A stretch of DNA of 64,000 bases from Phycisphaerae bacterium (GCA_012729395.1 JAAYDF010000037.1:1-64000), one strand, 5' to 3'. Shown: positions 1 to 64,000, counted from the stretch's first letter. Numbers and translations: made by a program. Notes: generated by a model not told the origin, from the letters alone.

Positions 1-4
1 CAAG

Positions 5-523
5 GTGATGACCTTTGGCTCGCCCAAGCAGCGGGACATTGTACCGCCGACGACCTTCGCTGAGGGTTGGCAGCGGGCTCGCGAGGTCTACGCATCGTGC
101 GCGGAGGTGCTGGCGGGCCGCGGCGTGACCTTGTGCATCGAGGCCTTGACGCCGGCGGATACGAACTTCATCAATACGGTGGAAGACGCCGCTCGGCTGG
201 CGGATGAGATCGGCCATCCCAACATTGACATCATGCTGGATTGCCGGGCTATGTCGGCCATGCCCGATGGTGTCGTTGGCACCATCCGAAGATTCGGCGG
301 GCGGGCGAAGCATTTTCACGCCAACGAAGCGAGCGGCAAAGGTGTAGGCATGTTGTCCCGTTCGGACGAGCCGCCGCTCATCGACTATACCTCGGCCATG
401 CGAGCTCTGGTGGAAAGCGGCTACGACGGGTGGGTATCGGTCGAGCCGTTCGATTACCAGCCGGACCCGACGACGGTGGCCGAGACGGCGGTCCGCACGC
501 TGCGGAAGGCCATGCAGAAGTGA
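5..523 (+). CDS. sugar phosphate isomerase/epimerase (TIM barrel), 5'-truncated by window edge
   Basis: ORF 172 aa; motifs LCIEALTPADTNFINT, DIMLDCRAMS, GYDGWVSVEPFDY typical of xylose-isomerase-like TIM barrels; likely continues upstream of the window. Confidence 0.75.
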   Translation: MMTFGSPKQRDIVPPTTFAEGWQRAREVYASCAEVLAGRGVTLCIEALTPADTNFINTVEDAARLADEIGHPNIDIMLDCRAMSAMPDGVVGTIRRFGGRAKHFHANEASGKGVGMLSRSDEPPLIDYTSAMRALVESGYDGWVSVEPFDYQPDPTTVAETAVRTLRKAMQK

Positions 524-696
524 GTGAGGCAGCAAGCGAGCAAGGCAGGGTGAGAGTGAGGTGGTGACGGTAGGGTAGTAAGGCGGCAAGACTCCCGAGG
601 CGCGGCACTGCTCTACGAGCAGTACCTTGCGTGGACGGCCAAGGCGAGGAGTCGTGTTTTCTGGTCAAATGGCTTGGTAGGTATCCGGAGGTAGCA

Positions 697-1977
697 ATGC
701 GTCAGAAAGCGGTCAACCGGTCCAGGAGGACGAGGCATTCCGTGATCTGGGCGTCGGTGTTGCTGGCGACTTCGGCTGCGTGCAGCCAGGCGGCCGAGCC
801 GCTGGAGATCACCCTTCAGGTCGGCGAGCGCGGGCTTCCGGCCGGCCCCGTCTGCAACGCCGCCGCCAGGTTCAAGCCGGAGGCCGTGTACACGTTGCGG
901 GCCGGTAGCGCCGCCCGGCTGCTGGGGCAGGCCGATCACGAGGGACGCCTGTGGTGGTGGTCGCCGGAACTGGACCCTGGCACCGGGACGATCGTGTACC
1001 AAGCTGAACCGACGGAGAAGGTGCCGGGCGGGACAGGTGTGCTGGTCGAGCGTGTCGGTGACGACACCATCGAGGTGCGCATCGAGGGCACGCTGCTCAC
1101 CGTTCTCAACTTCGCCGCCAGCCAGGCCAAGCCGTTTCTTTGGCCGGTGATCGGACCGACGGGCGATCCGGTGACGCGGGCCTTCCCGATGAAGCGGGTC
1201 GAGGGCGAGCGGAGCGACCATGTGCATCATCGTTCGATCTGGACTGGCTGGGGCGATGTCCGAACGCGCGATCTGACCAAGCCGGGCACGAATTACTGGC
1301 ACGAGTCGCGCAAGCCGGAGGATCAGGATCGCCAAGTGGTCCGCAAGATCACGCGGACGGTCAGCGGCCCGGTGTTCGGGCAGATTGAAGCGCAAATCGA
1401 CTGGGTCGGCCACGATGGCCGCCGCGACTTCACCGAGAGCCGCGTGTACACGTTCTTTCGCGGCGACGCCGACACGCGGGTGATCGACGTGCGAAACACG
1501 TTTGGCTTTCTCGACAGCGACGTGGTGTTCGCGGACACCAAGGAGGCGGGCATTCTGTCGATCCGCATCGCGACCTCGATGGACGAGATTACCCTGGATC
1601 GCAAGCCGGGGCAGGGCCGCATCGCCAATTCCGAAGGGCGGATGGGGATGGCGGGGTGCTGGGGTCGGCCGGCCACCTGGTGCGACTTTGTGGGTCCGGT
1701 CAACGGCAAGACGGTTGGCATCGCGGTCTTCGACGCACCGGGCAATCCCGGGCATCCCCCGCGCTGGCACGTCCGTGATTATGGGTTGTTCTCAGTGAAC
1801 AACTTTGGGATCAAGGACTTTCCCGACGGTAAAGGCAAAGATGGATCGCACCTGTTCAAGAAGGGGCATGCCGCCCGGTTCGATTATCGCATCGTGATTC
1901 ACAAGGGCGACACGCAAGCCGGCCGGGTGGCGGAGCGGTTCGCCGTCTACGCCGAGACGCTGGCCAAGGCAAAGTGA
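697..1977 (+). CDS. DUF6807 (PmoA-like) family secreted protein
   Basis: GGAGG upstream of ATG 697; signal peptide; HHRSIWTGWGDV...TNYWHE and FSVNNFG motifs of the family. Confidence 0.7.
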   Translation: MRQKAVNRSRRTRHSVIWASVLLATSAACSQAAEPLEITLQVGERGLPAGPVCNAAARFKPEAVYTLRAGSAARLLGQADHEGRLWWWSPELDPGTGTIVYQAEPTEKVPGGTGVLVERVGDDTIEVRIEGTLLTVLNFAASQAKPFLWPVIGPTGDPVTRAFPMKRVEGERSDHVHHRSIWTGWGDVRTRDLTKPGTNYWHESRKPEDQDRQVVRKITRTVSGPVFGQIEAQIDWVGHDGRRDFTESRVYTFFRGDADTRVIDVRNTFGFLDSDVVFADTKEAGILSIRIATSMDEITLDRKPGQGRIANSEGRMGMAGCWGRPATWCDFVGPVNGKTVGIAVFDAPGNPGHPPRWHVRDYGLFSVNNFGIKDFPDGKGKDGSHLFKKGHAARFDYRIVIHKGDTQAGRVAERFAVYAETLAKAK

Positions 1978-2010
1978 GGATCGCGGGGCGGCGAATCGGA
2001 CGTGGGCGCG

Positions 2011-2081
2011 CAGAGCCGCGCCGCAAGCGAACGGTTCTTCTCGTCAGTGAGCGACCGCTTCTTTGCGGGGTCGCGGCTCTG
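2011..2081. repeat. GAGCCGCGACC-family palindromic repeat
   Basis: CAGAGCCGCGCCGCAAGCGAACGGTTCTTC...GAGCGACCGCTTCTTTGCGGGGTCGCGGCTCTG. Confidence 0.8.
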
Positions 2082-2166
2082 ATACGCCACGCACGTCTCA
2101 TGCCGCCTCACGGGCAGTGCGCGGGCTGAAGCCCAGGGCTTTTTCGGTGGTTTGGCGAGTTCTAGC

Positions 2167-3321
2167 ATGACAGCTCATGAACGGTTGCGGACGGCGATGG
2201 CCCTGGGCATGCCGGACCAAGTGCCGGTGATGTGCCAGATGTCCACCGGGCACATTCTGCTCAATAGCGGCGTGGACCCGATCGCCGAGGCGACCGACAG
2301 TGCCGCCTTTGCCGAGTCGCTGTGGCGGATGCGCGAGCTGTACGACTTTGACGGCATCCTGATCCACAAGCCCGGCCGGGAGCCCGGCTGGCTTCTTGAC
2401 GGCACGCGGCGCGAGGAGTGTGCCGACGGGTGGGAGTTCATCTATCCCGAGGGTTGCCGTGTCCGCGTGCAGCGCGACGACGATCCGATCTTTCTGCCAG
2501 CCGCGGGGTACCGCAATCCCGATATCGAGGAGATCGACCCGGCTCAGCCGTTGGCGTCCTTCACCGGCGGTTATCTTTGCTGGCACCTCTGGAAAGGCAC
2601 GCATCCGTACCGCCGCGTAGAGGACATTCCTCCCGCATGGTGTGGTGTGATCGACCTGCTGCGGGAGCGGTGCGCGGGCCGCTACGGCCTGCACGGCGAA
2701 ACGCGCTCGCCATTCGACCACGTGCTCAACCTGTTGTCGGCCGAGAACATGATGATGGCCCTGGTCACGCACCCGCGGAAGGTGCACCCGCTGCTGGATT
2801 GGGCTACGGGCAGTGCGATTGCCTGGTCCGTGGCCCAGATCCGCCGGGGTTGCGACGCGATCAAGGTCAGTTCGCCGTGGGTCGGCGGGCGGTTTATCAG
2901 CCCGGGGTTCTATCGGGAGTTTGTGGTGCCCTATGAGCGGCGACTGGCCGGGGCGGTGCGGGCCGAGGGAGGCTTCGTGTATACGCACACCTGTGGGGCC
3001 ATCGCGGATCGGCTGGAAGACATGATGTCGAGCGGCATCCACGGGATCGAGTGCCTCGACCCGCCGCCGCTGGGCAACGTGGAGCTGGCCGACGCGGTGG
3101 AACGCACCCGCGGCCGAGTTTTCATCAAGGGCAACCTTGATTCCGTGCATACGCTGCTGGAGAAGGACGCGGCCGGTGTGCGCGCCGACGTGCGGCGAAT
3201 GGTGGAAACCGCGGCGCCGGCCGGCGGCTACATCTGCTCGACGGCCTGCTCCATCGCCCCGCGCGTGCCCCCGGACCACGTCAAGATCATGGTCGAGACC
3301 GCGCGGACCTGGTGGGGGTAG
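2167..3321 (+). CDS. uroporphyrinogen decarboxylase (URO-D) family protein, MtaA/CmuA-like
   Basis: MTAHERLRTAMALGMPDQVPV N-terminus; GGFVYTHTCGAIADRLEDMMSSGIHGIECLDPPPLGNVEL; not a heme-pathway HemE by context. Confidence 0.75.
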   Translation: MTAHERLRTAMALGMPDQVPVMCQMSTGHILLNSGVDPIAEATDSAAFAESLWRMRELYDFDGILIHKPGREPGWLLDGTRREECADGWEFIYPEGCRVRVQRDDDPIFLPAAGYRNPDIEEIDPAQPLASFTGGYLCWHLWKGTHPYRRVEDIPPAWCGVIDLLRERCAGRYGLHGETRSPFDHVLNLLSAENMMMALVTHPRKVHPLLDWATGSAIAWSVAQIRRGCDAIKVSSPWVGGRFISPGFYREFVVPYERRLAGAVRAEGGFVYTHTCGAIADRLEDMMSSGIHGIECLDPPPLGNVELADAVERTRGRVFIKGNLDSVHTLLEKDAAGVRADVRRMVETAAPAGGYICSTACSIAPRVPPDHVKIMVETARTWWG

Positions 3322-3341
3322 TGGTATTATTTGGAGAGATC

Positions 3342-4352
3342 ATGCCGGATGCAGCCATACTGCGAGCGCGGGCGCCGGGGCGGATTGATTTCGGCGGTGG
3401 CGGAACGGACGTGGCCCCGTATTGCGAGGAGCACCACGGCATCGTGGTCAACGCGGCCATCAACTACTACGCCCAGGCCACGCTGGAGCCGTGTGACGAC
3501 GAGCACATCGAACTGCACGCCCTGGACCTGGGCGTCCGTGAAGAGGCCGCGTCGATCGATCTGCTGACGTTGGACGGCGATCTCGCCCTCATCAAAGCGT
3601 GTGTTCGCCGGGCGGCTCCCGAGCGTGGCTTCAAGCTGACGACCTGCTCCGAGATCCCGCTGGGTTCGGGTCTGTCCAGCAGCGCGGCCATCGCGGTGGT
3701 CGTGGGGGCCATCTGCACGCAGTACCGGGCGGGCGGCTTCGACCAGGCGGAAATGGCTCACCTGGCCTTCCGGGCGGAACGCGACGATCTCAACCATTGG
3801 ACCGGTCAACAGGACCAGTACGCCGCCGCGGTGGGGTGGATCAACTTCCTCGAGTTCATCGGCGACGACGTGTCCTGTGAGAAGCCCCTGCTCAGCGAGC
3901 ATACCCTTCGCCAGCTGGAGCGCAATCTGTTGCTGGTCTTCTCCGGTCATGCTCACCTGGCGGGTGACATCCATCTGGACATCCTGGCCGACTACCGAAG
4001 TCGGACGGGCACTGTGCTGCCGGGCATGCACGGGCTCAAGGCGGTCGGGAGGCAAATGCGAATCGCCCTGCGAAGCGGGGATCTGCGGACGTTTGCCGAA
4101 CTGCTCAACGAGAACTGGAAGTACCACCAGATGCTGCACCCGAGCTGTCACACGCCGCAGTTGCAGCGTTTCATCGACGTCGGGCTGGCCCACGGGGCGC
4201 TGGGGGCCAAGGTCTGCGGAGCGGGCGGGGGAGGTTGCATCGTCTACTACGCCCGCGATAGCGAGAAGCTACGCCTGGCCGCCGCGTTGACCGAACTGGG
4301 CGGGAGAGTCATCCCCTTTGCCTTCGATCATGCCGGTGCCGTGGCGTGGTAG
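3342..4352 (+). CDS. GHMP kinase (heptose/galacto/fucokinase-like)
   Basis: APGRIDFGGGGTDVAPYCEE, PLGSGLSSSAAIAVV, KVCGAGGGGCIVYYA motifs; GGAGAG RBS before ATG 3342. Confidence 0.85.
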   Translation: MPDAAILRARAPGRIDFGGGGTDVAPYCEEHHGIVVNAAINYYAQATLEPCDDEHIELHALDLGVREEAASIDLLTLDGDLALIKACVRRAAPERGFKLTTCSEIPLGSGLSSSAAIAVVVGAICTQYRAGGFDQAEMAHLAFRAERDDLNHWTGQQDQYAAAVGWINFLEFIGDDVSCEKPLLSEHTLRQLERNLLLVFSGHAHLAGDIHLDILADYRSRTGTVLPGMHGLKAVGRQMRIALRSGDLRTFAELLNENWKYHQMLHPSCHTPQLQRFIDVGLAHGALGAKVCGAGGGGCIVYYARDSEKLRLAAALTELGGRVIPFAFDHAGAVAW

Positions 4353-4383
4353 ACCCGCTGATGGTACGCCACCGGCCGCGAGC

Positions 4384-5715
4384 TCAGCGGGCGTGGCTCA
4401 TCGTGCCCAGCAGCCTCAAGGTCGCGTCGACAAGACGATCTCCGGTATCGGGATTCTTGAATAAGGCGTTCGCAGCCTCATATCCGCCCTCGGCCGCGGC
4501 GTGGGCGGTGACGACGTAACCCTGCAACTCCCCGTTGGCCAGTGTGATCACATAAGTGTGAGGCGAGTGGGCTCTGACCGCCTGGGCAAACTCGACGAAC
4601 ACCTCGCCGGGCCAACCGACAAACGACCACGGCCCGATGCCGATCACCTGCACCTCGGCGGGCAGGCAGTGTTTCGCGACCGGCAGGAGCCGTCCCTCGG
4701 CCGCCGCCCGGGCCAGTGTCAGTGTCTCCTCGGCGCCGAACACGTCGCACTCGGCGGTACGCAACGCCGCTCGCGCAGCCCCAGTGCGTTGCAGGTTCTC
4801 CATGGACTCTGCCGCCTGCCGTAATTTAACGGCTGCCTCTGCCGGTGACGGAAACCTCCCGATGGGCAAGTCGGCGAGCAACTCGCGGGCGCAGGAGATC
4901 CGCAACTTCCGTTGATACTCCGCCTGCGTGGCCGCTCGCACGATCGCGTCGCCGAGCGCCCAGCCGAGTCGCTCAGCCTCGGCAAAGGTGTTGCCGCGAG
5001 TCACATGCCGAGGGCTCTGATTCCCCGCCGCTCCGGTGTGGTAGACGATCGGGCAATCCCGGCCGAGCAGATGTTGTTGCATGTATTGCCGGGCCATGGC
5101 TGGGAAGTCGCCGCTGATCAACGTCGAGTCCTCATGCAGCACCGTCGGGTGCATACTGCACACCATCATGGCGGCAATGAACTGATGAGTGTCGGCGGTG
5201 CGTGCCAGCAGTACCGGAACCTGCGCGTCGCGAGGTCCCGAGGGATCGCGCCGGTTGGTGCCCACCGCAGCTCCGTCCGCAATGACTAGCCCGATTTCGC
5301 CCGGCTGTCGCGATTCCCATGCCCGCCGGCCCGCATCGATCATGCCTTGCTCTGCCTGTTGCAGGTAAGCAGGGTCGGGCCCTGGGACCACCGGGTCCGC
5401 CTCGTTGCTCAGATAACGCACGGTCACAGGACCGGAATGCGTGTGCGTCGCCGTCACCATGATGTGGCCCGCGGGGATGCCGGTCAGCTCCGCGAGTCGT
5501 GCCCGCACGCGCTCAGCGATTTCCCGCGGCACAAAGATCAGATCGTTGGCGATGAACATCGTCGCCGTTGCCCCATCGTCCAGGCACAACGCCGTCGAGA
5601 GCAATGGATCGTGCACGCCAGTGCTGACGCGCGGCACATGCGGATAACCGTACAAAAACTGCGGCGACCGCGGTGTGATGTCAACTTGTACCGCCCCGGC
5701 CCGGATGATGCTCAC
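4384..5715 (-). CDS. neutral/alkaline ceramidase N-terminal-domain-like protein
   Basis: AGAVQVDITPRSPQFLYGY, TATHTHSGP, TGAAGNQSPRHVTRG motifs. Confidence 0.7.
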   Translation of the reverse strand: MSIIRAGAVQVDITPRSPQFLYGYPHVPRVSTGVHDPLLSTALCLDDGATATMFIANDLIFVPREIAERVRARLAELTGIPAGHIMVTATHTHSGPVTVRYLSNEADPVVPGPDPAYLQQAEQGMIDAGRRAWESRQPGEIGLVIADGAAVGTNRRDPSGPRDAQVPVLLARTADTHQFIAAMMVCSMHPTVLHEDSTLISGDFPAMARQYMQQHLLGRDCPIVYHTGAAGNQSPRHVTRGNTFAEAERLGWALGDAIVRAATQAEYQRKLRISCARELLADLPIGRFPSPAEAAVKLRQAAESMENLQRTGAARAALRTAECDVFGAEETLTLARAAAEGRLLPVAKHCLPAEVQVIGIGPWSFVGWPGEVFVEFAQAVRAHSPHTYVITLANGELQGYVVTAHAAAEGGYEAANALFKNPDTGDRLVDATLRLLGTMSHAR

Positions 5716-5741
5716 CGTTCAACCTCCCGCCTTCCCCTTAG

Positions 5742-6020
5742 GCCCACAGATCACTCAGATCGACGCAGATGAAGTGCAGAGGGCGTCTCGGTGGGCCTTG
5801 TCTCATTTCGAGAGGAGGTCGTTCGCCGTTCGCCCGGCTGCTCGGTCGGAATGGCGAATGCCCAAGGCCCAATGACCAATCAATGACCAAGCCCGAAGCC
5901 AGAACGCCAACCGCAGTGGGGACGTGCGTCATTCGTCATTCGGACTTGATTGGTCATTGGTGCGTCGCCATGGGTCATTTCTCCCTCCCGGATCTGGGTT
6001 CACCTCAGTCATCTGTGGGC
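5742..6020. repeat. ~279-bp nested inverted-repeat (MITE-like) element
   Basis: Outer arms GCCCACAGATCACTCAG (5742-5758) and CTCAGTCATCTGTGGGC (6004-6020), 16/17 complementary; inner arms CCAATGACCAATCAA (5870-5884) and TTGATTGGTCATTGG (5946-5960). Confidence 0.65.
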
Positions 6021-6045
6021 ACTTCTGGCTTCTCCTGTCCCCGTC

Positions 6046-6978
6046 TCAGTATGCCTTGTCCCATCGCGGCTCGACGTTCTCGGCGGCGGTCTCGGCGATC
6101 CAGCAGTCCGTTCGCAGTTGCTGATGGAGCGAAGTGGGCAGCCGCGGGGTCACCGGGCCGTGGACGCACAGTCGGGTCATCAGCCGTTGCCACGAGGCGA
6201 ACGAGCCGTCGACGGTGATCGCGTGCATGTCGATGCGGTGTTTCGAGGCGATGACTTCCGCCGGCCCGATGGTGGCCGCCTTGGGCGGTACGGCCGCCAG
6301 ATCCCCGCTCATGCCGAAGCTGCCGTGCAACGAGTTCTGAGCGATGGTGAACGGGCTCAGCGTGCAGATTCGCGGGCCCATGCGTTTCCATTCTTCGAGG
6401 TCGGCCTCGAACTCGGGGGCGTCGGGCTCGATGAAGGCCAGGTGCCCCGTCCAGCCCGGCCCGCTGTAGCAGATGTCCGCCCCGCCCAAGTCGGCGATCA
6501 TCTTGCCGTAGTCGTTGATGTTCTCCGTCGTCGGGCCCTGGATCTGGTTCTCCGGCGGACGCAGGTCAGCGTCGATCGCGGCAAAGAAGAACTTTTTGAA
6601 CGCGTGCATGAACCCCTGCGGCCAGCTCTCGGGAGCGGTCTCGCCGTCCTCGTTGGCGTATTCGTCCATGTTGAAGGTGTACACGTGTCGGCAGTCCACA
6701 CGGAATTTGTTGATCAGGTAGGCGACTTTGCGGTACACCGGGCAGGGGTTGGGCGTGATGAATACCACGTGGCGGCCCTCCTCGGCCGCTTGCCGGATGC
6801 GATGGAACATGTCCACGCACCACATGAACTCCACGTCGCCGTCCGGCACCACCCTGATGCGAAAGTCCGGGTTCGCGTGCCGAGTGATCTCCTCCTTGCG
6901 AATCCGGCGGCACCGCTCGATCGCCGCCACATCGCGAAAAGGCACAAACGTCGCCGGTCCATACCTGAACGTACTCAT
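6046..6978 (-). CDS. glucosamine-6-phosphate deaminase/isomerase-like (NagB family, divergent)
   Basis: YTFNMDEYANEDG and GWTGHLAFIEP match NagB active-site blocks; adjacent to nagA. Confidence 0.7.
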   Translation of the reverse strand: MSTFRYGPATFVPFRDVAAIERCRRIRKEEITRHANPDFRIRVVPDGDVEFMWCVDMFHRIRQAAEEGRHVVFITPNPCPVYRKVAYLINKFRVDCRHVYTFNMDEYANEDGETAPESWPQGFMHAFKKFFFAAIDADLRPPENQIQGPTTENINDYGKMIADLGGADICYSGPGWTGHLAFIEPDAPEFEADLEEWKRMGPRICTLSPFTIAQNSLHGSFGMSGDLAAVPPKAATIGPAEVIASKHRIDMHAITVDGSFASWQRLMTRLCVHGPVTPRLPTSLHQQLRTDCWIAETAAENVEPRWDKAY

Positions 6979-6990
6979 GTCGCCTCCCGA

Positions 6991-7075
6991 AAAATAGTGT
7001 CAGGATGATTTTTGCGTGGCCATAAGGCCGATTGGGCTTTGCTGCTGCGGAAAAATCATCCTGACACCATTTTTC
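6991..7075. repeat. GTGTCAGGA-type hairpin repeat, copy A
   Basis: AAAAATAGTGTCAGGATGATTTTT ... AAAAATCATCCTGACACCATTTTT inverted arms. Confidence 0.8.
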
Positions 7076-8294
7076 CGCCCACCCAGGTGATTGCCGCTTG
7101 CATGTCGTCCTCCCATAGCACCAGGTCGGCGTCGGCGCCGGGCTCGATGGCGCCCTTGTTGCTCAGCCCGATGATGCGGGCCGGCGTCAACGTGCCCATC
7201 GCCCAGATCTCCGCGGGCGACAGGTCGAGCCAGCGTATCAGGTTGGCGATACCGGCGTTCATGGTCAAGGCGCTGCCCGCCAGTTGACCGTGCAGGGGAT
7301 GCTCCGGCGAGGCGATGCGCGCCCCGTCGTCCGGCCGGACACGTACGCGATAGCCCCACGGCGTGTCGTATTCGCCCGGCGGCAAGCCTGCGCCGATGTT
7401 CGAGTCCGTGATCAGGGCGACGCCCGCCCAGCCCTTGGCCGCCACCGCCGCCCGGATCGCCGCCGGGTGCACGTGGCAGCCGTCGCAGATGAAGTCCACC
7501 GTCGTGCGCCGATCACCGAGAAAAACCTCCACCGCCCCGACCGGCCGGGCGCCGGGCTCGGTCTCCGGCGGTACGGGGAACACGTCGTAGAAATGCGTCG
7601 CGTGGCGGGCACCCGCGGCGATAGCTGCTTCCGTCTGCTCCGGCGTGGCTCGCGTATGCGTGACGAAAGGCACGATGCGATGTTCGACCAGCCGTTCGAT
7701 GACCGGCAGGACGCCGGGCGTCTCGGGGCTCAGCGACATGGCGGCTACGCGTCCGCCGCACGCCGCGATCATCTCCTCCAGTAACCCGACGTCTCCCGGC
7801 ACCGTTGGGCACGCGGCCCCGGGGATGCCCACAAACGGCCCCTCGATGTGCAGGCCCGGCACGCAGACCGCGCCCGCTCTCGCCGCCGCGGACAGATCCT
7901 CGAGCTGACGCAGCAGACCCGGGCCCAGCATGGGCACCACGGTCGGCAAGACGCAGGTGGTGCCGAACGTCGCGACTTGCTCTAGCCCTGCCCGCAGAGC
8001 CTCCGGGCTTGCTCCGTACTGGTGGTGCCCGATGCCGTGTGTGTGAATGTCGATCAGGCCGGGGGTAAGCAGGCGGCTGCGGGCGTTGACGCACGCCACA
8101 TCCGCAGACAGTTGATCCGCGGGCGGGTCGATGGCCGCGATCCGCCCGTCCGACACGAGTACACTGCCGGCCGTCATCGTGCGACCGGGAAACACCACGC
8201 GGGCATCACGGATCAACGTGTCTGGCAATTCTCGCCTCGTCCAGTGATCAGAACCGCGCCCATCTACGCCGTGCCCACCAGCGCCGGGCGGCAA
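7056..8294 (-). CDS. nagA: N-acetylglucosamine-6-phosphate deacetylase (start uncertain, possibly internal)
   Basis: LTPGLIDIHTHGIGHHQYG, GLHIEGPFVG, THFYDVFP, ITDSNIGAGLPPGEY, GKMVSG C-terminus. Confidence 0.85.
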   Translation of the reverse strand: MPPGAGGHGVDGRGSDHWTRRELPDTLIRDARVVFPGRTMTAGSVLVSDGRIAAIDPPADQLSADVACVNARSRLLTPGLIDIHTHGIGHHQYGASPEALRAGLEQVATFGTTCVLPTVVPMLGPGLLRQLEDLSAAARAGAVCVPGLHIEGPFVGIPGAACPTVPGDVGLLEEMIAACGGRVAAMSLSPETPGVLPVIERLVEHRIVPFVTHTRATPEQTEAAIAAGARHATHFYDVFPVPPETEPGARPVGAVEVFLGDRRTTVDFICDGCHVHPAAIRAAVAAKGWAGVALITDSNIGAGLPPGEYDTPWGYRVRVRPDDGARIASPEHPLHGQLAGSALTMNAGIANLIRWLDLSPAEIWAMGTLTPARIIGLSNKGAIEPGADADLVLWEDDMQAAITWVGGKMVSG

Positions 8295-8390
8295 AATGGT
8301 GTCAGGAAAATGGTGTCAGGATGATTTTTCTGCGGCGGCAGGGCCTGATCAGGCCCTACCGCCGCAGAAAAATCATCCTGACACCATTTT
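8293..8390. repeat. GTGTCAGGA-type hairpin repeat, copy B, with 14-nt partial duplication at one end
   Basis: AAAATGGTGTCAGG duplicated (8293/8307) then GATGATTTTTCTGCGGCGG-cag-GGCCTGATCAGGCC-cta-CCGCCGCAGAAAAATCATCCTGACACCATTTT, a near-continuous hairpin. Confidence 0.85.
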
Positions 8391-8402
8391 CCGGATCAAC
8401 CG

Positions 8403-9458
8403 CTACGACGCGATCGCGGCTCGTGCCTGACTGGCCACGACCCACTCGACCGGGTCGGCGAAGCTGTACCAAGTCGGCTGCTGTCGGCCGGCGCGGCACG
8501 CTGCCGCCAGCTTGGCGACCAGCCAAGATCCCAGCGCCTCCGCACAGGCATGATAGCGACCGGAGAAGACAATAGCATCCACCCCGCCCATGGCCGCCAC
8601 ACCCGCGCCCGCCGCCAGCAGCAACCGATACTTGAACAGCTCGGCCGCCAACTGGCTTTCAGCACTCTTGCCGGTCAGCACCTCGGATAGCTTGACGTTC
8701 TCGCCGACGAGGCCCCGCAAGCCGCTCTCCTGTGTCAGCAGAGCGTTGATTTGCTCAAGGCCCAGCCCCGACTGCTGCGTCAAGCTCAAGACAATCCCCG
8801 GGTCGATGTCGCCGCACAGTCGCTCGCCCGGCAGGCCCTCAAGCGGGGTCGCGCCGCCGGTCACCATCACCGGTCGGCCGTCAACCACGGCCGTCAACTC
8901 CGGCCGCGGTTCGAGGCAGATCGAGAGCACCCGTGCCGACTCCGGTACGCGGGCCGCCGACAACGACGCACAGGCCGCCTGATGCAGCAAGCCGTGATAG
9001 CCGAACCGCCGCAAATCCAAACTCCGGGCGAGCTCCCCATCCACCGCGTACAGGGCCTCGTTGTTCGGCAGATCCGCGAAGAACGAGGTGTCAAACACCG
9101 CCACCACCGGCACGTTCGGGAAAGCCTCCAGGCAGGCACGCAGCACAGACACCGTCGCCGGCAAATGCATCGGTGCGTGCGGGACGAGATCCTCCAGCTT
9201 GGCCAGTACCTCCGGCCCCACGCGTGTCGGACCAGCGAACAGCTTGCCACCGAACGGAATGCGTACCGCGATCAACTCGACCGACTGCTCCTGCCCGATG
9301 CTCTCGCCCACCGCCGACAGCATCGCCGACGTCGCCTCTTCCGCCGTTTGCACTGCCACGCGGTCGATCTGCCCCGCCGCCAGCGGACGTGTCGCTTGCC
9401 CGTTGTACCACGCGTAACGCAGGGCCCGACGCTGAACCTCCAACACCACGGTAATCAT
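8403..9458 (-). CDS. acetate kinase-family paralog lacking several canonical catalytic motifs
   Basis: Aligns by eye with the upstream AckA (VAVFDTSFFADLPN, FGYHGLLHQAA, TPLEGLPGERLCGDIDPGI) but lacks the NxGSSS start and HLGxG block. Confidence 0.7.
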   Translation of the reverse strand: MITVVLEVQRRALRYAWYNGQATRPLAAGQIDRVAVQTAEEATSAMLSAVGESIGQEQSVELIAVRIPFGGKLFAGPTRVGPEVLAKLEDLVPHAPMHLPATVSVLRACLEAFPNVPVVAVFDTSFFADLPNNEALYAVDGELARSLDLRRFGYHGLLHQAACASLSAARVPESARVLSICLEPRPELTAVVDGRPVMVTGGATPLEGLPGERLCGDIDPGIVLSLTQQSGLGLEQINALLTQESGLRGLVGENVKLSEVLTGKSAESQLAAELFKYRLLLAAGAGVAAMGGVDAIVFSGRYHACAEALGSWLVAKLAAACRAGRQQPTWYSFADPVEWVVASQARAAIAS

Positions 9459-10696
9459 GATCGGCCTCCCTTCTCCGCAGCCTCGACCTCGCCGGTCAGT
9501 ACGGCATGGGAGAACCTGGCAATCGCCAGCTCTTCATTCGTCGCAATCGCCAGCACACGCACCGGACTGTCCTTGGTGGCCACGTCGGCCGGCAGCTTCT
9601 TCGCCGCCGCGTTCAGCTCGGGATCGACGTTCACGCCGAAAACCCCGAGCCCCTCGCACGCCGCCTGACGCACCGCAGGCACCGTCTCGCCGATCGTATC
9701 CGTGAAGATGATCGCGTCCGCTGAGCCCACCACCGTCAAATACGCCCCCAGATACTTGCGGATCCGCCACAGGTAGACCTGCGCGGTCACGTCCGCGGTG
9801 TCCGTCGGGGAGTTCTCCTCGGCCGCAAGCCGCAGCACGTCGCGGATGTCCGCCGACACGCCCGACATGCCCAGCACGCCGCTGCGGCTATTCAGTGTCT
9901 TGTTCACTCGCTGACTGTCACCGTACTCCCGGGCCAGCAGACGCAGGGCGACGGCCGGGTCGAGGTCGCCGCATCGCGTGCTCATCACCAGACCCTGCAG
10001 CGGCGAGTAACCCATGGTGTTGTCCACCGATTGGCCGCAGACCACCGCGCAGAGGCTCGCTCCGCCGCTGCCCAAATGGCAACTGACCGCGTTGAACGTG
10101 TCCAAATCGCGACCCAGGAACCGGGCCGCCTCAGCTACCACGTACTGGTGACTGATGCCGTGGAACCCGTACTTGCGAATGCCCAGATCCTCGCGCAGTC
10201 GCGGCGGCAGGGCGTACGTCCGGGCGTGGTTCGGAATCGTGGCGTGAAAGGCGGTGTCGAAAATTGCCACCTGCGGAAGCTCCGGGTAAAGCTCCCGACA
10301 GGCCTTGATCAGCTTCACGATCGGGGGATTGTGGATCGGCGCCAGATCCAGCGTCGTGTCCAGGCCACGGATCGCCTCGTCGGTGATCATGCAATGCCGA
10401 TGGAACAACGCTCCGCCGTGCACGACACGGTGCCCCAGCGCGTCCGGCACAAGATCCGAATCGCGACCGAGCAACTTCATCACCTCATCCAGAGCAGACG
10501 CGTGATCCCGCATCTCGGCGTAGTGCGTGTGCTCCTGGCCGCCCATGCGGTAGACAATGCGCGATGGTTCCGCCGTTGGCGGTCCCACACGCTGGGCCTC
10601 GCCCGCCACCAGCTCTCGTTCGGCCGGCAGCTCGATCAGCCGATATTTCAACGATGAACTGCCGCAGTTGAAAACAAGAATCCTCACGATCAACAA
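9455..10696 (-). CDS. ackA: acetate kinase
   Basis: ILVFNCGSSSLKY, GHRVVHGG, FDTAFHATIP, YGFHGISH, HLGSGGASLCA, MGYSPLQGLVMSTRCGDLDP. Confidence 0.93.
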   Translation of the reverse strand: MLIVRILVFNCGSSSLKYRLIELPAERELVAGEAQRVGPPTAEPSRIVYRMGGQEHTHYAEMRDHASALDEVMKLLGRDSDLVPDALGHRVVHGGALFHRHCMITDEAIRGLDTTLDLAPIHNPPIVKLIKACRELYPELPQVAIFDTAFHATIPNHARTYALPPRLREDLGIRKYGFHGISHQYVVAEAARFLGRDLDTFNAVSCHLGSGGASLCAVVCGQSVDNTMGYSPLQGLVMSTRCGDLDPAVALRLLAREYGDSQRVNKTLNSRSGVLGMSGVSADIRDVLRLAAEENSPTDTADVTAQVYLWRIRKYLGAYLTVVGSADAIIFTDTIGETVPAVRQAACEGLGVFGVNVDPELNAAAKKLPADVATKDSPVRVLAIATNEELAIARFSHAVLTGEVEAAEKGGRS

Positions 10697-10876
10697 ACCT
10701 CCTTATCGCTTTGCCGCTTGCGCCTTCGCGGGACCGCGAAAGACCGCCGCAACCAAGTCGCACCCTCAGTGTGTTGGCACAACCCGCAGCAACAAGAAAC
10801 TCGGACACCAGCGAAACGCCCACCACGGCGGGCAGCCCGGTGCCGCACCTCATCATACCGCCTGCTCCAGAAAATC

Positions 10877-11917
10877 TCAGTTCCCCTGTCGCACGAACCA
10901 ATCGTCGATCTTCCGCGGGCCGGCCTTCCGCTCCCACGTCTGGGCCTGCACCGAACACGCGGCGATGATGTTGGCGATGTTCGCCGCCGAATCGCCCCGC
11001 GACAGATCCATGATCGGCCGCTTGAACCCCTGCGTGACGAACATCGAGTTCCCACCGACTACCAAGCGGTCCAACGCCTTGTAGATCGGGTTGGCTTGCA
11101 TCAGGTTCGGGCTGATCAGGATGTCGGCCGGCCGTTCGGTAAACGGTACACCCTTCTTCTTGGCCACATCCGGGCACAAGGCCGCGTCCAGTTGTGCCTG
11201 GAAGAACGGCCAAGGATGCCCGCCCTTGGCGTACAGCTCGAAGCACTGCTCGATCTTGGTCAGCTCCGCGTCCCCGGCAATCTGCACCTGCTGCGGCCGA
11301 CCGGTGATGTACGACAGCATCGCCATCCGCGGCTCGATCCCGGTCAAGGCCTGGAACGTCTCCGCACTCGTCACCGCGATGCGGTACAAGTCCTCCGCCG
11401 ACGGACACTGGTTCACCACCATGTCCGCAATCGCCAACACGTCAAAAACAGGATAGTCCGCCGGTGGCTCGCGGAAGAAGATCGAAGAGACGATCTTGCC
11501 TTCTTCCTCACCGATCACCATCTTTGCGGTGATGGCCACGTCCGCCGAGGTCAGGTATCGCCCACCGACCAAGCCGTGGGCATAGCCCAATTCGACCATC
11601 ATCGTCGCGAAGAACATCTCCTTCGGCAGACGCCGGATCACCCGCTCGGCGATCCGCCGGGCCTTCGCTCGTTCCGCTTCATCGCCGTCTTTCAGGGCAT
11701 ATCCACGCCGAACCGCCAGCGCATCCACGAACTCGTCCATCTTCCCCGAACGCTCGATGAACTCCGGCGTCAGACCGATCGGAATCGCCGTCCCTTCGCT
11801 GCGGGCACGGGCCATCGCATCAGCTACGACACCGTCCTTATCCATGCCCAGCTCGGGCAGGACGATGACCTTCGGCTCTTTCCGGGCTTCCTGCTTGATC
11901 CTCTCAAACACGCGCAT
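10877..11917 (-). CDS. pta: phosphate acetyl/butyryltransferase
   Basis: MRVFERIKQEARKEPKVIVLPELG start at 11917; DVLAIADMVVNQCPSAEDLYRIA, ISPNLMQANPIYKALDRLVVGG. Confidence 0.85.
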   Translation of the reverse strand: MRVFERIKQEARKEPKVIVLPELGMDKDGVVADAMARARSEGTAIPIGLTPEFIERSGKMDEFVDALAVRRGYALKDGDEAERAKARRIAERVIRRLPKEMFFATMMVELGYAHGLVGGRYLTSADVAITAKMVIGEEEGKIVSSIFFREPPADYPVFDVLAIADMVVNQCPSAEDLYRIAVTSAETFQALTGIEPRMAMLSYITGRPQQVQIAGDAELTKIEQCFELYAKGGHPWPFFQAQLDAALCPDVAKKKGVPFTERPADILISPNLMQANPIYKALDRLVVGGNSMFVTQGFKRPIMDLSRGDSAANIANIIAACSVQAQTWERKAGPRKIDDWFVRQGN

Positions 11918-12093
11918 CTGTGGTCCTTCCTTCGCGGTTGGTGTGCCTGCCGGGCTACTCGGCCCGGTTCGTGCCGGCCGACCCATGCCGTCATGGGTCG
12001 GTATCCGATCCAGTGCGCGATCGGCCACCTCTCGGAAGGGTGAACCCCCGGGCTCGCCCATCAAAACGGGCGAGCCCTCAGCTTGGATCCCGC

Positions 12094-13323
12094 CTAAATC
12101 TCGTCGTCAAAGGTCCAGCCGTAGACCGGGACGCCGATCAGGCTATGCACGATCAACGCCGTGCCGTAAACCGCCTGATGGATATTGGGGATCGTCACGA
12201 ATTCATTCGGGGCATGGGCCGCTTCCTCGCAACCCGGGCCGTAGCCGATGGTCGGCACTTTGAAATCGTTGACCAGCACGCCTCCTCCCGTGGCCATGCC
12301 CATGCGGCCGAGCCGCCACTTCCCAGGCTGAGCCGGACACCCGCCGGCCTCCAAAGCCTGCTTCGCCCGGGAGAGCAACGAATTGAATGGGTCTGTCTCC
12401 CAAGCATGAGTCACGTGACGCACCACGGTTGTCCTACCGTTATACAGTTGTTTCGTCTCTTCGCAAATAGCCACCTCGACCGCCACCGGCTCGACCGCCT
12501 GGGCAGCCAGGACCGCGGTGTGCTTGACCTGGTCGGCGACCTGCTGCGCGTTCTCGGATGGATGCAGCCGACGGGCCATCCGGATGCCCGCCCGGCACCC
12601 CTGCGCGCTTTCAACGTAACGAGGCTCTTCCAACGTGATCTGCTCGATCTCGTCGCTTCCCAGAGCGCCGGCCGCCGTCGCGAACTGGTCATAAATCACC
12701 CGCGCCGCCCGTGCCGCCCGCGGCTGTTCGGCCGCCTCGACCCAGATGTCCATCTCGAACCAGCCGTTGTGCCCGTAGTAAAGGCCTAGATTGGTCGGCT
12801 CGCCCAGGACCGCGAACACCGGCCGCAAGCTCAGCTCGCTCATCGTCCGATCCAGCAGCGTGCGCAGACCCGCGCTCCGTCCGCTCTCCTCCGCCACCGT
12901 CGCCGCCACCACCAGATTGCCCCGCAAGGGCAGCATCGCTCGTTTCAGCAGCAGACCCGCATAAATCTGGGCCGCCAGCCCGCCCTTGCAGTCCGACGCG
13001 CCCAGCCCGAACAGCCGATCGCCAACCAGCTCGCCCGACCACGGATCACGCTCCCAGGGGCCCGCTTCGCTCGGCTCGACCGTGTCCAGATGCCCGCCCA
13101 GCAGCACCGCCTCGTCCGAGCCCCGGCCCAGCATGACGCCAACCACGTTCCCCGCGTCATCCCGGAAAACCTCGTCGTAGCCCACCCGACGCATCTCCTG
13201 CTCAACCCGATCGGCTACCGCTTTTTCATGCAGACTCAATCCGGGAGTCCGGATCAACTGCTGTGCAAACCCGGTTACATCCTGCTTCAAGCCTTCGTTA
13301 CGTCCACGCAGCAAATCGTACAT
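12094..13323 (-). CDS. M20 family metallopeptidase/deacylase (ArgE/DapE-like)
   Basis: VLLGGHLDTVEPSEAGPW, GLGASDCKGGLAAQI, AEESGRSAGLRTLLD, AVLGEPTNLGLYYGHNGWFEM; AAAGGAG RBS before ATG at 13323. Confidence 0.88.
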   Translation of the reverse strand: MYDLLRGRNEGLKQDVTGFAQQLIRTPGLSLHEKAVADRVEQEMRRVGYDEVFRDDAGNVVGVMLGRGSDEAVLLGGHLDTVEPSEAGPWERDPWSGELVGDRLFGLGASDCKGGLAAQIYAGLLLKRAMLPLRGNLVVAATVAEESGRSAGLRTLLDRTMSELSLRPVFAVLGEPTNLGLYYGHNGWFEMDIWVEAAEQPRAARAARVIYDQFATAAGALGSDEIEQITLEEPRYVESAQGCRAGIRMARRLHPSENAQQVADQVKHTAVLAAQAVEPVAVEVAICEETKQLYNGRTTVVRHVTHAWETDPFNSLLSRAKQALEAGGCPAQPGKWRLGRMGMATGGGVLVNDFKVPTIGYGPGCEEAAHAPNEFVTIPNIHQAVYGTALIVHSLIGVPVYGWTFDDEI

Positions 13324-13374
13324 CGCGAATCTCCTTTCACGAGAGAATATAGTCCGATCACTGCCTGTCTGGTC

Positions 13375-13390
13375 TGCACTTCCCGTGCCA
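13375..13390 (-). promoter_or_regulatory. sigma-54 (RpoN) -24/-12 promoter for the M20-pta-ackA-nag operon
   Basis: Minus strand TGGCACGGGAAGTGCA: GG-N10-GC with consensus TGGCAC; ~50 nt upstream of the 13323 start; divergent sigma-54 activator adjacent. Confidence 0.75.
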
Positions 13391-13448
13391 TAATGCCCAT
13401 TACGCTCCAAACTGTTTCCATAGCTTATGTTGCGATAACAAGTGTGAG

Positions 13449-13477
13449 TTGACAGATCAGAAAGACATTTGCATAAT
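13449..13477 (+). promoter_or_regulatory. sigma-70-type promoter for the activator gene
   Basis: TTGACA (13449-13454)-N17-CATAAT (13472-13477), ~34 nt before ATG 13511. Confidence 0.6.
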
Positions 13478-13510
13478 GAAGTAGGATGATTTCATTGTGA
13501 AAGGATTGCC

Positions 13511-15139
13511 ATGCGTGCGGAAGACCTGACGCTTCACGAGATCGTGGATTTCGCCGAAGGCCGAGTGAGCCTCCACGGGCGTCGGCTTGTGTTACAGGAT
13601 ACCTATGCCTTCGCCCTTTTGCGCAAGGATCTGATCAACATGGTCGGCCTGGAGCAGGCCCGCAGCCTGCTTTCCCGATTTGGACATTTCTGGGGCGAGG
13701 CCGACGCGGCGGCCATGAAACGCATTTTTGAGTGGGACAACTTGGCCGAGTGGCTCAAGGCCGGTCCGCGCATGCACGCCCTTCAGGGTCTTGTCCGGCC
13801 GATGGTCAAGGCTCTGGATTTCGATCAGAGCCGCGGATTCTTTCACATGGAGGTGGTGTGGCACGATTCCGCAGAGGCCGACCAGCACCTGTCGGAACTC
13901 GGTCCGGCGGACCACCCCGTGTGCTGGGTGCTCCAAGGCTATGCCAGCGGGTACTGCTCGTACTGCCTGGGTATTCCCATCTACTTTCGCGAGCAACGCT
14001 GCCGGGGAATGGGTGACCGGGTCTGCATGGCGGTTGGCAAGGATGAGACCTCGTGGGGCGACGAGATCGAGACCTGCCGCTCGCGCTTTCAGACGGAGGA
14101 TATTCGCAACAAGGTGCAGACGCTGACGGTCGAGCTACGTCAAAAAACCCAGGAGATCAAGCAGCAGCGACGTCGGCTTGCGTTGCTGGAGGCACGGGCG
14201 GGCAGCGCGTTTGTGGAAGTGCACAGCGACATCTTCGCCCGGGTGATCGAGCTGGCTACCCGAGTGGCGGCCTACGACTCTTCCGTTCTTATTACCGGCG
14301 AGAGCGGCACGGGCAAGGAGGTTATCGCCCGCTATATCCACAAGCACTCGCTCCACGCCAACGGGCCCTTCGTCGCCGTCAACTGCGGCGCGCTGCCTGA
14401 CACGCTGCTCGAAAGCGAGTTGTTTGGGCATACGGCCGGGGCGTTCACCGGCGCGGTGCGCGAGCGCGTCGGACTGTTCGCCGAGGCCCATCAGGGCACC
14501 ATTCTGCTCGATGAGATCGGCGATATCTCGCCGGCCATGCAGGTCAAGTTGCTCCGCGTGCTGCAGACCAAGGAGATCATGCGCGTCGGCGACAGCAAGA
14601 CTCGCAAGGTCAACGTTCGCGTGATCGCCGCCACGAACCGCACCCTGGCCGAGGAGGTCGAGAAGGGAACCTTTCGCGAGGATCTGCTCTATCGCCTGCG
14701 GGTGATCGAGATCGAGGTGCCGCCTTTGCGCGACCGGAGGGAGGATATCCTGCCGCTGGCCCGGCACTTTGTGCAGCAGTTCGCCCGCCGGCTCAAGAAA
14801 CCCAATCTGACCCTGGACGGCACCTGCGTGGATTACCTCCAGGCTCACACTTGGCCCGGCAACGTCCGTGAGCTAGAGAACGCCATCGAGCGCGGGGCCA
14901 TTCTCGCTCACAACGACCGCATCCTGCCCGAGCACCTGCCGTTGAGCATCGTCCACCGCCGCCTGCAGGACGCGCCCGCCAACTCACTGACTCGCACTCT
15001 GGCCGAGGTCGAGCACGACCACATCGAGGTCATCCTCCGCCTCACCAACGGCAACCGCACGCGGGCCGCCGGCATCCTCGGCATCAGCCAGGCCACCCTC
15101 TGGCGCAAGCTCAAACGCGGGGGAGGAGTAGGGGGGTGA
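13511..15139 (+). CDS. sigma-54-dependent transcriptional activator with XylR_N/V4R sensory domain
   Basis: V4R-type [32 protein letters not shown]+ [31 protein letters not shown]-terminal Fis-like [21 protein letters not shown]. Confidence 0.93.
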
Positions 15140-15304
15140 GGGGGGGAAAGGCAGAATGTAGAATGCAGAATGAGGAATGGGGAATGAGCAGTGGCAGTCG
15201 GACGTCGCAGCCCGGTCCGGGCATTGATTTGCGTCTGTCTGCGTGTTTCGACTTGCCGGTGTCTCAGACGTTTGCGGGAGCGCCAAGCGGAGCCGCGACC
15301 CAGC

Positions 15305-15404
15305 GGTTCTTGAATCCCAAGAACCGCTTCCTTACGGGCGCGGCTCTGCCTGACGGAACCGCTTCGTCCCCCTTGAGATCGTTGCGCGACGTGAAGGGCA
15401 GGCG
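15305..15404 (+). repeat. 100-nt direct repeat copy 1 (flanks LRR gene)
   Basis: GGTTCTTGAATCCCAAGAACC...GACGTGAAGGGCAGGCG; ~3 mismatches to 16985-17084. Confidence 0.9.
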
Positions 15405-15587
15405 CGCGGCGCTGATGGGATCACCTGCTTGGCATTCACGTTGGTATGGTCGGTATCAAGGAATCAAGAAGTCCCCTTGCCAGAGCAAGCCAGAGTCTAT
15501 ATGCTCAGGAGAACTCATATGGGGGTGTGCGGTGCGCGAATGGCTTGGCGTCGATTGAAGGACCGAATTCGAGCTAAGGAGAGCGAG

Positions 15588-16937
15588 ATGAATGGGAAGT
15601 TCTTGTGGCTTGGGCGTGCGCTCTGTGTGACGGTGGTGTGTCTGGCCTTCGCGTCGTCCGCAGCGGCGGAGGTCGTGATCTTCGCGGACGCGAACCTGGA
15701 GGCTGCGGTTCGAGCCAGACTGGGGATACCCGCCCCGACGCCGGTGACCCGTGGCGACATGTTGGGCTTGCTGGGTGGGTTTGGCGCATCCTACAAGAAT
15801 ATCCAATTCCTCGACGGAATTGAGCACGCGACGAACATCTCTGAGCTGGGGATGATTGTCAACCAGATCAGTGACATCACCCCCTTGGGCGCACTGACAA
15901 ACTTGATCGGCCTGGAACTACTGCACAACGAGATCAACGACATCGCCCCCGTCGCCGGACTGGTGAAGCTGAAGTGGCTGCACTTGGACTGGAACCAGAT
16001 CGGCGACATTACTCCCGTGGCAGGACTGGTAAACCTGTGGAGCCTGGAGTTGGGCACCAACCAGATCCGGGACATCGCCCCTGTGGCCGGGTTGATGAAC
16101 CTCACGGTTCTGGGCCTGGCCCAAAACCAGGTCAGCGACATTTCGCCGGTGGCGGGGCTTACGAGCCTGCTATCCTTATTCCTGGGCGAGAACCAGATCA
16201 GTGACATGAGTCCCGTGGCGGGGCTCGCGAACTTGTTGACGTTACACCTAGGCGCGAACCAGATTAGCGACATCTCTCCCGTGGCTGGGTTGACGCACTT
16301 GAGGACGCTGAGTCTGGGCGGCAACCAGATCAGCGACATTTCGCCGGTGGCGGGGTTAACGAACCTGGAAGAGCTGTCCTTGTGCGATAACCAGATCAGC
16401 GACATTGCTCCCCTGACGGGGCTCACGAGGCTGTGGGAGTTGTACCTCTTTGGCAACAACATCCAGACCATGGATCTTCGCGGCGCGAACGTCGCGTCAT
16501 TGCGGTATTTCAGTATTGAAGGTAATCCCCTTCGGCATGTGCTCCTCTCGGATGTGACGTTCAGTCAAAGAGCCTTCGACGCCGTGCTGGGCTCGGTCGC
16601 TATGGTGAGTGGCGTGCAGACGCTCGATTTGAGCGGCGTGGACTTCGCGACGGTCTCGGACTTTTCGGCGATGTACGAGATGGATGACCTCTGGAAGCTG
16701 TTGCTGGTGGATGCGACGAATCTCCCGGGCGGCAGGGTGGTGACGCTGGCCGAGGAACTGGATTCGCTGAGCTGGCTCAACGTGACCGGCTTGTGGGACA
16801 GCTTCGACGCGGGCTCCCAGGCGGCCTTGTGGGCGTGGGACGCGATTCCCGGAAACACCCTCATCACCCCGGAGCCGGCCTCGCTGGGTTTGTTGGCTCT
16901 TGGCGGGTTGGGGATGTTGCGCCGCCGCCGCGTGTGA
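15588..16937 (+). CDS. secreted leucine-rich repeat protein with PEP-CTERM sorting signal
   Basis: Signal peptide from MNGKFLWLG; 22-aa repeats NQISDISPVAGLTNLxxLxLG; C-terminus TPEPASLGLLALGGLGMLRRRRV. Confidence 0.88.
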   Translation: MNGKFLWLGRALCVTVVCLAFASSAAAEVVIFADANLEAAVRARLGIPAPTPVTRGDMLGLLGGFGASYKNIQFLDGIEHATNISELGMIVNQISDITPLGALTNLIGLELLHNEINDIAPVAGLVKLKWLHLDWNQIGDITPVAGLVNLWSLELGTNQIRDIAPVAGLMNLTVLGLAQNQVSDISPVAGLTSLLSLFLGENQISDMSPVAGLANLLTLHLGANQISDISPVAGLTHLRTLSLGGNQISDISPVAGLTNLEELSLCDNQISDIAPLTGLTRLWELYLFGNNIQTMDLRGANVASLRYFSIEGNPLRHVLLSDVTFSQRAFDAVLGSVAMVSGVQTLDLSGVDFATVSDFSAMYEMDDLWKLLLVDATNLPGGRVVTLAEELDSLSWLNVTGLWDSFDAGSQAALWAWDAIPGNTLITPEPASLGLLALGGLGMLRRRRV

Positions 16938-16984
16938 GCACGCCGCGTAGCCGCGACCCAGTAGAGCCGCGACCGTAAGGGAGG

Positions 16985-17084
16985 GGTTCTTGAATCCCAA
17001 GAACCACTTCCTTACGGGCGCGGCTCTGCCTGACGGAACCGCTTCGTCCCCCTTGAGCTCGTTGCGCGACGTGAAGGACAGGCG
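16985..17084 (+). repeat. 100-nt direct repeat copy 2
   Basis: Near-identical to 15305-15404; preceded by AGAGCCGCGACCGTAAGGGAGG, forming a palindrome of the GAGCCGCGACC family. Confidence 0.9.
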
Positions 17085-17203
17085 GGCGCGGCGCTGTCCA
17101 ACCGAAATGCGCGAAGGTGTGTCGTACGCAGATCATTCTGCGCTTTTTGGTGGACGTCCGGGGCGATGGACGCGAAGCGTGGGCGTTGCTGTGCGGCACA
17201 CGA

Positions 17204-17338
17204 GGCGGGGATAAACCCCGCCGCTCGCTTGGGTTGCCGAGTGAGCGTGCGCTTGGGTTGCCGAGCGAGCGTGTGCTTGGATCGCCGAGCGAGCGTTTTC
17301 CTGAGTCGCCAAGCGAGCCGCCGGGTTTATCCCGGCGC
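17204..17338. repeat. 24-nt tandem repeat (~4 units) flanked by inverted repeat
   Basis: Units GCTTGGGTTGCCGAGYGAGCGTGY; flanks GGCGGGGATAAACCCCGCCG and CCGCCGGGTTTATCCCGGCG. Confidence 0.8.
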
Positions 17339-17561
17339 CGGGCAGGGGATGTAGCCCGCGTTCGCTGAATGGCTGGATCGTCGGTAGAAACACGCGGGTG
17401 CCCGGATGTTTCGCTTGGACACCGGCCACCGTACAATGACCCTGGATCGTGCGGCAGGGACTCGGACGGACACCGTTGAGCCTCTGGGCAGGGCTTGTCT
17501 TCTCGCGAGGAGACGCCGGCAGCACGGGGCACGTCAGTCATCTTTCTGAAAGGGACAGGTC

Positions 17562-19136
17562 ATGACCATGCAGAGGATGTCATCGCCGTGTATGGGTTGT
17601 CCGCTGAACCGCCGTCAGTTCCTTGCGGCAGGATGCACCGCGTGTGCGGGGGCCGCGGGTCTGCTGACGGGCATAGCACCCGCCCGGGCCGCCGAAACCC
17701 AGGGTAAGGTGCGGGTACGGATCATCTACTCGCTGCATAAGCCCGTGCAGGACCGGCCCGACTGGCCCAACGTCGGCTTCGACTTCCGCCCGGCGATGGA
17801 ACGGATCGAGGCCACGCTGAAAGGCCAATGCCCCAAGATCGAGTTCGTCACCGCGATGGCGGACGGCCCGGAGGCGACGGCCAGGATCCTGGAGGAAGAC
17901 AAAGGGGGCGACATCGACGGGTATGTCGTCTATCAGATGAACTGCTGGAACCGGGTGGTGCAGACGATTGTCGCCTCGGGCAAGCCGACGCTCTATGCCG
18001 ATTTCCAGTATGCCGGCAGCGGGGGCTTCCTGGTTTATACCGCCGGCTTCCTGCGCAGCGGGGCGTCCAACGTCGGATTCATCGGTTCATCGCGGATGGA
18101 CGATGTGGTGGCCGCGGTTCGGTGCTTCGAGCGGGTCAAGTCGGGAGCGACGCCGGCGGAGTTTGCGACCGCGGTGGCTGCCGTCCGCAAGCAGCGAACG
18201 CCGGCCCCGAGCGATCTGGCCTGCCAGCCGGACCCGATCTCGGCTTTGTCGCCGCGGGACTGTCTGGCCCGCATGAAGGAAAGCAAGATCCTCGCCGTGG
18301 CCCACGTGTCCGCGGAGTACGCGGCGGTGGTGAAGCAGGAAATGGGGGTAGAGATTGTCGCCGTCCCGTTCGCTGAGCTGAATGCCGCCTGGGAGGTCGC
18401 CGACAAAGATGAATCGCGGGCGGTGGCCGACCGCTGGCAGAAGTCCGCGGCCCGGGTCGCGGATGTGTCGAGAGAGACGCTTGAGAACTCCGCGGCCATG
18501 TACTTGGCCGAGAAGGCGGTACTCAAGAAGCACGGGGCCAACGCCATCACCATCAACTGCCTGGGTGGGTTCTACGGCAACCACATCCATGCCTATCCGT
18601 GCCTGGGCTTCCACGAGCTGGCCAACGAGGGGTTTGTGGGGGCTTGCGAGTGCGACGTGCGTTCGACGTCGACGATGGTGGCCATGACCGCCCTGACGCA
18701 GGGTCGCCCCGGTTACATCTCGGATCCGGTCATCGATACGGCCAAGCGGCAGATCATCTACGCCCACTGCGTGGCGTCGAATCGGGTGTTCGGGCCCAAG
18801 GGGCCGGCCAACCCCTTCGAGATCCTGACCCACTCCGAGGATCGGCAGGGGGCGTCGGTGCGCTCGCTGTTGCCGTCAGGCTACATGACCACCTCGGTCG
18901 AGTTCGGCCCGGACCGCAAGACCATCCTCTTCCACCAGGGCAAAGCGGTGGGCAACGACCCCGACGACCGGGCTTGCCGGACCAAGCTGGTGGCCGAACC
19001 GGTCGGCGATATTGAGAAGCTTCACACCCAGTGGGACGCATGGGGCTGGCACCGGGTGACCTACTACGGCGATCTCAAGGAGCCGGTCTTCGCCTTGGCC
19101 GACGCCCTGGGCTGGCAGGTTCTCGAAGAAGCGTGA
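17562..19136 (+). CDS. Tat-exported protein, possibly L-fucose/L-arabinose-isomerase-like fold
   Basis: NRRQFLAAGCTACAGAAGLL twin-arginine/lipobox-like N-terminus; coding over whole length; fold assignment tentative. Confidence 0.55.
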   Translation: MTMQRMSSPCMGCPLNRRQFLAAGCTACAGAAGLLTGIAPARAAETQGKVRVRIIYSLHKPVQDRPDWPNVGFDFRPAMERIEATLKGQCPKIEFVTAMADGPEATARILEEDKGGDIDGYVVYQMNCWNRVVQTIVASGKPTLYADFQYAGSGGFLVYTAGFLRSGASNVGFIGSSRMDDVVAAVRCFERVKSGATPAEFATAVAAVRKQRTPAPSDLACQPDPISALSPRDCLARMKESKILAVAHVSAEYAAVVKQEMGVEIVAVPFAELNAAWEVADKDESRAVADRWQKSAARVADVSRETLENSAAMYLAEKAVLKKHGANAITINCLGGFYGNHIHAYPCLGFHELANEGFVGACECDVRSTSTMVAMTALTQGRPGYISDPVIDTAKRQIIYAHCVASNRVFGPKGPANPFEILTHSEDRQGASVRSLLPSGYMTTSVEFGPDRKTILFHQGKAVGNDPDDRACRTKLVAEPVGDIEKLHTQWDAWGWHRVTYYGDLKEPVFALADALGWQVLEEA

Positions 19137-19272
19137 TCGCGACCGGGCAGACGGTCGCCGTCGGCCTGATGCCCGGCAATTCCCATCGACATACCCAAGC
19201 CTCGCGTTCTGCTATACTACGGCGAGGAGATGATTCCCTACGAACGCATGGGTGCAGGGAGGTAATGTCTGC

Positions 19273-20889
19273 ATGAACAGGATCGCGTCGCGGCGGTGGT
19301 GGCTGCTCTGGAGTCTTGGTTTAACTGTCGCGGCCGGTTGTACACTGCCGCACATCGGCGTCCCGACTCGGACGCCGGCCCCCGTGACCTCGGGGCTGAT
19401 CGCTCGCGGGACACCGCACGTTACCCCGTTCTTCCATCAGGATAGCGGGCAGCCCGGTCCGACGGTGCTGATCATCGGGGGCATACACGGCAACGAGCCA
19501 GCCGGCGCCGAAGCCGCGGGCCAGATCCGCTACTGGCGGATTACCCGAGGCAAGCTGGTCGTCGTGCCGCGAGCGAATCCTCCCGCACTGGCCGCCAACA
19601 CGCGCGGTATTCCCGGCAAGCCGACAGCGGTGGCCAATCTCAACCGCAACTTCCCCCGCATGGATCACCCCGACGACGCGCCGCGAGGCCCCATCGCCGA
19701 GGCCCTCTGGGAGTTCGTATGCGACCTGCGGCCCGATTGGGTTCTCGACCTGCACGAAGGCTATGACTTCCACACCGCCAGCAAGTCCAGCGTCGGCTCC
19801 AGCATCATTCACTTCGACGACGAGGAGACCAATCGCTACGTCGAGCGGATGCTTGAGGCGGTGAATGCCGAGGTTACCGAGCCGGAGAAAAGACTCGCCA
19901 GCGTTCCCCGCGGTCCGGTGAACGGTGGTCTGGTGCGGGCGGCGATCACCCATCTCCAGGCCCGCGGCATGATCATCGAGACGACCTGGAAGGAGCAGCC
20001 ATTGTCGCTGCGTACCCGCCAACATCGCCTGATGGTTCATCGCATTCTGGCCGACTTGGACATGATCACTCACGGTCCGGAGGTGCGTCCGCCGGTGTTC
20101 GTCAGTCATGGTTCGGCTCCGCCCGCCGACGGCCGTCTGCACGTTGCCCTGTATGACGGGCCGGGCACCAGTGGCGAGGGAGTGCCCAACATCAGCGCTA
20201 TCATCCGCGGCATGCCCGAGGCGACAGTGACCCTGGTGGGGCCGGCGGATCTTCGCGATCGGCCGCTTGCCGCGTTCAGCGCGGTCGTGTTTCCGGGTGG
20301 CAGTGCCAGGGCCCAGGGGCAAGCCATCGGCGAGGAGGCGCGCGAGCACATCCGCGAGTTCGTCCGCGGTGGTGGTGGGTACGTCGGCATCTGCGCGGGC
20401 GCCTACCTGGGCACCTGTCGAGTGGAGCATTACCTGAGCATGGTTCGTGCGTATCACTACAGCCCTTGGCAGCGTGGGCGACAGCGCGTGGATATCGAGT
20501 TGACCGAATACGGTCGCGACGTGCTGGGTCTGGCGGATCGGCCTGGCCCGTTCGATGTGCGTTATGCCAACGGCCCGCTTTTCTTCCATGAAGACGGTTT
20601 GGTGCCGGACCTGGATCTGCCGCCGTTCGAGGTAATCGCCCATTTCCGCAGCCCCGCCAGGTACAAGGGGCAAGTTCAGGAGATGATGGTGGATACGCCT
20701 GCCATCGTCTCCGCGGCGTTTGGCGGCGGGCGGTGTATCCTGATCAGTCCGCACCCTGAATCCGACGACCATCTGTGGTGGTTGGTGGAGCAGTCGTTGC
20801 GTTGGGTTGCCCACCGGGAGTCATCGCCGGCTCGCCAGCGCGTCGTCCTGGCTCCCCGACAGGCCGACCTCGCGGCAACGGCTCACTGA
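19273..20889 (+). CDS. lipoprotein: M14-type (succinylglutamate desuccinylase/aspartoacylase-like) N-domain fused to BPL_N/glutamine-amidotransferase-like C-domain
   Basis: TVLIIGGIHGNEPAGAEA, NLNRNFP, DWVLDLHEGYDFH; then VVFPGGSARAQG and GGGYVGICAGAYLG; lipobox LTVAAGC. Confidence 0.7.
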   Translation: MNRIASRRWWLLWSLGLTVAAGCTLPHIGVPTRTPAPVTSGLIARGTPHVTPFFHQDSGQPGPTVLIIGGIHGNEPAGAEAAGQIRYWRITRGKLVVVPRANPPALAANTRGIPGKPTAVANLNRNFPRMDHPDDAPRGPIAEALWEFVCDLRPDWVLDLHEGYDFHTASKSSVGSSIIHFDDEETNRYVERMLEAVNAEVTEPEKRLASVPRGPVNGGLVRAAITHLQARGMIIETTWKEQPLSLRTRQHRLMVHRILADLDMITHGPEVRPPVFVSHGSAPPADGRLHVALYDGPGTSGEGVPNISAIIRGMPEATVTLVGPADLRDRPLAAFSAVVFPGGSARAQGQAIGEEAREHIREFVRGGGGYVGICAGAYLGTCRVEHYLSMVRAYHYSPWQRGRQRVDIELTEYGRDVLGLADRPGPFDVRYANGPLFFHEDGLVPDLDLPPFEVIAHFRSPARYKGQVQEMMVDTPAIVSAAFGGGRCILISPHPESDDHLWWLVEQSLRWVAHRESSPARQRVVLAPRQADLAATAH

Positions 20890-21034
20890 GCGAACCGCTG
20901 TCCGACAGCAAGCCTCCATGCGTAGGGATGCGTCCCCGATTCGCGCCGTCCTGATCGAGCTGTTTGCCATGGTTGAGCGGTTGTGCTGCAAGCACGGGCA
21001 AGCCCGATAAATCGCGTCCCTGCACACGGGTTGT

Positions 21035-21056
21035 AGGGGCTTTGCCCCTTTCTGTT
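21035..21056 (+). terminator. possible weak intrinsic terminator
   Basis: AGGGGC-TTT-GCCCCT followed by TTCTGTT downstream of 20889. Confidence 0.3.
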
Positions 21057-21196
21057 GCGCTTCGCGTCGAACTCGGCCGCATTGGGTTCGATAACTCCGG
21101 TCGCCCCCCGGTTTGTCCGATATCCCAAGAAGCACCCCTGTGCCCGTCGAAGGGGATGGGCCGGTAGCGTGGCAGTGGCTTGCGGGGCGGTTCCTC

Positions 21197-24100
21197 ATGT
21201 ATGCTGAGTTCTTTGGGTTAGAGCGTTCGCCGTTTGCCAACACGGCGGATCCCGCCTTCTTCTTCCGCACGGCCGAGCACGAAGAGGCCCTCGCCTCGCT
21301 GGTTTATGGGGTGACGCAGCGGCGAGGCCTGACGGTGATTACCGGCCCACCGGGCTGTGGCAAGACGCTGTTGGCCCATTCGCTGATGCGGACACTCGAT
21401 GGCCAAGCCCAGAGCGCACTGGTGTTGCACGCGCCGGAGAACGGTCACGATCTGGTGGCCACGCTGTGCCGCGAGTTCGACGTTCGACATCGGGCCGCTC
21501 AGACGACCGGCGAACTGGTCGAACGGCTTCATAGCCATTTGTGCGAACGGTTCTGCGAGGGCAAGACGGCCGTCGCCATCCTCGACGAGGCCCAGAACCT
21601 CAGTCTCGACACGCTCGAACACCTGCGCATGCTGGGCAACCTGGAACGCGAGAACGCCAAGCTGTTGCAGATCGTACTGCTCGGGCAGCCGGAGCTGATC
21701 GGCGTACTTCGCCTGCCGCAGATGCGGCAACTCTGCCAGCGGGTTTTTTGTGCCTGCCAGTTGCGTGCACTGGATCGTGACCAGACACGCAGCTACGTGC
21801 GTCATCGGCTGACCATCGCGGGGGCGAGTGAACGGGAGCTGTTCACCGACGAGGCCATCGACCTGCTTCACGATCGGTCGGGCGGCCTGCCGCGCATGAT
21901 TAACCAGATCGCGGATAGCGCCCTCTTGCTTGCCTATGGAGCCAACCGCCCGGTAGTCGATCGGGATACGGTTAGCAACGCGCTCAAGGAGATGATCGCA
22001 CTGTACGGGGAAGGTACTTCCTCGGAGTCGGGGAATGATCTGCCCGACGGTCATACCGCGCTCGTGACCGACAGGAGCGAGGGTCAGGCGACACGACAAG
22101 GTGTCCCGGTTCGATCCACAGACGAGCCAACGTCCACAGTCTCGCAAGGATTGGATGAGCGGGTACGCCAAGGGGCGGAAGTGGCCGGCCGCCTTGGCGA
22201 GGTCAGTCGGCTTGCCCGCGAGCAGTCCGCGGACCTGATCGCCTTAGTCGAACGAGCGCAGAGCACAGTGGCGACGTTGCATGGTTCGGGGGATGCCCTG
22301 GCGACCGCTCGGGCGGAAGCTGTCGCCAAGGCGACCAAGCTCGCCCGGCTTGTTCGGCGGGCAAACCGAGTGGCCAGGGGCCTGGACGCCGGCCAAGTCA
22401 GTGCCCAGGAACAGGGCGACCGGCTGGCGGAGCTTCATGCCGAGGCGCAGCGATCCGCCGACATTCTGGCGACGGAGCTGCCGGAGGCCGTTCAGACGCT
22501 GGATGGCCGCGTCAAGGAAGCTCACGAGTTGCTCGACGAGGTGCTGCGTGCCCTGGCCGACCTGACCGTCGCCACCGAGCGAACACAGTCTATCCAGGAA
22601 CGAGCGCAGAGCGCGATCGATCAGGCGGAGGGGGTGCATACCGCTCTCGACCGGAGCTGCACGGCGGCAAACCAGCAGCGTCGCCGCATGGTTGATCTGC
22701 TGCATTTCTCGAAGAACTCGACTGAGCGTTTGGAGCAGGTGACCGGCAAGGCGGAGAAGACCGTCGATCAACTGCGGTTCGCGGACGGCGAGGTGAAGGC
22801 TGCCACCCGGGCCTGCGTCGAAGCGACCGGGTCCCTCGACGAGCGTCTGGCGAACATCCGCGAAGAGACTGCCGATTTGCAGATCTCCGCCGAGGCGGCT
22901 CGTGGCGTGCGAGAAGCTTTGGCATGTGACATCCGCGCCTTGGAAGCTCAACTGGCGGTCTCGCGTGAGGAACGATCCGCCGCACAGGCGGCAGCGATCG
23001 AGATGCGTGAGGAGTTGGCTCGGTTGGCCGACGAGATTGGCGGGCGAATGCGGACGGCGGAGGATCTGCTCGGCCAATCCCGCGCCCAGACCGAGCGCCT
23101 GCACGAGCAGTTTCGCGATGCCGTCGCGGCCGCCAGTCGTCTGACGCAGGTTCACGAACAGGCCGTCGTCCAGGCAGAACGCCTCAGCGAGGAGACCAGC
23201 CGGGCATCGGCCGTTCACCAGCAACTCGCGGCCGGGGCGTGCGACGCCAGAGAGATCTGCGAGGAGTTAACGGATACCGTCGCCTCCTCGCGAGGCCAGA
23301 CCGATGCCATCCTGCGTTTGACCGAGCGCCTCGATGACCTGCTTCCGGCCGTCCGCCGCCACATGGCCGAGGCTGAGTCGGCCGCGACCCGACTCGGGCA
23401 ACTCCGCGTGGAACTCACCAGCGAGGTCTTGCCGACGGCCCATCGCGAACTCACGGAGCGGCAAGCGCAGGCCCACGCCGTGCTCCAAGCGGTTGCCGAG
23501 CAGTCGGAGCTTCTGGAACGGGCGATCGAGTCGGCCCGGTCGGCGTGCACCGAAACCGCCCGCAACGGCGAGGATCTTCGCGGCCTCAATCAGAGCGTCC
23601 TCGATTCGCTGGCCAGTCTTCAAAACCTGGCCGACACCGCGGCCCGGCGGGTCGACGAGAAAGTGTCCTTGCTGGACGATCGGCTCGAGCAGGTCGGCCA
23701 GGAATCCGCGACGCTGATGACCCGGTTTGAGGATTCGCGGTCGGCGGCTGGCGAACTCGCCTGTGACGTCGATCGGCAACTCGCCCGGCTTCGCGAACAG
23801 GTCGCGACATCGCAGTGCGTGATCGGCGAACTGGATGGCCTGCGAACCCAACTGGTCGAGCTGACGGGACCGCAGGCGGCGGAACTGATCGACAGCCACA
23901 GGGCGACGCTGGACGGTTCGCTGGCCGCCGCGGGGCAGTCGGCTAACCAACTCGATCAAGCCACCGCACAAGCCCAGGTGCTGGCGGGGCGGATTACCGA
24001 GGTGCTCGAACAGGTCCGCCAGGCAGGGGAATCGCTGTCCGCGTCGCGGACGGCGGCGGAGAAGCTCGCCACCCAGTGCGGCGAACGGCAGGATGCTTTG

Positions 24101-24562
24101 GGCGCGAGGCTCGATCAAGCCGCCCAGCACTCGGAGAACCTGGAAGGCCTGGTGAAGCGGGCGGAAGGCGTGCTGGCGGCCCTTGCCCAGCAGGCCCAGC
24201 AAACAGCGGAAGCTCGCGAAGATCTGGATTGCGTGGCCCGCCGGCTGGCTCGTGAGCGAGCCCTCGCGGCTGTGTGTATGCACCGCTTGGTGAGCATGCG
24301 ATCGGAGGTCGAGCACAACGCGGATGGAGTCTCCTCCGTGTGTGGGGCCTCGGACCGAGATGCGATAGTGAGCCCGTCGTCAGGCTCCGGTACCCGCGGT
24401 GCGAAACCGGCCATCGCTGTCGCCGGTGGTTACGTCGACGCCATCGACGAGATTTGCCGCCTCCTCAAAACCCCCTTGGCCGGATCTCACCCTTCCTCTC
24501 GCAGAGACCGTGCTTGTGCACGCGCGTCAACTGCTGGTGAGACCTCAGGCGAGATCGACTGA
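21197..24562 (+). CDS. ExeA-like AAA ATPase fused to very long coiled-coil C-terminal region
   Basis: MYAEFFGLERSPFANTADPAFFF..., VITGPPGCGKTLLAHSL (Walker A), VAILDEAQNLS (Walker B); residues ~300-1100 are Ala/Glu/Arg/Gln-rich helix. Confidence 0.8.
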   Translation: MYAEFFGLERSPFANTADPAFFFRTAEHEEALASLVYGVTQRRGLTVITGPPGCGKTLLAHSLMRTLDGQAQSALVLHAPENGHDLVATLCREFDVRHRAAQTTGELVERLHSHLCERFCEGKTAVAILDEAQNLSLDTLEHLRMLGNLERENAKLLQIVLLGQPELIGVLRLPQMRQLCQRVFCACQLRALDRDQTRSYVRHRLTIAGASERELFTDEAIDLLHDRSGGLPRMINQIADSALLLAYGANRPVVDRDTVSNALKEMIALYGEGTSSESGNDLPDGHTALVTDRSEGQATRQGVPVRSTDEPTSTVSQGLDERVRQGAEVAGRLGEVSRLAREQSADLIALVERAQSTVATLHGSGDALATARAEAVAKATKLARLVRRANRVARGLDAGQVSAQEQGDRLAELHAEAQRSADILATELPEAVQTLDGRVKEAHELLDEVLRALADLTVATERTQSIQERAQSAIDQAEGVHTALDRSCTAANQQRRRMVDLLHFSKNSTERLEQVTGKAEKTVDQLRFADGEVKAATRACVEATGSLDERLANIREETADLQISAEAARGVREALACDIRALEAQLAVSREERSAAQAAAIEMREELARLADEIGGRMRTAEDLLGQSRAQTERLHEQFRDAVAAASRLTQVHEQAVVQAERLSEETSRASAVHQQLAAGACDAREICEELTDTVASSRGQTDAILRLTERLDDLLPAVRRHMAEAESAATRLGQLRVELTSEVLPTAHRELTERQAQAHAVLQAVAEQSELLERAIESARSACTETARNGEDLRGLNQSVLDSLASLQNLADTAARRVDEKVSLLDDRLEQVGQESATLMTRFEDSRSAAGELACDVDRQLARLREQVATSQCVIGELDGLRTQLVELTGPQAAELIDSHRATLDGSLAAAGQSANQLDQATAQAQVLAGRITEVLEQVRQAGESLSASRTAAEKLATQCGERQDALGARLDQAAQHSENLEGLVKRAEGVLAALAQQAQQTAEAREDLDCVARRLARERALAAVCMHRLVSMRSEVEHNADGVSSVCGASDRDAIVSPSSGSGTRGAKPAIAVAGGYVDAIDEICRLLKTPLAGSHPSSRRDRACARASTAGETSGEID

Positions 24563-25197
24563 TGCGTCCTTTCACGGTGTTTCTGGCGATGGTGATGACG
24601 GTGGCCGTTGTCGGCTACCTGCTTGTGTCGCCGGTCTACCTGGGCGACCTTCGTTGGCTGATCGTTGCCCTGCCGATTTCGTTGGTCATTCTGCGCGAGA
24701 TTTACGAGCATGTGCCCGGCATGGCGTCCCCGGCTCGCCGCGGGCATCGTGGCCGACTGGTGATCGAGCCGCTGGAGGGCGACGCCTTGGCGGATTGCGA
24801 GGAGGAGCCGGACGCATGGACCATCGACGGGCTCTGGACGGGCACCGTCCGTGTTTGGCCGGCTTTGCCCACCGACGCCCTCGTTGTGCTGCCCCTGTCG
24901 CTGTGGATCGATCAGCAAGGCCGGACCGTTGAAATCCTCCGTGCCGAGTCCTCCGAGAAAGGACCGCATGTGACTGACGTCGCGGTCGTCGAGTATGACC
25001 AGTCGCGGGGATATGTCGATCTTTCACTCACGCTCGAAATCGACCAGCAATGGCAAACCCTCGATGCCCGTCTCGTACTCCATTCCGCTCGGATGGAACC
25101 CGAGGACGAGCCCGCTCGGGTGACGGTAGAACTGCGGCGAGCGGTCCTTCGACTGGAGCCCTTCACGCCCGCAATGCCGCTTGCCGCGACCGCGTGA
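24562..25197 (+). CDS. hypothetical membrane protein, translationally coupled to the ExeA-like gene
   Basis: TGATG stop/start overlap at 24560-24564; hydrophobic N-terminus FLAMVMTVAVVGYLLV. Confidence 0.6.
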   Translation: MRPFTVFLAMVMTVAVVGYLLVSPVYLGDLRWLIVALPISLVILREIYEHVPGMASPARRGHRGRLVIEPLEGDALADCEEEPDAWTIDGLWTGTVRVWPALPTDALVVLPLSLWIDQQGRTVEILRAESSEKGPHVTDVAVVEYDQSRGYVDLSLTLEIDQQWQTLDARLVLHSARMEPEDEPARVTVELRRAVLRLEPFTPAMPLAATA

Positions 25198-25945
25198 CGC
25201 CTTCGGGCGACGATGGCTGGGGTATCAACCGACGGATCTCCTCGGGAATGTCGCCTCCGCACTCGGGGCACCGGCCGGAGGTGTTGCCCGTCAGGTCGTA
25301 GCCACACGTCGGACAGATGTGTACGGATGGCAGAAATGGCCGACAATGAGCGTGTTTGCCGCAGATCACCCTGGTGCCGGCCCACTTGTCGCCCCGGCGG
25401 GGTTGGCCGTGCCATACCTCATCGGCGATCACGATCACAGCGAAGGGCACGAGCAGACAGAGGTTTCGTTTGAACGACTGCCAGAAGCCGGTCGGGTGCC
25501 ATGACTCGATCGTCACCACGCGCAACCCGAACAGCCACTTGCCGGGTGAATGACCCGCGAAGCCATCCCTCCAAAGCAGCAGGATCCACGGCGCCATACT
25601 TGTCGCTGCTCTTCCCCAAACGCCCAAGCCCGATCCCCCGAGTCTGGCAATGAGAGGTTCAACGATTGCCGAGACCAGGAACACCGCAAGCAATAAATCC
25701 AGGGCAAATGCCATCAACCGTCGGATCAGGAACCGGTGTTCACAAGGCCGACAGATGCGAACGCCGTAAAGAAAGGCCCGTTCTCGCAGGTTGATCCCAC
25801 TGCCGCATATCGGGCAGCCCAGGACGCGGGCCGGCTCATCAACGCCAACGGCTGGATGGGGTGTTGTGGCGTTCACAGAATCGCGTCTCCGGACCTGCGG
25901 GCCGGTACTGAAAGGACACCAGACGCCCTGCTCGGTAGACTCCAT
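25163..25945 (-). CDS. RDD-family membrane protein with zinc-ribbon motifs at both ends
   Basis: CPICGSG...CRPC; RRLMAFALDLLLAVFLV; GHSPGKWLFGLRVV; CPTCGYDLTGNTSGRCPECGGDIPEE. Confidence 0.75.
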   Translation of the reverse strand: MESTEQGVWCPFSTGPQVRRRDSVNATTPHPAVGVDEPARVLGCPICGSGINLRERAFLYGVRICRPCEHRFLIRRLMAFALDLLLAVFLVSAIVEPLIARLGGSGLGVWGRAATSMAPWILLLWRDGFAGHSPGKWLFGLRVVTIESWHPTGFWQSFKRNLCLLVPFAVIVIADEVWHGQPRRGDKWAGTRVICGKHAHCRPFLPSVHICPTCGYDLTGNTSGRCPECGGDIPEEIRRLIPQPSSPEGVTRSRQAALRA

Positions 25946-26042
25946 AATGGTAGCAGGTACCTAAAACATGGGCAAGTCGCCGGATTTCCAGTCTCTGTGC
26001 CGCAGGTTCGTGGCAGAATCAGCGTGGCCCCGATCTCCTGAG

Positions 26043-26114
26043 GACCAAGTCAACTTGTTGATGGCGGACCGAGTTGGACTGTTGATGGCGGACCGAGTCA
26101 ACTTGTTGATGGAA
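26043..26114 (+). repeat. 24-nt tandem repeat x3
   Basis: GACCAAGTCAACTTGTTGATGGCG / GACCGAGTTGGACTGTTGATGGCG / GACCGAGTCAACTTGTTGATGGAA. Confidence 0.85.
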
Positions 26115-26182
26115 GACCGACAGGCGGGTTCTCCGTTTGTCCGCGTTGCGTTTCGTGGCGTGTGGCCCTACATTGCCCGGCC

Positions 26183-26968
26183 ATGAGCTGGATCATTCCG
26201 CAGGATTTCACCGGGCAGCCGGGGCTCTATCTGCTGATCGTCCTGGCGGCCTTGGTTGTGACCGGGGTCTCCAAGGGCGGGTTCGGCGGGGTGGGGTCGC
26301 TGGCGGTGCCGTTGTTGTTGCTGGTCATGGGGCCGGAGAGAGCCCTGGGCATGTGGTTGCCGTTGATGATCTGGCTCGACGTGCTGACCATCCGCTCCTA
26401 TCCGCGAGAGTGGCAATTGCGGCCGATTCTGCTGATGGCCCCGTGGATGCTCGCGGGTATCGTGGTCGGCTGGTACCTGCTGGGCAGGCTGGATGCCCGG
26501 GTGCTCAAGTTGTTCGTCGGTGGCCTGTCCGTCGTGTTCGTGGCCCTCGAGTGGGCCCGAGGCCTGATCGCCCGCCGCCGGCAGGCACAGACGTGGCGCC
26601 CCGGTTGGTGGACCGCATCGCCCTTCGGCTTGGCGGCCGGGGTCAGCACCATGGTGGCCCACGCGGCCGGGCCGGTGACTTCTATATACTTTCTGCTCCA
26701 GCGAATGGATCCACGCAGCTTCGTGGGCACCGCCGCGCGATTCTACTTCCTGTTCAACTCGGTCAAGGTGCCGTTCCTGGTGCAACGTGGGTTCATTAAC
26801 GGCGAGTCGCTGACCCTGAGCTTGTGGCTGGTGCCGTTGGCGCCGCTGACCATTTGGATCGGGTCGGTGATGAATCAGCGGATGTCCCCGGCAGTCTTCA
26901 CGCGGGTGATCCACGTGCTGTTGGTCGTGACCGGCATCTACCTGATCGCGACCAACTGGAGCGGCTGA
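26183..26968 (+). CDS. TauE/SafE-family sulfite exporter-like permease
   Basis: VTGVSKGGFGGVGSLAVPLLLLVMGPERALGMWLPLMIWLDV; multi-TM. Confidence 0.85.
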   Translation: MSWIIPQDFTGQPGLYLLIVLAALVVTGVSKGGFGGVGSLAVPLLLLVMGPERALGMWLPLMIWLDVLTIRSYPREWQLRPILLMAPWMLAGIVVGWYLLGRLDARVLKLFVGGLSVVFVALEWARGLIARRRQAQTWRPGWWTASPFGLAAGVSTMVAHAAGPVTSIYFLLQRMDPRSFVGTAARFYFLFNSVKVPFLVQRGFINGESLTLSLWLVPLAPLTIWIGSVMNQRMSPAVFTRVIHVLLVVTGIYLIATNWSG

Positions 26969-26998
26969 GGGGCAGACCAAGTCCCGGAGGGCTCGGCA

Positions 26999-27730
26999 AT
27001 GAAGGGATGGTTTGTCACGGGTACGGATACCGGCGTCGGCAAAACGGTCATTGCCGGTGCGTTGGCCCTGCTGCTACGGCAAGCGGGTCAGCGAGCGGGG
27101 GTGTTTAAGCCGGTTGCGACCGGCTGCCGACGAGATGTACGCCTTGGGTTGGTCAGTGAGGATACCGAGTTCCTCGCCCACTGTGCCGAGTCGGCCGAAA
27201 CTCTGGCGACGATCACCCCAGTGCGATACTCAGGTGACTTGGCCCCCATGGTCGCGGCGGAACAGACGAAGCATCCGATCGACTGGTCGGCGATCGACGA
27301 GAGCTGGCGGCGGATCGGGCAGTCGGCCGACTGGGTGGTGGTCGAGGGTGCGGGGGGGCTGCTGGTGCCGGTGGATGCGCAACACAATATGGCCGACCTG
27401 GCGGTGCGGTTGGGGTTGCCGTTGATCGTCGTGGCCCGGCCGGGTTTGGGGACGATCAACCACACACTGCTGACGCTCGAAGCCGCGCGGCATCGCGGGC
27501 TGACCGTCGCGGCGGTGGTGATCAACCGCTACCGGCCCGGGTCGGCCACGCTGGCCGAGGAGACCAATCCCGAAGTCATCGCCCGCCTGGCCAAGATCCC
27601 CATCCCGCTGATCGTGCCGTTCGATCCCGGCACCGATCCTCGACAGGGCGCCGTGGGCGAAAACGTGCTCCAGCCGTTACGTTCATTCGTTCGCCGGGCG
27701 CTGGACGATGCCGGGCAAGAGCCGCGATAA
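26999..27730 (+). CDS. bioD: dethiobiotin synthetase
   Basis: MKGWFVTGTDTGVGKTVIAGAL, GVFKPVATGC, VVVEGAGGLLVPV. Confidence 0.92.
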   Translation: MKGWFVTGTDTGVGKTVIAGALALLLRQAGQRAGVFKPVATGCRRDVRLGLVSEDTEFLAHCAESAETLATITPVRYSGDLAPMVAAEQTKHPIDWSAIDESWRRIGQSADWVVVEGAGGLLVPVDAQHNMADLAVRLGLPLIVVARPGLGTINHTLLTLEAARHRGLTVAAVVINRYRPGSATLAEETNPEVIARLAKIPIPLIVPFDPGTDPRQGAVGENVLQPLRSFVRRALDDAGQEPR

Positions 27731-27853
27731 CGGAATGCCCATCCATGGTAGCGGCCGGCGAGCGAAGGCCATATCGCCACCCAACGGCCGCCAGGGCCGC
27801 CGCCCGCGACAAGCGATGCTGCCGACAAATGTGCGAAAAATCCCTTCGCCTCG

Positions 27854-29245
27854 CTACGCCCGCACGGCCAGCGGCAGCTCTGCCAGAATCTCGCTGATCC
27901 GCACGTCCGAGGGGCATACGTCCGCACATGCGCCGCACTGGTTGCACAGCCTGGACGGGTCGTACCCAGCTTTGGCATAAAGCTCACGCGCCAAGGCCTT
28001 CTCGTTGTACTGATGGACATAGGCGTGGTAGCGGATCATGTCTGTGACCGCGATGTGCTCGGGGCAGGCGGTCGTGCAACTGCCGCAGAGGTGACAGGCG
28101 CCGGCCATTTCTAATTTCACCATGGCTCGCAGCTCGCGCTCCGCGGCGGCGGTCAGCTTCACCGACGGTAGACGGGTATCCTTCTCCATCTCCTCCACGT
28201 TACTCATGGCCGCGATGCAGGCGTCGATCAGATCCTCGGTCAAATGCAGCATCCAGAGTTTCCCCCGCTCCCACTCGTTGTACTCACGCCCGCCCATGAG
28301 ATCCGTGAATCTCTGCTCGCGGCCGTCCACCGGCCGATTCTTGATGCCGCTGGTCTTCATCGCAACGATGCCCACATCCTGTTTCTTCAACGCCGCCAGT
28401 TCCGGCTTGAGTTGATCGAAGCTCTCGGGGTTCACGCCCGGCATGATTAGGTCGATCTTCCATGGACCCCGGGCGTTCGCCTCGACCGTCGCCGCCAGAA
28501 CCTCCTTGTGGTGTTGGTGCACGCTGAAACCGAAGTGCTTGACCTTGCCCGCCTTGTGGGCCTTGGCATACGTCTCCCAGATGTCCAGGCAGTCAAACAT
28601 CCAGGGGATCTCGAGCCCGTGCATCATGTAGCAGTCCACGCATTCTATGCCCATGCGTTCGAGGCTTTGGTCAAGCATCTCGGCATACAGCCGGGCGATG
28701 CGCTGGCCGACCGCTCGCAGATCGGGCTTCTCCCCGGTGGCCTTCTGTTTGGCCACCGCCTCTTTGTGCAAGGCGAGCAGGTGGCCTTCCTCCTTGCCGA
28801 GGAACGCCTTCATGGCCTTGCGGTACAGCTCCTGGACGCCTTCGTCGATCTTGGTATAACCGGTGATGTCGCTGACCTTGCTCGTGACCCACAGGCGGTC
28901 GCGGTATCTGGCCAGGAAGGGCTTGAGCTCTACCTCGAGGTTGCCGTAGCCAAGGGCGGTGTCGAAGTAGTTGACCCCCGTGCCGAGGATTCGCCGCCAC
29001 AGGCTCTCGTTTCCGCCCCAGCCATGAACGATGCGGCTGACCATGAACTGGGTCCGGCCAAGTCGGCGGTATTCCATCTCCGGGTTGCGGTTACGCCAGA
29101 TGACCTCTTGCGACTCGGCCGGCTGTGTGGCGGGCCGCTCCTCGGCGGCATGAGCCAGCTTGTTGCCCAGGGCGGCAGCACCAACCCCGGCGGCGGTGGT
29201 CTTGAGAAAACCGCGACGATCGATCTCATTGTGCTTGCGTGGCAT
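27854..29245 (-). CDS. Tat-exported aldo/keto reductase with C-terminal 4Fe-4S motifs
   Basis: DRRGFLKTTAAGVGAAALG; MEYRRLGRTQFMVSRIVHG; CHLCGSCTTACPEHI and CNQCGACADVCPSDV. Confidence 0.85.
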   Translation of the reverse strand: MPRKHNEIDRRGFLKTTAAGVGAAALGNKLAHAAEERPATQPAESQEVIWRNRNPEMEYRRLGRTQFMVSRIVHGWGGNESLWRRILGTGVNYFDTALGYGNLEVELKPFLARYRDRLWVTSKVSDITGYTKIDEGVQELYRKAMKAFLGKEEGHLLALHKEAVAKQKATGEKPDLRAVGQRIARLYAEMLDQSLERMGIECVDCYMMHGLEIPWMFDCLDIWETYAKAHKAGKVKHFGFSVHQHHKEVLAATVEANARGPWKIDLIMPGVNPESFDQLKPELAALKKQDVGIVAMKTSGIKNRPVDGREQRFTDLMGGREYNEWERGKLWMLHLTEDLIDACIAAMSNVEEMEKDTRLPSVKLTAAAERELRAMVKLEMAGACHLCGSCTTACPEHIAVTDMIRYHAYVHQYNEKALARELYAKAGYDPSRLCNQCGACADVCPSDVRISEILAELPLAVRA

Positions 29246-29378
29246 GGCCCCGCTCCTTCGATGAATAGGGCGCGAGAAATGTTCTGTGACCATCGGCCCA
29301 ATGACGCAGGTGGACTCGGCCCGCCCGAGAGTATAGACGCAGCGATCAGGGCCACGCAAGCCGAGGGCTGGTGAGCCT

Positions 29379-30647
29379 CTACTCCGGGCCCGCGGCGCGC
29401 GCGGCCGCGGGAGGCGGCACCGCCGCGAGTACCGCCTGCAGAAACTCGGGGTACTTCTCGATGGTCGCTTTGCCGCGAAGCTCCTGCACGTAGGCGTCAC
29501 GCCGACGGTTGAAATCGCTGTCCATGAGCCGGGAAATGATCTGTTCCTGGGCCTGCTCGAAAGGCTCGGTCCGCGCCGCCGTGCATTGGCCGCAGCGAAC
29601 GACGAGCAGCGCATCCTCAGTCTCGATGATCTCGCTGGTTTGGCCGGCGCCGAGCGTGAACAGCACCTCGGCGGCCTTGGCCCACCGCCCGGTCAGCGAT
29701 CCCGGGCTGATCTCGCCCCATGCCCCGCCCGTTCGCCCGCGCACTCCTCTGCAGTACTTCTTCGCGATCGCCTCGAACTCCACACCGCTGGCCAGTTCCT
29801 CGAGTGCTCGGCTCAGGTGTGCTCTTGCCCGTTCGCAAGCCGCCGCTCGTTCCGCCGCCGTGGCCTCGGTCACCGGCTTGCCCAGTTCGGCGGCCAACGG
29901 CACCTCGATGAGGAACATCTCCGCCTTGGCCGGCGTGGTGAACTCGTCTGCGTTGTTCTCGTAGTACCGTACCAGCTCACGCCTCGTCGGCTCGGTGATC
30001 ATCGGGCGGAACCGGTCGTGTAGAAACTGCATCACCATTGCCTGACGCTTGGCCCGAGCCTTCGTGTCTTCCATGGTCAGGTCAAACGTCTTGAGGTGGG
30101 CCTCGTATCGCGCGTGCACTCCGCCGAACCGCCGATTCATCACGTCCTTGACCATGCGGTCGGCTTCTTTGTCGAACGCCTCCTGCATGCGCTCTTCGCT
30201 GAACTTTGCCTTGGCCTCCTCGTAAATCACGATCATGCTGATCTGGAAGTCGATCTGATTGCGCACCTCGCGAAGGGCGTGATTCCGGTACGCCGGCAGA
30301 TCGTAGGAGGCGGCTTTCTGCTTGAGATCCTCGATGATCGGTTCGAGCACCTCCTGCACCGTCAGAGCCTGCCCGTTGACAAACAGGATCGGTCGGCCGG
30401 AACCGGCGGCGGGGAACTCCATGCCAGCGGATATCGCGAGGCCGTCCACGTCCGAGTCCGTCTCGACCGGCGCCGCCGGGGCCGACGATGCCGAGCGGTC
30501 CACATGCGGATGGTAACGAGGCGTGTGCGCGGCCTTGTGGTCCGCACGCTTCGGCCCCGGCGCCGGCTTGTTGCAGCCGGCGCCGCAGGCCAGGATCAAG
30601 ACCTGCAGCATCGTCAGACTGCGGCAGTATCCGTGAAATGTGCTCAT
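29379..30647 (-). CDS. lipoprotein parvulin-type peptidyl-prolyl isomerase (SurA/PpiC-like)
   Basis: Lipobox LACGAGC; PPIC-like C-terminal block GGAWGEISPGSLTGRWAKAAEVLFTLGAGQTSEIIETEDALLVVRCGQ. Confidence 0.75.
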   Translation of the reverse strand: MSTFHGYCRSLTMLQVLILACGAGCNKPAPGPKRADHKAAHTPRYHPHVDRSASSAPAAPVETDSDVDGLAISAGMEFPAAGSGRPILFVNGQALTVQEVLEPIIEDLKQKAASYDLPAYRNHALREVRNQIDFQISMIVIYEEAKAKFSEERMQEAFDKEADRMVKDVMNRRFGGVHARYEAHLKTFDLTMEDTKARAKRQAMVMQFLHDRFRPMITEPTRRELVRYYENNADEFTTPAKAEMFLIEVPLAAELGKPVTEATAAERAAACERARAHLSRALEELASGVEFEAIAKKYCRGVRGRTGGAWGEISPGSLTGRWAKAAEVLFTLGAGQTSEIIETEDALLVVRCGQCTAARTEPFEQAQEQIISRLMDSDFNRRRDAYVQELRGKATIEKYPEFLQAVLAAVPPPAAARAAGPE

Positions 30648-30830
30648 GAACGCGGCATTGTAGTTGCGGACACGTGCAGTCGCAACAACTGTCCCCAGGC
30701 GATCAAAGGACCTCCTCGGCTTCTCGGTCTCTCGCCCGCCCGTTTGAGAATCTTCGCGTTATTGCACATTGCCGCGCTAGCCCGATGAACGGGCGTACTC
30801 CTTGCCGCGAGAGGATCTTCAAGGGCGATC

Positions 30831-33800
30831 TTACAATGAGGCCGGCCCGCAAGCCGCCGGCTTCTTCATCAACTGCCGCAAAACCGCCAGCAGCGTAGCG
30901 GGTTCGAAGTACGCGTCGGTCAGCCGCAGGTGAATGGTGTGCGCGTCGGCCATGCGGGCCGAGCCGGGACTGCGGGCGAAGATCGGCTCCACCCGGGCCA
31001 GTTCCTCGACCTGAAAGATGAGGTCCGGCGGGCGCTGCAGGATCGCCTGAATGCCCAGCGGTTGGGCCAGAATACGCAGTTCGGCCAGTTGCAGCAGCGT
31101 CTGCACGGCCGGCGGCGGCGGGCCGAACGCGTCGCGCAGGTCGGTCTCCAGTTGCTGCAACTCAGCCTCCGCCCGGCAGCGTACCAGCCGACGATACACG
31201 TCCATCCGCTGCCGGTCGGATTCAACGTACCCCCGCGGCACATGGGCGGGCACATCCAACTCCAGATGCACCGGCCGGAAGGGCTCCTCCGGCTCATCCT
31301 TGAGCCGTCGCACCGCACGATCCAGCAACTGGCAGTACAGCTCGTACCCCACGGCGGCGATGTGCCCACTCTGCTCGGCCCCGAGGATGTTGCCCGCACC
31401 GCGGATCTCCAGGTCGCGCATCGCGATGCGGAACCCCGCCCCCAGGTCGGAGAACTCCTCGATCGCCTTGAGCCGTCGGGCGGCCGTCGAGGTCAGTGTC
31501 TTGCCTCGTGAAAGCAGCAAATGGCAGTAGGCCCGGTGCTTGTATCGCCCGACCCGGCCGCGTAGCTGGTGCAACTGCGACAGCCCGAAGCGGTCCGCCC
31601 GGTCGATCAACATCGTGTTGCAGTTGGGGATGTCCAGGCCCGACTCGATGATCGTGGTGCAGACCAGCACGTCGGCTTGGTGCCGGATGAAGTCGAGCAT
31701 GACCTTCTCCAGCCGCCGCTCGGACATCTGCCCGTGGCCGATCAGGATTCGGGCGTCCGGGACGATCTGCTGCACGGTGTCGGCGAAGCTTTCGATATCC
31801 TGAACGAAGTTGTGCACGAAGAAGACCTGCCCATCGCGGTTCATCTCCCGCAGAATCGCCTGGCGGATCACGTCCTCGTCCCAGTAGCCGACCTGCGTGA
31901 CGATGCTGCGACGATCCAGCGGCGGCGTGGCCAGCGAGCAGATATCCCGAATGCCTAGCAGGGCCATATGCAGCGTCCGCGGGATCGGCGTCGCGCTCAG
32001 CGTCAGCACGTCCATCGTCTCGCGGAATCGCTTGAGCCGCTCCTTGTGCTCGACGCCGAACCGCTGCTCCTCGTCGATGACCAGTAGGCCCAGATCCTTG
32101 AAGCCTACGTCCCGGCTCAGCAGTCGGTGTGTGCCGATCAGAATGTCCACCTGGCCCTTGCGAGCCCGCTCCAGGATCTCCCGTTGCTGCTTGTCGGTTT
32201 TGAATCGCGACAGGCTCTCGACCACGAACGGGTAGTCCGCGATGCGCTCGCGGAAGGTGCGTTCGTGCTGCTCGGCTAGCACCGTCGTCGGCACCAGAAC
32301 CGCCACCTGCTTACCGTACTCTACCGCTTTGAACGCCGCCCGCACCGCCAGCTCGGTCTTGCCGTAGCCTACGTCACCGCACAGCAGCCGGTCCATCGGC
32401 GTCGTCTTGCGCATGTCCCGCTTGATTTCGGCTTGGGCCGCGAGCTGGTCTTCCGTTTCGGTGTAGATGAAGCTGCCCTCGAACTCCGCCTGCCAGGGCG
32501 TGTCGTCGGGATACGCGATGCCCGGCTGGCTCGAACGCAGGGCCTGAATATGTAGCAGCTCGGCCGCCAAGTCGCCGACCGATTCCTCCACCTTCTCCTT
32601 GGTTTTTGCCCAGCGAGTGCCGCCCAACTTGCTGAGCGTCGGCGCCGCCGCCCCCGAGCCGATGTACTTCTGCACCAGGTCGATCTGACTGACCGGCACA
32701 TGCAGCCGTGCCCCCTCGGCAAACTCGAGCGTCAGGTACTCCTCACTCTTGTTCGTGCCGTTCTTGGTGAGCGTCCGCAGGTTGATGAACCGGGCAATGC
32801 CGTGCACCACGTGGACCACGAAATCGCCGGGGTTCAGATCCAGCCACGATTCGATGGGGCGGGCGGCATGCGTACGCCGGATACGCCGCTGCTGTTGGTA
32901 GCGGTGGAATACCTCGTGGTGTCCGACCACGGCCAGGTGGCCGGCCGGCCAGTCAAACCCGCGATGCATCAGCCCGACACGCAGCTCCAGTCCGCTCGGC
33001 CAATCGCCGATGGTGCTCGCCCACAACTCCCGAAACCGCTCCTGCTCGGGGGCATTGTCGCAGTAAAGAACCACCTCCCGATCCCGGGCCAGACGCGCCA
33101 GCTCGTCCATCGCCTCGGCGGCCTTGGTCTCGAACCGCGTCAGGCTTTGCACCCCCAAGGAGAACCGCTCGCCGGGCGTCGCGCCACCAAGACTCGACAG
33201 GTGCAACTGCGTGAAGCCGACCGCTCGTTGCAGGAATCGTTCGACCGGCATCATGCCCCGCGGTGCGCCCAGCCGATTCCAAAATGTTCTCCCCATTTCC
33301 TGCACTTCGATCGGTTCAGCCAACGCGACCAGCGTATCGGCCGGCAGGTAACTCAAGAAGTTCGTGATCTCGCCACCCCCTGTGGCACCGGACCTCGGCG
33401 AGCTCTCTTCGAGCCTGAGCCTCAGAGCCGAAGGCGGTCGAGCCGCGTCTCGCCGGCGTCCTTGTGGACGTGCCGCCCCTGTTGTGGCTGCCGAGTCTTC
33501 CCGGGAACCCTCGGTATCACCACCAACTCGCCCCCGAGACTTCAGCCGCGACGCCGCCCGCATCGCCGGCATGCTTGCCACCCGGAGCACCCGGTACGTC
33601 TCATCCGAACGCTGCGTGCTCACGTCGAACCGTCGGATCGACTCGATCCGCTCGTCGAAGAAGTCCAGCCGAAACGGGTCCGTCTCGGCAGGGGGGAAGA
33701 TGTCCAGAATGTCCCCGCGTTGGGCGAAGTCACCAGGTGATTCGACCCGGTCCAGTCGGGTGTAGCCGTGGTCCGCCAGCCATTGGGCGATCGCTACCGG

Positions 33801-34337
33801 GTCGCGGTCCTGACCGACTGTCAGCGCGAGCAGGTCCGCTTCGAGGGCGTCCGGGGTGGGTACCGCCTGCAACAGGGCCTGGATCGGTGCCACGATCACC
33901 AACGGGCCGGCCGACTTGGCGAGGTCGTTCTTGCCCGTACGCACGTCCACCAGCCGGGCACACAAGGCCAGCCGTTCGGCGTGAATCTCGTCGCTGGCCG
34001 CCCCTTCGCCGGGAGTGCCTTCGAACGCGCTGAGGAGCTCTGGCGCGCGGTTGAAGAACAGGTCGAGGTCGTCGCGCACCTCGTCCGCCTGTTCGAGGTG
34101 GGCAGTGACATAGAGCAGGGGGCGCTTGAGTTGCCGGGCCAGCGTGCCCGCCAATAGCGGCGCATAGGATCCCCACAACCCGTCCGCGCACACTACCCCC
34201 CCGTCTCCCGAATCGGGAGCTGGGCCGGCCGGACCTTCCCGCACGGCCGGCGTGGGCAGCTCGCGAAGCCGGGCCAGTAGGGCACGGAAGGTGCCGTCCC
34301 CGGCCATCCGCTCAGCGATGTCCAACACGCCACTCAT
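30831..34337 (-). CDS. mfd: transcription-repair coupling factor
   Basis: GDFVVHVVHGIARF, RLLCGDVGYGKTELAVRAAFKAV, LIGTHRLLSRDVGFKDLGLLVIDEEQRFGVEHKERLK, RGAGNILGAEQSGHIAAVGYELYCQLL. Confidence 0.96.
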   Translation of the reverse strand: MSGVLDIAERMAGDGTFRALLARLRELPTPAVREGPAGPAPDSGDGGVVCADGLWGSYAPLLAGTLARQLKRPLLYVTAHLEQADEVRDDLDLFFNRAPELLSAFEGTPGEGAASDEIHAERLALCARLVDVRTGKNDLAKSAGPLVIVAPIQALLQAVPTPDALEADLLALTVGQDRDPVAIAQWLADHGYTRLDRVESPGDFAQRGDILDIFPPAETDPFRLDFFDERIESIRRFDVSTQRSDETYRVLRVASMPAMRAASRLKSRGRVGGDTEGSREDSAATTGAARPQGRRRDAARPPSALRLRLEESSPRSGATGGGEITNFLSYLPADTLVALAEPIEVQEMGRTFWNRLGAPRGMMPVERFLQRAVGFTQLHLSSLGGATPGERFSLGVQSLTRFETKAAEAMDELARLARDREVVLYCDNAPEQERFRELWASTIGDWPSGLELRVGLMHRGFDWPAGHLAVVGHHEVFHRYQQQRRIRRTHAARPIESWLDLNPGDFVVHVVHGIARFINLRTLTKNGTNKSEEYLTLEFAEGARLHVPVSQIDLVQKYIGSGAAAPTLSKLGGTRWAKTKEKVEESVGDLAAELLHIQALRSSQPGIAYPDDTPWQAEFEGSFIYTETEDQLAAQAEIKRDMRKTTPMDRLLCGDVGYGKTELAVRAAFKAVEYGKQVAVLVPTTVLAEQHERTFRERIADYPFVVESLSRFKTDKQQREILERARKGQVDILIGTHRLLSRDVGFKDLGLLVIDEEQRFGVEHKERLKRFRETMDVLTLSATPIPRTLHMALLGIRDICSLATPPLDRRSIVTQVGYWDEDVIRQAILREMNRDGQVFFVHNFVQDIESFADTVQQIVPDARILIGHGQMSERRLEKVMLDFIRHQADVLVCTTIIESGLDIPNCNTMLIDRADRFGLSQLHQLRGRVGRYKHRAYCHLLLSRGKTLTSTAARRLKAIEEFSDLGAGFRIAMRDLEIRGAGNILGAEQSGHIAAVGYELYCQLLDRAVRRLKDEPEEPFRPVHLELDVPAHVPRGYVESDRQRMDVYRRLVRCRAEAELQQLETDLRDAFGPPPPAVQTLLQLAELRILAQPLGIQAILQRPPDLIFQVEELARVEPIFARSPGSARMADAHTIHLRLTDAYFEPATLLAVLRQLMKKPAACGPASL

Positions 34338-34373
34338 CCTAAGCCCACGCTCCCCCTCGCGCCAATACCGCCC

Positions 34374-34460
34374 AAAAGGTGTCAGGAACCTTTTTCGCGA
34401 GAGGGCGGCAAGCATCGCATTCAGATTATCGTCGCAAAAAAGGTTCCTGACACCTTTTTT
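34374..34460. repeat. GTGTCAGGA-type hairpin repeat, copy C
   Basis: AAAAGGTGTCAGGAACCTTTTTCGCGA ... TCGCAAAAAAGGTTCCTGACACCTTTT. Confidence 0.8.
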
Positions 34461-34543
34461 GCGGGCTTGCGTCTTGTGCCGCCACCCCGCACAATGTGCG
34501 GCGACACCGGTCAGCGTGGCTCAACCTGAATACTGGGGGTACG

Positions 34544-36706
34544 GTGAGGCGACTTGCGACTCTTGCACTGTGGGGAGCGGGCTTGTCCTTCCTCGGGACA
34601 CTGATCGGCTGCGGCAACAGCCCGTACCCGGCCGCCGATGCGGGCGAAAAAGTCTTCTACAGCTACCTGCTGCGATCCTATCCGCTCGATCCGGTCAACG
34701 CCCAGAGCATCCCCGGTATGGGCTACCTGGGGGCCATCTGCGAACCTCTCTTCGAGTACCACTACCTCAAGCGGCCACTGGAGATGCAGCCCCTGCTGGC
34801 CCGGGCCATCCCGCAGTTCGAGGAGATCACCGCACCCGGCCTGGCCGCCGGCGAGCCCGACCGCGTTCTCTACCGCCTGCGGTTCGAGATTTGGGACCAA
34901 GTTCTCTTCCACCGCGATGTCTGCATGGACGTGCCCAACCACGCCAAGCCCCACACCCGCGAGCTGACCGCCGAGGACTTCGAGTTCACCTTCAAGCGCA
35001 TCGCGGACCCGGCAAACAACTGCCCGGCCATCGACACCTTTCTCAGGGTCGATGGGCTCTCGGAATGGATCAAACGGCTGGAGGCCATGCGGCAGAAGGG
35101 TCCCCAAACGGCCACATTGCCCGTCCATGAACTGTATCGTTTGGCGGGTCCCATCCGCGGCGTTCAAGTCACCGGGCGATACAGCTTCGATCTGTTGCTG
35201 ACTGAACGGTACCCCATTTTGCTTTATTGGCTGGCCATGACCACCACCGCCCCCGTCCCGTACGAGGCGGTCGAGTACTACCACGGCGAGGACGGCCGAC
35301 CACACCTGCGCGAGTGGCCCATCGGCACCGGCCCCTATCGCATGGCCGATCATCGCAAGGATGATTTCATCGCCTTCGAGAAGAACCCCGATTGGCGGGG
35401 CATCACCCAGCCGCAGCGTCGGCTTCCGGGCACCCGTTACCCGACCGGAGGCGAAGAAGAAGACCGCCAAGCCGGTCGGCTGAGCCCCGAGTATGTCGAT
35501 CAACCCCTGCCTTTCATCGACCGCTTCGAGTATCGTCGCGACAAAGAGGCCGTAACCCGTTTCGGGAAGTTCCTCCAAGGCTACTACGACGGCGAGGAGA
35601 TTATCGAAGAGACCTTTCATCAAGCGGTCTCCGGCGGAGATATCAGCCCCGCCCTGAGTGATCGCGGCATCCGCCTCAGCATGGAGACCATGCTGCGTGT
35701 TTGGTACTTCGCGTTCAACATGGACGACGACATCGTGGGAGCTCCTCGGGTCTTTGCCGATCCGGCCCGCGAGCGGGATCGCGAGCAGTGGCTCGACCGA
35801 AACCGCAAGCTGCGTCAGGCAATGAACCTCGCCTTCAACACGCAGGAAGAGATCGACATCTTCATGAACGGCAGGGCGAGCAAGGCCGAGTCGCCGCTGC
35901 CGCCGGGAGTGTTCGGGCATGATCCGGACTACCGCAACCCCTATCGGCAATACGACCCCGAGCTGACGCGGGCACGCCAGTTGCTCACCGAGGCCGGCTA
36001 CCCTGGGGGGATTGATCCTCGCACCAATCGGCCCTTGCAGATCGAGCTGAGCTTGCCGGATACCGACCCCCGTACGATGGAGCTGGCCCGAATGACCACT
36101 CGCATGTTTGGCCAGTTGGGCATCGACCTCAAGCTCGACGCGGTCACCTACAACGCCTTCGTTCAGAAGATGCGCCGCGGGGCGTTCCAGGTTCTACGCT
36201 GGGGCTGGTATGCGGATTACCCCGATCCGCAGACGTTCTTGCTGCTGCTCTACGGCCCGGAGAGCTCCGCTGGCACGGGCCGCAATAACAAAGCCAATTT
36301 CCGCAACGCCCGCTTCGACTTCCTCTACGAGAAGATGGCCACCCTGGCTGACGACGAGTCGGTAACCTGGACTGAGACCGGACCCGATGGGGCCGAACGA
36401 GTGGTGACCATGAGTCGCGGTGAGATCATCTGGGAGATGATCGCGATCTTCGAGTACGAGTGTCCGTGGATCGTGAATCACCATCCGATGTCGTTCAATC
36501 TCTTCCATTCGTGGTACCACAACGTCAAGCCCAACACGGTGATCTACACCGGGGCCAAGTATCGGGATGTGGATGCCCGGTTGCGAAGAGAGTTGCGGGA
36601 GGAGTGGAATCGTCCGGTACGTTGGCCGGCCTGGGCCTTTGTTGGCATCGTAGCGGCACTGGTCACACCGGCCGTGCGAACGTACATTCGCCGCACCCGG
36701 CACTGA
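34544..36706 (+). CDS. oligopeptide/dipeptide ABC transporter substrate-binding protein (family 5) with C-terminal TM
   Basis: Lipobox LIGCGNS; family-5 SBP pattern LRQAMNLAFN...; C-terminal WAFVGIVAALVTPAVRTYIRRTRH; start (GTG 34544 or ATG 34496) uncertain. Confidence 0.82.
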   Translation: MRRLATLALWGAGLSFLGTLIGCGNSPYPAADAGEKVFYSYLLRSYPLDPVNAQSIPGMGYLGAICEPLFEYHYLKRPLEMQPLLARAIPQFEEITAPGLAAGEPDRVLYRLRFEIWDQVLFHRDVCMDVPNHAKPHTRELTAEDFEFTFKRIADPANNCPAIDTFLRVDGLSEWIKRLEAMRQKGPQTATLPVHELYRLAGPIRGVQVTGRYSFDLLLTERYPILLYWLAMTTTAPVPYEAVEYYHGEDGRPHLREWPIGTGPYRMADHRKDDFIAFEKNPDWRGITQPQRRLPGTRYPTGGEEEDRQAGRLSPEYVDQPLPFIDRFEYRRDKEAVTRFGKFLQGYYDGEEIIEETFHQAVSGGDISPALSDRGIRLSMETMLRVWYFAFNMDDDIVGAPRVFADPARERDREQWLDRNRKLRQAMNLAFNTQEEIDIFMNGRASKAESPLPPGVFGHDPDYRNPYRQYDPELTRARQLLTEAGYPGGIDPRTNRPLQIELSLPDTDPRTMELARMTTRMFGQLGIDLKLDAVTYNAFVQKMRRGAFQVLRWGWYADYPDPQTFLLLLYGPESSAGTGRNNKANFRNARFDFLYEKMATLADDESVTWTETGPDGAERVVTMSRGEIIWEMIAIFEYECPWIVNHHPMSFNLFHSWYHNVKPNTVIYTGAKYRDVDARLRRELREEWNRPVRWPAWAFVGIVAALVTPAVRTYIRRTRH

Positions 36707-36718
36707 GCGCCGCCCCGG

Positions 36719-36780
36719 CAGAGCCGCGACCATAAGGGAGCGATGCACGGGGTCTCCGCTCCCTGACGGTCGCGGCTCTG
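36719..36780. repeat. GAGCCGCGACC-family palindromic repeat between SBP and permease genes
   Basis: CAGAGCCGCGACCATAAGGGAGCG...CGCTCCCTGACGGTCGCGGCTCTG. Confidence 0.85.
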
Positions 36781-36829
36781 TGTAGTTGCCGCGCGTACCC
36801 GGCCGGCCCGGTTGTTCCGAGGGTTCGTC

Positions 36830-37810
36830 ATGACCGCGTACATCATCAGACGTGTACTCTACGGCGTGCCGATCGTGCTTGGCGTGCTGTTTCTGCTGTT
36901 CATCCTCTTCTTCCTCTACGCCGACCCCGAAGCCATGGCCCGCAAGGCTCTCGGCGAGAAGGCCTCCGTCGAGGTCATCAACAACTGGATTCGGGAAAAG
37001 GGCTATGACCGTCCCCGATTCTTCAACCCCAAGTACCCCGTCACCGAGGCGGGTTTCTGGACCGATGCCATTCTCTTCGATCACTTCCACAGTATGTTGA
37101 CGCTCAATTTCGGTGGGTCCGACATCGACGACTACCCGATCCTCGACCGCATCAAGCAGGGGGCCGGCCCGTCGCTGACTGTCACCGTGCCCATCTTCGT
37201 CATCGGCACGCTGGTCACCATTGCCGTGTCGCTCTTCGTGGCCTTCTTCCGCGGAAGCTACATCGATCAGGCCGGCCTTTTCGTCTCCGTGCTGGCCATG
37301 AGCGTCGTCATTTTCGTCTACATCATGGTCGGGCAGTATTTCTTCTCCAGCCAGTGGCGGTGGTTCCCCATCAGCGGTTTCGACCGCGCTTCCGCTTGGC
37401 GCTTCGTCGCTCTGCCTGCCTTGGTCGGCATCATCACCAACCTCGGCGGCGGTGTGCGCTTCTACCGCACCATCATGGTCGAGGAGGTCAACCGCGATTA
37501 TGTCCGCACCGCCCGGGCCAAGGGCGTCGGCGAAGTCCAGATCATGTTCAAGCACGTACTCAAGAACGGCATGCTGCCCATTCTGACCAGCCTGGTCATG
37601 CAGATTCCCTTCCTCTTCCTGGGGTCGTTGCTGCTGGAGAACTTCTTCGGTATCCCAGGTTTGGGCAGCGTGACTTACGACGCTATCGACCAGAATGATT
37701 TCGCCACGCTTCGCGTCATGGTGTTCATCGGGGCCGTGGTGTTCGTCATCGGGCAGATTCTGACCGACATCAGCTATTCTTTCGTGGACCCGCGGGTGCG
37801 ATTGTCGTAG
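36830..37810 (+). CDS. ABC transporter permease, OppB/DppB-like
   Basis: MTAYIIRRVLYGVPIVLGVLFLLFILFF; YVRTARAKGVGEVQIMFKHVLKNGMLPI EAA-loop. Confidence 0.88.
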   Translation: MTAYIIRRVLYGVPIVLGVLFLLFILFFLYADPEAMARKALGEKASVEVINNWIREKGYDRPRFFNPKYPVTEAGFWTDAILFDHFHSMLTLNFGGSDIDDYPILDRIKQGAGPSLTVTVPIFVIGTLVTIAVSLFVAFFRGSYIDQAGLFVSVLAMSVVIFVYIMVGQYFFSSQWRWFPISGFDRASAWRFVALPALVGIITNLGGGVRFYRTIMVEEVNRDYVRTARAKGVGEVQIMFKHVLKNGMLPILTSLVMQIPFLFLGSLLLENFFGIPGLGSVTYDAIDQNDFATLRVMVFIGAVVFVIGQILTDISYSFVDPRVRLS

Positions 37811-37820
37811 AGGTGCGGCT

Positions 37821-38867
37821 GTGCTTGGCTGGCAGGATTATCATACCTCGAACCTGGTAGTGGCGCTGCTCCTGGCGATCAGCGTCGCAGGGGCGTGGTA
37901 TGGCCGGCATAATCTTTTCTGCCGCCAGTTCGTTCGCGACTTCGCACGCCGGCGACTCGCCGTCGCCGCCGCCGCCCTGTTCAGCCTGTTCGTGGGCGTT
38001 GCTCTGGCCGACTCCATCGCTTGGTGCGACCCCGTCGCTGAAGAGAATGCCGAGAACGCAGGCATCGAAGCTTTCCGTCCCCGGACACTGATCGATCGCC
38101 TGTTTCCCCGGGACTTTCGCGAAAGTGCCTACTCCGCCCCGCTTGCCACGAACGCCTTCTATGGCGACCAGCCGCTCAAGCACCCCGGCAAGCACGTGCT
38201 GGGTACCACGATCATCGGTCACGACACCCTGCACGAAACCCTCAAGGGCTTCCGGCCGGCCATGATCATCGGAGCCTTCACCACGCTGCTGGTCATCCCC
38301 ATCGCCATCGTCATGGGTGTGTTGGCGGGCTACTTCGGCCGGCGTATCGACGATGTCGTCCAGTACATCTACTCCACCCTCGCCTCGATTCCCAACATCC
38401 TCCTGTTGATAGCCCTGATCCTGGTGATGGGACGCGGGACGCTCCAGGTGTGCATCGCTCTCGGTGTCACGACCTGGGTAGGGCTCTGTCGGCTTCTGAG
38501 GGCCGAGACCCTCAAGCTCCGCGAACTCGAATACGTTCAGGCCGCCCGGGCCCTGGGTATGAGCCACACGCGGATCATCTGTCGCCACATCGTCCCCAAC
38601 CTCTTCCACATCGTGCTCATCAGCTTCGTGCTGCGGTTCAGTTGGCTGGTGCTCAACGAGTCCATCCTGTCTTACTTCGGCATCGGGCTGGAAGGCAGCT
38701 TCGGCGCGATGATTGTGCTGGCCCGTGATGAGCTGGCCCGCGAGCCGGTCATATGGTGGAACCTCGCGGCCGCCTCGACCGCCCTGTTCCTGCTCGTCCT
38801 CACCGCCAACATCGTGGGCGATGCGGTCCGCGACCTGCTCGACCCCCGCGTCCGAACCGCGGAGTAA
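37821..38867 (+). CDS. ABC transporter permease, OppC/DppC-like
   Basis: HVLGTTIIGHDTLHE, MGVLAGYFGRRIDDVVQYIYSTLASIPNILLLIALILVMG, YVQAARALGMSHTRIICRHIVPNL. Confidence 0.88.
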   Translation: MLGWQDYHTSNLVVALLLAISVAGAWYGRHNLFCRQFVRDFARRRLAVAAAALFSLFVGVALADSIAWCDPVAEENAENAGIEAFRPRTLIDRLFPRDFRESAYSAPLATNAFYGDQPLKHPGKHVLGTTIIGHDTLHETLKGFRPAMIIGAFTTLLVIPIAIVMGVLAGYFGRRIDDVVQYIYSTLASIPNILLLIALILVMGRGTLQVCIALGVTTWVGLCRLLRAETLKLRELEYVQAARALGMSHTRIICRHIVPNLFHIVLISFVLRFSWLVLNESILSYFGIGLEGSFGAMIVLARDELAREPVIWWNLAAASTALFLLVLTANIVGDAVRDLLDPRVRTAE

Positions 38868-39063
38868 CCGGAGGACATCAGCGCGACAAGGCAGAACGCA
38901 GTAGGCACGAGGCAGGAGACAAGGGACGGATTCTCGGAATCGCAATCAGTGCCCCATCCGCGGGGACGTATGCGACCCGTTTACCTCTTCGCGGTGTTCC
39001 CGCATCTCAACCTTCCCACGTTTCTTCCTGTTCCCGCGATTAGAGCGATTCACGCCCCATCGA

Positions 39064-39111
39064 TCTTGACAATTGTCACACCGGTGGGAGCAGGTGTGAC
39101 AATTGTCAAGA
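39064..39111. repeat. perfect 19-bp inverted repeat whose arms are themselves palindromic
   Basis: TCTTGACAATTGTCACACC (39064-39082)-N10-GGTGTGACAATTGTCAAGA (39093-39111); TGACAATTGTCA palindrome in each arm. Confidence 0.85.
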
Positions 39112-39231
39112 AGGTAGTAGCGGTCGCCCCCCGACTTCGGCGAGCTCAGCCGAGCCGTGGCGACCGGCGTATTCCTTGCGAGTTCGCGGGCCACCAGGGG
39201 CGGCGGCCGCTGCGCCATTGCGTGAAACGCT

Positions 39232-39681
39232 CTAGCCTTCGGGCTTCTCCGTGCACTGCGGCCACGCACCCTCGGGTAGCGGGGGGGCATCCACGCCCGC
39301 CTTGGGCAGCGTCCCAGTCAGTTCCTGACGCCAGTGGGCGACATCGCCGGCCGGCCCGTACACGTAGATCATCACCAACGGCGTATCCCCGATGTTGGTC
39401 AACTGGTGAAACTCGCCCGGAGGGATCATCGCCGCTTGACCTGCCTGGATCGTCTGCCGCTCGCTGCCCAGGCACATCTCCCCCGTGCCTTCGACCACGA
39501 AGTAGACCTCTTCCTGTTCCTGATTGTGCCACGGTACTTGCCCGCCCCTGGGCTCCAGCACCACGTACCCCATGGAGAAGCTCTGGAAGCTGATCGGCGA
39601 GGCCCCGCCCACCAGGTTGCGCGTGCGTCGCCGGGCAGGGTAAGTCCGGCCGTCCATCTTGTTTACGTCCGCAATGATCAT
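39232..39681 (-). CDS. cupin-domain protein
   Basis: VPWHNQEQEEVYFVVEGTGEMCLG...IPPGEFHQLTNIGDTPLVMIYVYGP. Confidence 0.85.
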   Translation of the reverse strand: MIIADVNKMDGRTYPARRRTRNLVGGASPISFQSFSMGYVVLEPRGGQVPWHNQEQEEVYFVVEGTGEMCLGSERQTIQAGQAAMIPPGEFHQLTNIGDTPLVMIYVYGPAGDVAHWRQELTGTLPKAGVDAPPLPEGAWPQCTEKPEG

Positions 39682-39849
39682 TCATAAGCCTCCATCGTTT
39701 TGGGACTGTTCAATCGGTCAGAGCATCACTCGCCCCGACATCGCCGCTCTCGCGTACGTGGCCGACGAGTGACGAGCGATCGGTCAACTCGGCCGTTACG
39801 CCGTTCTCACGCTCTGGGTGCATCGACCGAACCGTGGCGGCTGGCGGGC

Positions 39850-39929
39850 TGGCACACGCTGTTGTGTGCCACTGCTGTGTCAGCAGTGCCCCTCCCCCGA
39901 AAAACATCGCTCACAGAGCAGTGCCACAC
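39850..39929. repeat. clustered hairpin repeat
   Basis: TGGCACACgctgttGTGTGCCA overlapping CACTGCTGtgtCAGCAGTG; further GCAGTGCCACAC at 39918. Confidence 0.6.
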
Positions 39930-39963
39930 GGATGAGGCCTGCCCCTCAGCAGAAGATGCACCC

Positions 39964-41340
39964 TCACGCTCCCCAGAAGGTCAGATACGGCCGGCTCTCG
40001 ATCAGCCGCTGCACGTACAGCGCCACCTCGCGGGCATGGTAATCGCCCCACATGCTCGATTCGCCGCAGGGCACCTTACGCCCCTCGGGGATGTGGTCCC
40101 AGCCGTTAGGTCGATGGTACACCGAATGCAGGAGCAATCCCTGATGATCCGTCGCGGTGCTCAGATACGGCTCGTCGAACAGCGTTTTGAGTACGGTCAG
40201 GCCCGCCTGCCAATACCGTCGCCCCTCGGCCGCTTGGCCTTTCCTTTCGAGATACCGCCCGAGCCGCAGCAGACCCTGTACGCCGATCGCCGCTGCCGAG
40301 CTGTCCACCGGCTCATGGTCGTTGTACGGCTCCGCGGGACGGTTGAGGTAATCGCCCAGCCGGGCCAGCCCCGGAGCCCCTGTGTCCCAGTAAGGAATGC
40401 CGTCCGTCGGGCTGTGCTCGATGTAGAAGTCGCAGCTCGCACACGCCGCCTTGAGCATCATGCTTTCGAGTTCCTGCCGTCCGCAGAACGCCGCCAACTC
40501 CTCGTCGCGCAGCGTCGACAGAAACTCCAGCTCCTCGGCATATCCGCACATGATCCACGCCAGCCCCCGCGTCCAGGTCGAGAAGGGTGAGTAGCCCTGC
40601 TGCGAGTTCGGGCAGCGGTAGTTGCCGTCGGTCACGTTGAACACCGACTCATGGGCGACCCGCCCACGGATGTCGTAGCTGTCCCTGCCCTCGCCGTAAT
40701 ACACGGAGTAGGTGGCAGTTGCCCGGGTGTGCTCCACGAACCGCTCCAGCAGCGAAACAGCCCGATCGTTCTCGTCCATCAGTACGTGCCCGAGCCGATG
40801 GCCCATGGCCACCGCGCGCAGCGATCGGATCGTGTCCGCAAAAAGCGAGTGCGGACCGTTGAACGAGTGGATGTATCCGCCCGTGCGGATCCGCGTCCAC
40901 CGGCGGGCCTGCACCGCTCCGGAGCACTTGAGGGCCAGCTCGTAAAAGCATCGTTCCCACTCGTCGGCGGGGATACGCCCCTCGCCCATCAACCGCAACA
41001 GATTCCCGTAGGTGCTGACGTTGTTGAAGCCGTGGTCGTGCACCCCAAAGTGGGTCAGATGCGGGGCCATGACCTGGACGGTTTGTTGCCGACCGCGTTC
41101 GAGCCATTTTGACTCGCCGGTGGCGTCGAAGTGCAGCAGCATCGAGCCGAACTGAAACCCCTGCGTCCACTCCGTCCAGCCGCGGGTTGTGTACTGGCCA
41201 CGAACAGTGAACACGGGCGAGCCTTGTGCCGCGTCGTATCGGTCCTCCATCGCCTGCAGCTTGGCGTCGCTGAGTTCCCAGAGGCGTTCGATCCGGCCGG
41301 CGAGATCCTTGGGGTGAAGCCCGGTATCAATGCTGATCAT
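39964..41340 (-). CDS. glycoside hydrolase family 88-like (unsaturated glucuronyl hydrolase)
   Basis: RGWTEWTQGFQFGSMLLHFDATGE, HDHGFNNVSTYGNLLRLM, PYWDTGAPG, DSSAAAIGVQGLLRLGRYL. Confidence 0.75.
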   Translation of the reverse strand: MISIDTGLHPKDLAGRIERLWELSDAKLQAMEDRYDAAQGSPVFTVRGQYTTRGWTEWTQGFQFGSMLLHFDATGESKWLERGRQQTVQVMAPHLTHFGVHDHGFNNVSTYGNLLRLMGEGRIPADEWERCFYELALKCSGAVQARRWTRIRTGGYIHSFNGPHSLFADTIRSLRAVAMGHRLGHVLMDENDRAVSLLERFVEHTRATATYSVYYGEGRDSYDIRGRVAHESVFNVTDGNYRCPNSQQGYSPFSTWTRGLAWIMCGYAEELEFLSTLRDEELAAFCGRQELESMMLKAACASCDFYIEHSPTDGIPYWDTGAPGLARLGDYLNRPAEPYNDHEPVDSSAAAIGVQGLLRLGRYLERKGQAAEGRRYWQAGLTVLKTLFDEPYLSTATDHQGLLLHSVYHRPNGWDHIPEGRKVPCGESSMWGDYHAREVALYVQRLIESRPYLTFWGA

Positions 41341-42024
41341 CAGTGGTGCTCTCCTGTCGTGACAAAGCCGTGTCCGTCACCTGGGCGGACAGAACCGCGT
41401 ATGCAAGGGATACTGGATGGCTGTCTTGCGGGCAAGCTCATGGCCGGAGTTCCGTTCCCAATGGCTCACACGGCGTCATCGGTCTGATTGGATCGAGATC
41501 GCCCGGTTATCGGCGGCCCGGTATCTGTGTTAACAATCGCCTGATGTGAGGCGAGCGAGTCAGCATGGGGGGCCAGTCGAACTCCGCGTTGCTCCATGCA
41601 TCCTGCCGTCGTAGGTTGTCGTCATGTCGCCTTATCGTTACTTCGCGACGTAGGGTAAATGCACCATCGTATAAGCGGAAACGGAGTTGTGCACAGGCGT
41701 CACCCGCAGATTCCACCAGCGAGTGGCAGCCCACAAAAAAAGAGTCTGGTTTTGTGGCGAATCCGCTTGCCTCGGCCGACAATATGGCGCATATTTGTAG
41801 GGCGTTGAGCCGTTAATGCTGTAGGCACAGGGGCGTCAAAGTACCCAAGTGTGTCTTCCATTGACGCGTCCGTAGGTGTGCACCGGATCGTACGCCCAAT
41901 CGCGGGCGGCAGCTCAGGTCTGCATTTCCGGTTGGCTATGTTGTCCAACGGTCAGTGGGTCAGATCGAGGCGGTACCTCATAAGGGGCGGGAAGGAGCTC
42001 TACATACAGGAAGGAGGGTCAAGG

Positions 42025-42222
42025 ATGGACCCAGCCGCCAGGATTGTTGCTGAGGCTATCGGGGATGTGGGGTATCAAGTCACAGTGACCGCGCAGATGA
42101 ACGGTCATCCGATGATCGTCGCCACCGGCCGCGACGGCAAGAAACTCCAAGTCGTTGGCGAAAACGAGCTAACCGCCATCACCGAACTAAGCCGCCGCTT
42201 GTTACTGGAGACGATGAACTGA
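42025..42222 (+). CDS. hypothetical 65-aa protein
   Basis: AGGAGG RBS before ATG 42025; compact soluble-looking sequence. Confidence 0.5.
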   Translation: MDPAARIVAEAIGDVGYQVTVTAQMNGHPMIVATGRDGKKLQVVGENELTAITELSRRLLLETMN

Positions 42223-42522
42223 ACCCGGGTCTTACCGGCGCGGGGTCGCGTTGCGTCGCGTCGTGACGATGATGGGGGGGCGATGGCGGGCAACTCTTCT
42301 CTTGCTTCTGTCTTGACCGTGCTGCTGCTGCTGCTTGTGGCTGTTGTACGCACTGGCACTTCTGCTCGACACCCTTCTTGGAAATCGGGCGATTCCCCCC
42401 TATGATGTTCCCCGTGGCTGCGGTAGTGTGATGTTCTGCTTATCGTGCCGCCGAATGCGCTCACGTGCCGTGGGGTGTTCTCGCGGGGGTGAAGGAAGTC
42501 TGCCGGTCACGGAGGTTGAAGC

Positions 42523-42900
42523 ATGGCCAAGATGAAGAAGGCTAGCGTGCGGATGGCTGCGTTATGGGATCATCTGCCCGCCGCTCTAGTCGATCACGTC
42601 GCAGCCAAATGGGAGAAGCTTTGGCCCCATATTCCTCGAACGACGCACGAAGTTTCTGGTGACCCTGCCTTGCGCTGGGGTCAAAGCGATCGCATCGCCG
42701 CGCTTATTCCGCTTTTGTCTGTGCTCCACGAATCGCAGGTGAACAAGATCGTCGAGGCGGTCGAGCACGCCATCCTCGACGGCACACTGAGCATGTACGA
42801 CCATCCCGGACGCCACGCCGGCGAGATCTTCATTCTTGCCAGGCTCGCCGGCGATGATGCTCGTGCTCGCCGAGAACAGATCCGCGAGCTCTCTGAATGA
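42523..42900 (+). CDS. hypothetical protein
   Basis: GGAGGTTGAAGC upstream of ATG 42523; plausible composition; family not recognised. Confidence 0.55.
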   Translation: MAKMKKASVRMAALWDHLPAALVDHVAAKWEKLWPHIPRTTHEVSGDPALRWGQSDRIAALIPLLSVLHESQVNKIVEAVEHAILDGTLSMYDHPGRHAGEIFILARLAGDDARARREQIRELSE

Positions 42901-42968
42901 CCTGCCGCGAGCGATCCGTGAGCGGCTCCGGGTCGTGGTTGCGATCGGTAACCTGCCCGCACGTGCCT

Positions 42969-44441
42969 TCATGAGCCCGCCGGCTGCGAAGTGGACGCGA
43001 GTACGCGGATCGTCTGCTCGGCAGTGACCTCCCGGTCGTCGGCGGTGACAATGAAGGCCACGATCTGATGTTCCCCGGGCTCGCGAAGAACGGTCTGCAC
43101 TTCATACTCATTACTGGCGATCGGTATGTTGTTGCTGGTCCACAACACGCTGGAACCTTCGCGCAGGAAGGCGGGTAGTTCCAGGCTCAGATTGACCCAC
43201 AGCGGGGCGTGCCCGGTCGTTTCTCCGTGTGTGCGGATGGTGGCCGGAATAGGGGCTGCCGACGCTCGCTCGCGAGGCGGTACCGTGGCCGGCGCGGGAC
43301 GCGGGTCCGTCCGAGGCGCGGGCTCAATGCCCGTGTTGTAGGGTTGCTGAGTGGGGCGTTTTGGCGTGGGTTGCGGTCGTGGTACGCTCACGATCGGCGA
43401 AACCGGACGGGCACTCGAGCTGCCGGGCGCCACTTGGGTTGGGGCTCCCGCGGCAGGCTGTGCATTGCTGGTGCTCTCGGCAAACAGCAGGTTGCTCTCA
43501 CCAGCGCCGCCGTCAGGAATGGGGCCTCGTCCCGGCTCGGCCGCGCTCTGCAGGGGGGATGCCACCGGCTGGTAACGGTCCAGTGCCCGCTTGCTCGCAA
43601 ATTGCGGGCCGTTGGTTGGAATGTCGATCATCACCAGCCCCCCGAGGTCCGGTGGGGTCTTCGGCGTCAAACCTGTGACTCGGGCGAACAACGCTGCCGC
43701 GATCTGGGGGTGGCGCTCATGTCCCAGGCCGCCGACTTGCTTGGCCTCGAGGGGGAAGCGGTGGCTCCGATACCACTCCACCGCCAGCTCGCTTTCATCC
43801 CGGCACGGCTTGAAGTCGTTCTCGCCAAAGAAGATGCCGATCGGCATGTCCCGATACTTGGGAATCTGCGAGGTCGCCAGCAGATCACTGCTGAAGTTCG
43901 AGCCCCGTACAGCCAGGCAACTGAATCGCTCAGGGTAGCGGTTCACGAGGAAGTGGGCCAAGTACCCGCCGCTCGAGAAACTCGTCGCCAGGACGAGGTT
44001 CGGGTCGGCGTTGGTCTGTCGGAAGACTTCTCCCATAACGAGCAGGGTGGCGCGTTCGTCTTGTTTGACGTACCACAGGTTCGGATCGCGCAACGGGTAC
44101 TGCATCAGGCTTGTGCAGGTCCGCAATTCCGGAGCGATGACGATCAGCCCATAGCGATCCGCTTCCTCCTGCCATTCGCGAATCTGAGCGGCGGCTGTGT
44201 CGTAGGGGTTCATGCCGTGGAAAGTGACGACGGTGGGCCAGCGCTGCCGGCTGGGGTGCCTGCCGCTTCGCTTGACGTAGTCCTCCGGCAGGTACAGCCA
44301 GTATCCGGTGCGTGTCTCGGGCTCCGTCCGGTGCCTGGCCATCCCTTTGCCGGGTTGCTGGGGCACTGCGCAGCCGCACTGGCAGGCCAACAAAGCCGTC
44401 AGTAGCAGCCACACCCCGGTGATCGCAACCCGCATAGCCAA
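42969..44441 (-). CDS. lipoprotein alpha/beta hydrolase (PHB-depolymerase/esterase-like) with PKD-like C-terminal domain
   Basis: Lipobox; WPTVVTFHGMNPYDT, LATSFSSGGYLAHFLVNRYPERF, GHERHPQIAAALF; C-terminal LREPGEHQIVAFIVTADDREVTAEQTIRVLA. Confidence 0.72.
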   Translation of the reverse strand: MAMRVAITGVWLLLTALLACQCGCAVPQQPGKGMARHRTEPETRTGYWLYLPEDYVKRSGRHPSRQRWPTVVTFHGMNPYDTAAAQIREWQEEADRYGLIVIAPELRTCTSLMQYPLRDPNLWYVKQDERATLLVMGEVFRQTNADPNLVLATSFSSGGYLAHFLVNRYPERFSCLAVRGSNFSSDLLATSQIPKYRDMPIGIFFGENDFKPCRDESELAVEWYRSHRFPLEAKQVGGLGHERHPQIAAALFARVTGLTPKTPPDLGGLVMIDIPTNGPQFASKRALDRYQPVASPLQSAAEPGRGPIPDGGAGESNLLFAESTSNAQPAAGAPTQVAPGSSSARPVSPIVSVPRPQPTPKRPTQQPYNTGIEPAPRTDPRPAPATVPPRERASAAPIPATIRTHGETTGHAPLWVNLSLELPAFLREGSSVLWTSNNIPIASNEYEVQTVLREPGEHQIVAFIVTADDREVTAEQTIRVLASTSQPAGS

Positions 44442-44698
44442 TCCTTTCCGAGTTTGTCCAGGGCAGAGAGCAAGCCGACCCTCAGGATGCCCGCCCTCGA
44501 CAGAATCGACTTCCGGTTTTATCGAACACTCGCCGCTTGTCGGATGAACAAAATGTCCACCATGAAGGCTCCGTCGTGTGGCGGCTGCTTGCCGGGCACC
44601 GCAGGCGGGCTGAAGCCCTGAGGATTCGCTGCCGCAGTCGCGCCGCGACGGTGGGTGGGGGCCTTCTTTCGAGGACAGCGGAACTTGGCCCGGTCATG

Positions 44699-45994
44699 CT
44701 ACAGTTCAAACGCCAACTGCTCGCGGTAGGTTCGGCAGAACAGCCCGAGGATACGCCCCATGGCGTAGGCGAAGTAGAATCCCGCGCCCATGACCACAGC
44801 CCAAGCCACCAGTCCCAGCAGCATGTTCAAGAACCCCGCCCCGAGGCCCTCCTTGGCTGCCCGGAGGATCATTGGACCAGCCCAGTTGAGCACGGCGGCC
44901 ATAATCCCGATGTAGATGCCCAAATACAGCATCGTGATGAGGAACAGGAAGATGTAATGGCCCAGGGTTGAGAAAATCGACTTGCCCACGCTCAGGGGGT
45001 TGAGTCCCTCCAGGGCGTGGCTGCTCGACAAGCCGATCATGTTCATAGGCACGCCGAAAGTGATCAAAGCCAGCACGGCGATGTTGCCCGGTCGGCTCAG
45101 TTCAGCGAAGTCGGCCATGCGATCCGGGAAACCCTTGGAGATGGTCACCAGCACGACCATGACCAAGGCGTAGAGTAGCAGCAGGGCCACGTAACCGCCG
45201 AGAGCCGCTCCCAGGTTGATCACGTTCCATGTGAGATTCGGCGGATGCTCCGCCCCCGAGGTGGTGGTACGGATGGTGTCGATCAGGATGTAGTAGCCCA
45301 CGGAGCCGAAGTACACCGCCTGAGCGATGAATGCCACACTGATGAATACGCCTACCCATCCGTAATCCGTACCCTCCTTGGTTTCGTTGATGGGGTTGAG
45401 GCTTGAGCTCGCCAGGAAGCCGAGGATCACCAGCAGCGGCAGCGCGATGCTGAGCAGGGCGATACCCATGGCTCCGGCGATCGCTCCCAAGGCGGGTAGC
45501 GGGTAGGTCGTCGCTTGGGTGAAGCCGGAGTAGAAGGTGACGGGGATCTTCATCCGGTCGGCCATCGAGTCCTGATAGCGGGCCTTCTCGCCCTTGAGAA
45601 TGGCGACCGGGGGGATTCCCGCGCCGCAGTGCCGACACATGACTTCCGTATGTGGGTCGGCGACCTTGACCTTGAGGCGGCAGCTGGGGCAGATACGGAT
45701 GGTGGGGTCGTCTGGCTGGACGATGGTCTGGCTGGCCTTGGCTGCCTCTTGTGCCTCCTTGAGGGTCATGGGCTTGCCTTTGGCCTCGCGCACGGTGACC
45801 CGACCGGCCGACTCGAGGGCACCGAGGGTGCCCAGGTCGAAGCTCAAATCATTCGACGAGGCGTCCTGTTGCTCCGCGGCGGGCAGCCGAACGGGGTGTT
45901 TGCAGCCCGTACATTTGACCTTCTTACCCGCCCAGTCGTCGGGGGCCTGCAGGACTTTCTTGCACTTGGGGCATGTCACCTTCAACACAATCAC
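44699..45994 (-). CDS. zinc-ribbon multi-TM membrane protein
   Basis: VTCPKCKKVLQAPDDWAGKKVKCTGC and ICPSCRLKVK...CRHCGAG followed by several TM helices. Confidence 0.65.
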   Translation of the reverse strand: MIVLKVTCPKCKKVLQAPDDWAGKKVKCTGCKHPVRLPAAEQQDASSNDLSFDLGTLGALESAGRVTVREAKGKPMTLKEAQEAAKASQTIVQPDDPTIRICPSCRLKVKVADPHTEVMCRHCGAGIPPVAILKGEKARYQDSMADRMKIPVTFYSGFTQATTYPLPALGAIAGAMGIALLSIALPLLVILGFLASSSLNPINETKEGTDYGWVGVFISVAFIAQAVYFGSVGYYILIDTIRTTTSGAEHPPNLTWNVINLGAALGGYVALLLLYALVMVVLVTISKGFPDRMADFAELSRPGNIAVLALITFGVPMNMIGLSSSHALEGLNPLSVGKSIFSTLGHYIFLFLITMLYLGIYIGIMAAVLNWAGPMILRAAKEGLGAGFLNMLLGLVAWAVVMGAGFYFAYAMGRILGLFCRTYREQLAFEL

Positions 45995-46104
45995 ACTCCG
46001 CCGTTGTGTGCGAACAGCCCGGTAATTATCTCGCCCTTGCGTTCGGGGTCAAGCACCCGCGCCTGTGACTTCGCGGTTGGGGCGGTCAGTCGCGAGAAGT
46101 AACC

Positions 46105-47772
<1,668 letters not shown>

Positions 47773-48123
47773 GGGCGGCCTCCTGGGGGCGGCAGTCACG
47801 GCTGCCACCGCCATGCTGCCGGTCGGCGTTGGGCGAATTGTACGCCCTCACCTGCCGGTCAGCGATACCCGATCGTCACCTGGTCGTGGGTGGTCCTGTC
47901 GGACTTGACCCGCTGCCAGGGCTTCGGCGGGGAGAGCAGGCAGGCGGTCTGCGCCGCGCCCCACTCGCCCGTCACCTATATTATCGTACGTTGGTGCGCA
48001 AACGTCAATCGCGATAAGCAGTTAAGATTCAAAGAGAGTCTTTGGGCTGGGATGTGGGCCGCGGGTCGCCGCCCGTTGCTGTTTCAAGTGTAACGTTATT
48101 CATATCATGATGTTGTGGTGATC

Positions 48124-50991
48124 TCAAGGGGTTTTGTCGGGCAGCCGTTGCATGTTGATGCGTTCGAGGTCTTCGAGTTGGCGTCGGCAGCGAGGGTTGC
48201 CGAGGTCGGGGGACAGGTGTCGTCGCTGGCGGATGGCCTGCACGAGTTCTTGGGGGTTGTGCTCCAAACGGGTATGGCAATCGAGAGTGCCCACGAGAGC
48301 TCGCCACCATGCGGCGGAGCCCTCGGCGGTTGTCTGGCGGATGGTGGTGTAGATGGGCAGGGCTTCGGCGTAACGGTTGGTAGCAGCAAGAGCCTCCGCC
48401 CGGCCGAGTTGGATCTCGACGGGCAGAGCGGTCTGTGGGCCGAGCACGTCGGGGGCACGTTTGAGGCATTCCTCGAAAACAGCCAAGCTGTCGTGGGCTT
48501 GGCCGGCGGTCAGCAGGGCCCAGCCGAGCCACGTGTGGATGGTCAGGAGATCATGGCTGGTGACCCGGCCGGGCTGGTCTTTGGACCATTGGAGTAACAT
48601 GCGGGCGAGGGCGACGGCCTCCTCGCTGAGTTGTCGGACGGTGTCTGTGTCGCCGCGATCGGCGGCTTCGTCTACTTCTTCTCGCAAGGCTTCCAGGAGG
48701 CGGGCGATGGCTGGGCCGGCATGTTCGGCGTCGGCGAGGAGGAACTGCTCAACGACTTGGCGGGCCTCGGTGAGGCGTTTCAACTGCCGCAAGGCGATCA
48801 CCTGTTCGCGAAGGTGCCCGCCAACGGTTTCCGGGCAACCGGCCAGGAGGGGCTCGGCCTTGGCCAGCGTATCGAGGGCCTCGTCGGGGCGTTGCACGGT
48901 GGGGTCGTTGAGGACGTTGGCGAGCAGGAGGGCGGCATCGGCGGCGAGGCAGGGGGGGAGGGTTTCGCTTCCGGGTTGGGTGGTGGCCCGGCTTACGGTC
49001 GCCGCGTTGTGGGCTGCCGAGACAGTTTCCTGGGCCAGGGTTTTGAGGTCCTGTTCGGCGAGGTTTCCGTCGGCGTTGGCCCAATGGAGCAGGCGGTTGA
49101 GGCAACGGGCCTTGCCGAGGGCGGCGGTGGGGGCGTCGTCGGCGGTGGCGGGCACGTTGCCGTATTCGTCGGCGGCTTCGCGCAGGCGCCCGAGGTGTTC
49201 GAGGGCGGCGGCGACACGTCCGGTGATTTGACCCGCCAGAGCGGAGCTTGGGGCGGTCTGTCGCAGAAGCCGGCCCGCTTTGATGAATGCCTGCCAGTCG
49301 GACACGGTTGGCGGCGGTTGAGTCTGGCTGAGCACCTCGTGGGTGATGGCGACGGCCTGTTCGGCGGCGGTGGGCGTGCGGTCGTGTCCGGCATGTTGGG
49401 TGACGAGCTGCATGAGCATGTCGGCGGCTTCGGTTCGTCGGCCGGCGAGGTAGAGGGCGCGAGCGGTGAGGAATGTGAGTTCGCCGGCCTGGGGGGCGGG
49501 CAAGGGTTCCGGCGAATTCTGGAGGGCTCGACGTCCGGCGTCGGCGACGCGTTCGAGTCGCGGATGGCGGGCCTGGTCTGCGGCGTCGGGGGTTCGCATG
49601 ACGTCGGCGAGGACGGCTCCACAGGCGAGCTGCAAGGCGAAAGGCGGGTCATCGGGCGAGAGCGTATGATCGGCGAACACTCCGGCAAGCAGGCGGTAGA
49701 TCGTATCACGGGTTTCAGGCGATGTATCGGCGAGTTGCCGGAGCGGGGCGAGGGCCTGCGCGGGCCGCAGGAGGCTGGTGGCAGGGGTTTGGCCGGGTGC
49801 GGATCGGGCGAGGATGGAGCGTTCGACCAGGGCGATGGCCAGCATGGGGGGCAGTTCCTGCGGACGGCTTTGTTGTGCCCATTCGCGAGCCTGCTCGACG
49901 GCCTGGAGGGCTTCGTCGAGTTTGCCTGCGTCGCGGAGGGCTCGGATCTGTTCGATCACGCTGACCAGGCCGGTGGTGCGCAGCCGGCGGCGTATCTGAG
50001 GATCCGCGATTTGTCGTTCGGTGGTGATGATCTCTCGGGCGCATGTGCCGGCGATGTCAAACCGCTCGGTGAGTCGGGCGGCGGCGGCGGCGAGGATCAG
50101 GGCATTGCAGCGTTGGACGAGATCACCGGCGGCGGGGTCGGTCCATCCGGTTTGCTCGGTCACCTGGACGAAGAGGTCGGCGAGGATTTGGCTGCGTTGC
50201 GGGGCGGGGAGCTCGGCGGTGATGGCGTGGTAGAATCTGGCCCAAGCGAGCAGATACGCTGATTGACGGTCGAGTTGCTCGACTTCGGCCAGGGCGCCGG
50301 ATGCCGTGGCGGCTTCGAGCGCGGCTTCATCCCATTGATCGGCCGCGTCCCAGGTGGCGGTGATGCGGGCTCGGAGCGATTCGAGGTGGGCGATGGCTTC
50401 GCCGCTGAGTGAAGCCACGGTGGCCCGGTCGCGTCCGGGCACTTCATACAGCAAGACGGCTTCGAAAGCCTCCGGTGCTTGACGATCGAGGGCATCGCGT
50501 GCGGCCTCCATGAGCCAACGGGCATGGCCTGGATGGTCGGGGTGCCGTTCGATCAAGGCTTTCAGGATTGCGGTCGCCTCGGTGAGGCTTGCTCGTTGCT
50601 CTTGCGGCGGCGTGTCGGGGTTGGACCAACGGGCGAGCAGACGCTCGCGGCGGCGGATCTGGGCGTCGGCCTCGTCGGCGGGCGGGTGGTCGGCTTCGTG
50701 TTGTTCGAGCCAGTCGAGCAGACCGCGTTGGCGCAGACCTTGGCGGAACGCGGCCTCGTCAAGTGCGGGGGAAAGGGGGGGAGGGGCGATGGCGGGCTTG
50801 TCCGCTGTCGCCGGCCGGGCCGAAAGCCAGCCGAACGCCAGCAGCGCCGCAATGACGGCCAGGCTTTGGTAGATGCGTGCGCGAGCGTTGTGCGGAGCCG
50901 CGACCGTAAGGGAGCGGTGGCTTTCGCCGGGCAAAACCGCTTCCTTGCGGGCGCGGCTCTGATGGGACCGATTCGCGTTCCGAGCGGTCAT
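48124..50991 (-). CDS. large TPR-like repeat protein, membrane-anchored N-terminus
   Basis: Coding to 48124; ATG 50991 overlaps ExbD stop (50988); helical-repeat composition; TM IYQSLAVIAALLAFGWLSA. Confidence 0.65.
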   Translation of the reverse strand: MTARNANRSHQSRARKEAVLPGESHRSLTVAAPHNARARIYQSLAVIAALLAFGWLSARPATADKPAIAPPPLSPALDEAAFRQGLRQRGLLDWLEQHEADHPPADEADAQIRRRERLLARWSNPDTPPQEQRASLTEATAILKALIERHPDHPGHARWLMEAARDALDRQAPEAFEAVLLYEVPGRDRATVASLSGEAIAHLESLRARITATWDAADQWDEAALEAATASGALAEVEQLDRQSAYLLAWARFYHAITAELPAPQRSQILADLFVQVTEQTGWTDPAAGDLVQRCNALILAAAAARLTERFDIAGTCAREIITTERQIADPQIRRRLRTTGLVSVIEQIRALRDAGKLDEALQAVEQAREWAQQSRPQELPPMLAIALVERSILARSAPGQTPATSLLRPAQALAPLRQLADTSPETRDTIYRLLAGVFADHTLSPDDPPFALQLACGAVLADVMRTPDAADQARHPRLERVADAGRRALQNSPEPLPAPQAGELTFLTARALYLAGRRTEAADMLMQLVTQHAGHDRTPTAAEQAVAITHEVLSQTQPPPTVSDWQAFIKAGRLLRQTAPSSALAGQITGRVAAALEHLGRLREAADEYGNVPATADDAPTAALGKARCLNRLLHWANADGNLAEQDLKTLAQETVSAAHNAATVSRATTQPGSETLPPCLAADAALLLANVLNDPTVQRPDEALDTLAKAEPLLAGCPETVGGHLREQVIALRQLKRLTEARQVVEQFLLADAEHAGPAIARLLEALREEVDEAADRGDTDTVRQLSEEAVALARMLLQWSKDQPGRVTSHDLLTIHTWLGWALLTAGQAHDSLAVFEECLKRAPDVLGPQTALPVEIQLGRAEALAATNRYAEALPIYTTIRQTTAEGSAAWWRALVGTLDCHTRLEHNPQELVQAIRQRRHLSPDLGNPRCRRQLEDLERINMQRLPDKTP
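50893..50961. repeat. GAGCCGCGACC-family palindromic repeat inside coding sequence
   Basis: CGGAGCCGCGACCGTAAGGGAGCGG...CCGCTTCCTTGCGGGCGCGGCTCTG. Confidence 0.8.
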
Positions 50992-51470
50992 GGTGGCGCT
51001 TCCGCGAAGAAGATGCGATGGTACTGGGCGGCCATGGCGGCGTTGTAGGCGTTGACCACGTGCTCCCAAGGGATATTGTCGCCGGCGAGGAGGATGACCG
51101 GGGCGCCTGTATCGAAGCCGGGGATGGAGTCGCGGATTTCTTCGAGTCGGGCGGCCAGGGAAGGCAAGGGGATGGCCGACGGGCTCAGGTGTTCGATGAC
51201 CGCCATGCCCGGTCCGCCGGGTACAATGGCCGGCTCGATGCGGATGCGGATGGGCTCGCGTGGGATCTCGACGGCCACCGCGTCGTCGGGCGGCGGCAAC
51301 TGGGCCGCGAGCATGCCCTCGGGCGACTTGAAGCGGCTGACGGTGAGGAAGAAGAAGAGCAGCAGGAATACGACATCGATCATCGGCGTGAGGTTGAGCG
51401 ACATGGCGCCGCCGAACCGACTGCCGGTCCGTCGTTTGAGGGATGATGCCGACCGCTGTCTCATGGCCAA
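50988..51470 (-). CDS. ExbD/TolR-family biopolymer transport protein (second copy)
   Basis: GAMSLNLTPMIDVVFLLLFFFLTVSRF. Confidence 0.9.
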   Translation of the reverse strand: MAMRQRSASSLKRRTGSRFGGAMSLNLTPMIDVVFLLLFFFLTVSRFKSPEGMLAAQLPPPDDAVAVEIPREPIRIRIEPAIVPGGPGMAVIEHLSPSAIPLPSLAARLEEIRDSIPGFDTGAPVILLAGDNIPWEHVVNAYNAAMAAQYHRIFFAEAPP

Positions 51471-51611
51471 GAGATTACACCAAGGCGAGCGAGGACTAAA
51501 GTGCCGAATACGGCCGGGACAGGCGGACGTCTATCAGGGCGGTGATTCGGCGTTTTTTTGGACAGGAGGACGCTGCGCCGTAGCGGTCGAAGGCTCTGGC
51601 GGCCGCTGCGC

Positions 51612-52214
51612 ATGGTATTGCACCAACGTCTGTCCAATGTGAGCGGGAAGTTTGAACTCGATGGGCCCAGCCCGATGGCCGGCCATGTTGGAGGCGAGCT
51701 GTGGGGCGATCATGTGCGGTGCTGGCTCAGCCATCCGCAGGGTCCCCACGGGCGGTTCGAGGTGAGATTCGACGGGCATGTGCGTGACGATACGATGGCA
51801 GGGACGTTGGGGGTAGCCGACCAGGGCCGGATCGAGGAGCGACCGTGGGAGGCCCGACGGGACCAGGTGGACCTGACCGGCACGTGGAAATGGCCGTGCG
51901 CGTCGGGGCCGCGTCCAGTCCGGCTCCGCATCAAGCGATGGAACGATCAGCTCACGGCCACGTATCTCGATGGGGGTCGGGAGACTCCCGTCGCGGACTT
52001 CTACGATTTCGGAGGCGGCTTCTACTTGACGTTGTTGGTGGGGCGGAAGGCACACGGCATGGTCGTGACAGAGGACGCTGGCTGGCTGATCGGGTGCGCG
52101 GTGGTCGAAGACGGAATCCTGACGGGCACGGTCGAGTTCCATCCCTACGATGCGCCGTCCGAGCCCCGCTCTGGAAGGCCTCAGCCCTGGACGCCTCAGC
52201 GCGTGATCGAATGA
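51612..52214 (+). CDS. hypothetical protein (beta-rich)
   Basis: SGKFELDGPSPMAGHVGGELWGDHVRCW...DLTGTWKWPC...DFGGGFYLTLLVGRKAHGMVVTEDAGWLIG; upstream ORF extension falls in repeat DNA. Confidence 0.5.
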   Translation: MVLHQRLSNVSGKFELDGPSPMAGHVGGELWGDHVRCWLSHPQGPHGRFEVRFDGHVRDDTMAGTLGVADQGRIEERPWEARRDQVDLTGTWKWPCASGPRPVRLRIKRWNDQLTATYLDGGRETPVADFYDFGGGFYLTLLVGRKAHGMVVTEDAGWLIGCAVVEDGILTGTVEFHPYDAPSEPRSGRPQPWTPQRVIE

Positions 52215-52421
52215 TCGGCGAGCAGGTGGTCGGGATGTGGAACGGGCAGGGGATGCCACGGGGCATCACCGATTGTTGACCTCCGTGTTCCCGCCACGCG
52301 CGTGACGTCGGCCATGGTGACGTGATGTCGGCGGTCGAGCCCATCCGTCCGGGAACAGGCGGTGACCGGTCGAGGAGAATGAGTGATGCCCGCGGCTCCT
52401 TGCCAGCAAGTAGACGTGTGC

Positions 52422-52660
52422 GAACCGCAACGCGGTTCCAGAACACAGCCCGGGGTCGCGCAGCGCACCCCGGGATCCATGCCGGCAGGCACAGATCAAC
52501 CCTGAAAGGGTTGCATAAGCCATCATTCGAGGTGGCAGGGGAAGAATACCCGTCTGGAGAGAAGTATCAAACCCTTTCGGGGTTTGGGGAAGACCGGTGG
52601 TCTTGCGACCCAGGGTGCGCTGCGCGACGCTGGGCTGTGTTATTTAACGCCTTCGGCGTT
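52422..52660. repeat. array of at least seven short perfect/near-perfect hairpins
   Basis: GAACCGCAACGCGGTTC (52422), CCCGGGGTCGCGCAGCGCACCCCGGG (52449), AACCCTGAAAGGGTT (52498), AAACCCTTTCGGGGTTT (52569), AAGACCGGTGGTCTT (~52590), CCCAGGGTGCGCTGCGCGACGCTGGGC (52609), AACGCCTTCGGCGTT (52646). Confidence 0.8.
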
Positions 52661-52728
52661 GTACGTGTATCGCGGCCTGTCCGAGGACGCTCAACACGCG
52701 TTCGGCGTTGTGCGTGCATTGCAGCCGC

Positions 52729-53181
52729 TCACGGCATTTCGGTGACCACCTGGAGTTTGGTCAAGTTCTGGGCGGTGATGACCTCCATGACTTGGCGAAC
52801 AAGGCCGTAGGGCAGTCGGCGGTCGGCGCGGAGGATGACTTGGGTATCGGGGTTGGTCCGGCCGACCTCGTTGAGCCGGGCGGCCAAGGTAGCCAGGGAA
52901 TCGAGGCGGCCCGGGCCGATGGCGAACGCGGGGGGGCGGTCCTCGCCTTCAAACACCATGTTGATGGTCACCTTTTCGGGAAACCGGCGATCGACGGCCT
53001 GGTTGTGGTCGGGGCGGGGCAGCTCGACCTCGGTCCGCTCGACCGAAGCAAAGTGGGTGGCCAGCATGAAGAACGTCAGCAGCAGGAAGGTGACGTCGAT
53101 CATGGGCGTGAGGTTGATAAGCCCGCCGCCGCGTTCATGCCGATGAAGATGGCTAAGGATGGCCATCGAATCTCCCGTCAT
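52729..53181 (-). CDS. ExbD/TolR-family biopolymer transport protein (first copy)
   Basis: GGLINLTPMIDVTFLLLTFFMLATHFASVERTEVELPRPD. Confidence 0.9.
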   Translation of the reverse strand: MTGDSMAILSHLHRHERGGGLINLTPMIDVTFLLLTFFMLATHFASVERTEVELPRPDHNQAVDRRFPEKVTINMVFEGEDRPPAFAIGPGRLDSLATLAARLNEVGRTNPDTQVILRADRRLPYGLVRQVMEVITAQNLTKLQVVTEMP

Positions 53182-53232
53182 TTACCGATCGTTTGACGCG
53201 CAGCTCACCGCGTGCATAACGCCTCGAGCAAA

Positions 53233-53279
53233 ATGGCCAATGCCCAAGGCCCAATGACCAATCAATGAGCAAGCCCGAA
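53233..53279 (+). repeat. dispersed 47-nt repeat (second copy; other at 5851-5897)
   Basis: ATGGCCAATGCCCAAGGCCCAATGACCAATCAATGAGCAAGCCCGAA; ~45/47 identical to 5851-5897. Confidence 0.85.
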
Positions 53280-53431
53280 ACCCGGTTGCGTAGCGGCCGC
53301 CGCCTCTGGCGGCCGTTGGGCGGCGATACACCTCTCGTGCCGGTCGCCACGGGGGGCGACCGCTACCGAGGCGCGGCGCTCGTCGCCGCTGGGGCGGTGG
53401 GTGTCCGGGCACGCCATTCGTCGCGGACATA

Positions 53432-54370
53432 TTACGCCCGAGCCTTTCCCATTTTGGCTCCCTCGGGCGGTGGCTCGGGGCCCTTGGTTTCGGCGGCCAG
53501 GGCGATCAGGCCGTCGCAGAGTTTCACCGCCTCGGAGGCGTAGGTGTCGATCCGGTTGCGGAACAGGGCGAACGCCGCCAGGGCGGGGATGGCGATCAAG
53601 AGGCCCCAGAAGGTGGTCACCAGGGCAACGGCGATATCGCCGGCCAGCTTATCCGCCTCGGGCATACCGCCGCCGGCCGCGAAGATGCGGCTGAATGCCT
53701 GGATCATACCGACCACGGTGCCGAAGAGCCCGATCATCGGACTGATCTGCCCGATGATGTTGAGGTACTCGACCCTGCGGAGGAGTTTCATGGCTCGTTC
53801 CTCGACGGCCTCCTCGATGGCGGCCCTGGCGGCCTCGCGTCCGGCGGACAGTCGCGACATGCCCGCATGGGTTGCCTGCCCGATCATGCTCTCGTCCTGG
53901 CGGGCGAGTTCCGCGACGCGTTGGAGTTGGCCCTGCCGGCCGGCGGCGGTCAGCAACTGGGCCAGCCGGACCGGGGTCTGTGTTCCGCGGCGAATGGTCA
54001 GCAGGTAGTGTATCGCCAGCGCGACCGTGACCACCGAGAGTGGGATGAGGATGCACCAAGTGATCCACCCGCCGTCGGCCACGAAACGCTGAAGGACGGA
54101 GACGGAGGGCAGGCCTTCGGCGGCGAGTATCGGGGAGTGGCGGTTCGAGGCGGCGATGATGTCAGCATGCGTATGCGTGGCCGACACTCCGATCAAAGCT
54201 GAGGCTCCCAACAGAGCCGGCGCTCTTAGCAGAGCGGTGGCCGCCTGCCCTTGAGGTCGCGCAGCGATGTGAAGGGTGGGGAAGCGGTTCTTCCCGGCCG
54301 GTGTCGCCGGTCCCTGAGGGTCGCGGCCTGGCTTGACGTTCTCGCACATAGTCTTGGAGCGGTCGTGCAT
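53432..54370 (-). CDS. MotA/TolQ/ExbB proton channel family protein
   Basis: RRVEYLNIIGQISPMIGLFGTVVGMIQAFSRIFAAGGGMPEADKLAGDIAVALVTTFWGLLIAIPALAAFALFRNRI. Confidence 0.92.
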   Translation of the reverse strand: MHDRSKTMCENVKPGRDPQGPATPAGKNRFPTLHIAARPQGQAATALLRAPALLGASALIGVSATHTHADIIAASNRHSPILAAEGLPSVSVLQRFVADGGWITWCILIPLSVVTVALAIHYLLTIRRGTQTPVRLAQLLTAAGRQGQLQRVAELARQDESMIGQATHAGMSRLSAGREAARAAIEEAVEERAMKLLRRVEYLNIIGQISPMIGLFGTVVGMIQAFSRIFAAGGGMPEADKLAGDIAVALVTTFWGLLIAIPALAAFALFRNRIDTYASEAVKLCDGLIALAAETKGPEPPPEGAKMGKARA

Positions 54371-54400
54371 GTTGCTTCTCGCTTGTCGAGGACCCGGGCA

Positions 54401-54521
54401 GGGGCAAAATGGGGACAGGCACCGCCCGATCACGGTCGCAGAGACCCTCGACTTCGCTCGCATCCGAAGATGCTTTGTTCACCAAGCATCGCTGGGGCGG
54501 AGCCAGTCCCCATTTCGCCCC
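54401..54521. repeat. hairpin repeat of AAAATGGGGACAGGCACC type, copy D
   Basis: GGGGCAAAATGGGGACAGGCACCGCC ... GGCGGAGCCAGTCCCCATTTCGCCCC. Confidence 0.7.
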
Positions 54522-54552
54522 GATGCCGCCAGCCTCGCATACGCCGCCGGGG

Positions 54553-55773
54553 TTACGGTTCCACCCGCTGGATGGCTTCGCGTGCCTGCCCGGCCCAAGT
54601 CGCTCGTGGGTACTCGCGCAGGAGTTCCTCCCACAGGCCCCGTGCCTGGTCGGCTTGCCCGGCTTCCCGGCAGAGCGTGCCGGCATGATACAGGCACTCC
54701 GCGGCCAAGTCGTGCCGGGGAAAGTGGATCACGACCCGCATGAAGGCCAGTCCCGCCCGGCGAGCCTCGCGTAGACCATCCGAACCCGTCAGGCCGGCCA
54801 TTTTGCCCTGGTGTGCCCGGCCGAGCCAGTAGTACAGCTCGGGCAGATGGGTGCGGCCGGCCGACCGCAACGCCTCGGCGGCGCGCTCGGCGGCGCTATC
54901 AAACTGCCCGGCGGTCACCCGCTCGGTCACCTCGCGGATCGCGTCGGTTTCGGCTGCGTGGTTCGTAGGTATGTGGGGCGTGGGTAACGCGTCGCCACTT
55001 GCCGTCGGCGTCTGGCTAGGCCAGGTTGCGCGCCATTGAGTCAGAGACGCACCGACGAGGCTGTGTTCGTAACGGCGGATGGCCGCGTCTACGGCGGACC
55101 TTGCCGCCGGCAGAAAGGTCGAACCGGCGGCCGGCATGTTCACCGGCCGGAGCGAGTCCACCACCGCGGGCATGCGCTCGATGACTTGCAGATAAGTTTG
55201 CACCGCTCGGTCAAATTGCCCCTGGGCGTCGTGCACCCCAACGAGCCGGCACTGTACGAGCAGGCGGCGGTCCAGTTGGCCCGGCTCCGCGTTGTCGGTG
55301 GGCAGGTCGGCCAAAGCTTGCTCGTATGACTCCTCCGCCTGGCGCCAGCGGTTCTGGCGGCGGTGTTGCTCTGCTTGGTTGAAGAGCGGCCATTCGGCGA
55401 TCTCCAAGAAGGCGATCTCGTCGATCGGTCGGGTGATGACGCGGTCGGGCGTGCGGTGGTAGTGGAGTTGGCCGTCCTTGAGTTCGACGATGCGGACAGC
55501 GGTGGCGGGGGGGCGATTGTGCGGCTCCACCACGTCGGCATGCGTGAGGGCGGGCAGCAGGAGCGTGAGAAGCACGGTAACCTGCGCGAGCTGACCCAAG
55601 CGGGACAAGAGGTTGTGGGCTCCAGTTCGCGCGGTTCCCTGACCGGGACCTGTGGTTGCCCTACGCACAGGCACCGCGCGGGCTGAAGCCCGCGGCTCGT
55701 TGGCTTGCGATTCGTTGGCCTGCGGCAATACCGAAGAGAGCCGTGGCTTGGGTCGTGGCTGCATCCCCTTCAT
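54553..55773 (-). CDS. TPR-repeat protein with signal/TM N-terminus
   Basis: EQHRRQNRWRQAEESYEQALADLP, AAECLYHAGTLCREAGQADQARGLWEELLREYPRATWAGQAREAIQ; ATG overlaps VWA stop (TCAT at 55770-55773). Confidence 0.72.
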   Translation of the reverse strand: MKGMQPRPKPRLSSVLPQANESQANEPRASARAVPVRRATTGPGQGTARTGAHNLLSRLGQLAQVTVLLTLLLPALTHADVVEPHNRPPATAVRIVELKDGQLHYHRTPDRVITRPIDEIAFLEIAEWPLFNQAEQHRRQNRWRQAEESYEQALADLPTDNAEPGQLDRRLLVQCRLVGVHDAQGQFDRAVQTYLQVIERMPAVVDSLRPVNMPAAGSTFLPAARSAVDAAIRRYEHSLVGASLTQWRATWPSQTPTASGDALPTPHIPTNHAAETDAIREVTERVTAGQFDSAAERAAEALRSAGRTHLPELYYWLGRAHQGKMAGLTGSDGLREARRAGLAFMRVVIHFPRHDLAAECLYHAGTLCREAGQADQARGLWEELLREYPRATWAGQAREAIQRVEP

Positions 55774-56807
55774 CGTTGCGTCTCCACGGAGCGGAAGTTG
55801 CCGCCGTGGTTGCGGGCGATTCGTTCCAGCAGGGCCCGCGAGCGTGGCGACGGCTCGAATCCGATGACGGTGATGGCCACGGACCGATCCGCGTTCAACT
55901 GGTCGAGTGTGCGTTCGAGTTCGCTCTCGACGTCGGTGTAGTCGCCGTCGGAGAGGAAGTAGATCAGTTCGGGCCGGACGGCGAATGCCCGCTTCATCGC
56001 CTCAACGGGGTCGGCCTTGCCGGGCTTGGGGATGCGGTCGATGGTTGCAAGAAATGCCTCGGCCTCTTGGACGTATCGGTTCACGGCCGGCACCAAGCGG
56101 CGGGACCCCAGTTCGTCGATTTGTCGCGAGCGGGTCAGCACGATGTGGAACTTCTGGGTTGGGATGAGCCCCCGCACCGACTGTCGCATTTCGCGGATGA
56201 TGTCATCCGTGTAGATCCACAGCGAGGCCGAGACATCGACGACGTAGACCACTTTGTAGGCGTTACCGGTTTGCCCGAAGAAGACGCTGGCGGGCCCGAC
56301 CGTCCCTGCGCCGGTGGTGGTCATGGAGGGTGTGGCATCGAGCATCGAGGCCACCGGCGGGCTGGCCACCTGGTCGAGCGTGACGGCGGGTAGGGGGATG
56401 TCCGCCAGACGCGGGCGTTCGAGGGTGGGTGTGGCGGACTGTTGGGCGAGCTTGAGATGCGGCGATGCGGCGGGGGCATGCGGATCGGCGGGTGCCGCCA
56501 GTCGGGCTTCGGGGATGATGACCCGGCGAGCCTGGACCTCCTCCCGCAGGATGACCCCCCAGAAGGCGAGAAGGATACTCAGGTGGACGGCTACCGAGAC
56601 GCACCAGGCGAAGGCTCGCGATCGGACCGCCCGTCCCAGGCGGGAGGGAGCCACGAGGCAACAGGGTTGTGCGGGCGACGTGGACAAGGCTGGCAACATC
56701 CAAAGCAGGCGATACCGCCGAGGCGGCCGGGTCTTCCTCGCTGGCATTTCGCATCCGACTGGGTTCGCTGAAGATACGAGTTTATGCAGCCCGGTGCGGG
56801 TCGTCAA
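55770..56807 (-). CDS. VWA-domain protein with TonB-like N-terminal TM segment (start uncertain)
   Basis: N-term AFAWCVSVAVHLSILLAFWGVILREE; VWA MIDAS VYVVDVSASLWIYTDDIIREMRQSVRGL...LIYFLSDGDYTDVE. Confidence 0.8.
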   Translation of the reverse strand: MTTRTGLHKLVSSANPVGCEMPARKTRPPRRYRLLWMLPALSTSPAQPCCLVAPSRLGRAVRSRAFAWCVSVAVHLSILLAFWGVILREEVQARRVIIPEARLAAPADPHAPAASPHLKLAQQSATPTLERPRLADIPLPAVTLDQVASPPVASMLDATPSMTTTGAGTVGPASVFFGQTGNAYKVVYVVDVSASLWIYTDDIIREMRQSVRGLIPTQKFHIVLTRSRQIDELGSRRLVPAVNRYVQEAEAFLATIDRIPKPGKADPVEAMKRAFAVRPELIYFLSDGDYTDVESELERTLDQLNADRSVAITVIGFEPSPRSRALLERIARNHGGNFRSVETQR

Positions 56808-56882
56808 ATGGTGTGTACCGTGCGGGGAACTTGTGGTACGGTAATGGGGGTGCGGGGTGTGAAGGTGGTTGGGAATGTTGTT

Positions 56883-58082
56883 ATGAGACGCGGAACACGT
56901 GTGTTAGTGGCCTGTGCGGTCGGTCTGATGTTGGCCTGGGCGCCGATGGCCGGCGTTCGGGCTCAGTCGCCGTCGTTGGGTGATTCGGGCGAAGCGTCGA
57001 CGTTTGTGCCGGCCGAGCGGCTGGCGGACCCGGCGGGGCGGGCGGATGAGTTGGCCGTTCAGCGTCGCGAGCTGGAGGCGGTATCGGCCCAGGCGGCGGC
57101 GGGGTTGGAGCGTGCCCAGGCTCAGTTGGCTCTGGCGAATTGGATTCTGGCGGTGCCGACGGCCTGTGCGGCGACTCGGTCGCTGCTGGGGTTGGAGTTG
57201 CCGTCGGATGCCAAGACGCTGGCGGATGCGGGCCAGGAGGCGCAACGGCTGATCGAGCAGGTTCGCGAAGCGATGGAGGTTGCCAAGAGCGAATCGGATG
57301 CCGTGTCGGCGGGGCCCGATGGCGAGGAGGCGGCCACGGCTCGTCGGCGGTTGGAGACAGCTCTGGAGAACCTGGAGCCTCTCGCGGCGCTCTTCGCGAC
57401 GGCGGCGGAGGCCGACGAGGATGGTGGGCGGGCGATGTGGAGCCGGGCGGCACGAGGGTTGGCCGTGCTGCGTGAAGCCGCAGACGCGGAGCTGGCCTCT
57501 TGCGCCATGCTCTGGCAGGCGTACGCGTGGTTGGAGGCCGGCCGGCAGGATCGGGCCCGTGCCCTGCTGCCCAGGCCGTTGCGTCAGCCGGACACCACCG
57601 CCTACGGGTTCATGAGCAGGCTCCTTGGCTGTCGCATGCTCGGCGATGAGGGGCAGTACACGGCGGCGTCCGCTCTGGCCATTCGCGTGCGGGCCGCGTG
57701 TGCCGGGTGGTTCCAGCATGAGTCGGCCATGCAGATCGGTGCCCGGCAAAGGCTGGCGGCCCTGCTGCAGATCAGCCTGGGCCAGCAATGGTTGCGGCAA
57801 CTGCGCGAGTCCGACCAGCCGGCTCGCGTCGCTCAGCTCGAGAAGATCCTCGGGGACGTGCGGGGGTCCCTGTTTGCCGAGTCGTCGCTGCAGATCCATC
57901 GGCTGTCGCACACCGTGCCGCTGATGGTGCAACCGCCGGCGCTCAAGCCGCGCGTCGAGTCGCTCATTCCCCGGCGTGAGCCGGTCACGCCCCCGGCCAC
58001 CGCCCCCACGAGCGAGCCTGCCGACGTCCCGGCACCGGCGGATGAGCCGGCCGCAACGTCCGTGCCCGCCAACGGGACGTGA
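56883..58082 (+). CDS. secreted hypothetical helical protein
   Basis: Signal peptide MRRGTRVLVACAVGLMLAWAPMAGVRAQS; Ala/Glu-rich; Pro/Thr-rich C-tail. Confidence 0.6.
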   Translation: MRRGTRVLVACAVGLMLAWAPMAGVRAQSPSLGDSGEASTFVPAERLADPAGRADELAVQRRELEAVSAQAAAGLERAQAQLALANWILAVPTACAATRSLLGLELPSDAKTLADAGQEAQRLIEQVREAMEVAKSESDAVSAGPDGEEAATARRRLETALENLEPLAALFATAAEADEDGGRAMWSRAARGLAVLREAADAELASCAMLWQAYAWLEAGRQDRARALLPRPLRQPDTTAYGFMSRLLGCRMLGDEGQYTAASALAIRVRAACAGWFQHESAMQIGARQRLAALLQISLGQQWLRQLRESDQPARVAQLEKILGDVRGSLFAESSLQIHRLSHTVPLMVQPPALKPRVESLIPRREPVTPPATAPTSEPADVPAPADEPAATSVPANGT

Positions 58083-58136
58083 TGGTCTCCGACCGGCCGT
58101 TTGACGCTGCCCTGGTGCTTGGTCTAACATGACTGT

Positions 58137-58331
58137 ATGAAGACGCTCAGCATCACTGTCCCGGATGCATTGGCGGACCGCCTGGAGCAATTTGTCCGTG
58201 ATGGGTGGGTCGCTGATTCCGAGCAGGCGGTTGTGGAGGCGCTGCGTCGATTTCTCGATTCACATCGCCCGGAACTGATCGAACGTCAGGTTCTCGAAGA
58301 TCTTGACTGGGGCCTGCATGGCCGGGATTGA
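58137..58331 (+). CDS. ribbon-helix-helix antitoxin-like protein
   Basis: MKTLSITVPDALADRLEQFVRDGWVADSEQAVVEALRRFLDSH, ParD/CopG-like. Confidence 0.75.
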   Translation: MKTLSITVPDALADRLEQFVRDGWVADSEQAVVEALRRFLDSHRPELIERQVLEDLDWGLHGRD

Positions 58332-58839
58332 CCCATCGTTGACCGTGACCGACGCGGGGCCGATCATACATCTCGATGAACTCGATTGCCTGGATTTGCT
58401 GAGTGACTTCGGAGAGCTTCTTATACCCATCGAAGTGTGGGATGAAGTAGTCCGCCATCGGGTGTGTTTGGGCGCGGATAGAATAGCCGGCCTTGGCGGT
58501 TGCGTGGTAAGAAATCCCGGGGTTCCTTCGCCGAGACTGCGGGCCCTGGTCGGTTCGCTCCGGCTCGACCGAGGGGAGGCGGCGGCACTAGCGCTGATGG
58601 AGTTGCGCGGTGCGCCATTGTTCCTCTGCGATGACGCGGCTGCACGCCTGGCGGCAGAATCGTTGGGATTCCCGGTGCACGGGACGATCGGTGTCCTGAT
58701 CCGATCGATCCGCCGAGGCATGCGTTCACGCGAGCAGGTGCTCGATATCCTGCGGCGTTTGCCGCATGACTCCACATTGCATGTTTCCCGGGAACTTCTT
58801 GCGACGGTCATCACCAGGATTGAGCAGGAGTCGAAGTAG
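58318..58839 (+). CDS. PIN-like DUF3368-type toxin
   Basis: LTVTDAGPIIHLDELDCLDLLSDFGELLIPIEVWDEV; LDRGEAAALALMELRGAPLFLCDDAAARLAAESLGFPVHGTIGVLIRSIRRG; overlaps antitoxin ORF. Confidence 0.78.
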   Translation: MAGIDPSLTVTDAGPIIHLDELDCLDLLSDFGELLIPIEVWDEVVRHRVCLGADRIAGLGGCVVRNPGVPSPRLRALVGSLRLDRGEAAALALMELRGAPLFLCDDAAARLAAESLGFPVHGTIGVLIRSIRRGMRSREQVLDILRRLPHDSTLHVSRELLATVITRIEQESK

Positions 58840-58895
58840 ACGGCAGCGACGGAAAGCTCTTGCTTTCCGACGCCGTGCGACGGAGCACAAGTCAG

Positions 58896-59372
58896 ATGCC
58901 GGAACAGGTGAGAACATGGGGGTATGGGTTTCGTATCGGTCTTCTTTGCCTCACGGCCGGACTGCTTGGAGGCTTGGTTGTTGGCAGACATTGGGATCGC
59001 CTGTTTGCCTCCGGAGGCGGCTTCGGGCAGGCATCGCCGGATGGAAGGCACGCGTTGTCGGTTTGCGGAAACGAGCGGCAGGTCACCATCGCTCTGAAGA
59101 GCGTTTTAGAATCCGATGAGATATCCCTCTCTTACCCGCACAGCGCGGACGATCTGTACCTCAGGGGGCGTGGCAACAAAGTCACATGGTCGGACGATTC
59201 CTCAGCGGTTGAGGCGACCTGGTCGGACATCGTTGCTGGGCAGAAGTGCCGCATGTGGTTCAGAGCCGTTCGGGGCCACGAGTGGCGGCTGAAGCGAGTC
59301 CCCCTTGCCAGAGACGGCATCACCCCTCTGGAGCCGCGGCTGGAGACCCTGGATACGCAGGCGAGCAGGTGA
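58896..59372 (+). CDS. hypothetical single-TM protein
   Basis: MPEQVRTWGYGFRIGLLCLTAGLLGGLVVGRHWDRL. Confidence 0.5.
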   Translation: MPEQVRTWGYGFRIGLLCLTAGLLGGLVVGRHWDRLFASGGGFGQASPDGRHALSVCGNERQVTIALKSVLESDEISLSYPHSADDLYLRGRGNKVTWSDDSSAVEATWSDIVAGQKCRMWFRAVRGHEWRLKRVPLARDGITPLEPRLETLDTQASR

Positions 59373-59524
59373 TTTGTGGCAGGTAGGGTGACATGCCCGC
59401 CACAGGCGAAGAAGGATCCTTCCCTCCGCCTCACCGATTTTGCTTTGTCTTCATTGCTTGGTCGGCCTGCTTGACGGCATCGACACCTTGCCGGGTACGA
59501 TCATGGTCTCCTGTTTGCCGCGGA

Positions 59525-61270
<1,746 letters not shown>

Positions 61271-61488
61271 GGTCGTTCCTTTACGCTGTGAGGGTCGCGA
61301 GGTCCACCCGGCTCGCCGACCCAAAGCGGGGCATTATACCGTAATCCGCCCGTTTGCACCGCCACCCGCCGATTCCGTCGCTGAAACGGGCTATGGCCGC
61401 GATATGGCCGGTTGTCCTCATGTGTGGAATTCCAGCACATCAAGACGATCTCTCGGCCTGCTGCATTGGCTAGCCGCAGCCGGTGGCC

Positions 61489-61517
61489 TTGTTGCCCGTA
61501 TGCCCGTGGAGTATACT
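61489..61517 (+). promoter_or_regulatory. candidate sigma-70 promoter
   Basis: TTGTTG-N17-TATACT upstream of 61668 ORF. Confidence 0.35.
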
Positions 61518-61667
61518 GAAGGCGAGTCGATGGAGAACGTGCGATCGATCACAACGCAGCGTAGAAGGGGCGGCCCGCGGTTCCGGGTTGCCGGGTCGTG
61601 GCGACGCGGTGCGGGACAGCGGAGCGGACGCTCATTTGCAGTTACTTGCAGGGGAAGGAGGCTTTCC

Positions 61668-63731
61668 ATGAACAAGAGTCGCACAGGTCGCGGAGTTGTG
61701 GGATGGTGTACGATGATCGTTCTGGGGGCGGCGACGGCCGCTTACGCGGCGAACTGGACCGAGGGGTTTGGTGATCTGAACAACTGGACGGTCACGGCCG
61801 GGCATTTCTCGCTTGATAGCTCCGTTTCTCACGGCAGCTATCCGCCGGCCTACTCGGCTCGGGCCGATGGCAACGACGGTTACGGGCATTACAACACCGG
61901 GGCGATGTGGCGATCGACCGGTTCACGTCCCTATCACGCCGGGTATGCAGCCGCCGTGCACCGCAATCCTGTCCGATGGAAGAGCGACAACACGTGCGGG
62001 AATCGGTATCGAACGTTTCTGTCTCTTGCCTCGGCAGACGGGACGACGTTCCAGTGGGGTGTAGGTTATTACTCGCCGGGCGTTGATTCTCCCGAGGGGC
62101 GGGCTTGGTGGTATCGCGATTTCGACGGTGCGCGAGTGGCTTTTGGACAGCGGACGTCGCACAGTTGCAGCGCGGGGTGGGAGTTCCTCGAGGTCGAGTT
62201 CCGCGGGGACGGCAGCTACTGGCTCTCCGCAGACTCCGGCGGGGGGCGGATCAGCACAAGTGGCAATCGCACCAGCACGGTCATCAATGCCGGCATCGGG
62301 CGAGTCAAGGTCGGGTTCGAGTTCTCTACCGATGCCCAGAGCAACTGGGATGGCGTGGTCTGGACCGGTTACGCTCCCGGCACGCCGACCGATATCGCCG
62401 CCACCGCTCTGAGCACCTCGTCGATCCGCTGGACCGCGAATGCGGCCTCGGACAACAACCAATTCGGGTTCGCGCTGATGAACGGCGGCTCCGAGGCCGT
62501 CGTGTCGCCGATGAACCAGCGGCAGAGCAGCGCCAGCTTCACTCAGGGATCCTTGAGCGCCAACACCGCCTACACTCGCTCGATTCGGGCATGGAATGGC
62601 GACCACAACAGCACGAACTCGGCCGCGTTGACTCGCTACACGTTGCAGGTCACGCCCACCGGGCCAACGATTTCGTCGGTGACGCACGATAGCTTGACCG
62701 TGACCACCTCCGGCCCGGTTAATCTGACGGCCGGCAGTTCCGGAGTGGTGTTCGCCCGGAACGACACCGATCTGCCCAAGATCCAGGCGATGAGTCTCAA
62801 CCAGACCGGGCTGAGCCCGAATACGAGCTACATCTTCAAGGCGAAGGGAGTCAATGGGGACGGTGTCGAGACCACGTACTCCGGCACGAGTGGAACGACG
62901 ACGCTCTCCGCTCCGCCCGGTGCCGAGAGCGTGATCTCGGACCAGACGGCGGTGTGCGGCGGCGACGATGTCACCTGGACGGCGGTTGGCGGCTTCGGAG
63001 CGGGAACGCTGGCCTACTACACGTACGCATGGGACCAGAACGCGGCATACACCTTCACCGGCAGCGAGTCGCAGTGGAGTGGTGGTGCGTTGATCCTAAC
63101 GGCCTCCTCGCCGGGTGATTGGTATTTGCATGTCCAAGGGCACAACGACGACGGCGTAGCCAACGGAACCTTCAGCTACAGCGTCACCGCCGATGATTGC
63201 CTCCCGCCAGAGGTGGCCGCGGCGATCTCGCGCAAGGTTCACGGCGGGGCGGGGCCGTTCGCTGTCGACGTGCTGCTCAGCAATGGGGTCGAAAGCCGGT
63301 CAGGCGGTCCAACCGAGGTGGTTGTCACCTTCGACACGGACATCGAAGGCGACGGCGGCCTAGATACCGCGGATGTGAGCGCGTCCTCCGGCGCGGTCGT
63401 CGAAGTGTCGATCAGCGGAGCGGAGCTAGCCATCACGCTCTCGGGCGTGGATGATGCCAGCAAGCTGGTTCTCACCTTCCCCGGCATCGTGCGCGTCGGC
63501 GGTACCACGGCCAGCCCGAGCACCGTTTGCTTCGGGGTCTTGCTCGGCGACGTGAACGGCGACGGGATGACGAACATCTTTGACCTGGTGGCTGTCAGGA
63601 ATAGCCTGAATGCTGCGGTTGTCGCGGGGAACTATCGTGGCGACGTGAGCGCCGACGGCAGCATCAACATCTTCGATCTCGTGGCCGTGAGAAACAATCT
63701 GAACCAGACGATCGTCGGAACCTGTCCGTGA
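61668..63731 (+). CDS. secreted fibronectin-III-like protein with C-terminal dockerin-type repeats
   Basis: Signal peptide MNKSRTGRGVVGWCTMIVLGAATAAYA; GDVNGDGMTNIFDLVAVRNSLN...GDVSADGSINIFDLVAVRNNLNQ. Confidence 0.85.
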   Translation: MNKSRTGRGVVGWCTMIVLGAATAAYAANWTEGFGDLNNWTVTAGHFSLDSSVSHGSYPPAYSARADGNDGYGHYNTGAMWRSTGSRPYHAGYAAAVHRNPVRWKSDNTCGNRYRTFLSLASADGTTFQWGVGYYSPGVDSPEGRAWWYRDFDGARVAFGQRTSHSCSAGWEFLEVEFRGDGSYWLSADSGGGRISTSGNRTSTVINAGIGRVKVGFEFSTDAQSNWDGVVWTGYAPGTPTDIAATALSTSSIRWTANAASDNNQFGFALMNGGSEAVVSPMNQRQSSASFTQGSLSANTAYTRSIRAWNGDHNSTNSAALTRYTLQVTPTGPTISSVTHDSLTVTTSGPVNLTAGSSGVVFARNDTDLPKIQAMSLNQTGLSPNTSYIFKAKGVNGDGVETTYSGTSGTTTLSAPPGAESVISDQTAVCGGDDVTWTAVGGFGAGTLAYYTYAWDQNAAYTFTGSESQWSGGALILTASSPGDWYLHVQGHNDDGVANGTFSYSVTADDCLPPEVAAAISRKVHGGAGPFAVDVLLSNGVESRSGGPTEVVVTFDTDIEGDGGLDTADVSASSGAVVEVSISGAELAITLSGVDDASKLVLTFPGIVRVGGTTASPSTVCFGVLLGDVNGDGMTNIFDLVAVRNSLNAAVVAGNYRGDVSADGSINIFDLVAVRNNLNQTIVGTCP

Positions 63732-63856
63732 TCGGCGGAAGGATGCGTTGATGGCGCATCCGCGCCGGTCTCCCGGCTGACCCATAGGAACAGGGCGTGG
63801 GCGCTATCCGTAGCCCACAGGCAAGTCCATGCGCAGGCACAGCGACCACAACGGGT

Positions 63857-63957
63857 GCAAAGGCGGAAGGGGGATAGGCGGAAGGGGCAAAGGCACAAAG
63901 GCAGAAGGCACATAGGCACAAAGGCAGAAGGGGTAGAAGGCATAGAGACGGAAGGCG
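63857..63957. repeat. purine-rich degenerate short tandem repeats
   Basis: AAAGGCGGAAGGGGGATAGGCGGAAGGGGCAAAGGCACAAAGGCAGAAGG... Confidence 0.7.
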
Positions 63958-64000
63958 CATGCGGACGTGGGATCTACACGCCGGTCGCCACAGCCTGTCC

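Follow-up and report, generated by a model that had tools for sequence, protein, structure and literature searches.

A probable Ton/Tol-like trans-envelope motor built around a membrane-anchored VWA protein in a Phycisphaerae bacterium

To our knowledge, the ExbBD and TolQR systems described so far end in TonB, in TolA or in one of a small set of alternatives. A family of vWA force transducers with the same anatomy as the protein considered here has been proposed from sequence (Mol Biol Evol 2025, msaf138, PMC12204202), with members in other phyla besides planctomycetes, and in an AF3 model of such a transducer the TM helix is docked on the motor (PMC12204202, section 8, Fig. 4a,b). For the Ton system of E. 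coli, cryo-EM places TonB Ser16 and His20 in contact with ExbB Ser34 and Trp38; the extended motif, SHLS, reads S-x3-H-x6-L-x3-S, and its Leu and Ser are less conserved in TonB (PMC12215075).

The cluster analyzed here occupies positions 48124-56807, on the minus strand, of a 64,000-nucleotide stretch of DNA (the window) from a Phycisphaerae bacterium, and it has several traits described for the vWA force transducers: a single N-terminal TM with the Ser and His of SHLS (S71 and H75), a disordered, Pro-rich linker of ∼100 residues followed by a vWA fold, and a syntenic neighbourhood of TPR, tolQ-like and paired tolR-like genes. Since the family has already been proposed (PMC12204202), the cluster is not new as a kind. 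It does differ from the published description, in that the text and legend of PMC12204202 give one TPR gene whereas we find two distinct conserved ones, often together with a divergent exported gene, and in that the clade of this protein has lost the MIDAS Thr and a gap interrupts the cluster in the present genome. The second vWA family of that paper (TPH-vWA, with TolQ only) likewise has a VWA protein by a TolQ-like gene, but it lacks ExbD/TolR and SHLS and carries the pore Asp in the vWA protein, while the present cluster has two ExbDs and the Ser/His pair.

The two classical systems offer a second comparison. As in the Ton system, there are ExbB/ExbD motor residues, an S-x3-H in the transducer TM and a Pro-rich linker; unlike TonB-ExbB-ExbD, the cluster has no TonB C-terminal domain or cognate receptor, has two ExbDs rather than one, and has an ExbB on a different branch of the tree. 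Similarly, it resembles TolQ-TolR-TolA in its TolQ/TolR-like motor, its S-x3-H TM and, tentatively, its CpoB-like TPR neighbour (a match below the cut-off), but a VWA domain replaces the TolA C-terminal domain, no TolB_N (PF04052) is found in the genome and no Pal gene is found in the cluster.

The first-pass annotation had described six minus-strand genes as an operon, and all six are present in the order claimed, supported by Pfam. From 5' to 3' they encode the VWA force transducer (P0001, 55770..56807; VWA_3, 28.4 bits against a cut-off of 27), TPR1 (P0002, 54553..55773; TPRs), the ExbB/TolQ-like channel (P0003, 53432..54370; MotA_ExbB, 97 bits), ExbD1 (P0004, 52729..53181) and a divergent second ExbD, ExbD2 (P0005, 50988..51470), with Pfam ExbD matches of 82 and 54 bits, and finally TPR2 (P0006, 48124..50991), a conserved sixth component. 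The last had been read as a TPR-like protein of ∼960 aa and is indeed an all-helical TPR solenoid of ∼955 aa. Both overlaps that had been claimed are real, and both are ATGA: VWA/TPR1 at 55773-55770 and ExbD2/TPR2 at 50991-50988. The intergenic gaps are ∼182 bp between TPR1 and ExbB, 250 bp between ExbB and ExbD1, and 1258 bp between ExbD1 and ExbD2, whereas the two ExbDs are spaced by at most 99 bp in all of 62 relatives. Inside the large gap lies ORF7 (P0007, 51558..52214, plus strand), which has no Pfam match, no homologue in related clusters and no second copy in its own genome. Given this 1.26-kb gap and the opposite-strand ORF7, the six genes may not form one transcript here, and they are not tightly arranged. 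ORF7 encodes 218 aa with repeated GTW-type stretches and is flanked by non-coding sequence, and the gap also contains short AACCCTTTCAGGGTT-type palindromic motifs at 52480-52580. Elsewhere in the window, a plus-strand ORF at 58303-58839 is by eye of the PIN-domain/DUF3368 type, a possible toxin-antitoxin remnant.

The start of the VWA protein is uncertain (TTG at 56807, ATG at 56747 or later), and its architecture consists of one N-terminal TM, a Pro-rich linker and a C-terminal VWA domain with D191-x-S193-x-S195. A single-chain AlphaFold model gives a TM helix at residues 58-94, no structure over residues ∼95-172 and a VWA fold at residues 174-341 with high pLDDT. The TM, AFAWCVSVAVHLSILLAFWGV, carries S71-x3-H75 (P0001 numbering), as expected from the earlier claim of a single N-terminal TM with S-x-x-x-H at TonB-like spacing; of the SHLS motif it has the S and H only, the L and S positions being F82 and I86. 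The family description also includes a 'motor box', a beta-strand predicted after the TM (PMC12204202); here the stretch RRVIIPEARL comes after the TM, and the single-chain model has the linker free of strands.

The linker, the VWA fold and the DxSxS had also been read correctly, and D287 is present, but the MIDAS is not complete: its usual Thr is replaced by A265. The five nearest relatives (L098, L101, L103, L099 and L102) have Ala or a different residue there, whereas the wider VWA family usually has T or S at this position and keeps D-x-S-x-S nearly invariant; in L103 the DxSxS has also become DxTxS, with S/H unchanged. As judged from these alignments, the Ser/His coupling residues are kept more strictly than the metal site in the clade around P0001, which speaks against its members using the protein for metal-dependent adhesion. 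This bears directly on the idea, raised for the vWA family by analogy with myxobacterial gliding (PMC12204202), of energised adhesion or gliding, where the VWA domain would bind a surface ligand via its metal site and be moved by the motor. The VWA fold of the model and the nearly invariant D-x-S-x-S of the family speak for such a role, but with the MIDAS Thr lost in the clade while S/H is fixed, and with flagellar motor genes already in the genome, we consider it unlikely.

To judge whether S-x3-H exceeds chance, two samples were used: 58 VWA homologs from planctomycete genomes, many of them retrieved via the VWA domain only, and, independently, 80 related loci drawn with ExbB alone as query, several of which end at contig edges. 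A search of the N-terminus against TonB N-terminal models, suggested in the first-pass annotation, gave no match to the VWA protein in Pfam or NCBIfam at E≤1; because short TM motifs do not score in profiles, conservation counts and controls were taken instead. In the first sample the S71 column is Ser in 52/58 and the H75 column is His in 57/58, and SxxxH occurs in 51 of the 58 family TM windows against 4.2 expected from shuffling. In the ExbB-selected loci every VWA protein whose TM is visible has the motif (68 of 68), whereas of 250 other N-terminal hydrophobic helices from such loci a single one does. Conservation in orthologs, on which the earlier proposal had been made to hinge, thus holds: His is kept in 106/106 and Ser in 101/106 of the motor-linked VWA proteins that have the column. 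By these counts the S-x3-H of the VWA proteins is not a product of chance. Planctomycetes are rich in VWA and TPR proteins, and an ordinary anchored VWA protein could by coincidence lie next to a motor, its Ser and His being a by-product of TM composition. However, the S/H conservation is far above both shuffles and control helices, and the gene order is conserved over the class; the ExbB-selected loci and the helix controls together leave such a coincidence extremely improbable.

Not all of these proteins are encoded next to a motor: 20 of the 58 in the first sample, many of them of family f32, have no adjacent ExbB/ExbD, and S and H are kept in 18 of the 20. Examples of SxxxH VWA proteins with no ExbB/ExbD alongside are found at loci L060, L066, L069, L073, L078, L087, L095 and L096. 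The neighbours of such genes show lineage-local synteny only and reveal no new partner. Genomes of family f32 mostly have ∼7 ExbDs and no TonB_C, so that motor coupling may occur in trans. The retention of SxxxH in motor-distant VWA proteins would fit such a coupling, though for these members the partnership counts as putative.

On the motor side, S111 of the channel corresponds to ExbB Ser34 and T217 and T252 are its pore threonines, while the TM Asp is D29 in ExbD1 and D32 in ExbD2. Across the VWA-linked ExbBs the pore Thr pair is conserved in 102/102, the Ser34 equivalent is Ser in 100/102 and the Pro190 equivalent is kept in 101/102; the ExbD TM Asp is kept in 62/63. As far as alignment can tell, the residues conserved here are the ones through which ExbB contacts TonB Ser16/His20, and those lining the pore, in the cryo-EM structure (PMC12215075). 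The position of Trp38 in E. coli ExbB, which belongs to that contact network, is V/I/L/M in nearly all VWA-linked ExbBs and so counts against the reading, though Trp38 is mostly absent from the TonB-linked ExbBs of the phylum too; conserved in neither group, it was dropped as a marker separating the two.

The two groups do separate in the ExbB tree, where ten TonB-linked ExbBs fall on one side of a branch with support 97/87 and the VWA-linked ExbBs all lie apart from them, bar one long-branched row. The VWA gene is syntenic with an ExbB of its own, distinct from the TonB-linked one, which runs against the second refuting outcome named in the first-pass annotation. The channel of the present cluster scores best against the TolQ model, and the named sequences closest to it, at 63-68% ExbB identity, come from MAGs of Phycisphaerae and other planctomycetes, so that the window most likely derives from Phycisphaerae.

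The genome is 5.74 Mb long and 99.55% complete, and we find no TonB_C (PF03544) or TonB_2 (PF13103) in P0001 or anywhere else in it, in line with the first-pass annotation, and no ExbD outside the cluster. A canonical TonB encoded elsewhere and co-evolving with this ExbBD set had been named as part of one refuting outcome for the proposal; there is no TonB domain in the genome for these ExbDs, the only ones it has, to serve. Of the three other PF01618 proteins in the genome, two are MotAs, one adjacent to MotB and the other within a flagellar operon, and the third is a long coiled-coil protein; no ExbD lies beside any of them. On contig C93 (L040 1352-4735) a MotA/ExbB-type protein of 1128 aa, extended by a long coiled-coil tail, has a ZorA-like layout, with no ExbD/ZorB-type partner seen nearby.

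The reported lack of a TonB receptor is correct for the cluster but not for the genome, which encodes one TonB-receptor-like (Plug) protein on another contig (C311; L041 4914-7127). Its gene adjoins those of a substrate-binding-like protein and a sensor kinase. As the genome has this single Plug-domain protein but lacks TonB domains, the VWA protein could act as a TonB substitute that energises it. However, TonB_C and Plug are both absent from two genomes that carry the syntenic cluster, G002 and G172, and where the TonB genes of relatives have motor genes nearby, they adjoin a separate ExbB of their own, usually with a single ExbD. Moreover, we know of no TonB-box binding mode for a VWA domain, and we regard service to the lone receptor as very unlikely. 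Three genomes of a single genus differ in this respect: G157 lacks TonB and has 2 ExbDs, while G209 and G261 each have 3 ExbDs and one TonB. Over the 41 sampled genomes of the host class, the VWA protein is matched in 40, TonB_C in 22 and ExbD in 41; outside the host class the occurrence of the VWA protein is patchy (115/392 genomes at the search depth used).

The order VWA-(TPR1)-ExbB-ExbD-ExbD-TPR2 recurs across the host class. Among the 80 ExbB-selected loci, the VWA gene lies on the same strand in 68, two ExbDs occur in 62, TPR2 in 57, TPR1 in 50 and the full set of six genes in 45. TPR2 is homologous across 23 loci, and a PDB fold search with it returned general TPR/helical-repeat matches only, with TM-scores mostly <0.3 and no informative relative. 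TPR1 consists of a signal-peptide-like N-terminus, a small beta-type segment and CpoB/YbgF-like TPRs. A further gene, ORF8 (P0008, 56784..58082, plus strand), which encodes a helical protein with no known family, lies beside the cluster in divergent orientation in 22/80 related loci and may be part of the VWA-motor system. TPR1, TPR2 and ORF8 all have signal-peptide-like N-termini by eye, and are thus probably exported. At six loci (L043, L048, L057, L076, L130 and L151) tandem VWA transducer pairs lie upstream of a single ExbB-ExbD-ExbD set, which suggests two transducers sharing one motor. The main text of transposon essential-gene papers on Planctopirus and Verrucomicrobium does not mention the cluster genes.

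Among the functional readings a Tol-like envelope role leads, followed by the less likely adhesion or gliding and the unlikely service to the lone receptor. Specifically, the cluster would replace Tol-Pal and stabilise or pull in the outer membrane at division; TPR1 would correspond to CpoB and the VWA domain to the C-terminal domain of TolA. This reading refines the target of the motor, and we hold it tentatively. The missing TolB_N and the best score of the channel against the TolQ model favour it, as does the near-universal presence in the class, which is expected of a housekeeping envelope function. TPR1 points weakly the same way, but its match to tol_pal_ybgF (45 bits, 1.1e-11) lies under the curated cut-off of 90 and TPRs match promiscuously; also, the cluster encodes nothing like Pal or TolB, and the distribution is patchy outside the class. 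A broader version, which we find rather doubtful, is that the cluster is the class's general outer-membrane energy-coupling machine, in which VWA and two TPR scaffolds replace the TolA C-terminal domain, TolB and Pal, and which works without TonB, TolB or metal-dependent adhesion.

The gene content, synteny, residue conservation, distinct ExbB lineage and missing TonB/TolB domains found by computation are those of what is probably a dedicated, proton-driven Ton/Tol-like trans-envelope motor, with a membrane-anchored VWA protein in place of TonB or TolA. An ExbB pentamer would conduct protons together with an ExbD1/ExbD2 pair (a 5:2 stoichiometry with a mixed ExbD pair), and the TM helix of the VWA protein would dock on the ExbB rim via Ser71/His75. 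Because the anchor bears the TonB coupling residues, the motor probably pulls the VWA protein instead of TonB, and the comparative evidence that the ExbB/ExbD pair would move it through Ser71/His75 is strong. The movement would then travel along the Pro-rich linker to the VWA domain, which may engage the exported TPR1 (CpoB-like) and the TPR2 solenoid encoded with it, and through them act on the outer membrane or periplasm rather than on a TonB-dependent receptor; it is these partners and this envelope target that we infer. The original proposal, that proton-motive force is delivered to an extracytoplasmic VWA/TPR assembly and not to a receptor, is therefore well supported comparatively, the delivery itself being the presumed step. 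PMC12204202 makes an equivalent proposal for the family.

Compared with PMC12204202, this analysis adds a quantitative account of S/H conservation with controls and a separate ExbB lineage, two further conserved partners (the large TPR2 solenoid and a divergently encoded exported protein), the presence of the VWA protein in nearly the whole class (40/41 genomes) irrespective of TonB, and a clade-specific decay of the MIDAS. The named partners (two TPR proteins and the divergent exported protein), together with the conserved Ser/His, make the system directly testable in a cultured relative. The retention of what is probably a dedicated motor for a VWA protein by nearly all genomes of the class, with and without TonB, points to an energy-coupled process at the envelope of planctomycetes.
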